60,494 bases of DNA. Source: Pyrodictiaceae archaeon (GTDB taxonomy: Archaea; Thermoproteota; Thermoprotei_A; Sulfolobales; WANQ01). The translations under genes and the position numbers were made by a program. Below the pieces are notes generated by a model, which was given only the letters and a program-made list of their open reading frames with translations, did no database searches and was not told the origin of the DNA. Below, in pieces: positions 1 to 60,494 of this stretch. Location of the stretch: positions 1-60,494 of the forward strand of contig WANQ01000014.1 in assembly GCA_015521735.1 (NCBI GenBank). Direction: 5' to 3'. Position 1 is the stretch's first letter; each line of letters begins with the position of its first letter.

Positions 1-92
1 CTTTAACATAGTAATTGGTAGTTCAATATTATGGTACACTACGTATTACTAGTCTAGGATATTTAGCTATAGTAAGCTATGCTATGATGTTG

Positions 93-839
93 CTATATTA
101 TCCCGATTATCTCTTCTAGGAATTCGATTAATTCTATTGCGAGAGTTTCTCTACACTTTACTCCAAGCTCCTTCATTATTTCACGTGGCTTATCTGTTAT
201 TATCATGTCTACTCCTAGTTTAGCCATATATCTTGCTAGTTCAACGTCATTTACAACCCATACTGCTACTATATGTCCATGTCTATGTAGTTCTCTTACT
301 ATGTCTTCTTCTACGAAGGCAGCTCTAATTGATACACCATCTACTCTTGCTCTCTCCAGGTATGTTTCCAGATCCAGTGGCTCGTCTTCAATGCTTAATA
401 GTACTGTTGCGTAGGGTATAGCCTTCTTTACAAGTACTAGGTCCTTATGATACTTTGATGTAATGTATATTTTTCCCTTGAACTTCACCTTTTCTAGTAC
501 TTCAGCAAGCTTCCATCCACGACTCCTATACTTTAAATCTAGCATTACGTCTACTCTACCATTTACGCGTTTCAAGTAGTCTTCAAGTCTTCTATGGAAT
601 AGGCTTTCAACTTCTTCGAGAATCTTTGTAAGCATTCTTTTCTTCCGCGGCTTTATCTCCTCTAATAATAGTTTTTCCTCACGTACATGTTGTATTATGA
701 GTTCTCCTTGCTCGTCTCTTACTATATCTACCTCTATTACTGGTACGCCTAGTGAAAGATAATAGTAGAGTCTTAGCTTAGTGTTAGCCCTATGCCCTAC
801 AATTAACGGTTTCCCAGAGCTAGAAGGGTCTTTATCCAA
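93..839 (-). CDS. Glycerophosphodiester phosphodiesterase family protein
   Basis: Likely cytoplasmic phosphodiesterase that splits glycerophosphodiesters into glycerol phosphate and an alcohol. The 248-residue protein has the GDPD TIM-barrel signs in order: GHR at residues 15-17, E36 and D38 in VIEVDI, a catalytic-type H51 in IIQH, the LDLKY strand in the middle, and the closing WVVND and MIITDKP strands. No signal peptide is seen. The length matches short archaeal GDPDs. The start is TTG; the next gene is divergent. Function is inferred from motifs and the natural substrate is unknown. Confidence 0.85.
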   Translation of the reverse strand: MDKDPSSSGKPLIVGHRANTKLRLYYYLSLGVPVIEVDIVRDEQGELIIQHVREEKLLLEEIKPRKKRMLTKILEEVESLFHRRLEDYLKRVNGRVDVMLDLKYRSRGWKLAEVLEKVKFKGKIYITSKYHKDLVLVKKAIPYATVLLSIEDEPLDLETYLERARVDGVSIRAAFVEEDIVRELHRHGHIVAVWVVNDVELARYMAKLGVDMIITDKPREIMKELGVKCRETLAIELIEFLEEIIGII

Positions 840-1013
840 GGCCTGTTACCAGGTTTTTAGCTTCAAGGATTACCTGGTTGGGTCTAGCAAATATAATGTT
901 TACCTTGTATAGTATTTGCTAGAGTTTACACTAGGTTTCTTAACCCCTAGTATAATATGTTCAATTGGTGGATCTTTTTAGTAAGCTGTGTTTGTTTTGA
1001 GGTGTATTCTGCT

Positions 1014-1955
1014 ATGCATTTAGCTGTTATTGGTACTGGTCGTGTTGGTAGGCCTACAGCTTATACATTACTCCTTACCAGGTTGTTTGATGAGGTAACG
1101 GTTGTGGATATAAAACCTGGTCTTGCTAGGGCTTTTGCTGAAGAGTTAAAACATGTAGCTGTAAGTAATCGTATTGATGTATCAGTTTACTGGAGTGAAC
1201 GTGACGAAGATGTTAGTGGTGCAGATGTAGTTGTTGTTACAGCTGGTTATCCACGTAGACCTGGTGAGAAGATTACTCGTCGTGAACTCGTTCCACGAAA
1301 TGCTGGTATCATCAAGTATATTGCTGAAGTAGTTCCACCACGTAATCGTGGTGCAAGATACATTATTGTAACAAACCCAGTTGACGCTATGGCTATGTTG
1401 TTTAAAAGGGTTAGCCGTGAAGAATTCGTTATAAGCACGGGTACTCATCTTGAAACACTACGTTTTCGCGCGAGACTCGCAGAAGATGCTGGTGTAGGGT
1501 TTACACGTGTTGAGGGATGGGTTGGAGGCGAACATGGACCTAACCCCGTAATTCTATGGAGTACTGTTCGCGTAAATGGTGTACCCGTAGAGGAGTACTA
1601 TAAGCTACATGGTAGGAGGCTGGATAAGCAAGCAATAGAATCATATATGAAGACCGTGAGCCGTGAAATAATAGATGCTATTGGTGGAACAGAGTATGGT
1701 CCTGCAAGTGCTTTCCGAGACATAGTTAAAGCTATAGTGTTATCAGAGGACGTATACCTCAGCGTAGCAGCACCAACAAGAATACCGGGTATAAGTGAGC
1801 CAGTATTTGTTAGCATTCCAAGGAAGATTGGGTGGATGATAGGTGATAGCTTATACGACAAGTTGAGCTTAGAGGAGAAGAAGACAATACACATGGCTGC
1901 AGAGAAGATTTATGAAACCTATAGGTGGGCTTTAGAAACAGTTGAGTTAGCGTAA
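1014..1955 (+). CDS. mdh: Malate dehydrogenase (LDH-like superfamily)
   Basis: NAD(P)-dependent oxidoreductase interconverting malate and oxaloacetate. The Rossmann motif GTGRVG lies at residues 7-12. The substrate loop is arginine-rich (YPRRPGEKITRREL), favouring malate over lactate; NPVD and the catalytic GEHG histidine follow. The catalytic aspartate of the usual LDxxRFR motif is glutamate here (LETLRFR), a mild oddity. The frame is open from an upstream ATG at 957, but the Rossmann fold begins at this ATG, and GAGGTG at 999-1004 is well spaced for it, giving 313 residues. The 3' end overlaps the convergent dipeptidase by 9 bases. Confidence 0.85.
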   Translation: MHLAVIGTGRVGRPTAYTLLLTRLFDEVTVVDIKPGLARAFAEELKHVAVSNRIDVSVYWSERDEDVSGADVVVVTAGYPRRPGEKITRRELVPRNAGIIKYIAEVVPPRNRGARYIIVTNPVDAMAMLFKRVSREEFVISTGTHLETLRFRARLAEDAGVGFTRVEGWVGGEHGPNPVILWSTVRVNGVPVEEYYKLHGRRLDKQAIESYMKTVSREIIDAIGGTEYGPASAFRDIVKAIVLSEDVYLSVAAPTRIPGISEPVFVSIPRKIGWMIGDSLYDKLSLEEKKTIHMAAEKIYETYRWALETVELA

Positions 1956-2933
1956 TACCTCCATGAACACGCGGTAAGCGTTTCTCCAAGCAATCTTTTC
2001 AACATCTTCTCTACTCATTCCCTTCTCTAAGAGCTTCTTAAACAGTAATTGTATTTTACCTATATCCTCTAGTCCTCTAGGAAGCCTTGTTGTACCTAGA
2101 TAGTCTGATCCTATAGCTAATATGTCTACTCCAAAGTTATCGTACACGTACATTAAGTGTTCTACTACTTCGTTAACTCCCACCTCTCCTTTGCCTAGGA
2201 AATCTGCTACAAAAGTTATCCCTACAACACCATTCCTATGTTTAAGCTCCTCTAAAACCTCGTCGTCAATGTTTCGTGGATGATCGTGTATTTTCTTAAT
2301 ACATGCATGACTTATAATTACGGGCTTACTCGTAATTGATAATACGTCAAGCATTGTCTTCTTGCTTGCGTGGGCTAGGTCTACTATAACACCATATCTC
2401 TCAGCAACATCTACTAGTTCACTACCACTACCCGTCAACCCATAGTCACGTTTAGACATACATGATGCAGCATACCTATTCTCAATATTCCATGTAAGCC
2501 CTAATACTCTTACACCAAGCCTATAATATACTTCGAGATCCCATGGATCATCCAGTGGGTAGGCACCCTCCAATCCTATAAGAATACCCGTACCCTTGCG
2601 TTCTCCTAGCCCTAAAAGATCACTCCTACGTTCAACGAGATAGAGGTGTTCTGGGAACTCTTTAACAAGCCTATAATAGGTAGCTATATGATCCAATACA
2701 CGCTGTTGCGTACAACGGAAAACAGTTCCCCTAACACGTTCTCCTCCAACATACTTGTATTCACCAGGAAATGCTGCTCCAACAACAAGTACTACATTAC
2801 CTCTACCATACTTAGGAATATCAACATGGCGTTCAAAGTCAACGTTAAAGGGCTTTACATTCCTTTCAGACTCAAGTATATAAGCAGAGATATCCTCGTG
2901 CAAATCAATTACAGGAAAAGGCTTAGAAGCCAA
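1947..2933 (-). CDS. Membrane dipeptidase-like metallopeptidase (family M19)
   Basis: Predicted zinc dipeptidase of the renal dipeptidase family. Motifs in order are DLHEDI near the N-terminus (HxD metal ligands), EGAYPLDD, LTWNxENRYA, VDLAHAS, ISHA followed by HPRNIDDE, and IGSDYLGT near residue 280. These are the family's metal and substrate sites. Length (328) is typical. No membrane anchor is visible, so it is probably cytoplasmic despite the family name. The start is TTG. It converges on malate dehydrogenase. Confidence 0.85.
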   Translation of the reverse strand: MASKPFPVIDLHEDISAYILESERNVKPFNVDFERHVDIPKYGRGNVVLVVGAAFPGEYKYVGGERVRGTVFRCTQQRVLDHIATYYRLVKEFPEHLYLVERRSDLLGLGERKGTGILIGLEGAYPLDDPWDLEVYYRLGVRVLGLTWNIENRYAASCMSKRDYGLTGSGSELVDVAERYGVIVDLAHASKKTMLDVLSITSKPVIISHACIKKIHDHPRNIDDEVLEELKHRNGVVGITFVADFLGKGEVGVNEVVEHLMYVYDNFGVDILAIGSDYLGTTRLPRGLEDIGKIQLLFKKLLEKGMSREDVEKIAWRNAYRVFMEVLR

Positions 2934-3142
2934 GCCTATTACGCCCCAAGACTACCTTACATGTAGACAATACAAAAAAGTATGCATTCTAGGTAAAACG
3001 TGCTGAGAAAGAAATTACTTAATTCCATAATACTATACCTCTAAGCGTTTAGAAATAAGCGTTAATGGCTATAATAGATGTATGGCTATATATTTTTTAA
3101 TATTTAAGTGAACATGTTATCCAGGAATAAGAGGGCGGCCTC

Positions 3143-3502
3143 ATGGGATATGTTCGTGTGAAGGGAGTTATCGCTAACCCTTTTAAAAGAGATCTTAGAG
3201 TAGAAGTAGAGTTCATAGCTGATACAAGTGCAATATATACCATGATACCTAAACATATTGCTGAAAAACTCGATCTCAAGGTAGTGGATAAGAGGAGGTT
3301 TAGGATTGCTAGTGGTGAAGTAGTTGAATACCCTATTTCTGAAGCATATGTAATGGTAGAGGGAAGAGGAGTTACAAGCCTTGTCGTAATAGGGTCCGAG
3401 AAAACTCCACCACTTCTAGGAGCAACGACCCTAGAACTACTTGGATTTCAAGTAGACCCTGTAACAGGGAAGCTAAAGCCACTAGAACTCATGATCTTAT
3501 AA
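3143..3502 (+). CDS. Retropepsin-like (clan AA) aspartic protease homologue
   Basis: Small protein (119 residues) with the one-domain retropepsin layout: an N-terminal strand region, then ADTSAIYTMIP where catalytic proteins have DTGA, a hydrophobic core, and a C-terminal GATTLELLGF equivalent to the second hydrophobic-glycine motif. The catalytic aspartate is kept but the DTG glycine is serine, so activity is uncertain. The ATG has GAGG about 10 bases upstream and an AT-rich TATA-like stretch around 3090-3105. It stands alone. A related degenerate protein lies at 16237. Confidence 0.65.
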   Translation: MGYVRVKGVIANPFKRDLRVEVEFIADTSAIYTMIPKHIAEKLDLKVVDKRRFRIASGEVVEYPISEAYVMVEGRGVTSLVVIGSEKTPPLLGATTLELLGFQVDPVTGKLKPLELMIL

Positions 3503-3670
3503 AATCCCATTTAACCTATCACATTACTATTCTCGTATTCAGTATTCTACTTAGATGAATTAAGATGTCAAGGCTCTTTGAACAGCTTATGTTATGGTAG
3601 GTTACAGTAACTACTATAATAGTTGTGTAGGCATTAGAGCACTAGGCTTAACGTTAAACTATGATTACGG

Positions 3671-3925
3671 GTGTACGTGTTGGGCCAAGAATATGAGTGT
3701 AAGAGGTATCCCTGTATACATGTTGTAGTTGATTACTCTAAGAAGATTTATGCATTATTTCTTGAAACCTCTGATGGAGACATAATACATGTTCCTGCAA
3801 GTGAGGTTATAGTAGCAGCTGATAAGGTATTAGAGCTTTCTAAGGCAAGGTTTCGTGAAGCAAGAGGCGATGAAGTAGACTGGCTTGCAGAGGAGAAACT
3901 AGGTGCAATGAGGATAGAGGAGTAG
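3671..3925 (+). CDS. Small conserved-looking protein of unknown function
   Basis: An 84-residue charged protein starting at GTG (a second in-frame GTG is at 3677). It is not recognised. The centre resembles a small beta barrel (HVVVDYSKKIYALFLET, then DGDIIHVPASEVIV) and the C-terminus is an acidic helix. No ribosome site is obvious. TTAACGTTAAA just upstream may be a TATA box, which would suggest a leaderless mRNA. Neighbours give no clue to function. Confidence 0.55.
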   Translation: MYVLGQEYECKRYPCIHVVVDYSKKIYALFLETSDGDIIHVPASEVIVAADKVLELSKARFREARGDEVDWLAEEKLGAMRIEE

Positions 3926-3945
3926 TGTAGCGAGTACATGTAGTT

Positions 3946-6792
3946 CTAGGTTTTCCAGTATGGTTTTGTTCTAGCATATTCTTTCTCTGCTTCCAGTATT
4001 GCCTTGTAGAATTCTCTTTCTCCTCCATGCACTAGTCTTGATAACACTTTGACTGCAGTTTTCGGCCCTACTCCATGTGCTGCTAGAGCTATTACTGCTT
4101 GCCTACCATAGGATAAGACTAGATTAGCAACCTCTTTGGCACGGTTTAGTTTTTGTTTTTCTTCTCTTCGTAGTTTTTCTCCGCGTAGGTTCTTGGATAC
4201 TATTTTCTCTAGATCATCGTCTACGCGTGTTACTGCTATAAACCTTGAACTACACTTAGGGCATATTGTGTCATCTATATCACCTACACGTTTAACCATA
4301 CTCCACCCACACATTAGACATACTAGTTTTACTTTTCGATTCATAAGCCTCTTCTTAACTAGTTCTGCTAGTACTTCAGCTGGTATACCTGGTGCTACAA
4401 TGTCTTGTAGGTATATGTTGGATAAGAGTTCTCTAGTAACTGGTAGAGGAGTCTTACCAGTTGAGACTACCATTAAGCTTATTCTCCCATTCCTAATACC
4501 CTCTATAAACCTACCTACTGCTTCAATGTCAATCTTCTCCGTATAGACTTCTCTAAGAGCTTCTCTACCAATAACTGTTCCAGCTAGTTGATCAGCAAAT
4601 CTAGCTATTTGCCTCAAACTAGCATCCTTTGATACTACTCCAAAACGTCTTGCAACGTGGAGTAGCCTCCACTTATACATGTTTGTTTTAGGTAAGGCTT
4701 GGTCTAGAATAGAGCGTATCGATACCTCGTCTAGGGTTTTCAGTACTTCAACTACTATTTTAGGGTTAATTGGGTAGGCTGGAGCAAGGACTATATGGTA
4801 TTGATCACTCTTATAGGCTATACTTATTCCTAGTTTCCTTGACAAAATAGTTGACAAGACTATTCCTAGTGCCTGATTACCCATACTACCTAATCCTACA
4901 TGAACTACTATAAGGTCTCCAGTCGCCTCAACAACAACTAGGTTATCTGATGGAATAGGCTTACCCTCCCTAACATGCTCTTCTATTACTTTCAAGACCT
5001 TCTCAGCAGCTTCAATTGACGCATTATACTCTTCTACAAGTATGCGTACAGCCTTCTCTCGTGAAGTCTTTAAAGCCTCATATAGCCTCCTCCTCAACGC
5101 CATAGCTTCTCTAGCAGCCCAATAGTCTACTGGTATAAGCTCTCCCTCCCATGCAGGTGGTACTCCCTCAATTTTTTCAACTGGCTCTACATCCACTATG
5201 AGTGAGTCATGGTCTACTCCAACTGTTCTCCAAACCCTACCTCCAAGAATAAACATGTAGCCTGGTTCAAGGCTTGTTACAACGAATTCTTCATCTAGTT
5301 CACCAATGTATGTTCGAGTAACAATATTTCTAACACGATAGTGTTTAACATCGGGGATCATTGATGTACCATAATAGTACTTGTATGAACCCTTACTTAG
5401 CCTATAGTATTCTCCGTCTACCCTAACCAAGCCCTGAGATTCTAGTTGCTCAAGTACTTCAAGTAGCTCCTCTTTACTTAGATTACGGTAGGGGTATGCT
5501 CTACGTACAATTTCGTAAGCGTAGTCTATTCTAACACGGTTACCGTTCTCCATAGCTATACCTACAAGCTGGTGAGCGAGAACATCATAGGATTTCTCAT
5601 GTATCCTAGGCTCCTCTAAATCTCCTGAAACAGCTCTCCGGGCAAGTACTAGTGATTCAACTATGTCGTCAAAGTTCTCGTAAGCTACTATTACTCCACG
5701 AGGCTTCTCCTCTAACCTATGACCACTTCTACCAACTCTTTGAACTAGTCTAAGAGCTTGCCTGGGACTCATGTACTGTACTACAAGGTCTACATGGCCT
5801 ATATCTATTCCTAGCTCTAAGCTACTAGTACATACTAGAGCCTTAATCCTACGATTCTTGAATTCTTCTTCAGCGCTGATCCTCTCCTCCCTAGAAAGAC
5901 TTCCATGATGTACTCTTACTTTTTCGCCAAGAAGCTTCTTAAGCCTAGAAGCAAGTATTTCAGCTGTATCACGTGTGTTAGTGAATACTAGTACACCATT
6001 GGATTCCTCTACTAGTTCTGTTATCCTCCGAATACGTGCAACTACCTGGGGTGTCGTGTTTAAGTCTTCAGCTAACAGTAAGTCATCCTCCTTGGGATTA
6101 GGGGCTTCAACTCTAATCTCCATTCCACGTGGGAACTTGACTTCAACTACCTCAACTCTTCTACCATTACCTCCAAGAAACCTCCTAGCTACCTCTACAT
6201 CACCTATAGTAGCTGATAAACCTATACGTTGAAAACCATACCTACTAGCCTCAACTAGTCTCTCTAAAGCAATTGCTAGCTGAGTACCACGCTTACTATC
6301 AAGTAGTTCGTGTACTTCATCAACAATAACCCATCTCACAGTCCTTAGGTTACGCCTCATTTTCTCATGGACTAAGAGGAATTGTAGGGTTTCAGGTGTA
6401 GTAATCAATATGTCTGGTGGATTAGCAGCTATCTTAGCCCTAGCTCTTTGAGGAGTATCACCGTGACGTATAGCTATAGTGAATCCTAGTGAATGAGCTA
6501 TATACTCTACTCTACGGAAAATATCCCTATTAAGAGCTCTAAGAGGAGTAATGTAGAGTACAACAACACCATGTAAACCATAGAGGTTACGGGAAAGCAT
6601 TAAGGAGAATATGGGAAATAGTGCAGCCTCGGTCTTACCACTACCAGTAGGTGCAACAATAAGAGTATGAACACCTCTAAGTATAACTGGAATAGCTTTC
6701 TCCTGAACTGGCGTAGGCTTAGCATAGCCCAGTTTCTCTAATATGCTCCTCAGCTTTGGATGGAGTCTCTCGAATATGTTTTTCATTTCCAT
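3946..6792 (-). CDS. lhr: Lhr-like superfamily 2 helicase
   Basis: Large ATP-dependent nucleic-acid helicase (948 residues) of the archaeal Lhr group, implicated in DNA repair and recombination. Motif I is APTGSGKTE near residue 50, motif II is DEVHEL near 158, motif III is SAT, and the C-terminal helicase motifs include TSSLELGIDIGHVD and QRVGRSGHR. A winged-helix and Lhr core follow, then a C-terminal four-cysteine zinc site (CLMCGW and CPKCSS). The ATG is followed closely by another in-frame ATG. It is single-gene and convergent with the small gene at 3671. Confidence 0.92.
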   Translation of the reverse strand: MEMKNIFERLHPKLRSILEKLGYAKPTPVQEKAIPVILRGVHTLIVAPTGSGKTEAALFPIFSLMLSRNLYGLHGVVVLYITPLRALNRDIFRRVEYIAHSLGFTIAIRHGDTPQRARAKIAANPPDILITTPETLQFLLVHEKMRRNLRTVRWVIVDEVHELLDSKRGTQLAIALERLVEASRYGFQRIGLSATIGDVEVARRFLGGNGRRVEVVEVKFPRGMEIRVEAPNPKEDDLLLAEDLNTTPQVVARIRRITELVEESNGVLVFTNTRDTAEILASRLKKLLGEKVRVHHGSLSREERISAEEEFKNRRIKALVCTSSLELGIDIGHVDLVVQYMSPRQALRLVQRVGRSGHRLEEKPRGVIVAYENFDDIVESLVLARRAVSGDLEEPRIHEKSYDVLAHQLVGIAMENGNRVRIDYAYEIVRRAYPYRNLSKEELLEVLEQLESQGLVRVDGEYYRLSKGSYKYYYGTSMIPDVKHYRVRNIVTRTYIGELDEEFVVTSLEPGYMFILGGRVWRTVGVDHDSLIVDVEPVEKIEGVPPAWEGELIPVDYWAAREAMALRRRLYEALKTSREKAVRILVEEYNASIEAAEKVLKVIEEHVREGKPIPSDNLVVVEATGDLIVVHVGLGSMGNQALGIVLSTILSRKLGISIAYKSDQYHIVLAPAYPINPKIVVEVLKTLDEVSIRSILDQALPKTNMYKWRLLHVARRFGVVSKDASLRQIARFADQLAGTVIGREALREVYTEKIDIEAVGRFIEGIRNGRISLMVVSTGKTPLPVTRELLSNIYLQDIVAPGIPAEVLAELVKKRLMNRKVKLVCLMCGWSMVKRVGDIDDTICPKCSSRFIAVTRVDDDLEKIVSKNLRGEKLRREEKQKLNRAKEVANLVLSYGRQAVIALAAHGVGPKTAVKVLSRLVHGGEREFYKAILEAEKEYARTKPYWKT

Positions 6793-6908
6793 TTAACCCT
6801 TATATGACTGCTATGTAGTCCGCTTGTGCCTGGGCTTGTATTCTTTTACAGCAAAGCTTATTAATTAAATCTAATTAATCAGCTTGCAGGTAGGGTTAGG
6901 CTTAAACT

Positions 6909-7661
6909 ATGATGCCTGTAGCCATACTAGTATTATGTGTAGCTAGTTTATCAGCAATAATGTTTACCCTACTTAGCCTTGGATATGCAACGGTATTCAT
7001 ACTCACATTAAACTTCATAGGCGTTACAAGTCTATCAGAATACGTATCCATAGTACTACTATCACAAATACCCGTATCAATTCTAGCAGCTAGGCTACGT
7101 AGAAGAATAGTGGAAAGTAAAAGGCATGGTACCTTAAATGCAGTAATACTAGGAGTAGCAGCTATATCAGGGTTTACGGCAGCATTATTTCTAGGTATAA
7201 GGCTAGGAGATGAAGTAAGGGTCATAGCCTTATCAGCTACATCGCTTTTAGCAGCTCTAGCTATGAGCAACAAAGCTTCGAGAACTAGTGATACGAGGAG
7301 CTCGTCAATAGTAACTGGTATCGTAGGAGGTATTGTTAAAGGCGTATTAGGTGGAGGAGTTACACCAGTAATATTAGCATTACAGAGATTTACTGGTTTA
7401 AGCCTAGATGACTCAATGTACCGTACCTTTATCGCATTAGCATTAATGAGTATTGCTTCATCAATACCATACATGCTATCATACAGCTTAGACTACGTAG
7501 TATTGGTCTCAGCTATTATTGGAGGCTTAATAGGGGTAGTTGTGGGCGAGAAAATAGTTCTGGCCCTAACGTCTAGGCGTAGAGAAAAGCTTTCAATGAC
7601 AGCATACATTACCCTTGCTTTACTGGGTATACTATCCTTTATAGTAAAGCTCTATTCCTAG
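6909..7661 (+). CDS. TauE/SafE-family membrane permease
   Basis: Polytopic membrane protein (250 residues, about 7-8 helices) of the sulfite-exporter TauE/SafE type, which moves small anions. The family's internal duplication shows as GFTAALFLG in the first half and VKGVLGGGVTPVIL in the second, followed by the RTFIALALMS helix and a LIGVVVGEKI helix. It could carry sulfite, organosulfonates or another anion; the sequence does not say which. Two adjacent in-frame ATGs mark the start. An AT-rich promoter lies between it and the divergent helicase. Confidence 0.7.
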   Translation: MMPVAILVLCVASLSAIMFTLLSLGYATVFILTLNFIGVTSLSEYVSIVLLSQIPVSILAARLRRRIVESKRHGTLNAVILGVAAISGFTAALFLGIRLGDEVRVIALSATSLLAALAMSNKASRTSDTRSSSIVTGIVGGIVKGVLGGGVTPVILALQRFTGLSLDDSMYRTFIALALMSIASSIPYMLSYSLDYVVLVSAIIGGLIGVVVGEKIVLALTSRRREKLSMTAYITLALLGILSFIVKLYS

Positions 7662-7757
7662 GAAAAACTAGCCTAAACTAACACTTATATGCTTAGACAA
7701 TACTAGGAGAAACCATAGGCCAAGTTGTACTTGAGGAAAAATAGAGTCTTATAGAGG

Positions 7758-8648
7758 TTGAAGGTAGAGGTGCCGTTAAAGATACTTGTAGTAGGCTTAC
7801 TAAGATATGATTCAGGTAAAACTAGTACAGTATTATCAATTATAAGGGAGGCAAAGAATAGAGGATTCGATATAGGGGTTTCTAAGCCTATAAGTGGATT
7901 TGACGCATGGAGTCAGTTCAAATACGTGTTGAAGAGTATGGAGCTTGGCGTACTAGTTGGTGAAGACCTAACACTATTGTATGGTGAGGCTTCTCCAAAT
8001 GAGCCAGTAGAAGTTGTAGGACCACTAGTTATGCTATTAGCACCACCTGACCCAGAAGCATATTCGTGGAGGCTTTCAACTTATACAGCTTTAACGTCTA
8101 GTACAGTTGACCAAGTAACAGTTATTAGAGTAACCAAGTGTTCGGAGGAAAAACATTATACAAGCCACTACATGGTTGAAGAAAACATAGCCCATACACC
8201 TAGTGCTATGAAAGACATGCTATACAAGCTAGTAGGCATGCTTAAACCTAAGCCTGAAAACGTGGGCAAGAGCTTTGTTGAAGAACTATTCAGAGAGGAC
8301 ACTATATCCGGAATAGATGAATGTGTTAGAAACGTGATGATGAACTATGACTTAGTCGTAGTTGAATCATATAATGATGCAGCAGCACCAACTCTATCCT
8401 CAACTAATGTGGATGTTGTTGTAGCTGTAGGTCCAGGTAAAATAGCCTTATATAATGGTGAACGCTATAGACGTGCACTAAGCCTTGTAGGTGAAATAAG
8501 AAATCCACTAGCAACTACTACGAGCGAGGTTCTATCATTAGTAAAGCCTGCTAAGACCATTAATGCTAAACCCGTTGTAGACCCTAAGCATGCTAGAGAG
8601 CCGTGGGCTGAGGGCTTACTAGATGAGATATTGAGAATTAAACATTAG
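7758..8648 (+). CDS. BioD/CobQ-like P-loop NTPase of unknown role
   Basis: Predicted ATPase or GTPase of the dethiobiotin-synthetase-like SIMIBI class. A modified P-loop, YDSGKTST, follows the first beta strand (ILVVGLLR), and VSKPISGFD resembles the switch after the P-loop in BioD-like proteins. The strand DLVVVESYNDAA would be the Walker B region. No biotin genes are nearby, so a biotin role is unlikely. The start is TTG; GTG at 7770 is an alternative, since both follow a GAGG-rich stretch. It sits alone on its strand ahead of the ThiN regulator. Confidence 0.6.
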   Translation: MKVEVPLKILVVGLLRYDSGKTSTVLSIIREAKNRGFDIGVSKPISGFDAWSQFKYVLKSMELGVLVGEDLTLLYGEASPNEPVEVVGPLVMLLAPPDPEAYSWRLSTYTALTSSTVDQVTVIRVTKCSEEKHYTSHYMVEENIAHTPSAMKDMLYKLVGMLKPKPENVGKSFVEELFREDTISGIDECVRNVMMNYDLVVVESYNDAAAPTLSSTNVDVVVAVGPGKIALYNGERYRRALSLVGEIRNPLATTTSEVLSLVKPAKTINAKPVVDPKHAREPWAEGLLDEILRIKH

Positions 8649-8747
8649 AGTTCACGATCAATGTTCTATAAGATTGTTGTAGAACACTGTGTTGTAAACA
8701 GGTTTATAACCGGGTAAACAAGGACTATAATCAATTGGGATACTATA

Positions 8748-9650
8748 GTGCTCCCTCACGAGCTTGCTTCAAGGTATGTATCACCGTACCTCAAGGCACT
8801 GGTAGCGAAGGAGTTAAGTGAGAAGGGTCTTAGCCAGGTAAAGATATCTCGTATCCTAGGTATAAGTCAGGCCATGGTTAACAACTATCTATCCAAGCCC
8901 AAGGAATACTATATCATGCAACTCGAGAAGGCAGGTCTTAGCCGAGAAGATGTAGAAAAATACGTTTACAGCCTAGTAGCCCAATACAATTCACACCAAG
9001 ACTTCATGTACACGTTTACATCAATACTCAATGAGGTATTAGCAACTAGGAAGCTATGTAAGCTACATATTAGGATCAGCCCTGGAATAGACGAGAACTG
9101 TAATATATGTAATGAGCTATTCCAGTATAAGTTAAGGGATCCACACATAAGACTTGTAGAAAAACTAGTTAACAAAATAGTAGGTCACCCTAGAGCTGTT
9201 GAACTAATACCAGAGGTAGGCTCAAACATAGTATATGCTCCTCCAAGAGCTCAAAGCGTACAAGAGCTAATAGCCGTGCCTGGTAGGATAGTTAAGGTAC
9301 GTGACAAAGCAGTACCTGTAGGAAAACCCTCATATGGTGGTAGTCGTTTCCTTGCATCACTACTCCTTGAGGCAAGGTCTACTGAGCCTAAGATAAACTG
9401 TATAGTAAACATTAGGTATAGGAGAGAATACGTTGAAGGTCTTAAGAAGAAGGGTTATAGTGTAGTAGAAGTTGGGCCAAGTAGTAGTCCTAAGGAGCAG
9501 TTCATTAAAGTAGTTGAAGCAATACGTAGAACTCCAGGTGTAAAGAAGGTAGTAGTTGATCTTGGAGCTATAGGTCTTGAGCCAACAATATATGTTTTCC
9601 ACGAAGACCCTGTAGCACTTGTAAACGATATACTAGGGCTACTGGGCTAG
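8748..9650 (+). CDS. thiR: HTH-ThiN transcriptional regulator (ThiR-like)
   Basis: DNA-binding repressor type known to control thiamine genes in archaea. Residues 20-55 form a helix-turn-helix (LSQVKISRILGISQAMVNNY). A cysteine pair CxxC at about 120 precedes the ligand-binding ThiN domain (residues 130-300), seen in VGSNIVYAPPRA, VPGRIV, KPSYGGSRFLA and GYSVVEVGP. The fused HTH indicates regulation rather than thiamine-phosphate synthesis. No thiamine gene is adjacent, so its targets lie elsewhere. A TATA-like TTTATAAC lies about 40 bases upstream of the GTG. Its end overlaps the convergent aminopeptidase by 4 bases. Confidence 0.8.
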   Translation: MLPHELASRYVSPYLKALVAKELSEKGLSQVKISRILGISQAMVNNYLSKPKEYYIMQLEKAGLSREDVEKYVYSLVAQYNSHQDFMYTFTSILNEVLATRKLCKLHIRISPGIDENCNICNELFQYKLRDPHIRLVEKLVNKIVGHPRAVELIPEVGSNIVYAPPRAQSVQELIAVPGRIVKVRDKAVPVGKPSYGGSRFLASLLLEARSTEPKINCIVNIRYRREYVEGLKKKGYSVVEVGPSSSPKEQFIKVVEAIRRTPGVKKVVVDLGAIGLEPTIYVFHEDPVALVNDILGLLG

Positions 9651-10753
9651 GATAACACCTCTTCTATGAACCTACCGTTCTCGTATACTAGGTCTCCGTC
9701 AACGTATACCTTGCCCTTCCTCATATCCTTAACCATATCCCAGTGTATAGCAGACTTATTCCTACCACCTGTTTCAGGATAGGATGCACCTAGAGCTAAG
9801 TGTATTGTACCACCAATTTTCTCATCAAACAATATCTCCTTAGTAAACCTTGTTACATCATAGTTTAACCCGAAAGCTGCTTCTCCAAGCCTTCTAGCTC
9901 CTTCATCTACTTCAAGCATTTTCTTCAAGAACTCTTCTCCACGCTTAGCCTTCGCTTCAACCACAGCACCATTCTTGAAAACTAGTCTTACACCCTCAAC
10001 TTCTACTCCACGCCATACAGCAGGGTACGTGAACTCAATGTATCCTTCAGTACCATCCTCGTGGGGGCCCGTGAATACTTCTCCTCCAGGCATATTCTTC
10101 TTACCATCATCGTTAATCCATTTACGTCCCTCAACTCTTATTAAAAGATCAGTGTTCTCAGCAACTATTCTTATCTCAGAAGCCTTGTTCAAGAAGTTAG
10201 CGATTTTGTCTTGCCATTTAGCTTGCTTAACCCACGCACTTATAGGGTCTTCTAAGTGTAGCTTCAATGCATGGTAAACGAATTCTTCAAACTCTAGAGG
10301 ACTCATACCAGCTTCTTGGGCCATAGCCCTAGTGGGATAAGCTGTTACAACCCATCTAAGTGAACCCTCAGCATCACGTTTCATGAATATCTCCGTTAAC
10401 GGTCTTAGAGCACTACTACGCTTCTTCATTTTCTCGGGGTCAACGCCTACTAATGGCTTGGTATGAGTAGGTGATAAGATACTTATCCTTACATCAATGT
10501 TCTCTACAATATACTTGTCTATAGGAGACAAGTACTCCAATAGCTCGCGAGGTGCATAGCGATAGAATATCTCTTGTAAAACCTCGTCACTAACAATAAA
10601 TCTAGGATAACCTCCTCTCTCGACAACAGCACGATATAGTTCACGTACGAGAGGATATGCTTCAATTGTAGAAGCTATTAGTACTTCATCTAACTTCTTA
10701 ACACTTACACAATAGTCTACTATAAGCTTAGCAAACTTGTCCAAAGCCTTCAA
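9647..10753 (-). CDS. Aminopeptidase, family M29
   Basis: Thermophilic metallo-aminopeptidase that removes N-terminal residues from peptides. Motifs of M29 are present in order: NMPGGEVFTGPHEDG in the middle, GLNYDVT, then the C-terminal metal and catalytic region FDEKIGGTIHLALGAS and NKSAIHWDMV. Length (368) is typical and no signal peptide is seen. The start is TTG behind a GGTGA ribosome site. It is convergent with the ThiN regulator. Confidence 0.9.
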   Translation of the reverse strand: MKALDKFAKLIVDYCVSVKKLDEVLIASTIEAYPLVRELYRAVVERGGYPRFIVSDEVLQEIFYRYAPRELLEYLSPIDKYIVENIDVRISILSPTHTKPLVGVDPEKMKKRSSALRPLTEIFMKRDAEGSLRWVVTAYPTRAMAQEAGMSPLEFEEFVYHALKLHLEDPISAWVKQAKWQDKIANFLNKASEIRIVAENTDLLIRVEGRKWINDDGKKNMPGGEVFTGPHEDGTEGYIEFTYPAVWRGVEVEGVRLVFKNGAVVEAKAKRGEEFLKKMLEVDEGARRLGEAAFGLNYDVTRFTKEILFDEKIGGTIHLALGASYPETGGRNKSAIHWDMVKDMRKGKVYVDGDLVYENGRFIEEVLS

Positions 10754-10829
10754 GATGAGAATTCACCAGAATAGTAATGGGGACTCTAAAACTATTAAAA
10801 GATTAAGGTAATGGGAGGCCGTAAACATA

Positions 10830-10960
10830 ATATCCTTGTAGACAAGACACTATAAGTGGAGATGAGGTAAGGCGTTCCAGTACCGACAACACGTAGGGGA
10901 TGGGGACTTTCGCCCCTCCCGATCCCATAAACTCTGTTCTTAATAAGTGGGTTATGTGGG
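10830..10960. ncRNA. Possible structured RNA in a gene-free gap
   Basis: The 275-base gap between the aminopeptidase and the next gene holds a very GC-rich hairpin at 10897-10920: GGGA, a bulged T, GGGG, a seven-base loop, then CCCC-T-CCC. Such a hairpin stands out in this AT-leaning genome, as stable RNAs do in hyperthermophiles. It is not a tRNA: no T-loop consensus is seen. A box C/D or H/ACA RNA, a terminator-like structure or an insertion-sequence end are all possible. Strand is not settled. Confidence 0.3.
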
Positions 10961-11028
10961 AAATAGTTTATGGAGTATACATTTAAGTCTGCTATCCATA
11001 AAGTATAAGCTGTATTGGGGTATATGGT

Positions 11029-11649
11029 GTGGTCTACGAGAACTATCGTGTTGAAGCAGTAATAGTAGAGTTTACTTATGGGGCAATAGTATTAGGTTTA
11101 ATAGCACTAGGAGTCTTAGTAGCTCACGGTATTGTAGTTAATGCTTTATTGTCTACAAGTATTAGCTTAGGAGACTTCAATGTGGCTTTAGGAATATTCT
11201 ATGTTAATGCTCTCAGCTTAGCAGTACTCATAACAATAACGTACTACTATGTAGTCTATGGTAAAAGCATAATACCAGTCTTAAGGAAGACTAGGGGCTT
11301 TGGCAATGTACTGGCAAGAATATACGGGGTAGTCACCGTTAAGTGGACTAAGATTACACCACTAATAGTGGCACTAGTCTTCATAGTAAGCTTTGTGAGA
11401 ACAGCAGGTGTAGTTGGAGTAAACGTAACCCTCCATGACATGCTAAGAGTACTAGTACTCCCACATACACATATAGAGTTAATAGTAGTATACTTGGCAC
11501 TATGGGGTACAGCTAAGCTAGGTAACAATTTCTTAACACTAATACTCTTAACCATAACCCTAACATTAATGCTTGTAGCATCAGCCCTAATCGAAGTAAC
11601 ACTATCACCAATACTACTATACTATGTGGTGAACAGAGGATTCCTCTAG
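11029..11649 (+). CDS. Polytopic membrane protein, SpoIIM/DUF95-like
   Basis: A 206-residue protein with five or six predicted membrane helices. The stretch LPHTHIELIVVYLALWGTA and a later LVASALIEVTLSP resemble the HGxxEL...A and IEAxxxP pattern of SpoIIM/DUF95 proteins, whose function in archaea is unknown. The start is GTG. It lies 59 bases before the thioredoxin-CcdA-like gene on the same strand and may be co-transcribed. The family call is tentative. Confidence 0.5.
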   Translation: MVYENYRVEAVIVEFTYGAIVLGLIALGVLVAHGIVVNALLSTSISLGDFNVALGIFYVNALSLAVLITITYYYVVYGKSIIPVLRKTRGFGNVLARIYGVVTVKWTKITPLIVALVFIVSFVRTAGVVGVNVTLHDMLRVLVLPHTHIELIVVYLALWGTAKLGNNFLTLILLTITLTLMLVASALIEVTLSPILLYYVVNRGFL

Positions 11650-11708
11650 TAATTCTGGAACGTAAGTTAATTTACCCAGAATACTCTCCTAACAACTGGG
11701 TTCAGTAT

Positions 11709-13160
11709 ATGCGAGTAACTTCGACATGCATATTAGCCTTAAGCTTACTAATACTACTGATACTAACATCCAGTATTATCACAGTTGCTAGTAGTACAGA
11801 GTATATGCTCTTAGTATACGGTTCACGTTTATGTCCTCACTGTAATAATCTAATTAAATACTTATCAGATACTTATGGCGAAGACTATATACTATACTAT
11901 GATATGGCTATTAATAATACTTACAGGGAGTTATTTGAGAAAATAGTTTCAATTCTACAGCTACCACCAAATCTAATAGCAATACCCTTTACCATAGTAA
12001 TATGCAATAATACTGTAACAGGAGTTGTAGTAGGTGATATAGAGGACAAAGAGTTATGGGATAAGCTAATAAGTAAACCTAATACTGAAAACACTATACC
12101 AATCTATATAGGGGCAATAGTAAATGGTACTAGAACATACAAAATAGCAGGTAAGATAGCACTAGATCCAAAACAAGCAGTAGAATTCTTCATGTACGGA
12201 AGACTAGGAGGTAAACCCACCCTAACAACTACTAGTGCTGAAAGTAGTAGCTTAGAAAATATAGTAGTAACCTCAACTACGCCTAGTAGGACAACGACAA
12301 TTACCGTAGATTCTAACACCGAAACCTTAAGGGTAGAAGAACAATGTCCTGAAAACGAGGGATACATATGTCCAGCTAATATAAGTAGTGGATTATTCCC
12401 TCAAGAAACCAACATTAATCTAATAGATCATGCAACCACAAGTATACCAACTTATACTCCTAGAATAGTAAGCACAGGAGAAGAATATAACACGTGGAAT
12501 TTATTATTCTTAACTATTAGCTTAGCCGCTGTAGACTCCATAAACCCATGTACCATATATCTATACATACTATTACTCATAGCAGCATCTGTAACTGGTA
12601 TAGCATTGGAGAAGAAAATTACCATTAGGAGAGTAGTTAGTATAGGATTAGCATTTATACTAGCAGTTATGGTAGGGTATATTATATTAGGACTAGGATT
12701 AATCACGGTACTATCCATGGTGCCCAAACTAGTTTTCACAGCAGTAGGAGTAGGCTTTGGCTCATGGACGATATACTCGGGGCTAACTGGTAAAGAGAAA
12801 GTAGTAGCTAAGCGTAAGGTAGTTAAACTATTACCACATGCCTCAAAGAGTGTATTATTAAGCATACTACTAGGATTATTAGCAACATTTACACTACTAC
12901 CATGTAGTGTTGGCCCCTATATTGTATTTACAGGAGTAGTATCGAAGCTACCATTAGTTAGTGCAGCACCATTGCTCCTACTATACAACATAATATTTGT
13001 ACTACCATTAGTAGCAGTTTTAGTAGCAATACTACTAGGAATATCACGATCCAAGATAAGAGAACTCATAATAAAGCACAATAGACTACTATCAATAGCA
13101 TCCGGAATACTGCTTATAATAGTAATAGTAATATCAGTGTACATGTCATTAACAAGCTAA
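11709..13160 (+). CDS. Thioredoxin-like domain fused to a CcdA/DsbD-like membrane domain
   Basis: Predicted membrane thiol-disulfide redox protein (483 residues). An N-terminal signal or anchor (residues 1-28) is followed by a thioredoxin-like domain with a CPHC active site near residue 45. A Ser/Thr-rich linker follows. The C-terminal half has six helices carrying paired cysteines, SINPCTI and LLPCSVGPY, as in CcdA/DsbD electron carriers. The fusion suggests electrons move across the membrane to an outside thioredoxin domain to support disulfide exchange or cytochrome maturation; no cytochrome gene is nearby. Confidence 0.75.
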   Translation: MRVTSTCILALSLLILLILTSSIITVASSTEYMLLVYGSRLCPHCNNLIKYLSDTYGEDYILYYDMAINNTYRELFEKIVSILQLPPNLIAIPFTIVICNNTVTGVVVGDIEDKELWDKLISKPNTENTIPIYIGAIVNGTRTYKIAGKIALDPKQAVEFFMYGRLGGKPTLTTTSAESSSLENIVVTSTTPSRTTTITVDSNTETLRVEEQCPENEGYICPANISSGLFPQETNINLIDHATTSIPTYTPRIVSTGEEYNTWNLLFLTISLAAVDSINPCTIYLYILLLIAASVTGIALEKKITIRRVVSIGLAFILAVMVGYIILGLGLITVLSMVPKLVFTAVGVGFGSWTIYSGLTGKEKVVAKRKVVKLLPHASKSVLLSILLGLLATFTLLPCSVGPYIVFTGVVSKLPLVSAAPLLLLYNIIFVLPLVAVLVAILLGISRSKIRELIIKHNRLLSIASGILLIIVIVISVYMSLTS

Positions 13161-13212
13161 CTTAGTGATTCAGAGATATTAAGCAACCATCAGTAAAAGG
13201 GTATGTTAAGAA

Positions 13213-13632
13213 ATGAGATTAGAAGTCAATACCATTATAGGAAAATTAAAGAAATATCCGTGGAGAAAACTCAACATTGAATGGACAGTAGTATTTGGAG
13301 GACTTGTTGAAAGAGGCTTTGGAGAAGATGTAGATATTCTTGTTAGTGCGAAACTTGGTGGTGAAGAGAAACTTGAACTTGCACTATCAATAGCCGACTT
13401 CTTAAACATACCCTGGGATCACGTAGATATAGTATTGTTTAGTGAAGCACCATGCCCTATAATAATATCAGCGTGGAGGAAAGGCATAATAGTCTATGCT
13501 AAAAATAAGCGTGTTTACAGAGAACAAATGTTAGCGAAGATCAATGTATGCCTAGACTATGCACTCTCCTTTAGGAAGCTAGACATATTATCTACAGCTA
13601 CCAAGGCTATTAAAAGAAAACTGGTGAAGTAG
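13213..13632 (+). CDS. MNT-type minimal nucleotidyltransferase (antitoxin-like)
   Basis: A 139-residue nucleotidyltransferase with the pol-beta fold signature GGLVERGFGEDVDILV, where a GG stands for the usual GS and DxD supplies metal ligands. It lies one base before a HEPN-domain gene, the usual order for archaeal MNT-HEPN pairs, in which the MNT protein counters the HEPN RNase by modifying it. ATG start. The pair appears intact, unlike the modules in the right-hand island. Confidence 0.8.
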   Translation: MRLEVNTIIGKLKKYPWRKLNIEWTVVFGGLVERGFGEDVDILVSAKLGGEEKLELALSIADFLNIPWDHVDIVLFSEAPCPIIISAWRKGIIVYAKNKRVYREQMLAKINVCLDYALSFRKLDILSTATKAIKRKLVK

Positions 13633-13633
13633 G

Positions 13634-14047
13634 ATGGGTGTTCTAGCTAGACTATACAACACAGTAGTTGACATGACTAAACGCTTAGACAAGTTATCGG
13701 GAATAAGCAGTTGGACATGGATTGAAGAACTAGCAGTACTCCACGCATTACAGATACAAGCCCAAGCACTACTAGACATGCTAATGAGATTTGCTGCTGA
13801 ACTAGGATACACACCGACAACACCACGTGAAGCAGCTGAAATATTATTGAAGGAGAAGATACTTAGTAGAGAAGACTATGAGCTAGTTAGAAGAATTCAA
13901 GGCTTTAGAAACATATTAGTCCACGAATACGTAGCCATAGACATGAAGCTAGTAGAGAAAATTGTCAGAGAAAAAGAATACCATAAAACACTATTACTAG
14001 CTACAGCTCTAGTAGAGAAATCCAGTAAACAGGGTATAGATCCCTAA
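13634..14047 (+). CDS. HEPN-domain (DUF86) RNase-like toxin
   Basis: A 137-residue helical protein with the HEPN Rx4HxY motif intact (RNILVHEY, near residue 97). HEPN proteins of this kind are metal-independent RNases. Pairing with the upstream MNT gene, with which it is nearly contiguous, points to a HepT-MntA-like toxin-antitoxin module. ATG start. Its end is 13 bases from the convergent MFS gene. Confidence 0.82.
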   Translation: MGVLARLYNTVVDMTKRLDKLSGISSWTWIEELAVLHALQIQAQALLDMLMRFAAELGYTPTTPREAAEILLKEKILSREDYELVRRIQGFRNILVHEYVAIDMKLVEKIVREKEYHKTLLLATALVEKSSKQGIDP

Positions 14048-14060
14048 ACACCTATCTTCC

Positions 14061-15233
14061 TCATACGTGTCTGCCTCCTAGTATCTTCTTCACTAGTATT
14101 GCTAGTAGTAGAGCTAGTGCACCTAATACTGCTAGAACAGTGTATATTATGAATGAAAACCTAATGTTATCTACAAGGATGTTTAGTAAGGATCCTACTC
14201 CTAGTCCTAAACTAGCAATTGATAACATTAAGACTACAAGGTAGACACCACGTGTTCCACTACTCATTCTTGATAAATAGTTTATGTAGCAGACCCTAAA
14301 CATTGCTGAAGTATAAGAGGTTATTATTGAAGCTACTATGAACTCTTCCAAGGTGTCAGCATAGGCATAGGTTAATGAGCCTAAACTCATAACTAATAAG
14401 CTAAGAAACAATAGAAATAATAACGTGTTATCACTAGTTCTTGAGGCAACCATACTTGTTAGTGAACCCAAGACATAGGCTATACCAGAGTATATGAAGA
14501 CACTCCAAGCTAACACTACGTGGTTAAAGAATAATAGTATGTATGCTGGAAGATACGGTTTAACAATACCGTAGCCAAGATTCTTAGCGAAAACAGCTAT
14601 CGCTAACACTAAGATAGTTAAAGCAAAAGTGAATCCATTACCTGCCTTTCCAGTGGGATTACGTTTAACGCTATAGCTAGCTATGCTGGGTCTCAAGAAT
14701 ACTACGAATACTATGAATACAAGTGAGAGTATGCATAAGGAGAAGGCTACTATAAACAACCAGTTAAACCCATAGTCTAAAACAAGCCTATAGGATAATA
14801 TGAATACTATACTCGTAGACAACCCTATCGAGGCATTATAGACGCCTACAAACTTACCCAATACAGCTCTATCACCTATGCCTAGTAGTAGGGTAATCCA
14901 CATAAATGTTATAAGAGTAGATAAAGCAAAGCCATGAACAAAACGTACAATGAGTAAACCTCTTTCATCAACAACCATGTATAATGGTATAGACGAAGAC
15001 AAGAGTATAGCTGATACAATAGCATAGACTCTAACATGCCTAGGCCTCAAAGCCAAGAATACTCTAGCTATAGAACTAGAAGCATAGAATAAGAAAGTAA
15101 GCAAAGGCAAGTCATAGAACAATATTAAATCCCTATAAAACACTAGATACAATGTAAGTAGAGGCTCTACTAAGTAGCCGCCAAGAACTACAATTAAACT
15201 AAACAAAACCGCGACTACGTAAAGATTCTTCAA
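14061..15233 (-). CDS. Major facilitator superfamily transporter
   Basis: A 390-residue integral membrane protein with about 12 hydrophobic helices and a central loop near residue 190-200 (VKRNPTGKAG) separating two six-helix halves, as expected for MFS. The substrate cannot be told. The start is TTG after a TGGGAT stretch. It is a single gene. Confidence 0.75.
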   Translation of the reverse strand: MKNLYVVAVLFSLIVVLGGYLVEPLLTLYLVFYRDLILFYDLPLLTFLFYASSSIARVFLALRPRHVRVYAIVSAILLSSSIPLYMVVDERGLLIVRFVHGFALSTLITFMWITLLLGIGDRAVLGKFVGVYNASIGLSTSIVFILSYRLVLDYGFNWLFIVAFSLCILSLVFIVFVVFLRPSIASYSVKRNPTGKAGNGFTFALTILVLAIAVFAKNLGYGIVKPYLPAYILLFFNHVVLAWSVFIYSGIAYVLGSLTSMVASRTSDNTLLFLLFLSLLVMSLGSLTYAYADTLEEFIVASIITSYTSAMFRVCYINYLSRMSSGTRGVYLVVLMLSIASLGLGVGSLLNILVDNIRFSFIIYTVLAVLGALALLLAILVKKILGGRHV

Positions 15234-15302
15234 ATCCCAGGCTACCCCTAAGAAAAGACTACTAGTACGTAGAACCTATATACATGCTAACCACCTACAT
15301 AG

Positions 15303-15405
15303 AACTCAGAGACCAAGAACCCGACACTACCTGTAGATGAAGAAGCTTACAAGGGGTGAACCCTCACTCAAGAGGGGATGTACGGCGAACCCGCGGCTGA
15401 TACAC
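15303..15405 (+). mobile_element. Probable TnpB right-end relic
   Basis: A 19-codon open remnant ends at a TGA at 15357-15359 and reads KNPTLPVDEEAYKG, like the tail of IS200/IS605 TnpB proteins. It runs into GATGAAG and then a small hairpin at 15352-15364 (AGGG, five-base loop, CCCT). The same order of an NPT/DE-A coding tail, GATGAAG and a hairpin is found at 22788-22907. Archaeal TnpB genes end this way and the region gives the guide RNA of the nuclease. No transposase body remains. The family call is inferred from this shared layout. Confidence 0.4.
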
Positions 15406-15503
15406 ACAAATCTAGCATTAGCTATTCTTACTAAGACACTGTATACTTATTTAGCTCCTAGCCTTGCCCGATAACACGTAGATAGTCGTAGGTGCATGTT
15501 GTA

Positions 15504-16016
15504 ATGGCTTTAGAAGAAGTAAGGTTGAAACCTATAGGAGTAGTACACGTAGACGTTGACGACAATACTGTTAAGTCTTCTTGGGAGGGTGTTAGAGGAG
15601 TAATAGAAGTCTTCCCCGAGTACGAGGAGGGATTAGATGGAATAGAAGAATTCTCACATATAATAATCATAGCATACCTACACAAGGTTACAGAAGAACA
15701 ACGAAGAGTACTAAAAGTACGTCACCGAAGACTCGAGAGACTAGGCGTAGATCTAACAGGTATACCAGAAGTAGGAGTATTCTGTACAGATTCACCCCAT
15801 AGACCAAACCCCATTGCCATCAGCATTGTAGAATTAATAGAACGTAAAGGCAGATTCCTACACGTACAAGGCCTAGACTTATTCAATGGTACACCAGTAC
15901 TAGACATTAAGGGATACGATAAAACCCGATGTATCCAGGACATAAGGGTTCCATGGTGGCTTGAGGAACTTGAGAAGAGGGTAAGGAAGGTTCTAGGTGA
16001 ACCAAAATTCCTCTAA
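15504..16016 (+). CDS. trmO: tRNA (adenine-37-N6)-methyltransferase TrmO-like
   Basis: SAM-dependent enzyme of the TsaA/UPF0066 family, which methylates N6 of t6A37 in some tRNAs. Signs are LKPIGVVH at the N-terminus, GIEEFSHIIIIAYLH, and the signature DSPHRPNPIAIS, then VLDIKGYDKT near residue 140. This ATG has GGTG 10 bases upstream; a GTG at 15492 would add four residues. It stands alone. Confidence 0.82.
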   Translation: MALEEVRLKPIGVVHVDVDDNTVKSSWEGVRGVIEVFPEYEEGLDGIEEFSHIIIIAYLHKVTEEQRRVLKVRHRRLERLGVDLTGIPEVGVFCTDSPHRPNPIAISIVELIERKGRFLHVQGLDLFNGTPVLDIKGYDKTRCIQDIRVPWWLEELEKRVRKVLGEPKFL

Positions 16017-16099
16017 ACAAAAAGTAGCCAAAGCCAATACTATAATAATCCCTTAAACCACACTATACTAGAGGGATAATACCGTAGGGGAACCAGTAG

Positions 16100-16225
16100 A
16101 TGAACCATAAAGTAGAGCCTAGCAACCAGCCTCCCAGAAGGTATCGGGTAGGCCACATATCTTCTAAAAGAAAATACCGTGTAGGCCATATAGTACAGCG
16201 TAGAATAGTTGAGAAAAACAAGTAG
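16100..16225 (+). other. Short basic ORF built on a duplicated segment
   Basis: A 41-codon frame from ATG contains the peptide YRVGHI twice, because a segment of about 18 bases (16142-16160) is repeated imperfectly 33 bases later (16175-16193). The DNA core shared by both copies is GTAGGCCA. It could be a tiny basic protein, or the repeats could be operator sites ahead of the gene at 16237. Evidence is weak either way. Confidence 0.25.
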
Positions 16226-16236
16226 GTAGCCATAAC

Positions 16237-16665
16237 ATGGGTGTTAGAGTTAGGTTAAGAGTAAGGATAAGTGATAAGGAAGTAGACTTAGTAGCTTTAG
16301 CTAATAGTGGTTTCGAGACAGATTCACCCCAACTACTAGTACCAAGAAACTTCATATTAAGAAACAGCCTAGAACCACTACTACCCAGCAACCCTCTAAC
16401 ACTAGAATACGATACGGCAGGTGGACCAATAGTAATGCACGTCTACCCCTATGCCTGTACAGTTAAGGTCTTAGAAGAAGATAGAACTTCTAGAGAAGTT
16501 AAAGCAGACCTAGTAGTATCACCAATAGAAAAAGAAGCACTCATGAGTGACGCACTAATAGAGGAGCTAGGAATAGTAATACTAAGCCCTAGGAGAGGTT
16601 TATGGAGGTTCATGGACGATCCAGTAGACAAGATTAGAGTATCGTATAAGCCACAGTACTGGTGA
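16237..16665 (+). CDS. Degenerate retropepsin-like (clan AA) protein
   Basis: A 142-residue protein resembling archaeal clan AA aspartic protease-like proteins: LANSGFETDSPQLLVP sits where an active protein has a D-S/T-G triad, and VVSPIEKEALMSDALIEELG is typical of the C-terminal half. Asparagine replaces the catalytic aspartate, so protease activity is unlikely. The stop overlaps the start of the ABC ATPase in GTGA, indicating translational coupling and perhaps a partner role. Confidence 0.55.
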   Translation: MGVRVRLRVRISDKEVDLVALANSGFETDSPQLLVPRNFILRNSLEPLLPSNPLTLEYDTAGGPIVMHVYPYACTVKVLEEDRTSREVKADLVVSPIEKEALMSDALIEELGIVILSPRRGLWRFMDDPVDKIRVSYKPQYW

Positions 16666-17447
16666 AAAACCTGCTAAGGCCAAGAGAAATGACTAAGCAG
16701 GCTAAACTAGGATATGAGGGCTATGCTATTGCTCTAGAAGTAGTAGACATACATAAATCATATGGCAAGATTAAAGCAGTAAACGGTATATCATTTAAAG
16801 TAAACCCTGGCGAAGTATACGGTCTCATAGGACCTAATGGTGCAGGCAAAACAACAACACTAAAAATAATAGTTGGATTACTAAAACCGGATAAGGGTAC
16901 GGTAAAAATCTATGGCTACGATATACTTAGGGAAAGAGAAAAAGCACTAAAACTAGTAGGCTATATACCAGAAAACCCATCAGTATTCCAATACCTTACA
17001 ATACAGGAATTCCTCGAGTTCATAGGAAGCGTTAGAGGAGTAAATCAAAGCGAACTACAAGACAAAGTAAACTACTACCTAGAACTATTCAACCTCCACG
17101 ATAAGAGAAACAACCTACTAGGATCACTATCAAGAGGAATGCTACAAAAAGTACTAGCAATAGCAGCATTCATAGTAAAACCAAAACTACTAGTAATGGA
17201 CGAGCCCATGGCTGGAATGGATCCAGAATCACAGTACGTATTCAAGAAAGAAGTATTAAGAATGGTGAAAGAAGAAAAAGTAGCAGCAATAATATCAAGC
17301 CACCTACTATACCTAGTAGAACAAATATGCGATAGAATAGGAATAATACATAAGGGAAAAATAATACTAGAAGGAACAATAAACCAAATAAGAGAACATA
17401 TAAAGGAAAAAACTCTAGAGGAAATCTACTTAAAAATAATCAAGTAG
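16662..17447 (+). CDS. ABC transporter ATP-binding protein
   Basis: ATPase subunit of an ABC system (261 residues). Walker A is GPNGAGKTTT near residue 56, the Q-loop is VGYIPENP, the signature is LSRGMLQK (arginine for the usual second glycine), Walker B is LLVMDEPMAGMDP and the H-loop is ISSHLL. It resembles drug and lipid exporters of the CcmA/NatA type. The GTG overlaps the preceding stop. No permease gene follows, so the partner is elsewhere, or the role is not transport. Confidence 0.85.
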   Translation: MKNLLRPREMTKQAKLGYEGYAIALEVVDIHKSYGKIKAVNGISFKVNPGEVYGLIGPNGAGKTTTLKIIVGLLKPDKGTVKIYGYDILREREKALKLVGYIPENPSVFQYLTIQEFLEFIGSVRGVNQSELQDKVNYYLELFNLHDKRNNLLGSLSRGMLQKVLAIAAFIVKPKLLVMDEPMAGMDPESQYVFKKEVLRMVKEEKVAAIISSHLLYLVEQICDRIGIIHKGKIILEGTINQIREHIKEKTLEEIYLKIIK

Positions 17448-17460
17448 TATGCTATTATCA

Positions 17461-17622
17461 CTAGAATGGTACGTCATCGTCTGGTAGCTCGTCACCAGCC
17501 GATGGTGTTGAGGAATCACTACCAGATGCTAAAGCCATTACAGCCTTCTTAGCTGCTATTACTCCAAGGCTAACTAGTATCCATGTTATTGGGTTTAGGA
17601 AGATCTTTATGAACCTTCTCAT
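17461..17622 (-). CDS. Small single-span membrane protein (53 aa)
   Basis: A short gene between the ABC ATPase and the Lrp-like regulator. It encodes a basic N-terminus (MRRFIKIFLNP), one hydrophobic helix (ITWILVSLGVIAAKKAV) and an acidic tail ending DDDVPF. A GGTGA ribosome site lies about eight bases before the ATG, supporting real translation. It is unrecognised. The three-part layout fits a small membrane peptide with its acidic tail on one face. Confidence 0.65.
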   Translation of the reverse strand: MRRFIKIFLNPITWILVSLGVIAAKKAVMALASGSDSSTPSAGDELPDDDVPF

Positions 17623-17703
17623 ACAGTTTCACCAAGTAAAGTAATACTAAATATCTGCGATGTAGACTTTCAGTACTAGAGTAGTCTCCGAGGATGACAA
17701 TAT

Positions 17704-18762
17704 TTGAAGAATCTCGATATAGAGCACTACTCTGGCGTAGACGAAGTATTTAGCTTAAAGCTAAGCAGAGTTTATGCTCCAATACTAAAAGCCTTAGGCA
17801 AAGTCACATTCCCATACCAACTAGCTAAAATAAGCAAGATAACAGGACTTCAAGAACATGTATGTAAGCAACGTATACAGAGCTTACTAAGAAATGGGTG
17901 GAGATTTACAATACATGTAAATGAATTAAAACTAGGCTTGAAAAAACTCATAGTAATTCTAAGGAGGAGGCCAGATAAGATGTTACTAGATTATCTTAGA
18001 TCGTCTTCAAGAGTTATTACTTCACCTAAATACATATTATCATACTACATACCTATATCTCACGATCCACTAGACATTGTCAACTACTATGGTAACCTAG
18101 TAGAGAATTACTATGTACTACTAGGTTTTGAGAGAACTAAACCCGACGGTATACTCAAATACTATAACCTAGAGAAGGAATTGATAACCGTTAAATACTC
18201 AGAGATAATCAATGTATTAAATAGTAAATACCATGGACCTACCTTAGCAAGTGGTACTAGCAAATCTATTTTTGGAGGCATAGACTTAGTCCTAATCAAG
18301 GAGTTGCAAAAGAATCCTTTCATGACATACAAGGAGCTTTCAGATAGAACTAATCTACCATACTCGAGGATATTAAGGAGAATGAGATTGCTTGTTAGAG
18401 AAGGGGTTTTGGGATCTATAAGGATTATGCGTACACCTAAGGTTTATCAATTTGTAGGAATGGTTCTCATAGAAGGTATGAAACCTTATAGCGAGTTAAT
18501 AGAGAGACTTCTATCCCTACCCTACGTAAGCGCTGTTGCATATAATAACGATATTATAACAATTGCTTTAAGGCTTCCTTGGTCTGCTGTAACTATTTTA
18601 AGTGATATTGTGGAGGTGCTTGATGGTGTTTATGATGTTAAGGTGTTTCTAATAGATCCTAGGACTATGAAGTCGTATACTATACCTTATCGTCAAGAGT
18701 ATTCCAAGTATGAGGGCTGGGTGTTTAAGGTTACTAGTATTGGTGGTAGAGGTAGTAGGTAG
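17704..18762 (+). CDS. Lrp/AsnC-like regulator with two winged helices
   Basis: A 352-residue probable transcription regulator. One winged-helix-like region lies at residues 25-75 and a second at 200-255 (IDLVLIKELQKNPFMTYKELSDRTN, split here by description only), the latter followed by an Lrp-type RAM-like alpha-beta domain. The ligand and targets are unknown. The TTG start has GAGGATGAC upstream. Codon choice changes sharply inside the gene near 18560, from A/C- to T/G-rich third positions. Confidence 0.6.
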   Translation: MKNLDIEHYSGVDEVFSLKLSRVYAPILKALGKVTFPYQLAKISKITGLQEHVCKQRIQSLLRNGWRFTIHVNELKLGLKKLIVILRRRPDKMLLDYLRSSSRVITSPKYILSYYIPISHDPLDIVNYYGNLVENYYVLLGFERTKPDGILKYYNLEKELITVKYSEIINVLNSKYHGPTLASGTSKSIFGGIDLVLIKELQKNPFMTYKELSDRTNLPYSRILRRMRLLVREGVLGSIRIMRTPKVYQFVGMVLIEGMKPYSELIERLLSLPYVSAVAYNNDIITIALRLPWSAVTILSDIVEVLDGVYDVKVFLIDPRTMKSYTIPYRQEYSKYEGWVFKVTSIGGRGSR

Positions 18763-18777
18763 TGTTTTTATGTTCTT

Positions 18778-19299
18778 GTGGTTTTGTTCTTGGTTGGTGG
18801 TGTGTTAGTGGTTTATGGTTTAGGATTTCTATGGCTTATTGCTTTAAGCTTTATTCCTAGTTTTGAGGGTAGGTATGTGGTTTTGGTTGCTCCTGTTTTT
18901 GGGTTTAGTGTTTTTGAGGGTTTCTTGGCTGCTTGTATTGGTGTTATTTTGCTTGGATTGGGGCTTGGTTTTGGTATAGGTTTTGTTGATGCTGTTGCTA
19001 GGCGTTTTGCTGGGTCTAGTTTCTGGTTGTTTAGGAGGATTGGCTTGTTGTATCTTGACTATGTTGGTAGGGTTAGGGTTAGGGCTAGAAAGTATGTTGA
19101 GAGGTATGGTTTTATTGGCTTGGTATTGTTTGTCGCGGTCCCATTGCCTTTAACTGGTGTTTGGACTGGTGCTTTAGCTGGACTAGTCTTTGGTGTTCCT
19201 AGACGTATTCTTGTACCTGCTCTTATAGTTGGTGGACTATTATCTAATACTATTACGTTGACGTTGGCTTTAACTGGTGTTTACGTGGTTTCAGGTTAG
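18778..19299 (+). CDS. Small multidrug-export-like membrane protein (COG2426)
   Basis: A 173-residue protein with four or five helices, matching the COG2426 family once called small multidrug export proteins. The diagnostic part is VAVPLPLTGVWTGALAG and the following GGLLSNTITL helix. Its real substrate is not established. The first in-frame start is GTG, 15 bases after the upstream stop. The gene is strikingly T/G-rich on its coding strand compared with neighbours. Confidence 0.65.
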   Translation: MVLFLVGGVLVVYGLGFLWLIALSFIPSFEGRYVVLVAPVFGFSVFEGFLAACIGVILLGLGLGFGIGFVDAVARRFAGSSFWLFRRIGLLYLDYVGRVRVRARKYVERYGFIGLVLFVAVPLPLTGVWTGALAGLVFGVPRRILVPALIVGGLLSNTITLTLALTGVYVVSG

Positions 19300-19956
19300 C
19301 ATTCTACTAGTTTTCTCGGTACTTCTACTAGGTTTTCTACTACTATGTTTGCTTCTCTTGCTAGTCTAGGACTGGGTTTGTAGGCTATACCGCATCCAGC
19401 TATACGTATTACTCCTATATCCCATGAAGAGTCTCCTATGTATGCTGTTTCTGAGAGTTTTACTCCTAGCTTCCTTGTAATCCATGTTAGTATGAGTGAT
19501 TTCTGGAATGGTGGTACACGTGCTTTCTGATACCTTGATACTCTGCCATCTATGCTGAATACTATGTCGTTTGCTATGTAGAAGTCTAGTTCTAGTATCT
19601 TAGCTACGTGCCTAGCCGCTTGTCCTACACCTGCACTTAGTATCCCTACTAACACGCCCATGTTCTTTAACTTTGCAACCATTTCCTTTGCGTAAGGGTT
19701 TACTGGTATGTTTTTTACCGCCTCGTAGACTTCTTCTCTACTAGGTCGTTTACCCCAATACTTTTCCCACAACATTACATCTCTAATCATCCATTCATTG
19801 TATCCTATTCTTCCTTTAACATAGTCTTCTAGGTTACGTTTCCTAGCTTCTACTGGGACATTGAAGTATTCGTGGAGGTACTCCCAGCTACTCTTGTATT
19901 CTAGGATTACTCCGTCAAGGTCTAAGACAACTAGTTTGTACTTCGTAGCTTTTCAA
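19296..19956 (-). CDS. HAD-superfamily phosphatase, start region out of frame
   Basis: HAD hydrolase of about 219 residues. Motif I, VVLDLDGVI, lies only in an upstream extension of the open frame; motif II is GILSAG and motif IV is YIGDSSWDIG. The upstream frame has no ATG, GTG or TTG before a TGA. However, TTG at 19954-19956, in a TTGA overlap with the stop of the upstream gene and behind GGGG, would be the natural start if the AAAA run that follows were AAA. So a single extra A shifts the start. It may be a sequence error, slippage or a real mutation. The in-frame ATG inside (position 19790) would lack motif I. Confidence 0.75.
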
Positions 19957-20528
19957 CCCCTAAGGAGTAGTAGTGCTTCAATTAATGCTTTAATGGTTTC
20001 TAAGCCTATTTTCTTCTTAGAAGTTGATACCTCTACGTCTAGGTTATATGATTTTTCTACTGGATCATAGCTTACAGTAATTGTTCCAACTCCCTTAATG
20101 TTAACGTTTATAGTATTACCTATTCTCTCTACGAGTGCTCTATCACCTACAACTCTTGTTATCTCCTTATATGCTTCTTCTACTTCTTTTACCTCGAGCT
20201 TAGCTTCACTAATTGACTTAAGCCTTGCGTCAATTGCTTCAACTACTTCAGTGTACTCCTTGTATTTTTCACGTGCAAGCTTGAGGATTTCTTCTAGTAC
20301 ATCTAGTTTTCCAGCATCTTTGAGGAATTTTGCTAGTTCATCGAAGTCGTGGCTACGTAGGTAGTCGGCTAGCTTCCTAACATCTCCTCCAAATGCTGAG
20401 AACCCGTACTTGTTTTCAGCTTTCTCAACCATTTTACGTACATCATCTGCTACTTGTTTAACTAAGTCCATCTTACTTGCTAGGACGTAGTTGACTATGT
20501 GTCTAAGGAAGTCAACTTTACCTGCCAA
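19953..20528 (-). CDS. Helical protein of unknown function
   Basis: A 191-residue protein not recognised. Residues 1-125 are charged helices likely to form coiled coil (EVVEAIDARLKSISEAKLEV), followed by a small beta-rich part (NTINVNIKGVGTITVSYD) and a final helix. TTG start behind GGTGACAG. Its stop overlaps the restored TTG start of the HAD phosphatase, so the two probably share an mRNA. Confidence 0.65.
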   Translation of the reverse strand: MAGKVDFLRHIVNYVLASKMDLVKQVADDVRKMVEKAENKYGFSAFGGDVRKLADYLRSHDFDELAKFLKDAGKLDVLEEILKLAREKYKEYTEVVEAIDARLKSISEAKLEVKEVEEAYKEITRVVGDRALVERIGNTINVNIKGVGTITVSYDPVEKSYNLDVEVSTSKKKIGLETIKALIEALLLLRG

Positions 20529-20632
20529 GACCTGTCACCACTATTGTTTTATTCATGGGTGCTTGTAGTCCGAGTAGAGTATGGTTTGGAGGCTTAAACA
20601 AGTTTCCTTCAAGGCGTTCTTAGATAAGATTA

Positions 20633-21364
20633 CTAGAGCTTTATATTGTTTACAGCTTCTATTAGCTTCCATGGACCAACTGCTACTACGGGTACTCTAC
20701 GCTTAACCACTACTTCCCTACTAGTCCTGGGGTCCCTTCTAGCTATCTTCTTTTCACTCCACGTAATGCTTGATCCTAGGGCTTTCCAGCTAGCCAAGTC
20801 TAATGGTGATATAATGTTGTTTTCTACTAGGAAGCTTACTTGCTCACGTAGACTTGGTCTTTGCTTAACCCATAGGTTTCTTCTACGAGCAATTGATCCA
20901 ATATAATTTCCTAGTCCTACTCTAGCTCTAAACAATAGGTACTTTACTATATCCTTAATTGAGTGTACGACTATTATCCTAGCATCAAAGAATAATGTGC
21001 GTTTAAGTATGGTTGAGGTCTTAGAGGACAATATACTTGAGAAAATGCTGAGTATCTTCTCGGTTCTCCCATTGTATGGTGCTTGTGGGTAAACTACTAC
21101 GTTTACTTCATCGCTGACAACGTATGCTCCGAGGAAACTATACCTTGATATGAGGGTGTAGGTGGCTGAGAGTAGAGCTGAGTGAACCCTAATATCGCGT
21201 GGTTCATTGAATCCATGTAGGGCTTTACCAAATCCTACACCATCAAGTCTAACAATAAATGGAGCTAAGACCCTACTACTTAGTTCTCTAGGCCTATACT
21301 TTTCCTCGAGTACAGCTGGGTTAACTCTAAGTAGTTCTCCTAGTAGACTATTACTAGTGGCCAC
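20633..21364 (-). CDS. thg1: Thg1-like tRNA 3'-5' nucleotidyltransferase
   Basis: Enzyme of the tRNA-His guanylyltransferase family, which adds nucleotides in the 3'-5' direction to repair or complete tRNA 5' ends. The family's metal-binding sites are seen in IVRLDGVGFGK (near residue 40) and VVSDEVNVV (near residue 85), separated as usual. Length 243 is normal. GTG start, overlapping the end of the GNAT gene by 11 bases, so they are probably co-transcribed. Confidence 0.85.
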   Translation of the reverse strand: MATSNSLLGELLRVNPAVLEEKYRPRELSSRVLAPFIVRLDGVGFGKALHGFNEPRDIRVHSALLSATYTLISRYSFLGAYVVSDEVNVVVYPQAPYNGRTEKILSIFSSILSSKTSTILKRTLFFDARIIVVHSIKDIVKYLLFRARVGLGNYIGSIARRRNLWVKQRPSLREQVSFLVENNIISPLDLASWKALGSSITWSEKKIARRDPRTSREVVVKRRVPVVAVGPWKLIEAVNNIKL

Positions 21365-21713
21365 GCTTCTTCTCTTCCTCTAATGCCTTACGGAATAATT
21401 CCTCTAAATTAGCGTTCTGGTATTCTTCTGCAAGCAGGGTTCTCTTCTCAGGGTGTTTAATGAAGTAGTATATAGCGTAGCTACATATGGGTACTATCTT
21501 CAAACCCTTTTCTTCAGCATACTTTAAAGCAGCTTCAACTAGTAGTCTACCTATACCCTTACCTCTATGCTGTGGTGGAGTATAGGTTGCTTCAAGATAC
21601 ATTCTATCTCCTTCAACACGGTATCTTAGGAATGCTTTCTCACTCGTATCTGGAAAGCTTATATAGAATAATCTACGAGTCATCTTAACCTCTAATCCAT
21701 TACCCATAAGCAT
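21354..21713 (-). CDS. GNAT acetyltransferase, small NATD1/YjdJ-like type
   Basis: A 119-residue acetyltransferase-like protein. The acetyl-CoA loop is TPPQHRGKGIGRLLVEAAL, followed by GLKIVPICSYAIYYFIKHPE, both characteristic of this small COG2388 group. The natural acceptor is unknown. It overlaps and precedes the Thg1-like gene, so the two are probably one operon. Confidence 0.8.
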   Translation of the reverse strand: MLMGNGLEVKMTRRLFYISFPDTSEKAFLRYRVEGDRMYLEATYTPPQHRGKGIGRLLVEAALKYAEEKGLKIVPICSYAIYYFIKHPEKRTLLAEEYQNANLEELFRKALEEEKKRGH

Positions 21714-21805
21714 ACCTCACCCATAGATACTTGTACACTAACCTTGGAGGACTAGGGGATTATTTTATTTTCGCTCAACTATACTTTAAGGTAAAAACCT
21801 ATTAC

Positions 21806-21982
21806 ATGGTAACTGTTTTATACCCACCACACACCTTAAAAGCAATCGTAGAGGAGATATCTAAACTGCGTGGTCTAAAAACTATGTCTAGGAGAAAACA
21901 AGTAGTACAAACAAGCCTTATTCTAAGACACATTCCAGCCTATACAAGCCTTCTTCTACACGTGAATGGTGTATGGTTATGA
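21806..21982 (+). CDS. Small protein of unknown function (58 aa)
   Basis: A short frame from ATG, overlapping the TRAM gene start by 10 bases. The frame is open further upstream to a GTG at 21731, but a TATA-like TATTTTATTTT lies between, which favours this ATG. The protein is basic (SRRKQVVQTSLILRHIP) and unrecognised. It might be only a leader frame for the TRAM gene. Confidence 0.4.
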   Translation: MVTVLYPPHTLKAIVEEISKLRGLKTMSRRKQVVQTSLILRHIPAYTSLLLHVNGVWL

Positions 21983-22299
21983 GTAGACGTAGAGGTAAGA
22001 AGAGTAAGAAAGGAGTTTACAGCGTAGATGTCCAGAAGTATAGTATTTATCCTAGAACACCTAAACCAGAAGAATACAAGCCTATGGGAAGTGATGTTAA
22101 GCCAGGGTATACGCTAACAGTCGACATAGTTGATGTAGACGATAAGGGTAGGGGAATAGCATCGTATAGGGGATATAAAGTAGTAGTTCTTGGCCAAGCA
22201 ACAGTAGGGGATAGAGTAAAGGTTAGAGTTGAGAAGGTACAGGATACAACGATTATAGCGTCAATCATATCCATAGACAAGAGTAGAATAGAGTACTAG
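21973..22299 (+). CDS. TRAM-domain RNA-binding protein
   Basis: A 108-residue archaeal TRAM protein, a class that binds RNA and may act as an RNA chaperone. A lysine-rich N-terminus (residues 1-15) precedes the OB-like TRAM domain (residues 44-105) with VDDKGRGIASYRGYKVVV and VGDRVKVRVEKV. ATG at 21979 is an alternative start. Normal length for the small archaeal form. Confidence 0.8.
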   Translation: MVMSRRRGKKSKKGVYSVDVQKYSIYPRTPKPEEYKPMGSDVKPGYTLTVDIVDVDDKGRGIASYRGYKVVVLGQATVGDRVKVRVEKVQDTTIIASIISIDKSRIEY

Positions 22300-22390
22300 G
22301 AGGTACTGTTAAGTATAAACCGTATAAGCCTTGTAGAGGATAGTATTGTAGGAGTAGGCTATACCTTTACTGAGGCTAAGGCGCTTAGAG

Positions 22391-22786
22391 ATGAGGTCGA
22401 GGATTACTCATAGAGATGTTATATCTGTTGAAATAGGTGAAAGGGAGGGCTTGTACCATAACCGTGGTATTATAACGGTGACAGAGCAGAATAAAGTCCA
22501 AGACATAGATACTTACACGTACTACTATGAGCCGATAAGGGTTAACACGTATAGAGTAGCAGGAGACGTAGTGCTTGGAGACATAGTTTTCGATGAAAAG
22601 GTAGTAGAAGTTTATGGTAGGGAAGTGGTAGAGCATTTAATAGAGGAGGCTAAGCGTATCTGGAGGCTACAGCTTCCACCAGTAGAAAAGAATGATGGTG
22701 AAGTCTACCCTGATGTTGAAATAATACTAGATTTCCAGGGAGAGGTGGTAAAAATTGATATACTGGTCAAGTATCCTAGAAAATAA
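22391..22786 (+). CDS. Protein of unknown function (131 aa)
   Basis: An acidic, beta-rich protein with a C-terminal helix (EVVEHLIEEAKRIWRLQ) and strands (VEIILDFQGEVVKIDILVKY). No family is recognised. It begins at ATG without a clear ribosome site. The 92 bases before it contain another open frame without a start codon. It abuts the TnpB-like relic, which shares its last bases. Confidence 0.55.
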   Translation: MRSRITHRDVISVEIGEREGLYHNRGIITVTEQNKVQDIDTYTYYYEPIRVNTYRVAGDVVLGDIVFDEKVVEVYGREVVEHLIEEAKRIWRLQLPPVEKNDGEVYPDVEIILDFQGEVVKIDILVKYPRK

Positions 22787-22787
22787 T

Positions 22788-22907
22788 GGTGCCTCGGCTG
22801 AAGACTATATGAGGCCCGTGAATCCTACAGCCTTTATACCTGAATGGGCTGAAGATGAAGCCGTAGGCCGGTCACCGGCCCACAACTTATCTCTACTAGT
22901 CCTCTAG
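22788..22907 (+). mobile_element. Probable TnpB 3'-end and right-end RNA relic
   Basis: A frame open to a TAG at 22905 reads YMRPVNPTAFIPEW then EDEAVGR, resembling a TnpB C-terminal tail. The DNA contains GAAGATGAAGCC followed by a perfect hairpin at 22866-22880 (GGCCGG, TCA, CCGGCC), the layout of an IS200/IS605 right end and of the overlapping guide RNA. No RuvC-bearing body remains upstream, where an unrelated gene ends. It may be a plain fossil or a retained stand-alone RNA. Confidence 0.45.
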
Positions 22908-22934
22908 CCCTACCACACTCAGCTAGGTGGTTTC

Positions 22935-24254
22935 TTGGCCAATGAAGTAGTTGTTGTCGCTGGTACGAGACCTGAACTAATAAAGCTTGCACCAGTTTTC
23001 AAGTGGCTTGAAGTACGTGGAGTTGACTATGTATTCGTTTGGAGTGGTCAACACTATGATTATGAGTTAAGTAGGGTTTTCATAGAGGAGTTAAACATAC
23101 CTGAACCACAATATGATTTAGGTGTTGGTAGTGGTAGTCATAGTGTCCAGACAGCTAAGGCTATGATGGGTTTAGAGAAAGTACTAGATGAACGTAAGCC
23201 TAGAGCTGTTGTAGCTGTAGGTGATACTAATACTGTTGTAGCATCAGCACTTGCTAGTAGTAAGAAGAATATACCATTCCTGCACATCGAGTCTGGTCTA
23301 CGTAGCTGGGATAAAACTATGCCCGAAGAACTTAATAGAATAGTTGCAGACCACTTAGGCTTCACGCTTTTCGCACCATCAAAGCTAGCATACATAAACC
23401 TCTTAGCTGAAGGCATTCCTAGTAATAGAATAGTGTTGTCAGGAAACACTGTAGTAGACGTATTACTAGAGAATGTAGGTTTGGCAAGAGAGATTTCAGA
23501 TAGAGTACTATCAAGTATAGGTGTAGAGGAAAGAGAGTATATTCTCGTAACTGTTCATAGGCAAGAGAACACTGATAATCCTAGAAGACTTATAGGCATA
23601 TTCAATGCGTTAAATAGGCTAGTAGAAGATTATGGGTATAAGGTAGTAGTACCACTTCATCCTCGAACAAGGAATAGGCTCATAGAGTACGGCTTAATGG
23701 ATACTGTTAAGGAGAAGTTAACGATAACAAGACCTCTAGGATACCTAGAGTTCATAGCATTAATGGAGAAATGCCTAGTAGTATTAACTGATAGTGGTGG
23801 TGTACAAGAAGAAGCGTACACGTTGAGAGTACCTATTGTAACTCTTAGGTATAATACTGAGAGAATTGAAACAGTACTCTACGGCTTAAATGTACTAGCA
23901 GGTGCTGATACGAATAGAATAGTAGAGTACACTATTAAAATGATAGAATACCGTGACAAGATAGTAGGAAATGTAAAGGGTAAACCAAACCCCTATGGTG
24001 ATGGTAGAGCTGGTGAAAGAATAGCTTCGTGGATTAAGGATAACCTTGACGAGTTAACTATAAGTGATGTAGACTTGACTGATGAGCCGATAGTATCATA
24101 TAAGCTTGTTAGAGAAGTAGTAGAGAACCACAAGTTACTAGACAAGTTAATAGGGTTTAATGCTGATGGAGTACCAGTACTAGAGAATCCCATGGAGCTA
24201 GTTGTAAGGGTTTCATTGAGGTGGCCTAAGCCCTGGGAAAACCTAGACTCCTAG
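22935..24254 (+). CDS. wecB: UDP-N-acetylglucosamine 2-epimerase
   Basis: Converts UDP-GlcNAc to UDP-ManNAc for surface or N-linked glycans. The fold is shown by VVAGTRPELIKLAPV at the start, GQHYDYELS, VGDTNTV, HIESGLRSWD and MPEELNRIVAD, then TVHRQEN and LTDSGGVQEEA (catalytic region). The protein is 439 residues; about 60 at the C-terminus (after GERIASWI) exceed the usual length and are not recognised. TTG start with AGGTGG six bases upstream. It overlaps the next glycosyltransferase if that starts at CTG. Confidence 0.9.
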   Translation: MANEVVVVAGTRPELIKLAPVFKWLEVRGVDYVFVWSGQHYDYELSRVFIEELNIPEPQYDLGVGSGSHSVQTAKAMMGLEKVLDERKPRAVVAVGDTNTVVASALASSKKNIPFLHIESGLRSWDKTMPEELNRIVADHLGFTLFAPSKLAYINLLAEGIPSNRIVLSGNTVVDVLLENVGLAREISDRVLSSIGVEEREYILVTVHRQENTDNPRRLIGIFNALNRLVEDYGYKVVVPLHPRTRNRLIEYGLMDTVKEKLTITRPLGYLEFIALMEKCLVVLTDSGGVQEEAYTLRVPIVTLRYNTERIETVLYGLNVLAGADTNRIVEYTIKMIEYRDKIVGNVKGKPNPYGDGRAGERIASWIKDNLDELTISDVDLTDEPIVSYKLVREVVENHKLLDKLIGFNADGVPVLENPMELVVRVSLRWPKPWENLDS

Positions 24255-25417
24255 TAGTTTCAACAGCTTTACACCATCCACATAGGTATAGGTTGCACAA
24301 CTTCCTCCCAGTACTAAGGAAGTATTTTAATGTGTGTGCAGTAGACATAGCATTAATGAGCTACGACCTACAAGGTACTACTAGTATAGGAAGCTTGGTG
24401 AGAAAGCTTACTAGGATTGAGGATAGGGTTAAACTTGATATTATCGAGGATACTCCAACCATAACTATTAGGTCTATTCTTCCATTCGACCTAGGAGTAG
24501 TTACTACGAGTACTGTTATTGCTAGTAGAATTATTGAGAAGATAAGAGGCTACGATATAGCATTGGCTTCACCATTTGCTTCATGTATACCATTCCTCAT
24601 AGGCAACTCAGATATTGTATGGGTTTACGAGGATGTTGATAGATTCTACGAGTTCTATAAGAACCCATTTATGAAGGCTATTGCTAAGAGCATTGAGTAT
24701 AGCTGTATAATTGAATCTAGCTATGTTATAGCAGCTTCACCACTACTAGGATTAGAAGATAAGTTGTTGAGAGGTGGCAGCGTAGAGATAGTACCTAATG
24801 GAATAGACTACGAGTTCATACACAGTAATGCTAAACTGTACTCTAAGGCTAGGAGAAATGATACCATAGTATATGTTGGTGCAATAGAAGAGTGGACGGG
24901 ACTAGGAGATGCAGTAAAAGCTATGAGTGTTCTAGCTAGGAGAGGTGTTAAGGCTAAACTACTAGTAGTAGGAGACTATAGTTCAAGTTATGGTATGAAG
25001 CTTAAGGCAATGATACATAGACTTGGACTAGAAGACATGGTTTTCATGGTTGGTAGGAAGCCCTATAGCGAAATACCGAGAATACTTGGTACAAGCACTA
25101 TAGGCATAATACTCTTTAAGCCTTCAAGGCTTACGAGAATGGCTATGCCATACAAGGTTCTGGAGTATGGTGCAGCAGAACTCCCAATAATAGCATATGA
25201 TACTGGTATTACAGGTAAACTTGTACGTAGGCATAGGGCTGGACTAGTAATAGAACCCGGCGATATAGTAGGAGTAGCAGATGCAGTTGAATCCCTACTA
25301 AGCGATGAAGGTCTTAGGAGAGAATTAGCACTTAACGCGGATAATATGGCTAAGCTCTACGATGTTAGAGTTCTAGCACGTAGGGAAGCTGAGCTTCTCC
25401 TAAGACTTGCTTCTTAG
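24233..25417 (+). CDS. Glycosyltransferase family 4 with probable CTG start
   Basis: GT-B glycosyltransferase (394 residues). The N-terminal strand PRLLVVSTALHHPHRYR, needed for the fold, lies upstream of the first standard start (TTG 24293). The only plausible initiator there is CTG at 24233, with GAGGTGG at 24218-24224 ideally placed; a TAA bounds the frame at 24227. The donor-site half has VPNGIDYEF, IVYVGAIEEWTG, and VLEYGAAELPIIAYDTG. It is probably coupled to the epimerase, whose end it overlaps by 22 bases, and takes part in glycan assembly. Confidence 0.8.
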   Translation: MGKPRLLVVSTALHHPHRYRLHNFLPVLRKYFNVCAVDIALMSYDLQGTTSIGSLVRKLTRIEDRVKLDIIEDTPTITIRSILPFDLGVVTTSTVIASRIIEKIRGYDIALASPFASCIPFLIGNSDIVWVYEDVDRFYEFYKNPFMKAIAKSIEYSCIIESSYVIAASPLLGLEDKLLRGGSVEIVPNGIDYEFIHSNAKLYSKARRNDTIVYVGAIEEWTGLGDAVKAMSVLARRGVKAKLLVVGDYSSSYGMKLKAMIHRLGLEDMVFMVGRKPYSEIPRILGTSTIGIILFKPSRLTRMAMPYKVLEYGAAELPIIAYDTGITGKLVRRHRAGLVIEPGDIVGVADAVESLLSDEGLRRELALNADNMAKLYDVRVLARREAELLLRLAS

Positions 25418-26380
25418 CCTAGACTCTAATTCCTCAAGCATATCGTGTATTATTGCTAGTTTCTGGTTTAACCTATACTCGAATCTCTTAAGGTATACTG
25501 CTATAATTGATAGAGCTAGTGAGAGTAGTCCAGTAAGTGTTAGTAGTGTTCCTAGAGTAGCCCATACGTGCCTCTTAATACCGTATAGTAGTAGTTCTAG
25601 TAGAACCCATGAGTCTATTACTATGCCTGGTATTGTTAGTACTGCTCCAAGAATAAAGATTAGTGATGCAGGATTATATCTCCATGCAAGTCTTACTAGG
25701 TCCTTCACAATGTATAGTCCATGGATAATCCTAAGCTTCTTCTCCCCAATCCTCTTACGATAGCTAATGGGCACTTCAGTTATCCTACCAGTAAGGCTTG
25801 CAACTTTAGCAGCAATGTCTACTTCAACACTAAATCCTCTAGACTCTATAGGTGCTTCTCTCAAAATCCTTGTATTCACTAGGTACATTCCACTACATAC
25901 GTCTCTTAAATTAGTACCAAATAGTATGTTGAAGACCTTGGTTATAATCCAGTTACCAAGCCTATTAAGTAATGGTATGTTTTCTCTACCATTAACTCTA
26001 GCTCCAATAACTTCATCAAATCCTCTTGAAGCCTTCTCTACTAGTTTAGGTATCTCGTATGCAGGGTAAGTGTAGTCACCGTCCATGACAAGTGTATAGG
26101 GCTTATCTATGTATCTTAGCACAGTCTTAATAGCATCAGCTTTACCCTTGCCTTCTTGAAGTATTACGCGAACACCCTTTGATGAGGCGATTTCACGTGT
26201 TCTATCAGTACTATGGCCGTCAACTACTATTACTTGTTCTGGTTTAACACCAATGCTGAATAATTCTTCAAGTACTAGTCCTATAGCTTTCTCCTCGTTA
26301 AGTGTAGGTATTACTATGTTTACGTCGCCTAAGCTTATTCTTCTAGTACGTGGTGGCCAAGGATTAGGGTTTAAGGCCAT
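25400..26380 (-). CDS. Dolichyl-phosphate sugar synthase-like GT2 with membrane tail
   Basis: GT-A glycosyltransferase. Motifs are VNIVIPTLNEEKAIG, VVDGHSTDRT, and the DxD site LVMDGDYTYP, then SGMYLVNTRIL and GFSVEVDIAAK. Two membrane helices follow (about 235-255 and 270-290) and then a coiled tail. Such enzymes make dolichyl-phosphate sugars for N-glycosylation. The frame extends to ATG 26452, but those 24 residues precede the fold, and a TTTTATT box upstream fits this ATG better. It converges with the GT4, with an 18-base overlap. Confidence 0.82.
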   Translation of the reverse strand: MALNPNPWPPRTRRISLGDVNIVIPTLNEEKAIGLVLEELFSIGVKPEQVIVVDGHSTDRTREIASSKGVRVILQEGKGKADAIKTVLRYIDKPYTLVMDGDYTYPAYEIPKLVEKASRGFDEVIGARVNGRENIPLLNRLGNWIITKVFNILFGTNLRDVCSGMYLVNTRILREAPIESRGFSVEVDIAAKVASLTGRITEVPISYRKRIGEKKLRIIHGLYIVKDLVRLAWRYNPASLIFILGAVLTIPGIVIDSWVLLELLLYGIKRHVWATLGTLLTLTGLLSLALSIIAVYLKRFEYRLNQKLAIIHDMLEELESRLRSKS

Positions 26381-26548
26381 CTCTGCCTTCACATGTACAT
26401 TTATGGTATACTGGGGGAATAAAAGACTGTAGCCAGAGACCATAGCTTTCATCTATAACAATAGAATATTAACATATTAAGGTATTACTATGGTGGTGTT
26501 TAAGCGTAAATGCAGAGACCTTATAAGTCTAGACTCATATAAGCCAAC

Positions 26549-27205
26549 GTGGGCACAGTGACCTACATACTAGTTGTTGGCGGACCGTGTAGTGGTAAGA
26601 CTACGGTAGTACAGGGTCTTAGGGAGAAGTTGGAGGAGAAAGGATTCTCTGTTTACGTTATTGATGATCAAGCTAGAGAGGTTATACGTGAACAGCAATC
26701 TATTGGTGGTAGACTACTTCCATGGATTGATAGACTGGGGTTTGAATTAGAAGTTGCTAGAAGGCATTATAGGTTATTGCTTGAGGGATTAGAGAAGGGC
26801 TATGACTTCATAATAGAGGATTCGGGTATACCTGCAACATTGGCTTACCTTAGAGTTGATGGTGTAGAGCCTCCACGAGAACTACTTAGACTTGTAGAAG
26901 AAGTTTCAAGGCTTGTAGACATAGTTTTGGCTATGAAGCCTCCAGTAAACTATCAACGTGATAGTGAGCGATGGGAGGACTACGAATACGCTATGAGAAT
27001 ACATGAAGCAATCATGGATGTTCATAGAGAACTCTTACCGGATAGGTTAGTGCAATTAGACTCCTATGATAGAGTTGAGGATAGAGTTAATGAGGCATTA
27101 ACGCTTGTGTTAAGGATTCATAGAATGGTTCGGCAAGGGCGTCTACAATCACAGCCCCCATTGGGGCTCATTAGATTGGTCGGCTCCACACCAGGTAAGA
27201 GATAG
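26549..27205 (+). CDS. P-loop kinase-like ATPase (AAA_28/NadR-like)
   Basis: A 218-residue ATPase with Walker A GGPCSGKTTV near residue 12, a FIIEDSG strand as Walker B, and a Y-rich RDSERWEDYEYA region where such kinases carry a lid. It resembles NadR-type or nucleotide-kinase proteins; its substrate is unknown. CTTATAAG lies about 28 bases before the GTG, which suggests a leaderless mRNA starting at or near this codon. GTG 26558 is an alternative. Confidence 0.65.
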   Translation: MGTVTYILVVGGPCSGKTTVVQGLREKLEEKGFSVYVIDDQAREVIREQQSIGGRLLPWIDRLGFELEVARRHYRLLLEGLEKGYDFIIEDSGIPATLAYLRVDGVEPPRELLRLVEEVSRLVDIVLAMKPPVNYQRDSERWEDYEYAMRIHEAIMDVHRELLPDRLVQLDSYDRVEDRVNEALTLVLRIHRMVRQGRLQSQPPLGLIRLVGSTPGKR

Positions 27206-27264
27206 CATTGTGGTCTCGAATATAAGGGTTTACTTGAGTTAAAAACAATGTGTGTAGGCTAATG

Positions 27265-27780
27265 CTACTTTGATTCTTCTTCCCCGTATCTTCTCTTATA
27301 GCCTATTCTACGTAGGAACTCGTATCTCTCCTTAATGTCTTCGGCTCCTTCTATTCCTAGAGGTGTATAGCCGTCTACTACACCAACTATTGCTCTACCC
27401 TGATTTGTTTCAGCTACAATTACTTGGACAGGATTAGCTGTTGCTACAAGAATAGTTACTACTTCCTGTACATTCTTTAGGGCATTCAATACGTTTATTG
27501 GCCAGGCATTCTTTATGTAGACTACGAATGAGTGTCCTGCACCAATCTTATATGCTGTTTCTGCTGCTAGCTTTCTAAGTTCTTCATCGTTACCGTCATG
27601 TCTTACTAGTCTCTTACCACTTGCTTCACAGAATCCTATACCAAACTTTATGTTGGGAGCACTAGTAATTAGTGCCTCGTATAGGTCTTCAACTGTTTTG
27701 ATGAAGTGGCTTATCCCTATGATAACGTTTGTATCCTTTGGTACAGGGACATCTATTACATGGAATTTTACCTCACTCAT
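27265..27780 (-). CDS. Adenosine-specific kinase-like protein (DUF355)
   Basis: A 171-residue member of PF04008, described as adenosine-specific kinase in archaea. Signs are [55 protein letters not shown] and [23 protein letters not shown] (quoted in separate parts: [11 protein letters not shown] and [10 protein letters not shown]). The frame opens at 27897, but the family starts at this ATG, which has GGTGG upstream and a TATTAAAG box. It is then divergent from the Nudix gene. Confidence 0.8.
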
Positions 27781-27870
27781 AGCTCTACCACCTTTAATAT
27801 TTCTAGATAATCTATTACTAGCATTAGGGACTAAAACTATAACGTACATGGAAGTTGGGGGTTGCATGTA

Positions 27871-28341
27871 ATGGTGTCTAGAATGTATCCTAGTCACCCC
27901 TTAGTAGGTGTTGGTGCTGTCGTACTAGTTGACGACAACATACTACTTGTTAAGAGGGCAGTTCCACCAGGTAAGGGTAAGTGGAGTATTCCAGGTGGAC
28001 TAGTAGAGGTTGGTGAGAAACTAGGAGATGCTGTTCTAAGAGAGCTGTATGAGGAGACGGGGGTTACTGGTAGTGTTGTTGGATTAGTAGATGTGTTTGA
28101 GTACATAGAGTTAGATAGTAACGGTAATGTTAAGTACCATTACATTCTACTCGACTTCTTAGTTAAGCCTAATAGTATGAATGTTAGAGCATCAAGTGAT
28201 GTACTAGATGCAGGATTCTATAGCATAGACTACGCTTTAAGAGAGCTAGAGTTAACTAAGACTACTAGGAGACTACTGGAGAAGATTAAAAAGCATGGTG
28301 TTAGAGTTGTAAGCTACTTTGACATATTAGGCCGTGACTAG
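27871..28341 (+). CDS. Nudix hydrolase
   Basis: Hydrolyses a nucleoside diphosphate linked to another group, most likely ADP-ribose or a similar cofactor. The Nudix box is complete: [13 protein letters not shown] then [10 protein letters not shown], matching Gx5Ex7REUxEExGU. Length 156 is typical of archaeal ADP-ribose pyrophosphatase-like proteins. ATG 27871 has GGGG about 8 bases upstream; TTG 27862 is an alternative. Confidence 0.85.
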
Positions 28342-28408
28342 AGAGTATAGCCTAATTTTTACTACTTAGTAGTGCTATGTGTTTTTAGTACCGGATAGCC
28401 ATGATGAC

Positions 28409-29347
28409 CTAGTAGGTTCTCCTCTTCATGTGGTGTATTAGTCCTCTTACTAGTTTGGATAATCTCTTAGGCTTTGTAGTATATAGTACTTGTACTGGCA
28501 ATCTGTTATGATAAGTGTTCTTGGCTATTAAATCTACTAGTAGGTTAATTGTTGATGGTATGCTTATTTTCAATGGGTATTCTTTCTCGGTGTAGGTGTT
28601 TGGTGTATTTATGCCTTTGAGTATGTTGTAGAATATGTTTAGGTAGAGTATTGTGGCTTTTAATGGTTCATCGCTTAAGCTTCTTATGATGTCTATTATT
28701 TTCTTTAAACCCTGATTCTTTAACACCATGTATGTGTAGTAGAAGTCAGCTAAGGTATACATTTGCTCCTTGATTAGGGCATGCCTAGCAGTTACTATGA
28801 AGTCGTATTCTGGTTTAAGCATGTATACTTCTAGTCCCCCGAATACTCCTTTAACAATGTGTTTTCTAAGCACTTTCTTACTAAAGTATATTATTCTTGA
28901 AACAGCAACCTCTCTGTACAAGTCTATGTTCACGTTCTTAGAGGCTATGGTTATTGATTCTGGTCCTACACCTATAACCTTGTATCCATGGCTTCTTAGA
29001 ATTCTATAGGCTTTAGCTATGTCACCTAGTACTAGTATGTCTAGGTCAACTGTTACTGTAGGATAGGGTTTCACGGTCTTAAATAATGCATGTTCTACTC
29101 CACCTTGCTCTAGTACTAGTGATACTCTATGTGCTTCACCTACTATTTCCTCCCATAGAAGGCTTAGTCTCTCATACTCCCTAGCGAGTTCGCCCTTTAT
29201 GTCTATACCGCACTCAGCTATCCTGTATAGTAGAGTGTAGGCTAGCTTATTACGTGAAGCATAAGTGTAGAGGTCTTCTATTCTATGTTTGCTTGGCTCT
29301 AAGCAGTATAGTAGTAGTTTTATTAAGCTAGTCGTGGGTGAGGTCAA
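28409..29347 (-). CDS. Nucleotidyltransferase family protein (NTP_transf_5-like)
   Basis: A 312-residue protein resembling the uncharacterised nucleotidyltransferases of polysaccharide clusters. The core is ALFKTVKPYPTVTVDLDILV (residues 87-106) with DLD as the metal site, and KNVNIDLYRE gives a third acidic residue. The GS motif is not seen. It overlaps the end of the thymidylate-kinase-like gene by 20 bases, so the two are probably coupled and belong to the sugar cluster. Confidence 0.65.
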   Translation of the reverse strand: MTSPTTSLIKLLLYCLEPSKHRIEDLYTYASRNKLAYTLLYRIAECGIDIKGELAREYERLSLLWEEIVGEAHRVSLVLEQGGVEHALFKTVKPYPTVTVDLDILVLGDIAKAYRILRSHGYKVIGVGPESITIASKNVNIDLYREVAVSRIIYFSKKVLRKHIVKGVFGGLEVYMLKPEYDFIVTARHALIKEQMYTLADFYYTYMVLKNQGLKKIIDIIRSLSDEPLKATILYLNIFYNILKGINTPNTYTEKEYPLKISIPSTINLLVDLIAKNTYHNRLPVQVLYTTKPKRLSKLVRGLIHHMKRRTY

Positions 29348-30053
29348 CTATTCTTAGCACCTCTTCAACAGTTTTTTCTACGGTTTTATTCGTTAACACT
29401 ATAGGAGCCTTACTCATTCTAGCTAGTACTTTATACAAAGCCTTCTGTGCTAGCAGTTCACTTAACGTGTATTCTACATTTCTTCTCCTCTCCAATACAG
29501 TCTTCAACGGTGCATCAAGTACTATGGTTTTAGTCTTAGCTGAGTACGAGTACAGTACTCTGCCTATAATGGACTTTGCAAACCATAGAGGCCTTGCAAT
29601 CCTAATACCTACTACGACTAGGAAGTCATACAAGTACCTATCAAGTACTACGGTGTATCCTAGAAGCCTGTATACACTAATAATTACTAGCCATGGAGTT
29701 ATGGATAAAACTTCTATGAACACCCATATCCTGCCAAGCCTTCTTATTACTGGGTTTGAGAAGTGTTCTACGACGAGGTTGTTCGGGTTTACTATTTGCT
29801 CACTAACACCTATCTTCTTTAAGAACACGTATAGGATGTAGGCTAGGGTGTGTAGGCTTTTAACCCATACGGTTCTTACTCTTAAACCCTTACGCATAAT
29901 GTGGTATGCTAGTATCTTAGAGTAGAGGGTTTTACCTACACCGTCAATTCCAGAGAAAGCTATGGCCTTACCCTTCACGGAGCATCTACTCTTCACACCG
30001 TGTTCTCCGTTGACAGTAGGATTTAACACTATCTCGTCTTCTAAATACTTCAA
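29328..30053 (-). CDS. Thymidylate-kinase-like P-loop protein
   Basis: A 241-residue P-loop kinase with Walker A SGIDGVGKTLYSK near residue 34 and a DRYLYD motif (DR-Y/H/F) near 140, as in thymidylate kinases. The family also occurs in glycan clusters with nucleotidyltransferases and may phosphorylate a lipid or sugar. The N-terminal 25 residues are extra. It runs divergently from the GT2 gene at 30075 and is coupled to the downstream nucleotidyltransferase. Confidence 0.72.
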   Translation of the reverse strand: MKYLEDEIVLNPTVNGEHGVKSRCSVKGKAIAFSGIDGVGKTLYSKILAYHIMRKGLRVRTVWVKSLHTLAYILYVFLKKIGVSEQIVNPNNLVVEHFSNPVIRRLGRIWVFIEVLSITPWLVIISVYRLLGYTVVLDRYLYDFLVVVGIRIARPLWFAKSIIGRVLYSYSAKTKTIVLDAPLKTVLERRRNVEYTLSELLAQKALYKVLARMSKAPIVLTNKTVEKTVEEVLRIVDLTHD

Positions 30054-30074
30054 CAGTTAAGAGAGGTCTACGTA

Positions 30075-30719
30075 TTGGTTGAGATATCAGTTGTTACTGC
30101 TACTTGGTGTGAGCGTGAGAATATACCATTACTTGTTGAGAGGATTAGACGTAGCTTAAGGGAGTTTAGGCATGAGATAATAGTTGTAGACGACAATAGC
30201 CCTGATGGAACGTGGAGGGTAGCATTAGATTATGCTGATAAGGTTATAGTTAACGAGGAAAGACTTGGGCAAACACTTAGTCTTGCTAAGGGCATTGCTG
30301 CTTCTAGAGGTGAATTCATTGTCACCATAGATGCTGACTTAGAGAATCCTCCAGAACTAATACCAAGGCTTATAGAAATGCTTGATTACTACGACCTAGT
30401 CGTTGCATCTAGGTCTAAGCTACCAAGGATTACAGAGATTTTAGCCTCAAAAACTATTGGTAGGATACTAGGGGTCTACGACGTATACTCTAATTTTAAG
30501 GCATTGAAATCTAAGTATAAGGAGGTTATAGCCCACGTTAAATGTGGTGAAACATTTGGTGCTGAATTCATAGTAAACGCCTACAAGAGTAATTTAAGGA
30601 TAGGAGAACTAGTATACGAGCCACCACCACGTAGAAGTAATCCTAGAATAGGTGGAGCCATTAGAGCTAATGCAAGGATAATTCTAGCAACAATTAGGTT
30701 AACCCTATGCCTAGCATGA
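30075..30719 (+). CDS. Short GT2 glycosyltransferase (DPM1-like)
   Basis: A 214-residue soluble GT-A enzyme with ISVVTATWCERENIP, VVDDNSPDGTW, and the DxD site VTIDADLENPP, followed by VYSNFKALKSKYKEV. It resembles single-domain dolichyl-phosphate mannose synthase. TTG start with GAGAGGT upstream. It belongs to the glycan cluster and is divergent from the kinase-like gene. Confidence 0.82.
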   Translation: MVEISVVTATWCERENIPLLVERIRRSLREFRHEIIVVDDNSPDGTWRVALDYADKVIVNEERLGQTLSLAKGIAASRGEFIVTIDADLENPPELIPRLIEMLDYYDLVVASRSKLPRITEILASKTIGRILGVYDVYSNFKALKSKYKEVIAHVKCGETFGAEFIVNAYKSNLRIGELVYEPPPRRSNPRIGGAIRANARIILATIRLTLCLA

Positions 30720-30786
30720 AATACAGAGTGGGCTGGAAGAAAACATATATGTGGGGATGAACTATGTCTTATAGGGGGATAGTCTC

Positions 30787-31071
30787 TTGAATAGCGTTGT
30801 AGGAGAGTTTATTGAGGAGAAAATAGTTGATGGTAAAGGTAGGCTTTATCTCTCATCAAAGCTTAGGGGTAGAAGAATATATGTTGCTAGGAGAGGAGAT
30901 CTAATAGTACTTTCAACTAGTCGTAGTAGCCTAGTAGAAGCGTTGAGAAAGCTTGGTGGAAGCATCTTGGACGAGTACTTGGGATTACTGGAATTCCTAG
31001 GTGAGCCTAAGCCTAAGGAGGTAGAAGAGGCTAGTAGGAAGAGAATATGGAGAAAGCTAAGAGGGTACTAG
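30787..31071 (+). CDS. VapB-type antitoxin (AbrB-like)
   Basis: A 94-residue protein whose N-terminus (EFIEEKIVDGKGRLYLSSKLRG) looks like an AbrB/SpoVT swapped-hairpin DNA-binding domain; the text is quoted only to show the GKGRLYL core. It precedes a PIN-domain toxin and overlaps it by 25 bases. TTG start behind GGGGGATAG. It would bind both operator DNA and the toxin. Confidence 0.7.
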   Translation: MNSVVGEFIEEKIVDGKGRLYLSSKLRGRRIYVARRGDLIVLSTSRSSLVEALRKLGGSILDEYLGLLEFLGEPKPKEVEEASRKRIWRKLRGY

Positions 31072-31469
31072 TAGACACCAACATACTTGTATCTAAGAAG
31101 ATAGTACAGCTTAAACTCCTTGAAAGAGAACTATACGTTACACCAGTCATCATATTAGAGTACCTTAACTGGGCGTTGGAATCATATAATGAGATGATGT
31201 CTAGGAGAGAATATGAGAGAGCTAAAGGCTACATGAGGCTAATAGAACTATTCCCACACCTACTAGACGAGTTAGGCATAAGCGTTATAGGCCAAGAACT
31301 CTCCTTAGAGGACTTGGCTAGAGCAATAAGATTAGTAGTTGAGAGGAACGTTGATCCAGGCGACGCTTTGAATGCTGTAACAGCTTCCAAGCTTAGCTTA
31401 GGAGTTGTAACTGGTGATAGGGATTGGCTTAGACTAGAAGACTATGTAGAAGAAGTTATACTCATATAA
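31047..31469 (+). CDS. PIN-domain toxin, VapC family
   Basis: A 140-residue RNase-like toxin. Acidic PIN residues are all present: VDTNILVS (D10), E in VIILEYLNW, DPGDALNAVTA and VTGDRDW. With the overlapping antitoxin upstream it forms an apparently intact VapBC pair, unlike the broken ones in the right-hand island. Confidence 0.85.
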   Translation: MEKAKRVLVDTNILVSKKIVQLKLLERELYVTPVIILEYLNWALESYNEMMSRREYERAKGYMRLIELFPHLLDELGISVIGQELSLEDLARAIRLVVERNVDPGDALNAVTASKLSLGVVTGDRDWLRLEDYVEEVILI

Positions 31470-31544
31470 GCTTAGACGGTAAGACTTTCTAATCCCCCAA
31501 GAACATTATTCAAGCCTAGAGTAAAACGCTTCTCCACGAGGCGT

Positions 31545-32714
31545 ATGGCTTTGATAAATCATAGCTTCCAGTACCTGATTCCAACTAAGATATACTTTGG
31601 TAGAGGACTACTAGGTAGGATTGGAGAACTAGCAAGAAAACATGTTGGTGGAAACAAGGCTTTGATAGTAACAACTGCTGGAGGCTCTATGAAAAAGTAC
31701 GGCTACCTTGACAAGGTTACAAGTAGTTTAAGAGAACACGGATACGAGTACGTAGTATTCGCTAGAGTATCAACTAATCCAACCATAGATGTTGTAGAAG
31801 AAGGTGTAAGAGTCTTTGGAGATAATTCATGCGACCTAATAATAGGCTTAGGTGGTGGAAGCGCTATAGACGTAGCTAAAGCAATATCACTAGCATATGC
31901 CTCAAACACTAGTGTTAAAGACCTAGTACACGGTAAGGTTAAGCCCAAACTAGCAGTACCATTAATAGCTGTACCAACAACTCATGGAACAGGTACTGAA
32001 GTAGACAAGTACGCAGTAATAACTGATCCAGAAGCAAAGCTTAAAGCAGGAATAGTATCCCCCAAAGCATACCCAGTACTATCAATACTTGACCCAGAAA
32101 CAACCATAACACTACCCAAGAAGCTATCAGCTGGTACAACAATGGATGCATTCATACACTCACTTGAATCTATGGTATCCTATTCCTCAAACATAATGAC
32201 CGCTATGTATGCTTCAAAATCCATAGAAACCATAGTAGAATACGCTCCAAAGCTAATGAGTAATTTAAGAGACATAGAGTCTAGGACAATGCTGTTATGG
32301 GCTAGCATGCTAGCAGGCATAGCAATAGACTTGTCAAGAACAGGTATACTACATGCACTAGAACACGCTGTAAGCGCATACCACCCAGAAGTACACCATG
32401 GAGTAGGACTAGCCGTCTTACTCAAGGGCTGGGTTAAACACATACTACCACTCATAGAAGAAGACAAGCTCAACCTACTAGCAAGAGCACTAGGAGTAAA
32501 GCCTAGAATAAGCGAGGTAGCCGAGAAAATACTATGGTTAAGGAAGGTTCTAGAACTAGAGTTAGGGCTAAGAGACCTAGGAGTAAGCAGAAGCGAGTTG
32601 AAAACACTAGTAGACAACGCCTACAAATACCTAAGCGTACTAGCAGAAAACACACCCGGTAAACCAGGCAAAGACATAGCACTAAAAATACTCGAAGAAT
32701 CCTACGAGCCATAG
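31545..32714 (+). CDS. Iron-containing alcohol dehydrogenase
   Basis: NAD(P)-dependent dehydrogenase of family III. GLGGGSAIDVAKAIS binds cofactor. Metal ligands are seen as TTMDAFIHSLE (Asp and His), HALEHAVSA and VHHGVGLA. Length 389 is normal. ATG start with GAGGCG upstream. The substrate is likely a primary alcohol or aldehyde of fermentation, but cannot be fixed. Confidence 0.88.
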   Translation: MALINHSFQYLIPTKIYFGRGLLGRIGELARKHVGGNKALIVTTAGGSMKKYGYLDKVTSSLREHGYEYVVFARVSTNPTIDVVEEGVRVFGDNSCDLIIGLGGGSAIDVAKAISLAYASNTSVKDLVHGKVKPKLAVPLIAVPTTHGTGTEVDKYAVITDPEAKLKAGIVSPKAYPVLSILDPETTITLPKKLSAGTTMDAFIHSLESMVSYSSNIMTAMYASKSIETIVEYAPKLMSNLRDIESRTMLLWASMLAGIAIDLSRTGILHALEHAVSAYHPEVHHGVGLAVLLKGWVKHILPLIEEDKLNLLARALGVKPRISEVAEKILWLRKVLELELGLRDLGVSRSELKTLVDNAYKYLSVLAENTPGKPGKDIALKILEESYEP

Positions 32715-32780
32715 GACCACTAACCGCAACCCCTTTTAACCCATAGAATAACTCTTCCTAAACCAAGAAAACCCTAAACC

Positions 32781-32807
32781 ACACCATACCAGCTAGCCTG
32801 GTGGTGT
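32781..32807 (+). promoter_or_regulatory. Hairpin covering the ThrRS ribosome binding site
   Basis: The leader of the ThrRS gene folds as ACACCA-TA-CCAG, loop CTAGC, then CTGG-TGGTGT: ten base pairs with a two-base bulge. The GGTGG that should bind 16S rRNA is in the 3' arm, and the TTG start is 10 bases further on. Closing the hairpin would block translation, as in autoregulated synthetase genes. Control by ThrRS or tRNA is inference. Confidence 0.5.
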
Positions 32808-32816
32808 ACTAGCCCC

Positions 32817-34664
32817 TTGCGCATACTCCTAATACATGCAGAGAAGTTCTGGTTCAAAGCACGTGAAAAAGCAATAAAAAACGCTGAACCACTAGAAGAA
32901 GCAGTAGGCGAAGCATCACTAGAGAACACCCTAGTAGCATTCATAACCGTAGAGTCAAGAGATGAAGAAAACATAGAAGACTCGGCATCAAAAGCAGTAG
33001 ACGCAATAGAAGACGTATACCATAGGGTTAAAGCAGAATCAATAGTCATATACCCCTACGCACACCTATCACCAGATCTAGCTTCACCTGGAAAAGCCCT
33101 AGAAGCACTAAGACTAGTAGAGAAGAAGCTAAAGGAGAAGGGATACAGGGTTACAAGAGCACCCTTCGGATGGTATAAGGCATTCGAGATAAAATGCTAT
33201 GGACACCCCCTAGCAGAGCTCTCCAGGGAAGTAAAACCAGTTAAAGCCGAAAGGAAAATAGTAGAAAAGAAGTACTACATACTAACACCTGAAGGAAAAC
33301 TATACAAGCCAGAAGAATACGTTTACCGGGAAGGCGAAGAAGAATTCAAAGCACTAGTAGAGAAAGAAGCATTAAAGAAAGAACTACCAGGTGGCGAGAA
33401 ACCAAGAGTAGTAGACTACTGCCGTAAATTCGGGTTTGAATGGGAACCACTCTCAGACATAGGCCACATGAGATACGGTCCCCACGCAACAATAATGGTT
33501 GAACTAGTAGGAGACTACTCATGGCAAATAGCACGTGAACTAGGATTCCCAGTATTCAAGGTACTAGGAACAAACACATTCAATCTAGCACACCCAGCTG
33601 TAAGCAAACACGCTGAATTATTCGGTGAGAGACTATACGAGGTAAGAGTAGAAGGTGGAAGATACATCCTAAGATACGCAGCATGCTTCCAGCAATTCTC
33701 AATACTAAGCAACTGGCCACTAAGCTACCGCAACCTACCACTAGGCATGCTCGAAATAGCTGATAGCTACAGACTAGAACAGAGAGGTGAAACACTACTA
33801 TGCTTCCGCCTAAGAAGATTCTACATGCCAGACCTACACATACTAACAAGAAACCTAGAAGAAGCAATGGAGGTAGCCAAGAAGATACAGGAAAAAATAA
33901 TAGAAGAGGGGAGAAAAGCAGGATTCAACTACTGGGCAATATACAACGTAACCGAAGACTTCCTACAACAACACAAAGACTACATAGTAGAACTAGTTAG
34001 AAGAGAAGGAAAACCAGTACTAGTAACAGTAGTCCCAGCAGGAATATACTACTGGGTAATAAACGTAGAATACACCATACTAGACGAGCTAATGAGACCT
34101 AGAGAAATAGCAACATTCCAAATAGACATAGGAAACGCTAAGAGATTCAACATAACATACGTTGACGAAAACAACCAAAAACAACACCCAGTAATAATAC
34201 ACACAGCAATCCTAGGATCAATAGAAAGATACATCTACGGCATACTAGCAAACGCAGCAAAAATGGAGAAACAAGGAAAAACACCCTACATACCAACATG
34301 GCTAAGCCCAATACAGGTAAGAATAATACCGTTAACCAAGAACCAACTAGAATACGCACTACAAATAGCATACAAGCTACTAGAACACGGAATAAGAGTA
34401 GACGTAGACGACAGATGGGAAAGCCTAGGCAAACGCATACGCGAAGCAGGTAGAGAATGGATACCATACATAGTAGTCATAGGCGAAAGAGAAGAGAAAA
34501 CAAATACAGTAAACGTTAGAATAAGGAGAACAAACGACCAGAAAGCAATGACCCTAGAAGAATTCATAGAGCTACTAGAAGAAGAGTTGAAAGGATACCC
34601 AAAGAGACCACAAACACTACCACTAAGAGTAAGCCAGAGACCACCAATACCATACCTAATGTAG
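32817..34664 (+). CDS. thrS: Threonyl-tRNA synthetase, archaeal type with editing domain
   Basis: Attaches threonine to tRNA-Thr. Residues 1-140 form the archaeal DTD-like editing domain (MRILLIHAEKFWFK, RAPFGWYKAFEIKCYGHPL) that removes mischarged serine. The class II core follows, with MRYGPHATIM, HPAVSKHAELFGERLYE and RYAACFQQFS, then the anticodon domain (PIQVRIIP, VDVDDRWESLGKRIREA). At 615 residues it is full length; some Crenarchaea split editing and catalysis between two proteins, which is not the case here. TTG start. Confidence 0.93.
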   Translation: MRILLIHAEKFWFKAREKAIKNAEPLEEAVGEASLENTLVAFITVESRDEENIEDSASKAVDAIEDVYHRVKAESIVIYPYAHLSPDLASPGKALEALRLVEKKLKEKGYRVTRAPFGWYKAFEIKCYGHPLAELSREVKPVKAERKIVEKKYYILTPEGKLYKPEEYVYREGEEEFKALVEKEALKKELPGGEKPRVVDYCRKFGFEWEPLSDIGHMRYGPHATIMVELVGDYSWQIARELGFPVFKVLGTNTFNLAHPAVSKHAELFGERLYEVRVEGGRYILRYAACFQQFSILSNWPLSYRNLPLGMLEIADSYRLEQRGETLLCFRLRRFYMPDLHILTRNLEEAMEVAKKIQEKIIEEGRKAGFNYWAIYNVTEDFLQQHKDYIVELVRREGKPVLVTVVPAGIYYWVINVEYTILDELMRPREIATFQIDIGNAKRFNITYVDENNQKQHPVIIHTAILGSIERYIYGILANAAKMEKQGKTPYIPTWLSPIQVRIIPLTKNQLEYALQIAYKLLEHGIRVDVDDRWESLGKRIREAGREWIPYIVVIGEREEKTNTVNVRIRRTNDQKAMTLEEFIELLEEELKGYPKRPQTLPLRVSQRPPIPYLM

Positions 34665-34721
34665 CTTTAACACCGTTTATTACCCTTAAACACACAGTAA
34701 ACCAAGTAGGGATAAACTTAA

Positions 34722-34976
34722 ATGAAAGTCAAGGTCAAGTACTTTTCACTCCTAAGAGACTACACACGTAGAATTGAAGAAGAAGTAGAACTACCCGACA
34801 ACGCAAGACTAGAAGACCTACTAGACAAAATAGCCGAGAAATACCCTGAACTAAAAACACTAAGCGATGACGGAGTACCAGCAATACCACTAGTAAACGG
34901 CAAATACGTAGACCCCAAATACAAGCTAAAAAACGGAGACGAAGTAGCACTAATGCCACCAGCAAGTGGTGGATAA
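34722..34976 (+). CDS. moaD: MoaD-family small sulfur carrier
   Basis: An 84-residue ubiquitin-like protein ending in Gly-Gly (MPPASGG), the carboxyl end that becomes a thiocarboxylate and gives sulfur to molybdopterin. VKVKYFSLLRDYTRR is a typical first half. It is followed after three bases by MoaE, its partner subunit. Confidence 0.88.
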   Translation: MKVKVKYFSLLRDYTRRIEEEVELPDNARLEDLLDKIAEKYPELKTLSDDGVPAIPLVNGKYVDPKYKLKNGDEVALMPPASGG

Positions 34977-34979
34977 GCC

Positions 34980-35435
34980 TTGGCGAAAGCAAAAATCATA
35001 GAAAACACCATAGACCTAAACAAAGAACTAGCAGAAATAGCCTCCAAGACAACACACATGGGCGGAGGAGCAATAGTACTATTCATGGGCTACGTCAAAG
35101 GCAGGGTAAACGGCAACAAAGTATACGAACTAGACTACGAAGCATACGAACCATACGCAACAAAAACACTAGAAGAAATAGCTAGAAAAGCAGAAGAAGA
35201 CAAAGAAGTACTAGAAGTAAGAGTATACCATAGAATAGGAAACCTAAAACCAGGAGAACCAACCATATACATAATAGTATCAGCTAAGACAAGAAAAAAA
35301 GCATTCAAGGTAGCAGAAGAAGTACTAGAACAAGTAAAACACAAAACACCAATATTTAAGCTAGAGAAGAGAAGCAATGGAGAATACTGGGTAATAGGAG
35401 ATGGCAGAAGAATACCACGTAAAACCCAAGCATAA
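34980..35435 (+). CDS. moaE: Molybdopterin synthase catalytic subunit MoaE
   Basis: Large subunit of molybdopterin synthase, adding two sulfurs to precursor Z for the molybdenum or tungsten cofactor. Motifs are GAIVLFMGYVKGRVNG, LDYEAYEPYA, VYHRIGNLKPGEP and the active-site lysine region VKHKTPIFKLEK. Length 151 is normal. TTG start. Forms an operon with moaD. Confidence 0.9.
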   Translation: MAKAKIIENTIDLNKELAEIASKTTHMGGGAIVLFMGYVKGRVNGNKVYELDYEAYEPYATKTLEEIARKAEEDKEVLEVRVYHRIGNLKPGEPTIYIIVSAKTRKKAFKVAEEVLEQVKHKTPIFKLEKRSNGEYWVIGDGRRIPRKTQA

Positions 35436-35528
35436 ACCACCACAACGGTATTACCCGGGTATTCCCGTGTCCCCGAACTTTTACACAAAGCCCAATGCAA
35501 ACACTGGTTACTGGAGGTGTAGTAGCAT

Positions 35529-35780
35529 ATGGGATTAGAGAACCTCTACACAGTACTAGACTGGTTCGGTAGCCTAGGAGCAAAGCTAGGGCTAAGTGGA
35601 ACCGGCGTAATACTAGTAGCTGCTGGAATAACAATACTAATCATCCTAGGACTAGGACTACTAATATGGTTCGGAGCAAAAATCGCCAAGAACATAGTAT
35701 ACCTCACACCAAAACAGTTCCTAGGATTCCTAGCATTCCTAGGACTAATACTAGTCTTCATAGGACTAATAGCACCCTAA
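35529..35780 (+). CDS. Small membrane protein with two helices
   Basis: An 83-residue protein with two strong hydrophobic helices (residues 24-50 and 62-82) and a short loop KNIVYLTPKQF between. It is not recognised. ATG start with GGAGGTG 12 bases upstream, so translation is likely strong. It lies between moaE and sir2 on the same strand. Confidence 0.65.
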   Translation: MGLENLYTVLDWFGSLGAKLGLSGTGVILVAAGITILIILGLGLLIWFGAKIAKNIVYLTPKQFLGFLAFLGLILVFIGLIAP

Positions 35781-35906
35781 CACCAAGAAAAACATTTTTA
35801 AAGTTAATAAAAGAGTTTTAACCTCAGCCTTCTTTTACCTAACAAGAAGAAAGAGAAAAACACACCTTCTCAGCAAGCCAACACCACACAATACAAGGTG
35901 TAGGTA

Positions 35907-36650
35907 TTGGATATAGAAGACAAGGTCAACCACCTAATAAAACTCCTAGAATCCTCCGAGTACACCATAGCCTTCACAGGTGCCGGAATCTCAGCTGAAA
36001 GCGGAGTCCCTACATTCCGTGGTCGTGGTGGTTTATGGGAGAAATTTGATCCACTAAAACTTGCAACACCTGAAGCCTTCAGAGAGGATCCTAGGAGGGT
36101 TTGGGAGTGGTACAAGTGGAGAATGGAGGTTATCGCCAAAGCTAAGCCTAATCCAGCCCACATAGTCCTAGCAAAACTAGAAGAGAAAGGCATAGTTAAA
36201 GCCATTATCACTCAAAACGTTGACGGCCTACACCAACGAGCTGGATCCAAAAACGTAATAGAACTACACGGCAACATATGGAGAGCCCGATGCACCAACT
36301 GCAACTATAAAACAAGGCTCCAAGAACCACCAAGAAAAATCCCACCCAAATGCCCAGAATGCAACAACCCACTAAGACCCGACGTAGTATGGTTCGGAGA
36401 ACCCCTACCAAGAAAAGCCTGGGAAGAAGCCCTAAACGAAGCAAGCAAAGCAGACCTAATAATAGTAGTCGGAACAAGCGGAGTCGTACAACCAGCAGCA
36501 ATGATACCAGTAATAGTCAAATACCACGGCGGAAAAATAGTAGACATCAACATCGAAGAAGACAACTACACCAACATAGCAGACCTATTCATAAAAACAA
36601 AAGCAGGACAAGTATTCAAAACCCTAGGAGAAAAACTAAAACTAATATAA
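35907..36650 (+). CDS. Sir2-family NAD-dependent protein deacylase
   Basis: Removes acyl groups from lysines using NAD; in Crenarchaea a known target is the Alba chromatin protein. GAGISAESGVPTFRG binds NAD, NVDGLHQRAG and the catalytic ELHGN follow, and four cysteines (CTNCNY, CPECNN) bind zinc. GTSGVVQPA is the end of the NAD site. TTG start with AGGTG upstream. The 3' half is unusually A/C-rich on its coding strand. Confidence 0.92.
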   Translation: MDIEDKVNHLIKLLESSEYTIAFTGAGISAESGVPTFRGRGGLWEKFDPLKLATPEAFREDPRRVWEWYKWRMEVIAKAKPNPAHIVLAKLEEKGIVKAIITQNVDGLHQRAGSKNVIELHGNIWRARCTNCNYKTRLQEPPRKIPPKCPECNNPLRPDVVWFGEPLPRKAWEEALNEASKADLIIVVGTSGVVQPAAMIPVIVKYHGGKIVDINIEEDNYTNIADLFIKTKAGQVFKTLGEKLKLI

Positions 36651-36743
36651 AACCAACCTCAAACCAACAACCAAAACACCTTAATCCATCCCTCTATTCT
36701 TCTTATTGGTGCACCATATTATTCTATTCCTACTTATTACTTA

Positions 36744-36840
36744 ATTCTATGTGATGAGACTTGGCTGTGATAAATCTCCATAATTCTACACGTTCAGCTC
36801 TACATCACGGTTCTGAAGGCCATGTCTCAACTGATAGAAT
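36744..36840 (+). ncRNA. Possible box C/D-type small RNA
   Basis: A perfect C box (GTGATGA at 36751-36757) and a D box (CTGA at 36831-36834) are flanked by a six-base terminal stem (ATTCTA and TAGAAT). An inner CTGA at 36812 could be a D' box, but no good C' box lies beside it, and the spacing is longer than in usual archaeal guides. Recorded as a candidate only. Confidence 0.28.
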
Positions 36841-36849
36841 ACTAAGTAA

Positions 36850-37024
36850 TAGCATGAGTTCAAGAAGGCTTATAGGCTAGGTTTGCTCCCACCTCGTCAC
36901 CGGTGCACATATAAAACATATATACGAGGAAAACGTGTAACCCCCTCTAACGTAGAGAATAATACAATAAAAATAAATACTAGTACAATAACACATTAAT
37001 AACAGAAGAAACAGGCATAGTTCA
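36850..37024 (+). promoter_or_regulatory. CRISPR leader
   Basis: An AT-rich, gene-free stretch directly before the first repeat, ending in low-complexity A-rich sequence (for example AATACAATAAAAATAA). It contains ACATATAAAAC, which may be the TATA box for the pre-crRNA. Placing the leader here is supported by the perfect repeats on this side and the decayed last repeat on the other. Confidence 0.55.
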
Positions 37025-37532
37025 CAATTAAACCAAAAAGAACTGAAAGTATGGTTGGTGTCATGCACCATGCTTAAAGTTCCCTACATCAACAATTAAA
37101 CCAAAAAGAACTGAAAGTTTGAACTGGCTGATATCCTAGAGCCCACCCAATAACCTTCCAATTAAACCAAAAAGAACTGAAAGTTGAAAACAAGAACGTG
37201 GTGTATGTGTATGAAGTCTGATATTAACAATTAAACCAAAAAGAACTGAAAGTGTCTATAACTTCTTTTACCTTATCTTCTGATACTTCATATGCGTACA
37301 ATTAAACCAAAAAGAACTGAAAGAATGTATACTTCATCTCCCTCAATCCTTAATTCAATCAATGTAGGCAATCAAACCAAAAAGAACTGAAAGAGCAGGT
37401 ACCATACTCATTGCAGACTTCATTCTCCTCTAATTTCACAATCAAACCAAAAAGAACTGAAAGTTCATCTCTAAGATGATTTTGTAGCCGACGTCATTGG
37501 GGCTGAACAATTAAACCAAAAAGGACTGGAAG
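37025..37532 (+). CRISPR. CRISPR array with 8 repeats and 7 spacers
   Basis: Eight 25-base repeats begin at 37025, 37093, 37159, 37228, 37299, 37369, 37439 and 37508. Each begins CAATTAAACC or CAATCAAACC, goes through AAAAAGA and ends ACTGAAAG, the usual crenarchaeal 5' handle form. Spacers are 41-46 bases. Repeats six and seven share a T-to-C change at position 5, and the last has two more changes (GACTGGAAG), marking the old end. Transcription is therefore left to right. No cas gene is in the window, so it must use a distant type I-A or III set. Confidence 0.97.
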
Positions 37533-37635
37533 AGGGATTAGGGGTTCCTGTGTTTTGGTTGATGGTTTGTTTGGGGCTATATAGGGGGGTTGTTGTATGA
37601 GTTTGTGGTAGGGTTATGGTTATGGGGTTGGTGTT

Positions 37636-37782
37636 ATGGTTAGTTTAGTTTTTGCATTGCTTGTTCGTAGGGTTAATGATCTTAGTGTTAGGCTTAGTGA
37701 GTTAGAGAGGAGGGTGAGTGAGATACAGAGGAAGCTGGATTATGTTGTTAGGAGGCTTAATGAGCTGGAGGGGAAGGTGTAG
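37636..37782 (+). CDS. Small coiled-coil protein (48 aa)
   Basis: A short frame behind the CRISPR array. After a hydrophobic start (MVSLVFALLVRR) it has heptad-spaced hydrophobics (VNDLSVRLSELERRVSEI, then LDYVVRRLNELEGKV), which is hard to obtain by chance. No clear ribosome site. The region is strongly T/G-rich on this strand. It may be a membrane-anchored coiled coil; function is unknown. Confidence 0.5.
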   Translation: MVSLVFALLVRRVNDLSVRLSELERRVSEIQRKLDYVVRRLNELEGKV

Positions 37783-37838
37783 GAGCCTGTAATCTATGTA
37801 CTGGAGCCTGGTTTTTATCTTGGTTTCCTGGTTATTGT

Positions 37839-38939
37839 TTGTGGGGGTGGTTGGCTTTTCCACTGGTTAGGGCTGCTACACTACATGTTAGGGCTAGCTC
37901 TTTTGCTGGGGATGGCTTGGTCGGCGTTCTTGAGGACTGGGTTGCTAGGTTTAGGGAGGCTTTGGATCGGGTTGGTGTTAGGCTTTGGACTATTAGGCTT
38001 GCTTTACAGCCCTTGAGTAGTAGTGAGTATGGTTTGATTGATGGTATTGCTTCTAGGCTGGGCGAGTTTGCTGAGAAGGAGAAGGTGCTAGTAGCTGGAC
38101 TACACGTTGAAGCAGGTCATGGTCTTACGCGAAGACTTCTACAAGCACTAGAGGGATTGGAGGGTGTTTATGGCTCAGTACTGGCTTCGGGTATGGAGGG
38201 TTTAGGAGAGTATGTAGACGCACTATACCGTGGAGTCGGTGAATGGGAGACGTATACTAGGATTGCAGTAGTATTTCCACGTAGACCCATAACACCCTAC
38301 TTTCCAGCAGCCTCTACGGTTAAGGAGGGCTTAACATTTGCTCTAAGATACGTCGACCTACTATACAGTACCGTGAAGAAAGACGACATGGAAGAACTGA
38401 GAAGGTTCCTCCGAGAAAAACACGGTGAGTGCATGAGGGTTGCAGGGGAACTAGGAGTAGAGTGTCTTGGACTAGACGTATCCCCCTCACCGTGGATGGA
38501 TGAAAGCATTACCCAAGTAATAGAAAGCATAGCGGGTACAACCATACCAAACCCAGGAACAGCTTGGGCAATCAATTGGTTAAACAACCTCGTGCTAAGA
38601 GAAGCAGAGAAAGCAGGAGTGAGGGTTACAGGGTTCAACGAGGTAATGCTATCAGTAGCAGAGGATAACACGTTAAAGAATAGAGTACTAGAAGGCAAGG
38701 TAAAGCTCAGAGACCTAGCACTACTATCAGCATACTGCATAGCAGGAATAGACATGGCAGCAATAAGCACCACCACAACGAGTAGACAGGAACTATTAAA
38801 CCTACTCTACGACACCTACACAGCATCCAAAGTAAAGAAGAACAGCCTAGGAGTAAGACTAATACCAACAACAAGTAGGCCAGGAGAAAAACTATACTCA
38901 AAGAAATTCGGCACCATACCAGTGGCAGCAACAACATAA
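37839..38939 (+). CDS. DUF711/UPF0210 family protein
   Basis: A 366-residue protein of the DUF711 family, related in fold to glycyl radical enzymes but without known activity. Signs include VVFPRRPITPYFPAAST, GLDVSPSPWMDES, FNEVMLSVAEDNTLK and AYCIAGIDMAAI, and the closing RPGEKLYSKKFGTIPV. Given start GTG; TTG 37851 with GGGGGTGG upstream is an attractive alternative. Composition slides from T/G-rich at the 5' end to A/C-rich at the 3' end. Confidence 0.75.
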   Translation: MWGWLAFPLVRAATLHVRASSFAGDGLVGVLEDWVARFREALDRVGVRLWTIRLALQPLSSSEYGLIDGIASRLGEFAEKEKVLVAGLHVEAGHGLTRRLLQALEGLEGVYGSVLASGMEGLGEYVDALYRGVGEWETYTRIAVVFPRRPITPYFPAASTVKEGLTFALRYVDLLYSTVKKDDMEELRRFLREKHGECMRVAGELGVECLGLDVSPSPWMDESITQVIESIAGTTIPNPGTAWAINWLNNLVLREAEKAGVRVTGFNEVMLSVAEDNTLKNRVLEGKVKLRDLALLSAYCIAGIDMAAISTTTTSRQELLNLLYDTYTASKVKKNSLGVRLIPTTSRPGEKLYSKKFGTIPVAATT

Positions 38940-38977
38940 CAGTTAAGGTAGAGGGTACCTGAATCTAAGGAGCATGT

Positions 38978-39604
38978 TTAAGCTAACGCTAACTCCAGCA
39001 CTATATTTCTACTACTAACTCTCCTCCCAACTACACGGTACCTTAACCTATCATGGTGTATGGGTGAGTATTCCACCAATGTATGGTACTCACCTTTCTC
39101 TCCTAGTACATCAGCTTTTCTACTAGCAATGTACTCAGCTATTTCCTCATAGCTTTCTTTGTCAATGATTCTCCCCAGTAGTTCTCTTAAACTGTGTACT
39201 ACTCCTATTATCCTTGACTCTATACCGTATTCAACCTCCTTGTAGAATACTTCAAGTGGATCCATACCCCATAGAGGCTCTTTGAGAGAAGCTCCAACTT
39301 CACGAGCTAGTTTCTCCATGTATTCTAAGTGTTCTTCTATGTAGACGTCTCCTGCAACTATTACGTTTACTCCAAGGAATCTTAGGAACTCTACTGTCTC
39401 ATGGAACTCCTTGCCCTTCGTGAGCTTCTTAGCGAGTACTGGTTTCCCTGTAAGCAGTCCTGTCTGAATACTTAAGCCTAAGTTAACTAGATGAGGTGAT
39501 GGTGTGGGAAAGCTGTACACAAGTATAACGTATGCGTCAATAGGGCCAGCTTTTATTGAAGCATACATTGAGTCCTTTCCACCAGAAAACATTGCCACCT
39601 TCAT
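38978..39604 (-). CDS. dph6: Diphthine-ammonia ligase-like PP-loop ATPase
   Basis: Last step of diphthamide synthesis on elongation factor 2. The PP-loop is FSGGKDSMYA at residues 5-14, and the family-specific GEKGEYHTLV is near residue 165; VAGDVYIEEHLEYME lies between. Length 208 fits archaeal Dph6. It overlaps the upstream asparagine-synthase-like gene by four bases, so both PP-loop ligases are translated together. Confidence 0.88.
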   Translation of the reverse strand: MKVAMFSGGKDSMYASIKAGPIDAYVILVYSFPTPSPHLVNLGLSIQTGLLTGKPVLAKKLTKGKEFHETVEFLRFLGVNVIVAGDVYIEEHLEYMEKLAREVGASLKEPLWGMDPLEVFYKEVEYGIESRIIGVVHSLRELLGRIIDKESYEEIAEYIASRKADVLGEKGEYHTLVEYSPIHHDRLRYRVVGRRVSSRNIVLELALA

Positions 39605-40623
39605 CTCGCATACCCGAATAGTTTCTCAAACAATAACTCGTCATCAGAGTACACGTTAACTTGGAACTCACCTCTTAGGCTAGCTCCACAGAAACTACAA
39701 TGACCTCTACTTATACATCTACCACAAATAGGGCATACGCTATCAGAATCATTACACATGCTTGGAAGCTCTAAGCCATACTCTAATAACTTCTTATATA
39801 GGTACGCGTGAGCATGTGAGGGGAAGTATATGTTAGAACTATGGGCTAGCTCTACTACTTCTTCTACACTCACCTTCCTACTCCACTCGTAGAGTAGGGA
39901 GTTACTCCCTGAACCTATATTGATAGGCGTCTTCTTACGCCAAGCTATTTCTCCTATCCCATGTCTAGCTAGGAATATTCTTAGAAGAAACTTCCCCCAA
40001 ACTCTACCACCATAACTGTTTACACGGCATTCTAGGGGCACTTTCTCTGAGAAAGCCTTTACCTCTTCTGTGAAAAACCCTGAAATAACCCTTAATCCTA
40101 GGTGCTCACCTATTCTTTCAGCAGAAAAACCTTGTTTACGCATAACTTCTTTAAGCCAAGTCTTCAACTCCTCTACGGGTAGGTTAAGTAGAAAGTCGTA
40201 GCCTAAGAATAATTCATCACCACCATCACCTGTTAAAACACATCTACATCTATGCTTTAACGCATGCTTTAACCCTATACACACAGGTATATCACATACA
40301 ACTTCTATGGGATCTATAGTTCTAAGAACACTCATAACTACACGGAGACAATCCTCAACATCACTAGTTAAACCACGAACTACTTCATGACTAAACCCTA
40401 ATTTCCTTGCTAAAGCCCTAGAATACTCCTCATCAAAACTGACTCCAGGAAACACAACCGTTATAGCATGAAACTTTACGCCTCTAAGGCTTAGGGAGAC
40501 AGCAATGAAAGACGTATCAACACCACCAGAAAACAATATACAGTCACAGCCATGGCTACGTGCAGTATCAGCAATTATACTTGAAAGTTCTTCAGCATAT
40601 CCAAGACAATCTTCCATAACCAT
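39601..40623 (-). CDS. Asparagine-synthase-like PP-loop protein with zinc ribbon
   Basis: A 340-residue ATP pyrophosphatase with LFSGGVDTSFIA near residue 30, LTGDGGDELFLGYD near 130, and WRKKTPINIGSG, all as in the asparagine synthase synthetase domain. The glutaminase domain is absent. The C-terminus carries a four-cysteine zinc ribbon (CPICGRC and CSFCG). Archaeal proteins of this type are proposed to amidate or thiolate an unknown target. It forms an operon with dph6. Confidence 0.78.
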   Translation of the reverse strand: MVMEDCLGYAEELSSIIADTARSHGCDCILFSGGVDTSFIAVSLSLRGVKFHAITVVFPGVSFDEEYSRALARKLGFSHEVVRGLTSDVEDCLRVVMSVLRTIDPIEVVCDIPVCIGLKHALKHRCRCVLTGDGGDELFLGYDFLLNLPVEELKTWLKEVMRKQGFSAERIGEHLGLRVISGFFTEEVKAFSEKVPLECRVNSYGGRVWGKFLLRIFLARHGIGEIAWRKKTPINIGSGSNSLLYEWSRKVSVEEVVELAHSSNIYFPSHAHAYLYKKLLEYGLELPSMCNDSDSVCPICGRCISRGHCSFCGASLRGEFQVNVYSDDELLFEKLFGYAR

Positions 40624-40788
40624 GCACTTACACCCATATGGATACCGTATCCAGATACGAAAATAAGTATTCCCTTAAAGCAATAATTCAGCACACATAA
40701 CAATACTACCAAATACTAATGGATACGTTACCGTGAATCCCATGTCACCAAGTTTTCCTTACTCTACATCCTAGGTTCTTGTACTATT

Positions 40789-40980
40789 CTATTCTTTACC
40801 TTTGGACACTATTATTACTCCCCCAACTTTAAGGCCTTGTTCTCTAAGGAACTCTATGAACTCTTAATCTATGACTACTAGTAATAACATATTAATATTC
40901 TTAGCCGTTGTATAGTGTAATGCGTCTATGTGGTTTCTCCTACATACTTGTTTCTGTAGAGAAATTGTGTCTAAAGCATG
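40789..40980 (-). pseudogene. Remnant of a PIN-domain (VapC) toxin
   Basis: Directly downstream of the AbrB-type antitoxin, one frame reads RRNHIDALHYTTAKN then LLLVVID, a TAA at 40864-40866, then EFIEFLREQGLKVGG. This is the usual C-terminal half of a PIN toxin (D-ALHY-TA, then TxD-EFIEFL). The N-terminal half with the first catalytic aspartate is missing. The antitoxin is therefore left without a working toxin. Confidence 0.6.
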
Positions 40981-40986
40981 CTAAGC

Positions 40987-41238
40987 CTAGTTCATGTACC
41001 TCCTTTGCTCTATGATGCTTTCAGCCTCTAGCTCCCTCAAATTAATCCTTGCTATCTTCTCACCACGTATTGAAAGCTGTATTGCGTCGGGTACTGGTTT
41101 AAGGATAATACTATCTCCTCGTACCTCAAGTTTAAGCCTTGAACCCTCACCGATACCTAGGGCTTCTGCAACCTTCTTAGGTATAGTAATAGTCCTTCCC
41201 TTACCCACACGAACCTCAACAACTAAACCCAACACCAT
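40987..41238 (-). CDS. AbrB/SpoVT-type antitoxin
   Basis: An 83-residue antitoxin and DNA-binding protein with the classic swapped-hairpin core VRVGKGRTITIPKKVAEALG (20 residues) followed by EGSRLKLEVRGDSIILKP. The frame opens at 41295 but the fold starts at this ATG. The partner toxin downstream is a remnant, so it may now act only as a regulator or immunity protein. Confidence 0.8.
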   Translation of the reverse strand: MVLGLVVEVRVGKGRTITIPKKVAEALGIGEGSRLKLEVRGDSIILKPVPDAIQLSIRGEKIARINLRELEAESIIEQRRYMN

Positions 41239-41329
41239 ACACCCACATACATAGAGTAGAGTACTCATGAATAAAGCAGATTTCTCCACATACACATTGA
41301 ACAGTTAACGTGGGAGGGCTTCTCTAGGC

Positions 41330-41830
41330 CTAGTCTTGTTTCTTGACCTTGGAGGCTACCTCGCTTACCAGTTTCTCCACCCTCTTGTAGGCGTCTTCAA
41401 CGTCCTCACGAGTACACCAGTCCTCATAGAAGCAGATGTGCATGCTGTTAGCGTACATCCATGCTTCTCTAATCCATGGGCCTATCTCCCTGGTCATCAA
41501 CCTCATATACTCCCATAGCTCACGGTGGCTAGTAAGCCTCCTCTCATCCCTCCAGAGAGCATAGGCCTTCACAGCTAAAGCTCCAGTACCCCACACCTTC
41601 TCAGCAGCCTGCCTCACATTACCCCTCCCAAGCTCCCAGCGAGCCTCCTCCAACAACTCCCTAGCAGCCTCAACATACTCAACAGCTCTATCCCTAGGAT
41701 CAAGACCCTGGGAAAGAACCTCAACAAGATACTCATCAACACTAACACCCAGCCTCTCAGCCTCCTCACGAACACGCCGAGCCAACCTACCACGAACAAC
41801 AATAACCTCCACCAAAACCACACTCACCAA
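41330..41830 (-). CDS. PaREP1-family HEPN-like protein
   Basis: A 166-residue protein of the crenarchaeal PaREP1 group. The start has an RHH-like stretch (ARRVREEAERLGVSVDEYLV), then AVEYVEAARELLEEARWELG and AAEKVWGTGALAVKAYAL, the helical PaREP1/HEPN-like core. These proteins are multiplied in some Crenarchaea and their role is unknown. Its 5' part is strongly T/G-rich on the coding strand. Confidence 0.75.
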   Translation of the reverse strand: MVSVVLVEVIVVRGRLARRVREEAERLGVSVDEYLVEVLSQGLDPRDRAVEYVEAARELLEEARWELGRGNVRQAAEKVWGTGALAVKAYALWRDERRLTSHRELWEYMRLMTREIGPWIREAWMYANSMHICFYEDWCTREDVEDAYKRVEKLVSEVASKVKKQD

Positions 41831-42085
41831 ACACTATCCAGGCACACTAGGTGATAAAACCATCCCCAACAAAACCCAGCACAACACACTAGTGCCACGT
41901 AGACCGTAGACAAAACAACCACGGAACCAGTGCATAAAACTTGATGAAACACGTAGAACATAATCTACGGGGTAGGACATGCTACATATTGCTTTAGACA
42001 ACTAGGCTGCATATAGCGGATAAGCCCTAATTTAGAGCTAAGTAGGTCTGTAAACAAGAGTTCGAGGACAATAACATCTCCCTGC

Positions 42086-42271
42086 TTACGTCTCAAAGAG
42101 TTCTTCGACATCCTCGCCCTCCCTTAACAGTCTAGGATATGAGTAGAGTTTCTTCGCATCAATACCTTCAACGTCTACTATCTTTATCTCGGTCTTCTTA
42201 CCCTCTAGCTCAAGCAAAGGCTTAAGCAGGATAACTACACCATCCTTAACAATACACTCTATTTCAGACAC
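42086..42271 (-). CDS. DUF104-like small antitoxin
   Basis: A 61-residue protein resembling AF2212-type antitoxins: ECIVKDGVVILLKPLLELEGKKTEI is the beta-hairpin start (shown in full only to 20: IVKDGVVILLKPLLELEGKK). Such proteins pair with PIN toxins. No toxin frame is visible in the 250 bases downstream, so it is an orphan or the toxin is lost. It follows the Toprim-like gene on the same strand. Confidence 0.55.
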   Translation of the reverse strand: MSEIECIVKDGVVILLKPLLELEGKKTEIKIVDVEGIDAKKLYSYPRLLREGEDVEELFET

Positions 42272-42319
42272 CTGTAAAACACCGAGTTAGGAGGTGCTGG
42301 GAGGCCATGGATTCTAGGT

Positions 42320-42856
42320 TTATGGGTCGTTTATGAGCCATTTTAGCGCGTTAACGTATTCTTCGAAGTCTTCTTCTGTGAGGAGTGGTTCTATGTTTAA
42401 ACGGCTTGTTAGGGAGCTTAGCATGTATTTCTCGTAGGGTCTACCAATAATTCTCGAGGTAGTGTTTTCGGGTCTACTCCTACAAGCTCTTCTGTCTCCC
42501 CCAATACTTATACACAGTCATGCCTCATGCTTTGGGCTTACTGCTACTAAGCGCATGTTCTCTAACTCCTTCTCTGTGAAGTGGTCAGCTACATCCCTTA
42601 AAGCCTTGTTTAGACTCCTATACTCGGTGTCAATGACTACTAAAACCTTCCATGAATTATGGTCGAATAAGATTGCTCTAACTTTTCTAGACAATGAGGG
42701 GTTACACTTCTTAGCAGGTAGTCTTCTAACCCTAGGCCTAGGCTTACTCTTTGGCTTATCCTCCAATAACACTTTGCTCTCAAATAGTTTCTCTACAAGA
42801 AATCTATGAAAACCAACACCATACGTATCCTCAACTAAAATAAACCTACCAGTCAA
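42320..42856 (-). pseudogene. Toprim-like protein (DUF3226-type), split by an in-frame TGA
   Basis: The first 112 codons read FILVEDTYGVGFHRFLVEKL at the start, with VLVVIDTEYRS as the second acidic motif: the E and DxD of a Toprim nuclease fold. They end PKHEA, then TGA at 42518-42520, but the same frame continues 66 codons as LCISIGGDRRACRS and YEKYMLSSL to EYVNALKWLINDP. Related proteins are expected to have tryptophan (TGG) at that point, so one base change explains the stop. It follows the AAA ATPase after 19 bases. The TTG start has GTGATC upstream. Confidence 0.6.
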
Positions 42857-42875
42857 CTCGTGATCACGCTAAGGG

Positions 42876-44315
42876 CTAGAGCTCATAAGTCTTCTTATAG
42901 AAAACGTAGTCACTAAACGATAACCCTAACTCTCTAAGCCTCCTAGACAATTCTCCTGGATCCCTTATCCTCTCAGCAACCGTACCCTCCCCATGCTTCT
43001 TATAGACAATAATCGTTCTCTCCGGTCCTACAAGGTCAACTACTACTGGTGAATGCGTTGCAACAATAACCGGGATATCAAGACTATTAAGCTCATCAAC
43101 CACATACTCTAACATACGAGCATGCATACTATTCTCCACCTCATCAATAAGAAGTAACGAGGGCCTAAGCTCAACAGCAGTAAGAATAGCCAACAACTTA
43201 ACAGCACCATCAGGTATATTCGATGGAGGCAGTTCAAGGCCATCCTCTTCGCCAACCAAGACTACACGGCCAAACCTAGACTCAAGGCGAAAACTAAGCC
43301 CAGGAAACAATTCACCCAGAGCCCTACTTATCCTAGGAGGAAAACCACCCCTCCTACCCTGCAAAGCCAACAATACTGGAGCAAGATTAGTAGCCCTATC
43401 ATTAAGTCTAGCCTCACCAGTAAAAGGCCTAGGCTCGCTTATAGCTATAACATCAGGGTGACGGAGCAGTAAAAATCCCTCCAATACCCTACCGATAATA
43501 CTTAATAGGTCCTTTAAGCCAGGAGGAGCAGTAATCCGTACCTTTCCCTCTTCTAATAATACTAAGCCTCTACCATTACCTGCTTCCCTGGTCTTTACAA
43601 TATATGGTAATTCTACGCCTTTAACCACAGCAATAGAGTCTCTGAGTACACACAGGTCATCACGTATACATTGAGAGGCGGATTCACCAATTATAAGTAG
43701 ATTGGTAAGTAGAAATGGCTTAGGAAGACTAGTAGTCCACGGAGCCCTGAAAACATAGTATTTACCCTCCAACACATATTTCTCACTAAGCTCCTTACCT
43801 GAATCACTAGTACTTACTACTTCCTCAAACAAGTTCTTCTCAATACTAATTGACACCCCATCTGGTGAAAAGGAGAACCTAGTATCACTACCTAACCATA
43901 CATCATAGGCTACTGGAACAAGCGTATCTAAGCCACCATCATAGGCGAAAACAGTCTTAAACATTGCATCTAAACGATAAATCTTCTCACCGAGAACAAA
44001 ATAATACTCCAAGCCTAAGCCAACAGCAACCCTACTACTAGGATCCCTCATGTATATGAGGTCTAGAGGTGACCAATACCTAGGAGAATGAGGTACATAA
44101 GGAATCTTACCAGCATCCTCCACAAGGCTCTTATAGAGAAAGTAGAGTGCTTCAAGAAGATTAGTCTTACCACCACCATTAGGCCCCACAAGCAAGTTAA
44201 CTCCAGGCTCTAGCTCAAGCTCCAAACACCTAATACTCTTAAAGTTCTCAACCACAACCCTCCTCACGAAAACTCTTGGATAAGCGCTACCAGACACCAC
44301 CAACACCACCAACAA
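42876..44315 (-). CDS. OLD/RecF-like AAA ATPase
   Basis: A 479-residue ABC-class ATPase of the AAA_21/AAA_15 type. Walker A is GPNGGGKTNLLEAL near residue 45; the C-terminal half has LPPSNIPDGAVKLLAILTAV (signature region), LLLIDEVENSMH (Walker B) and VIVATHSPVVVDLV. Such ATPases work with a Toprim nuclease, fused in OLD/GajA or separate in PARIS; the next gene here is Toprim-like. The TTG start is in a GGTGTTGGTGG-rich stretch and is uncertain; GTG codons just before VRRVVVENFKSI are alternatives. Confidence 0.8.
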   Translation of the reverse strand: MLVVLVVSGSAYPRVFVRRVVVENFKSIRCLELELEPGVNLLVGPNGGGKTNLLEALYFLYKSLVEDAGKIPYVPHSPRYWSPLDLIYMRDPSSRVAVGLGLEYYFVLGEKIYRLDAMFKTVFAYDGGLDTLVPVAYDVWLGSDTRFSFSPDGVSISIEKNLFEEVVSTSDSGKELSEKYVLEGKYYVFRAPWTTSLPKPFLLTNLLIIGESASQCIRDDLCVLRDSIAVVKGVELPYIVKTREAGNGRGLVLLEEGKVRITAPPGLKDLLSIIGRVLEGFLLLRHPDVIAISEPRPFTGEARLNDRATNLAPVLLALQGRRGGFPPRISRALGELFPGLSFRLESRFGRVVLVGEEDGLELPPSNIPDGAVKLLAILTAVELRPSLLLIDEVENSMHARMLEYVVDELNSLDIPVIVATHSPVVVDLVGPERTIIVYKKHGEGTVAERIRDPGELSRRLRELGLSFSDYVFYKKTYEL

Positions 44316-44873
44316 CCTACTATCCTAACACACCACCAAGTACCCCTATACGAGTACAAATAACTTAAACATTACCACAAGCCAACAATATTATCCTTAA
44401 TCACGCACTCCTAATAACGCCTAAAACCAAAATCCAGTCTTTCACGCAAGCAAACTGTTAAAACATGCTAACGCCTCCATGTACTGATCTGTATTCTATC
44501 TATTACTAGGGCATTAATTACCTTAATTATGACTTGAGACAAATAGTCTCAAAGCCCTTATGCGTATGCTTACAAAACCAAGTTAACGATACTTGGCACG
44601 TGGAATCCATGCAATATTCTTTCCTTCAAATTATAGAATAGTTGAGTATTATTGAATTAAATCATCACAAGAGACTTACGAGCCAAAATCCTTGGTAACT
44701 CCTACTAGGCTTCCTTAACTTCTTCACTAAGATTCTATGATCAAAACTCATACATAGATTTATATAGAGAAGGATGATATTAGTAACTTGGTGAAAGCAT
44801 AACACGCGATAATATTAATAAAAGGATTAAGTTAATAGTCACAGAGAAAAATGGTTCCTCCATATTAAACAAG
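44316..44873. other. Gene-free interval with a hairpin and a promoter
   Basis: No recognised gene. A perfect inverted repeat TTGAGAC, AAATA, GTCTCAA lies at 44534-44552. TTTATATAG at 44759-44767 is a good TATA box for the next gene. The frame of that gene is open back to 44787, just where transcription should begin, yet it has no ATG, GTG or TTG before 44874. Confidence 0.4.
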
Positions 44874-45956
44874 TTGATAATTCAGACAGATAATTCAGAA
44901 ATTGAGGTAGAGTTTAAATATGACGTATACCTTGACCGTATAGATGATGTAGCTAAACTATTCATCAACCTTCGTAATGTAATTCATGTACTAATGAATG
45001 AATTCTCTAGGAATAAAGCTAATACTGTTTCAAACAGTACTTCCTCAAACAATGATGGAAAAAGAATAAATAAGGAAAACGCAATTACTGAGAAGAATAT
45101 TAATGACATTCAAAGTAAGTCTACACCAAAGTGCACCAATAGACTCCTCATAGATTACAAGAAGGACGAGGGCGAGATTTTCACAATAATAGCACGGGGT
45201 AGGATAATTCCAAACATTGATAAATATAATCAACTTGAAAAATATTTAAGAGAACTAGGCTTTGAACCTAGAGATATAAGGCAGATAAATATAAGGATTA
45301 ACGAGAAACTAGGAGAGCTAAAAGCAAAAGCAAGGAAAGACGCTACCACAGTTGAAATATGCCTTGATAATATCCACAATACTCCAAATAATCTAATACA
45401 CAATTGTCTCAGCAGTAAAGTACTTAATGAACTAGCAAAGGGAAAACTAAAAAAGTGCATTGAGAATATAGCAGGCAAGAAAATACTCTTCTTAAGCAGG
45501 TTATTTAATATAGATGAAAGAACCGTTGACAAGGACTTAAAAGCAATAGTATACGTTGGTAAACGTAGTAATGGACTACTTGAAGTAACAATAAGAAAGC
45601 TCGAAGACCTACATGGAACCGAATACGTATTCCAGCAAGATAGAGGAACCACCACAGACTTATTCATCAAAAACATAACAAGATACCTAAACAAATTACT
45701 CACATCAAATCAGGATTTCACAAAAGATATCAAGAGCACCATGGCCAAAAGCGGCCAGAAAGAAGATATAGATCATAGAAAACCAAAAACCATTAAAACG
45801 ATGACAACGCAACAAGGCATAAGTTTTCAACTTGAATGTCCAAGATGCGGAGGGAAAATGTTACCAGATCCACTTGCTGGACAACCTAGAACATTTGAAG
45901 GCTACATTAAACCTAGATACATATGTAAGAATTGCGGCTACGTAACACAAGATTAA
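44874..45956 (+). CDS. Unknown protein with C-terminal zinc ribbon
   Basis: A 360-residue lysine- and asparagine-rich protein, unlike the more balanced neighbours to the left. No domain is recognised in the first 310 residues except a low-complexity Ser/Asn segment near 45-75. The C-terminus has two CxxC knuckles (CPRCGGKM and CKNCGY), a zinc ribbon. TTG is the first standard start, but upstream codons in the same frame look coding, so the true start may be non-standard or shifted. It begins a group of unfamiliar genes. Confidence 0.6.
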   Translation: MIIQTDNSEIEVEFKYDVYLDRIDDVAKLFINLRNVIHVLMNEFSRNKANTVSNSTSSNNDGKRINKENAITEKNINDIQSKSTPKCTNRLLIDYKKDEGEIFTIIARGRIIPNIDKYNQLEKYLRELGFEPRDIRQINIRINEKLGELKAKARKDATTVEICLDNIHNTPNNLIHNCLSSKVLNELAKGKLKKCIENIAGKKILFLSRLFNIDERTVDKDLKAIVYVGKRSNGLLEVTIRKLEDLHGTEYVFQQDRGTTTDLFIKNITRYLNKLLTSNQDFTKDIKSTMAKSGQKEDIDHRKPKTIKTMTTQQGISFQLECPRCGGKMLPDPLAGQPRTFEGYIKPRYICKNCGYVTQD

Positions 45957-46083
45957 CTTCATACATATAGCTAAAACACGAAAAGTAGAGGTCTTAACTA
46001 AACTTAACTTTAAAATACAGGAATGACTATCAGTAATACTGAAAGTCAGTAACCACAATGACTTAATTCATGAGGTTAGATCC

Positions 46084-46539
46084 TTGACCATATGGATATT
46101 CTCCTCCAAGAACCTAGACCATATAAGGACAGCTTATGAGAGACTCATCTGGGGCTTCTGGGATAGAGATGCAGGTAAGAAGCAGCGTAAGAACTGGAGA
46201 AGCTTCATAAGAGCATACAATAACATCAAACCACACGACATAGCAGTATTCCAAATAGCTGGAAACGGCCACATACACGCCATAGGAGTCATAAAAGACA
46301 GATTCTACGACGACCAAACACCCATATGGCAAGAAGAAATAAAGGAGAAAAAAGTACTATTCCCATGGAGAGTAAGATTCACGCTTATGATATTCTCTGA
46401 GGAACCAATAACAACACACTACGTACACATAGAAAACTACATAGACGGATACGGCATAGGAGAAATAAGAGCACACGAAATACAATCAATACTAAGAGAA
46501 CTACACAATAAGCAAATCAAAGTAAATCTCCACATGTAA
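46084..46539 (+). CDS. EVE/PUA-like domain protein
   Basis: A 151-residue protein with the look of an EVE domain, a reader of modified bases often found in defence loci. WIFSSKNLDHIRTAYERLIWGF at the start (WIFSSK is the key part), IKPHDIAVFQIAGNGHIHAIGVI, YDDQTPIWQEE and FPWRVRFTLMIF follow the expected order of strands. It would read modified DNA or RNA. TTG start with GAGGTTAGA upstream. Confidence 0.6.
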   Translation: MTIWIFSSKNLDHIRTAYERLIWGFWDRDAGKKQRKNWRSFIRAYNNIKPHDIAVFQIAGNGHIHAIGVIKDRFYDDQTPIWQEEIKEKKVLFPWRVRFTLMIFSEEPITTHYVHIENYIDGYGIGEIRAHEIQSILRELHNKQIKVNLHM

Positions 46540-46798
46540 GCTTAAACAACATTATGACTATCGAATACATCTATGTGCATTAACTATTCTTATCTCAACT
46601 ACATTACTAGCAAAAACTCCTTATAAACACTCTACATAAGGTAATACCCACAAGAATCAACTCTTAAGATAAATTAACATCTTGTAAACAGTATTACCAC
46701 TATCACATGATAAGGTTTACAGTTGACATTAACAGCATTAAGCCCTAAGCTTTAAAAAGGATAAACAGCCCATACTCTTATAAGACAGGAGCAGTACC

Positions 46799-48592
46799 TT
46801 GGCGTCATCAGAGATAGCAACTTCAGTTACGAACTTAGGAAAACGCATGGAAACTAACGATAAGACTAAGCTAGTTATCTTAATAAGGACTGTAAAAAGA
46901 GGGCTTAGACATACTGAGAAAGTAATTGAGGGTGAAGAAGCAGAAAAGATCATAAATATGCTCAAAGAACTATCTTTAAAAAAGGGTATAGAAGAATTCA
47001 TTGAAAACATCGGACTTTGTGAGAAAAGAAACATTACCAGATGGTTAGATGACCTATTAAACAACGATCCATACAGTATTGATGCATTAAAAAGCCTGGA
47101 ATTCCTAGTAAACGACTTTACGGATAACATGAAGACGTCTATGAGGGAAGAAAGGAAACACGCACTAGGATTCGTATGGAATGGAAACGTATTCCTAGCA
47201 CACACAATATATGGTAGCAAAACCGTTACAATAGAACTTGACGTAATAGAACGATTAATAGATATAGATAACGTGCTACGATTTGTACACTTCTATAGAG
47301 AAGGCAGGAAGATAAAAATAAGATTCTACGAGAGACATAGGTCTGAATCCTTTAGGGAATGGCTTGGATTATCTGAGAGAGCTTACTATTATGAATACAA
47401 AGGTCCATTTAGCCTGATATCAGAGGCTCATGGAGTTGAAGTAGAATTACGTATATCTGAAAAGGATCTATACGATATTATAAAGGGTACACACAAAGGA
47501 ATAGTAATTACGGATAATATGATAGAGTTTCCTACTCCAATAAGATCTCTGAAGATCAAGAAGATCATACATGGAAGACGCGTAATACAAGACTTAAATG
47601 AACTTAAAAGGAAAGCATTACTATATGAATTAGGTGTAGATAAGCTCGTACAGAAATATACCTATATAGACTTTCTAATGAAGTTTAAGCCTAAATGTAC
47701 AGTCATAGATTATGAAGACTCAATTCAATTCGTAGGCGAAAACTGTGATGAAGAAATCCTTAAGGAAACAGGAAATGATAAAACTTATGCAGTATTCGCT
47801 GATGGTTCAAGGATAATGCTGTCAAATGAATTCGCGGAAACACTAACTTCAAGACTATTAAATAATGAAGAAACTATGATAGTATTTCTAACACAATCTC
47901 TACATAAGCGGATAAGCTTAGAACCCTATCGGATTCGAAGTTTCAAAGTGTATCACAAACTCCCATTACCAAGGGAATTAGAGGGATTAATAGAATATTA
48001 TAATGAACACGGTAATGTGAATGACCCATTATTGGAGTACGTTCTCGCTACCTCGATAATGGAGCTATTAGCTAACGAATTATCTAAACACGTTGAATAT
48101 ATGCCGATAGCATACGTATTTAACATGATGGGAAACATAATCCGTAAAAGATTGAAAGAAATACTGAGAAGGAGATATAGAGTTACAACAATTGAAGATG
48201 AGTACATAGAATTCAAGTCACGCGACTTCCTAGTAGGAAGAAACGAAGAAATAATAGATAGACTCGCTAAGGATATACTCAAGAAACTCAAAGAAAGCAA
48301 CATAAAAATATACATAATAGGCGTTAATGAGTCTGATAGATCAATAGAACCACTAAGACGATCCAATTTCAAGGATGAAAGGATTAACACAATAAAGAAA
48401 GGAGTTGTAAAGAGATTGGAGAAACAAGGCATGGTAGTTGATATAATTATGCGACCGATACCTGTTAATTCTAACGAGATACTACTAATACTAGTAGTCA
48501 TTCACAAGGACAGAAATCTACACAAGAAAACAGCTATTGAGGCATTGTCCAAGATGTTAGAGAGAAACTGTAGAAGTCTGGACATAGAATGA
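46799..48592 (+). CDS. Large unknown protein with an AlbA/Schlafen-like C-terminal part
   Basis: A 597-residue protein. Residues 1-470 are unrecognised and lysine/glutamate-rich. Residues 480-585 resemble an AlbA_2/Schlafen-type domain: EYIEFKSRDFLVGRNEEIID, then IKIYIIGVNES and IEPLRRSNFKDERI. The E-x-EFK core and the IIGV strand are the main similarities; they are weak. A TATA-like CTTTAAAAAGG lies about 45 bases before the TTG start. It converges on the broken TumE-like toxin, whose end it overlaps. Confidence 0.55.
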   Translation: MASSEIATSVTNLGKRMETNDKTKLVILIRTVKRGLRHTEKVIEGEEAEKIINMLKELSLKKGIEEFIENIGLCEKRNITRWLDDLLNNDPYSIDALKSLEFLVNDFTDNMKTSMREERKHALGFVWNGNVFLAHTIYGSKTVTIELDVIERLIDIDNVLRFVHFYREGRKIKIRFYERHRSESFREWLGLSERAYYYEYKGPFSLISEAHGVEVELRISEKDLYDIIKGTHKGIVITDNMIEFPTPIRSLKIKKIIHGRRVIQDLNELKRKALLYELGVDKLVQKYTYIDFLMKFKPKCTVIDYEDSIQFVGENCDEEILKETGNDKTYAVFADGSRIMLSNEFAETLTSRLLNNEETMIVFLTQSLHKRISLEPYRIRSFKVYHKLPLPRELEGLIEYYNEHGNVNDPLLEYVLATSIMELLANELSKHVEYMPIAYVFNMMGNIIRKRLKEILRRRYRVTTIEDEYIEFKSRDFLVGRNEEIIDRLAKDILKKLKESNIKIYIIGVNESDRSIEPLRRSNFKDERINTIKKGVVKRLEKQGMVVDIIMRPIPVNSNEILLILVVIHKDRNLHKKTAIEALSKMLERNCRSLDIE

Positions 48593-48597
48593 TGGAG

Positions 48598-48830
48598 TGC
48601 GTTATCGTACTTAAATACGAGTTTACCTTCCGGTCTTCGTAGTGGTACTATACCTTAACTTAATCGGGTTTCCTACAACAATTCTAACGTATTTTAAAAG
48701 CTTAGTCTTGACCCATCTATAAATGTCATGCCTCCCAGTATAAAGCCCTCCTTACCTGTAGCCTCGGATACCTCGACAACAACATCAGCAATGATATCGC
48801 TGTATGCTTCTATTAATCTTCTAACATGTA
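48598..48830 (-). pseudogene. Broken TumE-like (DUF6516) toxin
   Basis: Three frames must be joined to read it: YSDIIADVVVEVSEATGKEG and ILGGMTFIDGSRLSF, then LKYVRIVVGNPIKLRYS, then KLVFKYDNALHH. The succession of a DGS-L strand, a K-Y-V strand, RYS and YDNAxHH is that of DUF6516/TumE-type toxins. At least two frameshifts make it inactive. It is directly downstream of a TumA-like antitoxin. Confidence 0.55.
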
Positions 48831-48838
48831 GAGCATAG

Positions 48839-49089
48839 TCAGAGAAGCTTGTGTAACTCTTCCTCAACACTCTTTAGCTTCTCCTCAACAGCTCTTAACG
48901 CCTCAAGCAAGCTCCACCACAAGAAAAATTCTTTGCCATCACCTAGCTCACCAGCCTCAAATCTCCCACGAAAAGTATCCGAGTCCATACCATACCTAGC
49001 CTCAAACTCCTTAATCCTCCTCCTCAAAACCCTACCTTAACACGGAGAAGCCTAACCTCCCGCTCCAAAGCCTCCACTACCACCGACAT
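48839..49089 (-). pseudogene. TumA-like antitoxin with a frame break
   Basis: A 62-codon frame from TTG 49027 reads RRRIKEFEARYGMDSDTF, GELGDGKEFFLWW and ends with a coiled helix, as in antitoxins next to DUF6516 toxins. A natural N-terminus in another frame starts at ATG 49089 (MSVVVEALEREVRLLRVKVG) and runs into it with a one-base discrepancy near 49025-49030. The short form may still be made, since AGGTAGGG precedes the TTG. Confidence 0.5.
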
Positions 49090-49318
49090 GTTAATCCCCA
49101 ACACAAAACTCATCCCACCTAACCGCAGACACCGCCAAGTACCCTAATCAACTAGTACCGCAACACAGTTATAATAAGGTTCTAGACACGCTTAAACCAA
49201 AGCCCAGTATCTTGTAACCCTACAACAACCTAGACTACCACTTATCCTACCCTTAAACCATAGGAGTAAGTAGTTATCGAATTCATGGTTAAAGAGGAAA
49301 AAGGATATGCCGTATATG

Positions 49319-49816
49319 CTATTTTCGTAGTCTTACATACTTGGATTTTCCAAACAATCTATTATAGTAGTCAACGATTTCGTCGAGATCTCCTTCTACT
49401 GTTACTAGATAACCTGGTTCACCGGGCGTTCTATCCCATTTAGTTAACGGTATACTCGTTAGTATCGCGAATATAGGCTTACCCTTAATGAGTGCCAATG
49501 CCAGCGTATAGTGAATTCCCGATAACTGTCTTACGTGAAGTTCCCTAAGCTTCCTATTCTCAACCAAATTCCTAAGAAAACCTAGAGCCTCCTTTACACC
49601 TCTTTCCCCTCTATACTTCGAGTCAACCATAAGCCTCACCCTATCAAAGTAGACCACCATCTCCATAACCGTATGTTGACTAATCCATGGCGTAAGAATA
49701 CATAGCTCAGAATTAGTACTCGACTTCACCCCATACTCTCTAATCAATTCACGAAATACCTCAAAAGGAGCTTTACCACTCCCCGGGTAAAGGTATACCG
49801 AAATACTCTTCAACAA
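49319..49816 (-). CDS. Possible PLD-like domain protein
   Basis: A 165-residue protein. ELCILTPWISQHTVMEMVV and IHYTLALALIKGKPIFAILT have the order of strands seen in small phospholipase-D-like nucleases (an early strand ending in a P-W/F-I turn, then an H-x-K site), although the lysine spacing is not exact. It could be a nuclease-like or inactive relative. ATG or TTG start unclear; TATA-like AT-rich DNA lies upstream. Confidence 0.4.
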   Translation of the reverse strand: MLKSISVYLYPGSGKAPFEVFRELIREYGVKSSTNSELCILTPWISQHTVMEMVVYFDRVRLMVDSKYRGERGVKEALGFLRNLVENRKLRELHVRQLSGIHYTLALALIKGKPIFAILTSIPLTKWDRTPGEPGYLVTVEGDLDEIVDYYNRLFGKSKYVRLRK

Positions 49817-50104
49817 TTCTCACCATATACAAAACACGAAACACTACAATATAGCACTTTCCACAACCCCCTCCAATCAGCAACCATCTCCACCCCATAT
49901 ACCAGAAGAAGAAAACTTACTAAAGCAACCCTACCTTCATTAATAACTCTTGCAGCTCTTAATATATACCCTTTATCCTTCTTTTCTCAATCTCTCCAAT
50001 ATCTCGTAGGATACACTATTTTACTAGGTGGGTTAAGGACTTCATTTAAAATTCCCAATCTAGTTAACTATAGGTATAGTAAAAAGATTTGATTGGTATT
50101 ATTC
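49817..50104. other. Gap without an assignable gene
   Basis: AT-rich gap. On the minus strand one frame reads KGYILRAARVINEGRVALV, coding-like but without a start and not assignable to a family. It may be another toxin fragment behind the frameshifted antitoxin-like gene. Confidence 0.3.
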
Positions 50105-50327
50105 TTAAAGACACTCTTGTACACACCCAGTATTCTTAGCCTCTTCTCTATCAAGTACTACACTATACTCAGCCTTAAGCTCATGCGCGAGAACGCATAA
50201 ATCATCAACTCTTAAACTTGACAATCCGGCTAGCATTACTCAGCGAAACCCTATCACTAAGCAAAAGTCTTAGAATAACAAGTAATCTCTCTTTATAGGG
50301 ATGAAGCAATAGCTCACGCTTAGGCAT
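50105..50327 (-). pseudogene. Frameshifted UPF0175-like antitoxin
   Basis: An ATG with a near-perfect TAGGAGGAA ribosome site starts KRELLLHPYKERLLVILRLL and DRVSLSNASRI, which stops at TGA after 40 codons. A one-base shift restores LAGLSSLRVDDLCVLAHELK and YSVVLDREEAK to a TAA at 50105. The S-L-AGLS and helix pattern resembles UPF0175-type antitoxins. The family call is tentative; the frame break is clear. Confidence 0.45.
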
Positions 50328-50587
50328 TTCCTCCTATAATGGACACGAAGACAACGCCGCATTCACCTATGTATTTACGACTTATATGCTATGTCATGTA
50401 TTGTATTTGTTTAACTATGCTCTGTGAACATATGTAGCCTCAAAGCTTTTAATCTAACTAATCCTTTTTCAAACCTGTTTTCACCTTCCCCAGGGTTCAT
50501 GAAAACTCCTTGACCTTCTTTTCAACCTTGTTAACTAATCTTTTAAGGTTATGTAGAAGTATATGTAGAAGTAATTGAGATGACCAT

Positions 50588-51064
50588 TCAAAGGCTTCTA
50601 ACCAATATCTGCATCATTGACGAAACAGTTCTTGCAGCAACACTCTCAATCACAGTTCTTCTACGCCCACTACTTGATTTTAGATCACTTAAGTCGATAG
50701 CCATATCGATGAAGACATTGAAGTACTTAAATAATGGTATCTTACCTCCTAAAAGCCTCTCTAAGAAGAATGTGTATTTTTCAGGGTTCTTAGAACTATA
50801 TGCTAATAATAAGTAAAGTAGTACTGCATAGCCTACATCTGCGGGAAGCTCTACGATTACTTTGTTACCGCTTCTTGAGATATCATATTCTAATGCATAT
50901 GCATCTAGTACGGAAATTATACTTCTAAACAGTTTATTAGCACGCTTTCCTCTTACCTTTATGAAGTCCTTTGAGTCTAAGGTTGGTTCTCTTAATATTA
51001 GTTCAATTCTTTTACCACTAGTCTTGTAAATTAGGAAATACAAGTTCTTGCCCATGTCTATCAT
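50588..51064 (-). CDS. Small unknown protein ending the BREX-like operon
   Basis: A 158-residue protein translated two bases after the PglZ-like gene. It is unrecognised: beta-rich start (LYFLIYKTSGKRIELILREP), then hydrophobic helices (GYAVLLYLLLAYSS). Size recalls the small accessory subunits of BREX (BrxA, BrxB, BrxF) but no P-loop or other motif supports identity. Another frame beginning near the stop reads SSQLLLHILLHNLKRLVNKV, so a lost C-terminal helix by frameshift is possible. Confidence 0.7.
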   Translation of the reverse strand: MIDMGKNLYFLIYKTSGKRIELILREPTLDSKDFIKVRGKRANKLFRSIISVLDAYALEYDISRSGNKVIVELPADVGYAVLLYLLLAYSSKNPEKYTFFLERLLGGKIPLFKYFNVFIDMAIDLSDLKSSSGRRRTVIESVAARTVSSMMQILVRSL

Positions 51065-51066
51065 CT

Positions 51067-51888
51067 CTATATAACTAGTAATGAAGCAATTACACTAAGA
51101 GAATGAGGTCTCCAACGGTGTTCAACCTCATATAAATCTACGTCCTTTACTATGACATCATAGCCATGGTCTGAAAGTAACATTATTACTCCATTGAACT
51201 CGCTTTTCAAGTGTATAACTTTACTATAGAGTTTAGATGTTAACGAGTACATAGTATTTATGATGTCGATGACACGTACATTTCTTAGCCGATGAATAGA
51301 ATAGTCGTACTCCCTAAAAACAATAGCATTTTTAGCATGTACTTTTCTAGCTATACTATAAGCAATATTCTTGAGCGAAAGACTGGCATTTAGGAGATAA
51401 TCATGTGGTTCAAGAATGAACTTATATGTTTCCGTGATACCACCCGGATTAATTAAGGGAAATATAAAAGGTTCCATATGCTCTTTCTTTAATCTATAAG
51501 CTATGTAGATGGCATCAGTAATTGACATTCCATCACAGATAATTACATATTTTGAATTGTTTTTAGAAACTTCAGCGAGAACCGTATAGGCTCTTCGAAG
51601 CATCTCTTGTGCTAATGCATGAATATTGATATTACGTTTATCTGCCAGTTCACTCACATGATCCAAGAACTTTCTTGCATACTGCAGTACACTCAATAGC
51701 CGAGCATCTTTGTGTAGGTTCTTCAATAAAAGAGGCTTACGATGAGCAGCTTGATGGAATACTTCAAAGATTATCTTGTACTCTTCCTCATGATCACTAA
51801 GATCGATGTATTGAGTAAGCATACTAAGAAGGCTATGAAGCTCGTTTATTAGTAGTGATGCTATTTCTAATTCTAAGATACTGTCCAT
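51067..51888 (-). CDS. PglZ-like protein (alkaline-phosphatase-type fold)
   Basis: A 273-residue protein. After an all-helical part (residues 1-105), a strand KYVIICDGMSITDAIYIAYR resembles the nucleophile region of PglZ (D-x-S/M after a hydrophobic strand), and VIMLLSDHGYDVIVKDVD carries the DHG metal motif of the PglZ/alkaline phosphatase superfamily. It is much shorter than bacterial PglZ. ATG start with GGTG upstream, 28 bases after the DUF499 ATPase. Assignment rests on these two motifs and the operon. Confidence 0.6.
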   Translation of the reverse strand: MDSILELEIASLLINELHSLLSMLTQYIDLSDHEEEYKIIFEVFHQAAHRKPLLLKNLHKDARLLSVLQYARKFLDHVSELADKRNINIHALAQEMLRRAYTVLAEVSKNNSKYVIICDGMSITDAIYIAYRLKKEHMEPFIFPLINPGGITETYKFILEPHDYLLNASLSLKNIAYSIARKVHAKNAIVFREYDYSIHRLRNVRVIDIINTMYSLTSKLYSKVIHLKSEFNGVIMLLSDHGYDVIVKDVDLYEVEHRWRPHSLSVIASLLVI

Positions 51889-51916
51889 GTATATAACACC
51901 GTCTAAACTGTTACCC

Positions 51917-54900
51917 TTAACTTTCTATGAGCCTAATCTTAGTTGGCGATAATCCTATTTTCTTAACCATCTGTAAAGCTGTATCCTTTTCAAATACCTT
52001 GACTAGACGCACTGCTAACCTGCAAGAAGTTATATCGTTTCTATAACGATTGAGGTATCTAATGAGGGTTTCAGCAAGTTCTGAGATTTTACTTGGAGAG
52101 CCCTTAATACTTATCTCAGTATCGGAGCTCGCTTGCACCCCAACGTACAATGACTTAATTTGTTGTACAAATTCTTTATTACGGGTAATACCTCCTAATG
52201 CTATATTAACGTTATCTACTCCTGATGTTTCAAAACCTATGACGCCTTTAGGTGGTGGTGGTGGTGGAGGAGGAACTTCTTTTGGTCTTATGACGAGATC
52301 ATCCTTCTCAACATCTATTTCAATTAATTTGAATTCCTCATCATCTGTTTGAATAACCCTACCACGAAGGAGGTTTCTGATAGCATTTTCTATGCTCTTC
52401 ACAGACTCGGGCTTTATTGGTATATCGGGCCATCCTTTGATGAACCCTTCTATGATCGAAGATATTGAGTATTTGTATTCTTTGTTTCTACGTAGTTCTT
52501 CCCGTACTATGTCGGTACTAATCATTTTCTTAATCCATTCTATGAGTTTAGCACTGATATTCTTCGCATCAGCTACTTTTAGCTTCCCTCTAACAGCATT
52601 AGCAATCCATACAGGTAACGATGCAAATACTTTGGAAATTCTCTGAGGTTGTTTATCAATTGATACGGTAAGATCGTATATCTCAATCTTACCTGTGGAG
52701 GGGTTATACGTTATAATTTTCTTGAAGAGACTAACAAAGTCTGAGGTAAAGTTTTGTACTGCAGCATTGCTAAGCTGTTGAGCATAAGTTTCAAGTCTTT
52801 CTCTAAACCGGGCTATTATCTCCATAACAATACGCTTGAATTCCTCTTCAGGTTTCCTTACAAGATCAAGCAGAGACTTATGACGCTCTGTTGTATGTTC
52901 GGTAAATTTGATCATGCCTCTATCAGATTTCAACATATTAACAACTATTTCACTAGCTTTTATCTCTGCTAAGGAATTCACTAATCTCCCTAGAATCTTT
53001 TCATCCACGTAAGGAACCACTATAGCAAACATATTTAGATTCTTTATCTTATTCTTGTTTTCATCTATATAGTTCCTAATGTTTTCAAGAATATCATCGA
53101 ACTTCACCTTTTCTATAAGTAGTTTATTAGCCATGTATGTTGGGAAGATCACTACTACGGTAAATTCATTTCTATTCTCCAGGTATTTGGTGAATTCGAT
53201 GCTCGTCTCCTCGAAGTCTTTAGTTCCCACAATTTCCATGCTTAATTGTGCATTGTGTCCAAACTCGCTTACTAGTTTGTACTCTTCAAGAAGCTTTTTT
53301 CTTATATATTCAATAGCGTCTTTAATCTTTAGCTTTCCTTCCTCATCTCTAAGTCTAAGAATTTCACCTTCATGGATATCTTTGAGTAGCTGATATGGAT
53401 TTTCGAATAGTGACGCATAGTAGTACTTACCTTCACTTCGTTCAATACTATGTATGTAGGGTGCTGCATCGAGTTTCTCTAATACGTCAGGATATCTATT
53501 AAGTCTAGTAGTATCGGCAACTCCTACTAAGGCTAGTAAAAGCTTTCTTTGAAATAAAGCCCTTCTGTCAAGCTCTTCTAATGATAGTGTATCTGGGCTC
53601 TTAGTCATCATCAGCATTAAGTCCCATGCATTATTTGTAACCGACTTAAGGTATATTGCCGATATTGCGCCTTTAACCATTTTAACTAGGTCGTAGTCCT
53701 TGGTCTCAGCCTCTAAGAATTCTAGAAATCTATTCCATGAAAGGACATCTCTACGCCATTCGTTTGCATAGCCTTCATCTAGTAGATGCTTAATATCATC
53801 ATGTTCCACGTGAGCTATGCTTATCAAGTATGCCTCCTCATCGGTTTCTAGAACCCTTCCAAGAATACTAGAGCTAATTTTAATTAGATCACGTAGGTGG
53901 TGTAGCTTTCTAGGAGCAAAATCAGTGCTGTATGCTGGAATTATGAGCTTTCTAACAAGTTCTTTATACATCGGTGAGAATGGATATGTTTTTCTAAGCT
54001 CATTGACGAACTTAATGGCTTCGGCTTCCCCCACTATCTCGGATAGTATATTCTGAAGCTCCTTGATCCTATCTTCCGAGAACACTTTATCCATTGGAGC
54101 TTTTAGCCTAACAATTCTTTTCTTTACAATTTCGAGAGCCTCCTCCTCGTCTACGTCCTTCACGCTTATGGGTGAAACTCTGCTAGTTCTCTCTTCAAAA
54201 TACTCCACGGCTTTTTTTAACCACTCTTTCTCGACCTCAACAGGCAGTCTAGCTACATCTCTCCACCTTTGAACATCCTGCATAGCGGACGCGTATACAA
54301 GTATTGCTGGAAACCTTCCACGAAGCTCATCAACTAACGCTGCAAGGAACATCAGAACCTTCCTCACGCTATCAATATAGTCTTTAGAGGCTCCTCTAAT
54401 AGCTTCAAATACAGCTGCGTATACTTCGTCAACGATGATTAATATAGGTACATTAATTGCTAATCTTGACAATATTTTGACAAACTCCCTCGCTGCATCC
54501 TTTGGCTCATATCTACTTGCTCTTTGTAATAGTTCTTCAAACGCGTTTAGCCCAGTCTTAAGAGCTTCTGATGCGAGATACCTCTCCTTATACTTCTTAA
54601 ATATTTTCTGCATGATGAGAAATAATGCTTCATACGGTGAGAGATCGCTTGGTATATGTTTTAGATCTATAGCTATAACTAAGGTTTTTCTAGCAACGTC
54701 GATTCTATAGTTAGTCTTTTCGGTAAGTATCTTAGTCTCTTCAGGTAAATTATCTACAATCTCATCCCATTTAAGAGGTGCTTTAGTATATAGATGATAG
54801 AGTAATGTCAAGAAGTGAGTTTTTCCAAGACCCATTGCATGAGTAAGTGAAAGGACAGGCACAGCTTCTGAAACCCTCTGTAGACTAGTGTTTACAGCTC

Positions 54901-55135
54901 TTAATGCATCTATCAATGGTTTTCGGAAGTAAGTAATCGATAGGAATGTTATGGGATCTAGGAACTCACTACTAACCTCTATGTAGGCTATGCCGAGATC
55001 TTTCTGTAGTATCATACCAAGGCTTGGAGCCAGTTTACCAACATATTCCTGTGGCTCAAGGTATCGGTACACTTTTGATGCCAGTTCACTAAGCTCAACG
55101 ACATCCTTAAGTCTTGGAAGTACCACGTTAGCCAC
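51917..55135 (-). CDS. DUF499 P-loop ATPase (BrxC/PglY-like)
   Basis: A 1072-residue ATPase. Walker A is HAMGLGKTHFLTLLYHLY near residue 98, as in DUF499 proteins (GxGKTH-LxxLYH), and Walker B is VPILIIVDEVYAAVFEA near 240. A later arginine/proline-rich region ends in a run of eight prolines near residue 965, followed by a C-terminal domain, also typical of COG1483. Such ATPases pair with DUF1156 methylases. GTG start overlaps the methylase stop by eight bases, indicating coupled translation. Confidence 0.85.
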   Translation of the reverse strand: MANVVLPRLKDVVELSELASKVYRYLEPQEYVGKLAPSLGMILQKDLGIAYIEVSSEFLDPITFLSITYFRKPLIDALRAVNTSLQRVSEAVPVLSLTHAMGLGKTHFLTLLYHLYTKAPLKWDEIVDNLPEETKILTEKTNYRIDVARKTLVIAIDLKHIPSDLSPYEALFLIMQKIFKKYKERYLASEALKTGLNAFEELLQRASRYEPKDAAREFVKILSRLAINVPILIIVDEVYAAVFEAIRGASKDYIDSVRKVLMFLAALVDELRGRFPAILVYASAMQDVQRWRDVARLPVEVEKEWLKKAVEYFEERTSRVSPISVKDVDEEEALEIVKKRIVRLKAPMDKVFSEDRIKELQNILSEIVGEAEAIKFVNELRKTYPFSPMYKELVRKLIIPAYSTDFAPRKLHHLRDLIKISSSILGRVLETDEEAYLISIAHVEHDDIKHLLDEGYANEWRRDVLSWNRFLEFLEAETKDYDLVKMVKGAISAIYLKSVTNNAWDLMLMMTKSPDTLSLEELDRRALFQRKLLLALVGVADTTRLNRYPDVLEKLDAAPYIHSIERSEGKYYYASLFENPYQLLKDIHEGEILRLRDEEGKLKIKDAIEYIRKKLLEEYKLVSEFGHNAQLSMEIVGTKDFEETSIEFTKYLENRNEFTVVVIFPTYMANKLLIEKVKFDDILENIRNYIDENKNKIKNLNMFAIVVPYVDEKILGRLVNSLAEIKASEIVVNMLKSDRGMIKFTEHTTERHKSLLDLVRKPEEEFKRIVMEIIARFRERLETYAQQLSNAAVQNFTSDFVSLFKKIITYNPSTGKIEIYDLTVSIDKQPQRISKVFASLPVWIANAVRGKLKVADAKNISAKLIEWIKKMISTDIVREELRRNKEYKYSISSIIEGFIKGWPDIPIKPESVKSIENAIRNLLRGRVIQTDDEEFKLIEIDVEKDDLVIRPKEVPPPPPPPPKGVIGFETSGVDNVNIALGGITRNKEFVQQIKSLYVGVQASSDTEISIKGSPSKISELAETLIRYLNRYRNDITSCRLAVRLVKVFEKDTALQMVKKIGLSPTKIRLIES

Positions 55136-58100
55136 CTCGATATAATGCCACTAATACTTTGCCAGCGAATTCACGGGTAAATTCAGATAACCCCACAAGT
55201 CTAAGCTCATCGCTTCTAGCAGTACGTAAGAGGAATAGAGCTGTAGCAGCTACTCTACGGCTTATGGGCATGACTGACAGTATGCTTTTCATAGCCTTAG
55301 AGACATCCTCTTTAGGCTGCTCACTTATAAGTTTAAGTAAGTGAATAGCTTGTCCAGCACCTGTCCTAATGAGGACATTAACACGTTTATTAATAGCATC
55401 ATAGCACTCATTTCCAAAGAGTACTTTATAAGTCTTAGACGAAGATCTCTTAGTTGATCGGCTAAGAAGACCAAAGTTTACTAATGCTTGGTAAGACGCG
55501 TTTAAGATCTTGCATATCTTCTCAACAAAGTCATAAGCTAGTTCTCTTGAATTCGTGTAACGTGTGGCAGTCCAGAATACTAGGTATGCACGAGTAAAAT
55601 TATCCGTAGTGAGCACCTCGTTTATTGCTTGTTCATCTAAATTAGCTTTTTTAAGAGCTTTTCTGAGCCATTCTTCAAGCAGTATCGTGGATGCAAGATA
55701 GACTGCAGCTGGGTAAAGTACCTTCTCGAAGAACGCTAATGCTTTCTGGAATCTAGCCTTATCTAAGACCTCTTCTATGTCGCCAAAGTACTCAAGAAGA
55801 CTCTTCTGAGCGGATAGATCTAGTTTATCGATGTCGGGGTTCCATATTCTTGTGGCACCAGCTATACCGCCAGCAAGACCCATTATGAACAGCTCTGGAC
55901 CTGTGGCTTTAGAATTATATGCGCTAGCGAGAGAGTCCAATACGGCATCAACAATAGCCTTCTTAATGGCTTCATCTTGTATAACGATGGATGGATCCCT
56001 AGCTCCAGTGACTAAGCTACCAACAATGTTCCTTTTTCTAAGCACTAGTATTAGGGATGTAAAGAACGCTGAGGTTAATAGCTCAGCACGTTTCTGTTTC
56101 ATCTCAGTCCATACAGGCCATGTTTTGCTTAAAGTGAATCCTGCTGCATAAAGGGAGGATAGTATTGCTTCCCAAGCATCCGGATCACTATGCGTAAACC
56201 ATACTATCAGTAAACCCTCATCTTTAAGAACATTGTTAACTTGACGGAAGAACTCCCACATTCTCAGAACATACCAAGCACCCGTGAACGGTTGCTTCTC
56301 AATAAGTATAACGCTCTTACCACTAAGATCTCCAATCTTATCCCGTCCCTTCCTAGCAATAATCTCGGCCTCTCTCGGTAAGACAGGTAGGTATGGCGAC
56401 CAACCCTCAATAAATAATTCAACTCTCCCACGTGTTGGATCTCTGTTAAAGAGATAACCCTCATCTATAGCTGGCTGAAGCATAATCCGTAAGAATTGCC
56501 AGAAAAATTCCATAAGATCACTATAGAAGTGTTGAGCAAGATATGGAGGATCAACATTAACAACATCAACCTTTCTATCACCAAGAATTTCACTAAGCTT
56601 TCTAGCATCACCACAATAAACTTCAACACAATCACCGAGACCTTCAATCCATTCGGTTAGAAGTTTTAAAACAGGAAGAGAACCCCCACGAGTGCCTCCA
56701 ACAGAAACTATGTGTGGTTCATAAACCCATTGAAGAGCTTCATCTACTCGTTTAGCCTCACAATATTCTAACCCCAGTACTATACTTCTTCTCTCTAAAT
56801 AGTGGTTGGTCAGATTCTCAATGGTTGAAGTACTATAGTCCCATCTTGTTGTTATATTATTAAAGTTTGTAAATTTACTAATTCCAAGTACTAAATATAT
56901 TGATATAGCAACTCCATATTCTCCTTTTTCTTTAACCAATTGCTCTACTCGGTCTCTTACGTATCTGAGAAGCTTGAGAAGTATTAATAGTTGCCTTGGG
57001 TTGAAGAGTTCGTACCAGTACTCTATTCCGAGATCCCTTATGGGTTTAAAGACTTCATTTTCTGACGGTATTTGGGCGTCAGGTAGTACGTCACGTAGCT
57101 CGTTTATCTGTTTAGCTAGGTCTAGGTATGCTTTTGTGAAGGCTTCTTTATCCTCGTCTCCTGCCGGCTTAAAACCTTGTGGAGTATCTTTTACTAGTAT
57201 TATGTGTGTTTCTAATAGCTCGTTAATTTTCTCTTCGGCTTTCTCGATGTCACCTCTCAATGCTATTTCTAATAGTTCCTTATGTTTCCGAATCCATGTT
57301 TTTAATGCTACGTCTTTACTTATTGGGGTTCCGCAGTATGGGCATCTAAGTCTTTCAAACGTTGTTTTGCTACGTGATATTTCTACAATGAATGTTTTGT
57401 TGTCCTTGTCTATCTTGAGCTCTATATAGGGATCTTTCTTTCCGAGTTTTGTGCTGTGGATTATAGGTATTAGTCCTCTGCACTTAGGGTTTGGGCATCG
57501 ATATCCTCTAGCTATAATGTAGTTATACGCGTCTGGTGTGTAGTATTGGCTTAACTCCCTTCGCACCCAATCTATTAGTTTTTCAACCTCCTTCTTAACA
57601 TCTTCATAGAGCTTTCTGCCATACTTAGCAGGATATTCGAGAGTTGCTTTTAGAATTAGGTATGCAACGGGATTGTATTCTATTGCTATTGTATGAAATC
57701 CTAATCTTAGTGCTTCTAGAGGGATTGAGCCTCCACCAGCCATAGGATCTACAACAACTATGTCTTTAGGCTCCTTACCTGTATGCTTTCTAACGAGCTC
57801 TGCCACATATTTTCTATCTGGATTTACAAGGTATAGAACATTGTAAGGCACGTCACGTACTTTATTAAGACCAACAGCATGAACGAATTCATTCATTGAC
57901 GCACTTTCCGGGAGAAGGGCTGCCAGGGTGAGAACTCGAGCTGTAGCAGTAGGTCTTCTAGCGAGGTAGGGATGTAGGTTGCTGAGTTTAGGAATTCTTA
58001 TAAATCCAGCCTCTTTCCTTGCTACTGAATTTAAGTTATCTAAGGGTATTTTTGCTTCAGCTAATGTCTTCAAACCACTAGCACCACATAGAATTCTGTT

Positions 58101-58181
58101 ACTGCTAAACTTAAGGATTAACGCTAAATAGTGTGAGTGATGTTGCGACATGTTGTCTGGGTCTATGCCTGTATTTGCCAT
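55128..58181 (-). CDS. DUF1156 adenine-specific DNA methyltransferase with zinc ribbon
   Basis: A 1017-residue N6-adenine methyltransferase (COG1743). DUF1156 starts it (IPLDNLNSVARKEAGF, LHPYLARRPTATARVLTL); motif I is VVDPMAGGGSIPLEALRLG near 150, a zinc ribbon (CPNPKCRG and CPYCGTPI) lies inside at 240-300, and motif IV is VVNVDPPYLAQHFYSDL near 555. The order of motifs is normal for the family. It would methylate self DNA for the system. ATG start; a TATA box and an inverted repeat lie upstream. First gene of the four-gene operon. Confidence 0.9.
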   Translation of the reverse strand: MANTGIDPDNMSQHHSHYLALILKFSSNRILCGASGLKTLAEAKIPLDNLNSVARKEAGFIRIPKLSNLHPYLARRPTATARVLTLAALLPESASMNEFVHAVGLNKVRDVPYNVLYLVNPDRKYVAELVRKHTGKEPKDIVVVDPMAGGGSIPLEALRLGFHTIAIEYNPVAYLILKATLEYPAKYGRKLYEDVKKEVEKLIDWVRRELSQYYTPDAYNYIIARGYRCPNPKCRGLIPIIHSTKLGKKDPYIELKIDKDNKTFIVEISRSKTTFERLRCPYCGTPISKDVALKTWIRKHKELLEIALRGDIEKAEEKINELLETHIILVKDTPQGFKPAGDEDKEAFTKAYLDLAKQINELRDVLPDAQIPSENEVFKPIRDLGIEYWYELFNPRQLLILLKLLRYVRDRVEQLVKEKGEYGVAISIYLVLGISKFTNFNNITTRWDYSTSTIENLTNHYLERRSIVLGLEYCEAKRVDEALQWVYEPHIVSVGGTRGGSLPVLKLLTEWIEGLGDCVEVYCGDARKLSEILGDRKVDVVNVDPPYLAQHFYSDLMEFFWQFLRIMLQPAIDEGYLFNRDPTRGRVELFIEGWSPYLPVLPREAEIIARKGRDKIGDLSGKSVILIEKQPFTGAWYVLRMWEFFRQVNNVLKDEGLLIVWFTHSDPDAWEAILSSLYAAGFTLSKTWPVWTEMKQKRAELLTSAFFTSLILVLRKRNIVGSLVTGARDPSIVIQDEAIKKAIVDAVLDSLASAYNSKATGPELFIMGLAGGIAGATRIWNPDIDKLDLSAQKSLLEYFGDIEEVLDKARFQKALAFFEKVLYPAAVYLASTILLEEWLRKALKKANLDEQAINEVLTTDNFTRAYLVFWTATRYTNSRELAYDFVEKICKILNASYQALVNFGLLSRSTKRSSSKTYKVLFGNECYDAINKRVNVLIRTGAGQAIHLLKLISEQPKEDVSKAMKSILSVMPISRRVAATALFLLRTARSDELRLVGLSEFTREFAGKVLVALYRGG

Positions 58182-58195
58182 CCTATTAAGATATT

Positions 58196-58211
58196 ATGTC
58201 ATATCTGACAT
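58196..58211 (-). promoter_or_regulatory. Inverted-repeat operator at the start of the BREX-like operon
   Basis: ATGTCA, four bases, TGACAT: a perfect inverted repeat 15 bases before the methylase ATG. A TTTTAAGA TATA box lies at 58227-58236 on the minus strand, so transcription would start near 58205, inside the repeat. A repressor bound here would block the operon. No regulator gene is adjacent. Confidence 0.5.
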
Positions 58212-58678
58212 CAATAGTAATTGGCGATCTTAAAACCTTCTGCATTGAAATATACCTAGCTACTAGAGGAGAATTCTTCAATTCTATGAAAAATCTTGAG
58301 TATCAATAGCGCATTAAGGACATCCCTTAACACTATTAAGAGAATGATGCTACAACGTGATTTAAAGAATAAAGGAATAAAGAAAAGCCTCGTTGAACTA
58401 AATACAATAAGGCAGCATGCGTAAAACATGTACTAATGGTATTATGAAGCACTTTCATCCTATACTAATACTCTAATGGAGATGTGACTCTTAATTATTA
58501 AATAGTACTCATATGATTAACGGTTTTAGCGCTGAGAACAGTGAATTAATCGGATAATTCAAGCTCAAATAGATCTTAAAGTGATGAAGTACATTGATTT
58601 AATGAACTTCATAATATAGGTGTTAACTAAAATCCTCAACAAGTATAATATTTAAGGACAGATAAGAAAGGCTCTTCT
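58212..58678. other. Gap holding the operon promoter, otherwise empty
   Basis: Apart from the minus-strand TATA box at 58227-58236, no feature is recognised. Short coding-like plus-strand text (LQRDLKNKGIKKSLVELN) near 58350-58420 has no start or recognised relatives and may be a fossil. Confidence 0.4.
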
Positions 58679-59098
58679 TTAGTTCAATCCTATGAATGTT
58701 TCAAGTATTTTGGTTTTTCCTACTAGCCTTACCAGTTCTATTCTTCCTTTCACTTCCCACCATTGTTGTTGGTGTTATTGGTAGCCTGCATCTCTTAGAA
58801 TACTCCAGGATTCTTCGTCGAAGTATAGTCTATCGTATGCTGTTAGTAGTGCTGGTAGAATGAATAACCTTATATTCTTGCCTAAAACGTGTTTCCGTAT
58901 AACTTCCTCTTCTTCTCTAGGTAGTGGACCAGTTGTTTTGGAGACATCTAGTACTATTCCTTTAGCCCAGTACCTATCGGTAATTGATAGCTGGTAGGGT
59001 CTGGAAAGGTACTTGGATTCTACTTCGATGTAGAAAGGGCTAACGCCTTTAGCTAGCGTTAACCCCTCCTTGATAATATCCTCTACTATTAAGGGCAT
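58679..59098 (-). pseudogene. Unknown gene interrupted by an in-frame TAA
   Basis: From ATG the frame gives 107 residues (SPFYIEVESKYLSRPYQL, then WAKGIVLDVSKTTGPLPREE) to a TAA at 58775-58777. The same frame continues 31 codons with coding character (QQWWEVKGRIELVRLVGKTK) to a TAA at 58679. Either the short form is the real end or a nonsense mutation has cut the gene. The family is unknown; E-x-E and D-x-S strands are reminiscent of a nuclease fold but this is weak. Confidence 0.5.
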
Positions 59099-59387
59099 AG
59101 GCTATGAGCCCTCAAAACTATTCTACGAGTTTACTAGCACATATTTGTTACTGAGGATAAGCTATTAATCTATCCTTAGAGTATACCTATAGGAGTACAT
59201 CTACTCCATTATCCTAGGTGCATGCTGTGCCCTCATGGAGAATTCATAGGCGTTAGGAGAAGGAGTTACTGAAAGGCGATTACGAGTTTATTGATAAGTG
59301 GATAGACAATGAGTATAAGGAGGTTGATGTGGAATTGGCTTAATAGTGTGGTTGTAGGTAAGCTTTTGTGTGGAGGGGTAGATGTAA

Positions 59388-59549
59388 TTGAGTGGTACTG
59401 TAAGGCTACGGGTCTCTAGGAGGGTGCTCAAGAGGCTTCTCGGCGCATCGAGTTCTAGGTTGTCTATGGGTCTTGACGAGGTTTTGGAGAAGTATTCTGA
59501 GAAGGTTGAGGAGGATGTGTTGGAGGAGTTTCTTGGTGAAAGGAGGTAG
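59388..59549 (+). CDS. VapB-like antitoxin (53 aa)
   Basis: A short intact frame from TTG, with GGAGGGG about ten bases upstream. It reads SGTVRLRVSRRVLKRLLG (basic DNA-binding start) then LDEVLEKYSEKVEEDVLEEF, an acidic toxin-binding helix, as in small VapB proteins. The next gene is a broken PIN toxin, nine bases downstream. Confidence 0.6.
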   Translation: MSGTVRLRVSRRVLKRLLGASSSRLSMGLDEVLEKYSEKVEEDVLEEFLGERR

Positions 59550-59557
59550 CCACGGCA

Positions 59558-59749
59558 TTGAACTTGGTTATCGACGTATCGGTCTTCATAGACAGGTTGT
59601 TCATCTATAACGAGGAGCGTAGCCGTAGAGCACGCAACGTGTTTAGGATCATAGATAGGAAGGGCTACAACATATTTGAGCCATAGGTATTCGGTGTTGA
59701 GCTTGCTTCACAGCTTATTCAGAGGAAGCCTAGGGATATAGCTATTTGA
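59558..59749 (+). pseudogene. Truncated VapC (PIN) toxin with a nonsense codon
   Basis: Behind AGGAGGT and a TTG start the frame reads NLVIDVSVFIDRLF, with PIN aspartates, and ERSRRARNVFRIIDRKG, then TAG at 59684-59686, then VFGVELASQLIQRKPRDIAI and a final stop. FEP-x-V-F-x-VEL is a usual PIN stretch, so the TAG replaces a sense codon. Everything after residue 63, including the last acidic residues, is gone. Confidence 0.6.
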
Positions 59750-59966
59750 ATTCTCCAACGACAGAGTATGTTATGGGTCTTGCTACTCCCATGATATAGT
59801 CTAATATGTGCACTTTGCTTGAGTAATAATAAGTAAGTCTTTCTCTATTTGGATGCCCTAATTATTTAAAGGACATAAGCTTAGATATTAAATAAGTAAG
59901 CCCTCATAGAGAATCTAGTGATAGTTAACTTATAAATGCAGAAAAATGTGAAATGATAATATATGA

Positions 59967-60494
59967 TTAATGTTTCCATTGAAATGTGAGTATTAGTTTT
60001 TGGGCTAGGTTATCGCTATAGGTGTTGTAATATATTTTGTTTTCAAATGAACTTAGAGCTTGTAGTACTTTTTCTTTAATATCTTGACCTATAATTATTA
60101 TCCCACGGGCATGTTTCTTAACAAACTTTTCTAGCTCTTCTTGAATGAGCTGTTTTCCTGATAAATCTAGAACGCCATACTCTTGACGTTCTCTTTTTGG
60201 AGGATCTTTCCGTCTTTGTATAATAGTCCTTATAACATCTTCGATAACTTGATCCAGCGATTTACCTGGATAGGGAGGCTCAACACCTAACTTATTTCTT
60301 ATTATAATAATCCTCTTAAACAGCTCTTTGATTCTTGTCCTTAATAATACCTCTAAGTTTTCTATAAGTTTCTTATACTCATCTTCATCTATTTCGAACT
60401 CCTTATATAGTTTAGCTAAGTGGTCTACGCATTTTTCAGTTGCTTCACGTATGAATTCTTCATTTAGTAAGACTCTATTAAAGGTATCTTCAAT
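59967..60494 (-). CDS. Partial gene of unknown function running off the window
   Basis: An open frame of 176 codons continues past the right edge; its start is outside. It reads as charged helices (YKEFEIDEDEYKKLIENL), a basic middle with PPYPGKSLDQVIEDV, and a C-terminal alpha-beta part (KKHARGIIIIGQDIKEKV) ending FQWKH. No family is recognised. It lies on the same strand as the BREX-like operon, 1.8 kb upstream of it. Confidence 0.65.
   Translation of the reverse strand: MEDTFNRVLLNEEFIREATEKCVDHLAKLYKEFEIDEDEYKKLIENLEVLLRTRIKELFKRIIIIRNKLGVEPPYPGKSLDQVIEDVIRTIIQRRKDPPKRERQEYGVLDLSGKQLIQEELEKFVKKHARGIIIIGQDIKEKVLQALSSFENKIYYNTYSDNLAQKLILTFQWKH

Follow-up and report, generated by a model that had tools for sequence, protein, structure and literature searches.

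A four-gene archaeal operon as a candidate helicase-free, PglZ-bearing branch of the DUF499-centred BREX-Related systems

Four tightly packed minus-strand genes, for a methyltransferase (MTase), an ATPase, a PglZ-like protein and a small protein, raise the question of whether the genome of a heat-loving archaeon encodes a reduced BREX system, a member of another defence family, or a set with some other task. The initial annotation had read them as a stripped-down relative of BREX. The window analysed here is the entire contig G000:C14 (60,494 bases), from a genome of 2.03 Mb that is estimated to be 100% complete. Its listing of open reading frames (ORFs) places the genes as follows, together with one further stretch of interest:

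50588..51064, minus strand: small alpha+beta subunit of family A2/A7, perhaps remotely DUF7680-like; ORF of 158 aa, ATG start (conservation, AF2, hhalign)
51067..51888, minus strand: short stand-alone PglZ-like predicted metallo-phosphodiesterase; ORF of 273 aa, ATG start (conserved residues, fold search, hhalign)
51917..55135, minus strand: DUF499-family AAA+ ATPase, HmaC-like; ORF of 1072 aa, GTG start (PADLOC, NCBIfam, hhalign)
55128..58181, minus strand: DUF1156-family DNA adenine-type MTase, HmaB/BR-MTase-like; ORF of 1017 aa, ATG start (Pfam, PADLOC, homologue alignment)
58105..58181, minus strand: A+T-rich stretch, possible archaeal promoter region (sequence inspection alone)

The MTase and ATPase genes overlap by 8 bases, the PglZ-like gene follows the ATPase gene after 28 bases and the small gene comes another 2 bases on, so the coordinates and spacings first given were borne out, and every motif first quoted (DPMAGGGS, DPPY, GLGKTH, IIVDE, polyproline, ICDGM, SDHGYD) was found.

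The four proteins

The MTase was originally placed in the DUF1156 adenine-type family, an assignment upheld by a Pfam DUF1156 match above cut-off (3e-7) and by its zinc-ribbon and DPPY motifs. PADLOC HmaB matched at 8e-41 and NCBIfam DUF1156_antiphage at 6e-34, yet the latter lies far below that model's cut-off. The protein carries the SAM motif DPMAGGGS, a zinc-ribbon TRD insert (C229/C234, C280/C283) and DPPY, and motif I, both Cys pairs and DPPY are invariant among its four-gene homologues, with which it shares 50-52% identity. Because homologous MTases begin about 36 codons past the first ATG, translation probably starts at 58073, where a TTG lies in frame 36 codons into the ORF; the A+T-rich stretch ahead of it may be an archaeal promoter region. 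Going by the close gene spacing, one promoter may serve all four genes, as first proposed.

The ATPase shows Walker A (GLGKTH) and Walker B (IIVDE) motifs and a polyproline linker ahead of the C-terminal domain. Its single-sequence matches are weak (PADLOC HmaC, 1e-6; NCBIfam DUF499, 3e-5, far below cut-off), and profile-profile comparison with hhalign gave 99.6-99.9% against DUF499 proteins over 600-750 columns, against 22-23% over fewer than 80 columns for BrxC. By these profiles we class it as a DUF499 protein (HmaC; BR/Hma family), as the initial annotation had it, and not as BrxC. Since the ATPase is DUF499 rather than BrxC/PglY, the system is closer to the DUF499-centred BREX-Related (BR)/Hma systems, defined by Rakesh & Krishnan (NAR 2026; PMC12839542), than to BREX itself; on this point the BREX-like reading first proposed needs changing.

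The 273-residue protein matched no curated PglZ profile among the Pfam, PADLOC and NCBIfam models, and the homologue at locus L030 alone reached PADLOC PglZ (E 0.05). Its candidate active-site residues are D119, T152, D195-x3-H199, D240-H241 and H257, which is the order of the alkaline-phosphatase two-metal site. The first six homologues have all seven without exception and, by inspection of the alignment, the full D, T, D-x3-H, D-H, H pattern is kept in 11 of 11 aligned sequences down to about 20% identity, and these residues are therefore under selection. With hhalign, the D-x3-H...DHG half scored 82% against archaeal alkaline-phosphatase proteins and 57% against BREX PglZ. A Foldseek search with the AF2 model (pLDDT 71, poor after residue 242) placed PorX PglZ crystal forms at ranks 1, 3 and 4; rank 13 was a BREX BrxC-BrxB/PglZ complex, and the E-values were weak (0.04-0.45, best 0.04). 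Residue pattern and weak fold and profile scores, taken together, lead us to accept the protein as a predicted PglZ/alkaline-phosphatase member; the fold check that might have overturned the original PglZ-like reading came out in its favour. A Pfam PglZ search of 200 genomes of the phylum returned mainly proteins of 340-440 aa.

The small protein is modelled by AF2 as b-b-b-a-b-b-a-a-a-a (pLDDT 71, confident over residues 10-90), a predicted non-P-loop fold. A fold search with this model gave hits of TM about 0.2 alone, which are meaningless, and a profile search of the PDB gave no match. Comparison with BrxA and BrxB, as first suggested, yielded a match to neither; a ThermoDBP-like ssDNA-binding identity was rejected for want of a PDB profile match, and a BstA-like identity (PADLOC E 9e-4) found no other support. 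Against DUF7680 proteins, hhalign gave a collinear match at E 6e-4 and Prob 29%, where unrelated control pairs gave 0.04 or worse. The DUF7680 proteins compared (DUF7680 matches of 8e-39 and 1e-44) sit between the DUF499 and DUF1156 genes of Hma/BR loci, and the remote kinship indicated by the profiles is suggestive only. The make-up of the model also resembles, by description, the four-stranded sheet and five helices published for DUF3780. Small ORFs of about 130-180 aa adjoin the DUF499 gene in helicase-bearing Thermoproteota BR loci as well (L128, L134-L146, L148-L154), and are remotely like a plasmid DUF7680 pair (hhalign 73%).

The family of the small protein is present in every complete MTase-ATPase-PglZ-small locus. 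Stand-alone homologues of about 168 aa occur in many genomes of one family (f5) of the same taxonomic order, the family of an Acidilobaceae sister locus, and are not beside defence genes in the stretches read. Their similar neighbourhoods in many genomes (for example L062:5132-5635, L065:9971-10474 and L067:9882-10382) point to a conserved gene of the chromosome that is kin to a defence subunit. The fourth subunit was first called unfamiliar; that it is neither BrxA nor BrxB stands, and these homologues and the weak DUF7680 match make it less of a stranger.

A Pfam search of the window found no classical restriction nuclease adjoining the operon, and the contig end (60494) lies 2.3 kb upstream of it, which cuts off the upstream neighbourhood. 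Two ORFs of unknown family without a Pfam match lie on either side (49319-49816 and 58775-59098, both minus strand). Nearby are 46084-46539, with a weak NCBIfam PRK00809 match (1e-5) and an EVE-like look by eye, and 46799-48592, a 597-aa protein of unknown family.

Distribution and the missing helicase

The order MTase-ATPase-PglZ-small is found in the window and in L020/L027 (Thermoprotei B14_G17), L021, L022/L028, L026 (Ca. Methanodesulfokora washburnensis) and L029 (a Bathyarchaeota MAG). The four genes do, as anticipated, occur together in other Thermoproteota/TACK genomes, and with the gene order and close packing repeated in L020, L021, L022, L026 and L029, the arrangement is far beyond chance. 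Desulfurococcales-like, Korarchaeia and Bathyarchaeota lineages are spanned, so that the set is not confined to the lineage of the window, and its recurrence across such distant archaea marks it as a genuine variant of sparse distribution rather than a broken copy. A simple protein search found the PglZ in 5 of 398 genomes of the phylum, sparse and widely spread. Two further loci are incomplete: a short contig with ATPase-PglZ-small (L005, PglZ 72% identical) and a cut close relative (L025, MTase 81% identical). Homologue sets were small (6-18 sequences), structure models modest, and several loci MAG fragments. Dev_Cell_Death-domain genes lie near two of the four-gene loci (L026, 8636-9244; L028, 4159-4758).

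Sister loci vary around this plan. In an Acidilobaceae locus (L030/L004) BrxL stands between ATPase and PglZ (Pfam BrxL_ATPase 3e-111, BrxL_N 1e-25), and L117 likewise has BrxL beside the ATPase, matching L030 up to the contig end, where PglZ would follow; BrxL in these two loci ties the PglZ branch to BREX. The operon had been described as lacking helicase, BrxA/BrxB and BrxL, which is accurate for the window, but BrxL does occur in these two sister loci. In three loci (L115, L116, L031) the order MTase-ATPase-PglZ is present and the small family absent, the small-gene candidates beside them being unrelated to it; upstream of its MTase, L031 carries a helicase of another kind, the DEAD type.

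An SNF2/RapA (HmaA-type) helicase is encoded in 29 of the 38 other Thermoproteota DUF1156 loci read, whereas a PglZ of the window's family, sought by HMM and, in short proteins, by an intact D-x3-H...DHG[YFH] pattern, is found in none of the 38; conversely, RapA helicase is absent from all 11 PglZ-type loci. The Fisher p for an exclusion with counts of this size is about 1e-5, an optimistic figure since the loci are related and some contigs short. In a tree with 42 other MTases, those of the 11 PglZ-type loci all group in one clade (SH-aLRT 100, branch 1.13), apart from the rest. None of 11 plasmid DUF1156 loci read showed a PglZ. No SNF2-type helicase was found in the window's genome beyond reverse gyrase, XPB and Hef matches, and a RapA-helicase profile gave no full-length match in G000, G017 or G040 (99-100% complete). 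Four other operon-bearing genomes (G173, G037, G294, G419) have RapA helicases on other contigs, and a helicase could act in trans, with Lhr, Hef and XPB present in the window's genome.

Other DUF1156-DUF499 loci show arrangements of their own. Five (L119, L121, L122, L134, L136) are without RapA helicase and have nearby a trio of a PD-(D/E)XK protein of about 600-630 aa, an SF1 helicase of about 525 aa and a protein of about 374 aa, a conserved group that is possibly another effector swap. Directly downstream of the RapA helicase in several Thermoproteota BR loci lies a metallo-beta-lactamase-fold protein (L135:445-1734 and equivalents in L137, L138, L139, L140, L141 and L148); Pfam gave an RMMBL domain for L135, and the others were judged by look.

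Proposed function and alternative readings

We consider it probable that the operon encodes a compact modification-restriction defence module of four proteins, from a sub-lineage of the DUF499-centred BR/Hma systems that has no helicase. Judging from its family, the DUF1156 MTase would mark self by methylating adenines within a particular sequence motif of the host's genome. The DUF499 AAA+ protein would bind ATP and DNA and assemble the complex, in a role homologous to that of BrxC in BREX. The two-metal PglZ may nick or cleave unmarked invading DNA as a nuclease/phosphodiesterase, occupying, as the mutual exclusion suggests, the effector place of the ordinary BR SNF2/RapA helicase-nuclease. 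The small alpha+beta protein might be a structural adaptor or might read DNA, taking the position that DUF7680/DUF3780 fills in BR loci. This mechanism is backed by analogy: the PglZ of Type-1 BREX has metal-dependent nuclease activity (PMC12839542), and methylation and restriction both require the BrxB-BrxC-PglZ-PglX module, BrxL being dispensable for methylation (PMC13326643).

The chief competitor, which we regard as unlikely though worth weighing, is that the operon is simply a Type-3 BR system of the published kind that has lost its helicase (and iSTAND), or in which these went unannotated or lie elsewhere in the genome. Stand-alone PglZ, DUF499 and DUF1156 MTase define that type, and the four operon-bearing genomes with RapA helicases on other contigs fit a displaced helicase; yet the three near-complete genomes searched by profile have none, no RapA helicase stands beside any of the PglZ-type loci seen, even though the operon is preserved whole over phylum-level distance, and the small protein, on a modest model a non-P-loop fold, would be unlike an iSTAND. 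Appreciably less credible is a solitary modification or epigenetic regulator, in which MTase, ATPase and phosphodiesterase act on a nucleotide signal or RNA and not in restriction. The PglZ of PorX cleaves cyclic and linear oligonucleotides (work cited in PMC12839542), no classical restriction nuclease adjoins the operon and the small-protein family has stand-alone chromosomal members, all in keeping with a regulator; the patchy distribution (5 of 398 genomes), BrxL in sister loci and relatives that are known defence genes speak for defence instead. A true minimal BREX, with a PglX-BrxC-PglZ core and the small protein in place of BrxB, seems very improbable: gene content mirrors the core needed for both activities (PMC13326643) and BrxL occurs in L030/L117, but the assignment of the ATPase to DUF499 already disfavours it, the MTase is of DUF1156 type, the small protein matches neither BrxA nor BrxB, and the window's PglZ is without the long N-terminal part of BREX PglZ.

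Returning to the helicase-free BR module, we would go further only tentatively, at somewhat less than even confidence: the operon may be a complete working four-protein immune system without a translocating helicase, in which a near-bare PglZ domain is the sole DNA-cleaving effector. It would form an archaeal branch that, with its BrxL-bearing cousins, bridges DUF499-centred BR and BREX, and its small subunit would be of one family with a protein conserved on the chromosomes of Acidilobaceae-family archaea. The role of PglZ in BREX-type immunity, and the minimum needed for it, have only recently begun to be clarified. A set kept over phylum-scale distances without a helicase, and with PglZ reduced nearly to its catalytic domain, would offer about the smallest natural test of the idea that PglZ is the nuclease. 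The relationship between BR and BREX is touched both by the PglZ/RapA exclusion, within the DUF1156 loci that were read for one phylum, and by the existence of BrxL-bearing cousins.

Comparison with known systems

The closest published kind is Type-3 BR, described in PMC12839542 as a BrxHII-like helicase with stand-alone PglZ, DUF499 and DUF1156 MTase, and iSTAND in 82%. The window system shares the DUF499 ATPase (by hhalign), a DUF1156 N6-type MTase with Zn-finger TRD insert (by Pfam and the conserved Cys pairs), a stand-alone PglZ-like protein with its active-site residues (seven residues in 11 homologues; weak fold matches, PorX first) and the lack of an adjacent stand-alone nuclease. It differs in that the published type keeps a helicase, whereas no RapA/SNF2 helicase of that kind was found in the PglZ-type loci read or in the window's genome; in its small gene, whose product on a modest model has no P-loop sheet, is not similar to BrxB and may or may not correspond to the iSTAND; and in the BrxL of its sister loci. 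The published survey may itself include some PglZ-type loci.

Hma, as defined in PADLOC, and Type-1 and Type-2 BR share the HmaB-like MTase, the HmaC-like ATPase and a small gene in the operon (DUF7680 in the examples read, DUF3780 in published Type-2), but of the HmaA, HmaB and HmaC set the window lacks the HmaA helicase and has PglZ instead. With BREX Type 1 the system has in common the logic of MTase, AAA+ ATPase and PglZ, and BrxL in two sister loci; its ATPase is not BrxC/DUF6079 by hhalign, its MTase is of DUF1156 type and not PglX, BrxA and BrxB genes are absent, and its PglZ consists of hardly more than the catalytic domain. PorX, a PglZ-domain response regulator, is the best fold match of the 273-aa protein, which differs in having no receiver domain and a different operon context. 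On these comparisons the window system would work like a BR/BREX system, and the most fitting description is a branch of the BR family that has PglZ and lacks the helicase.
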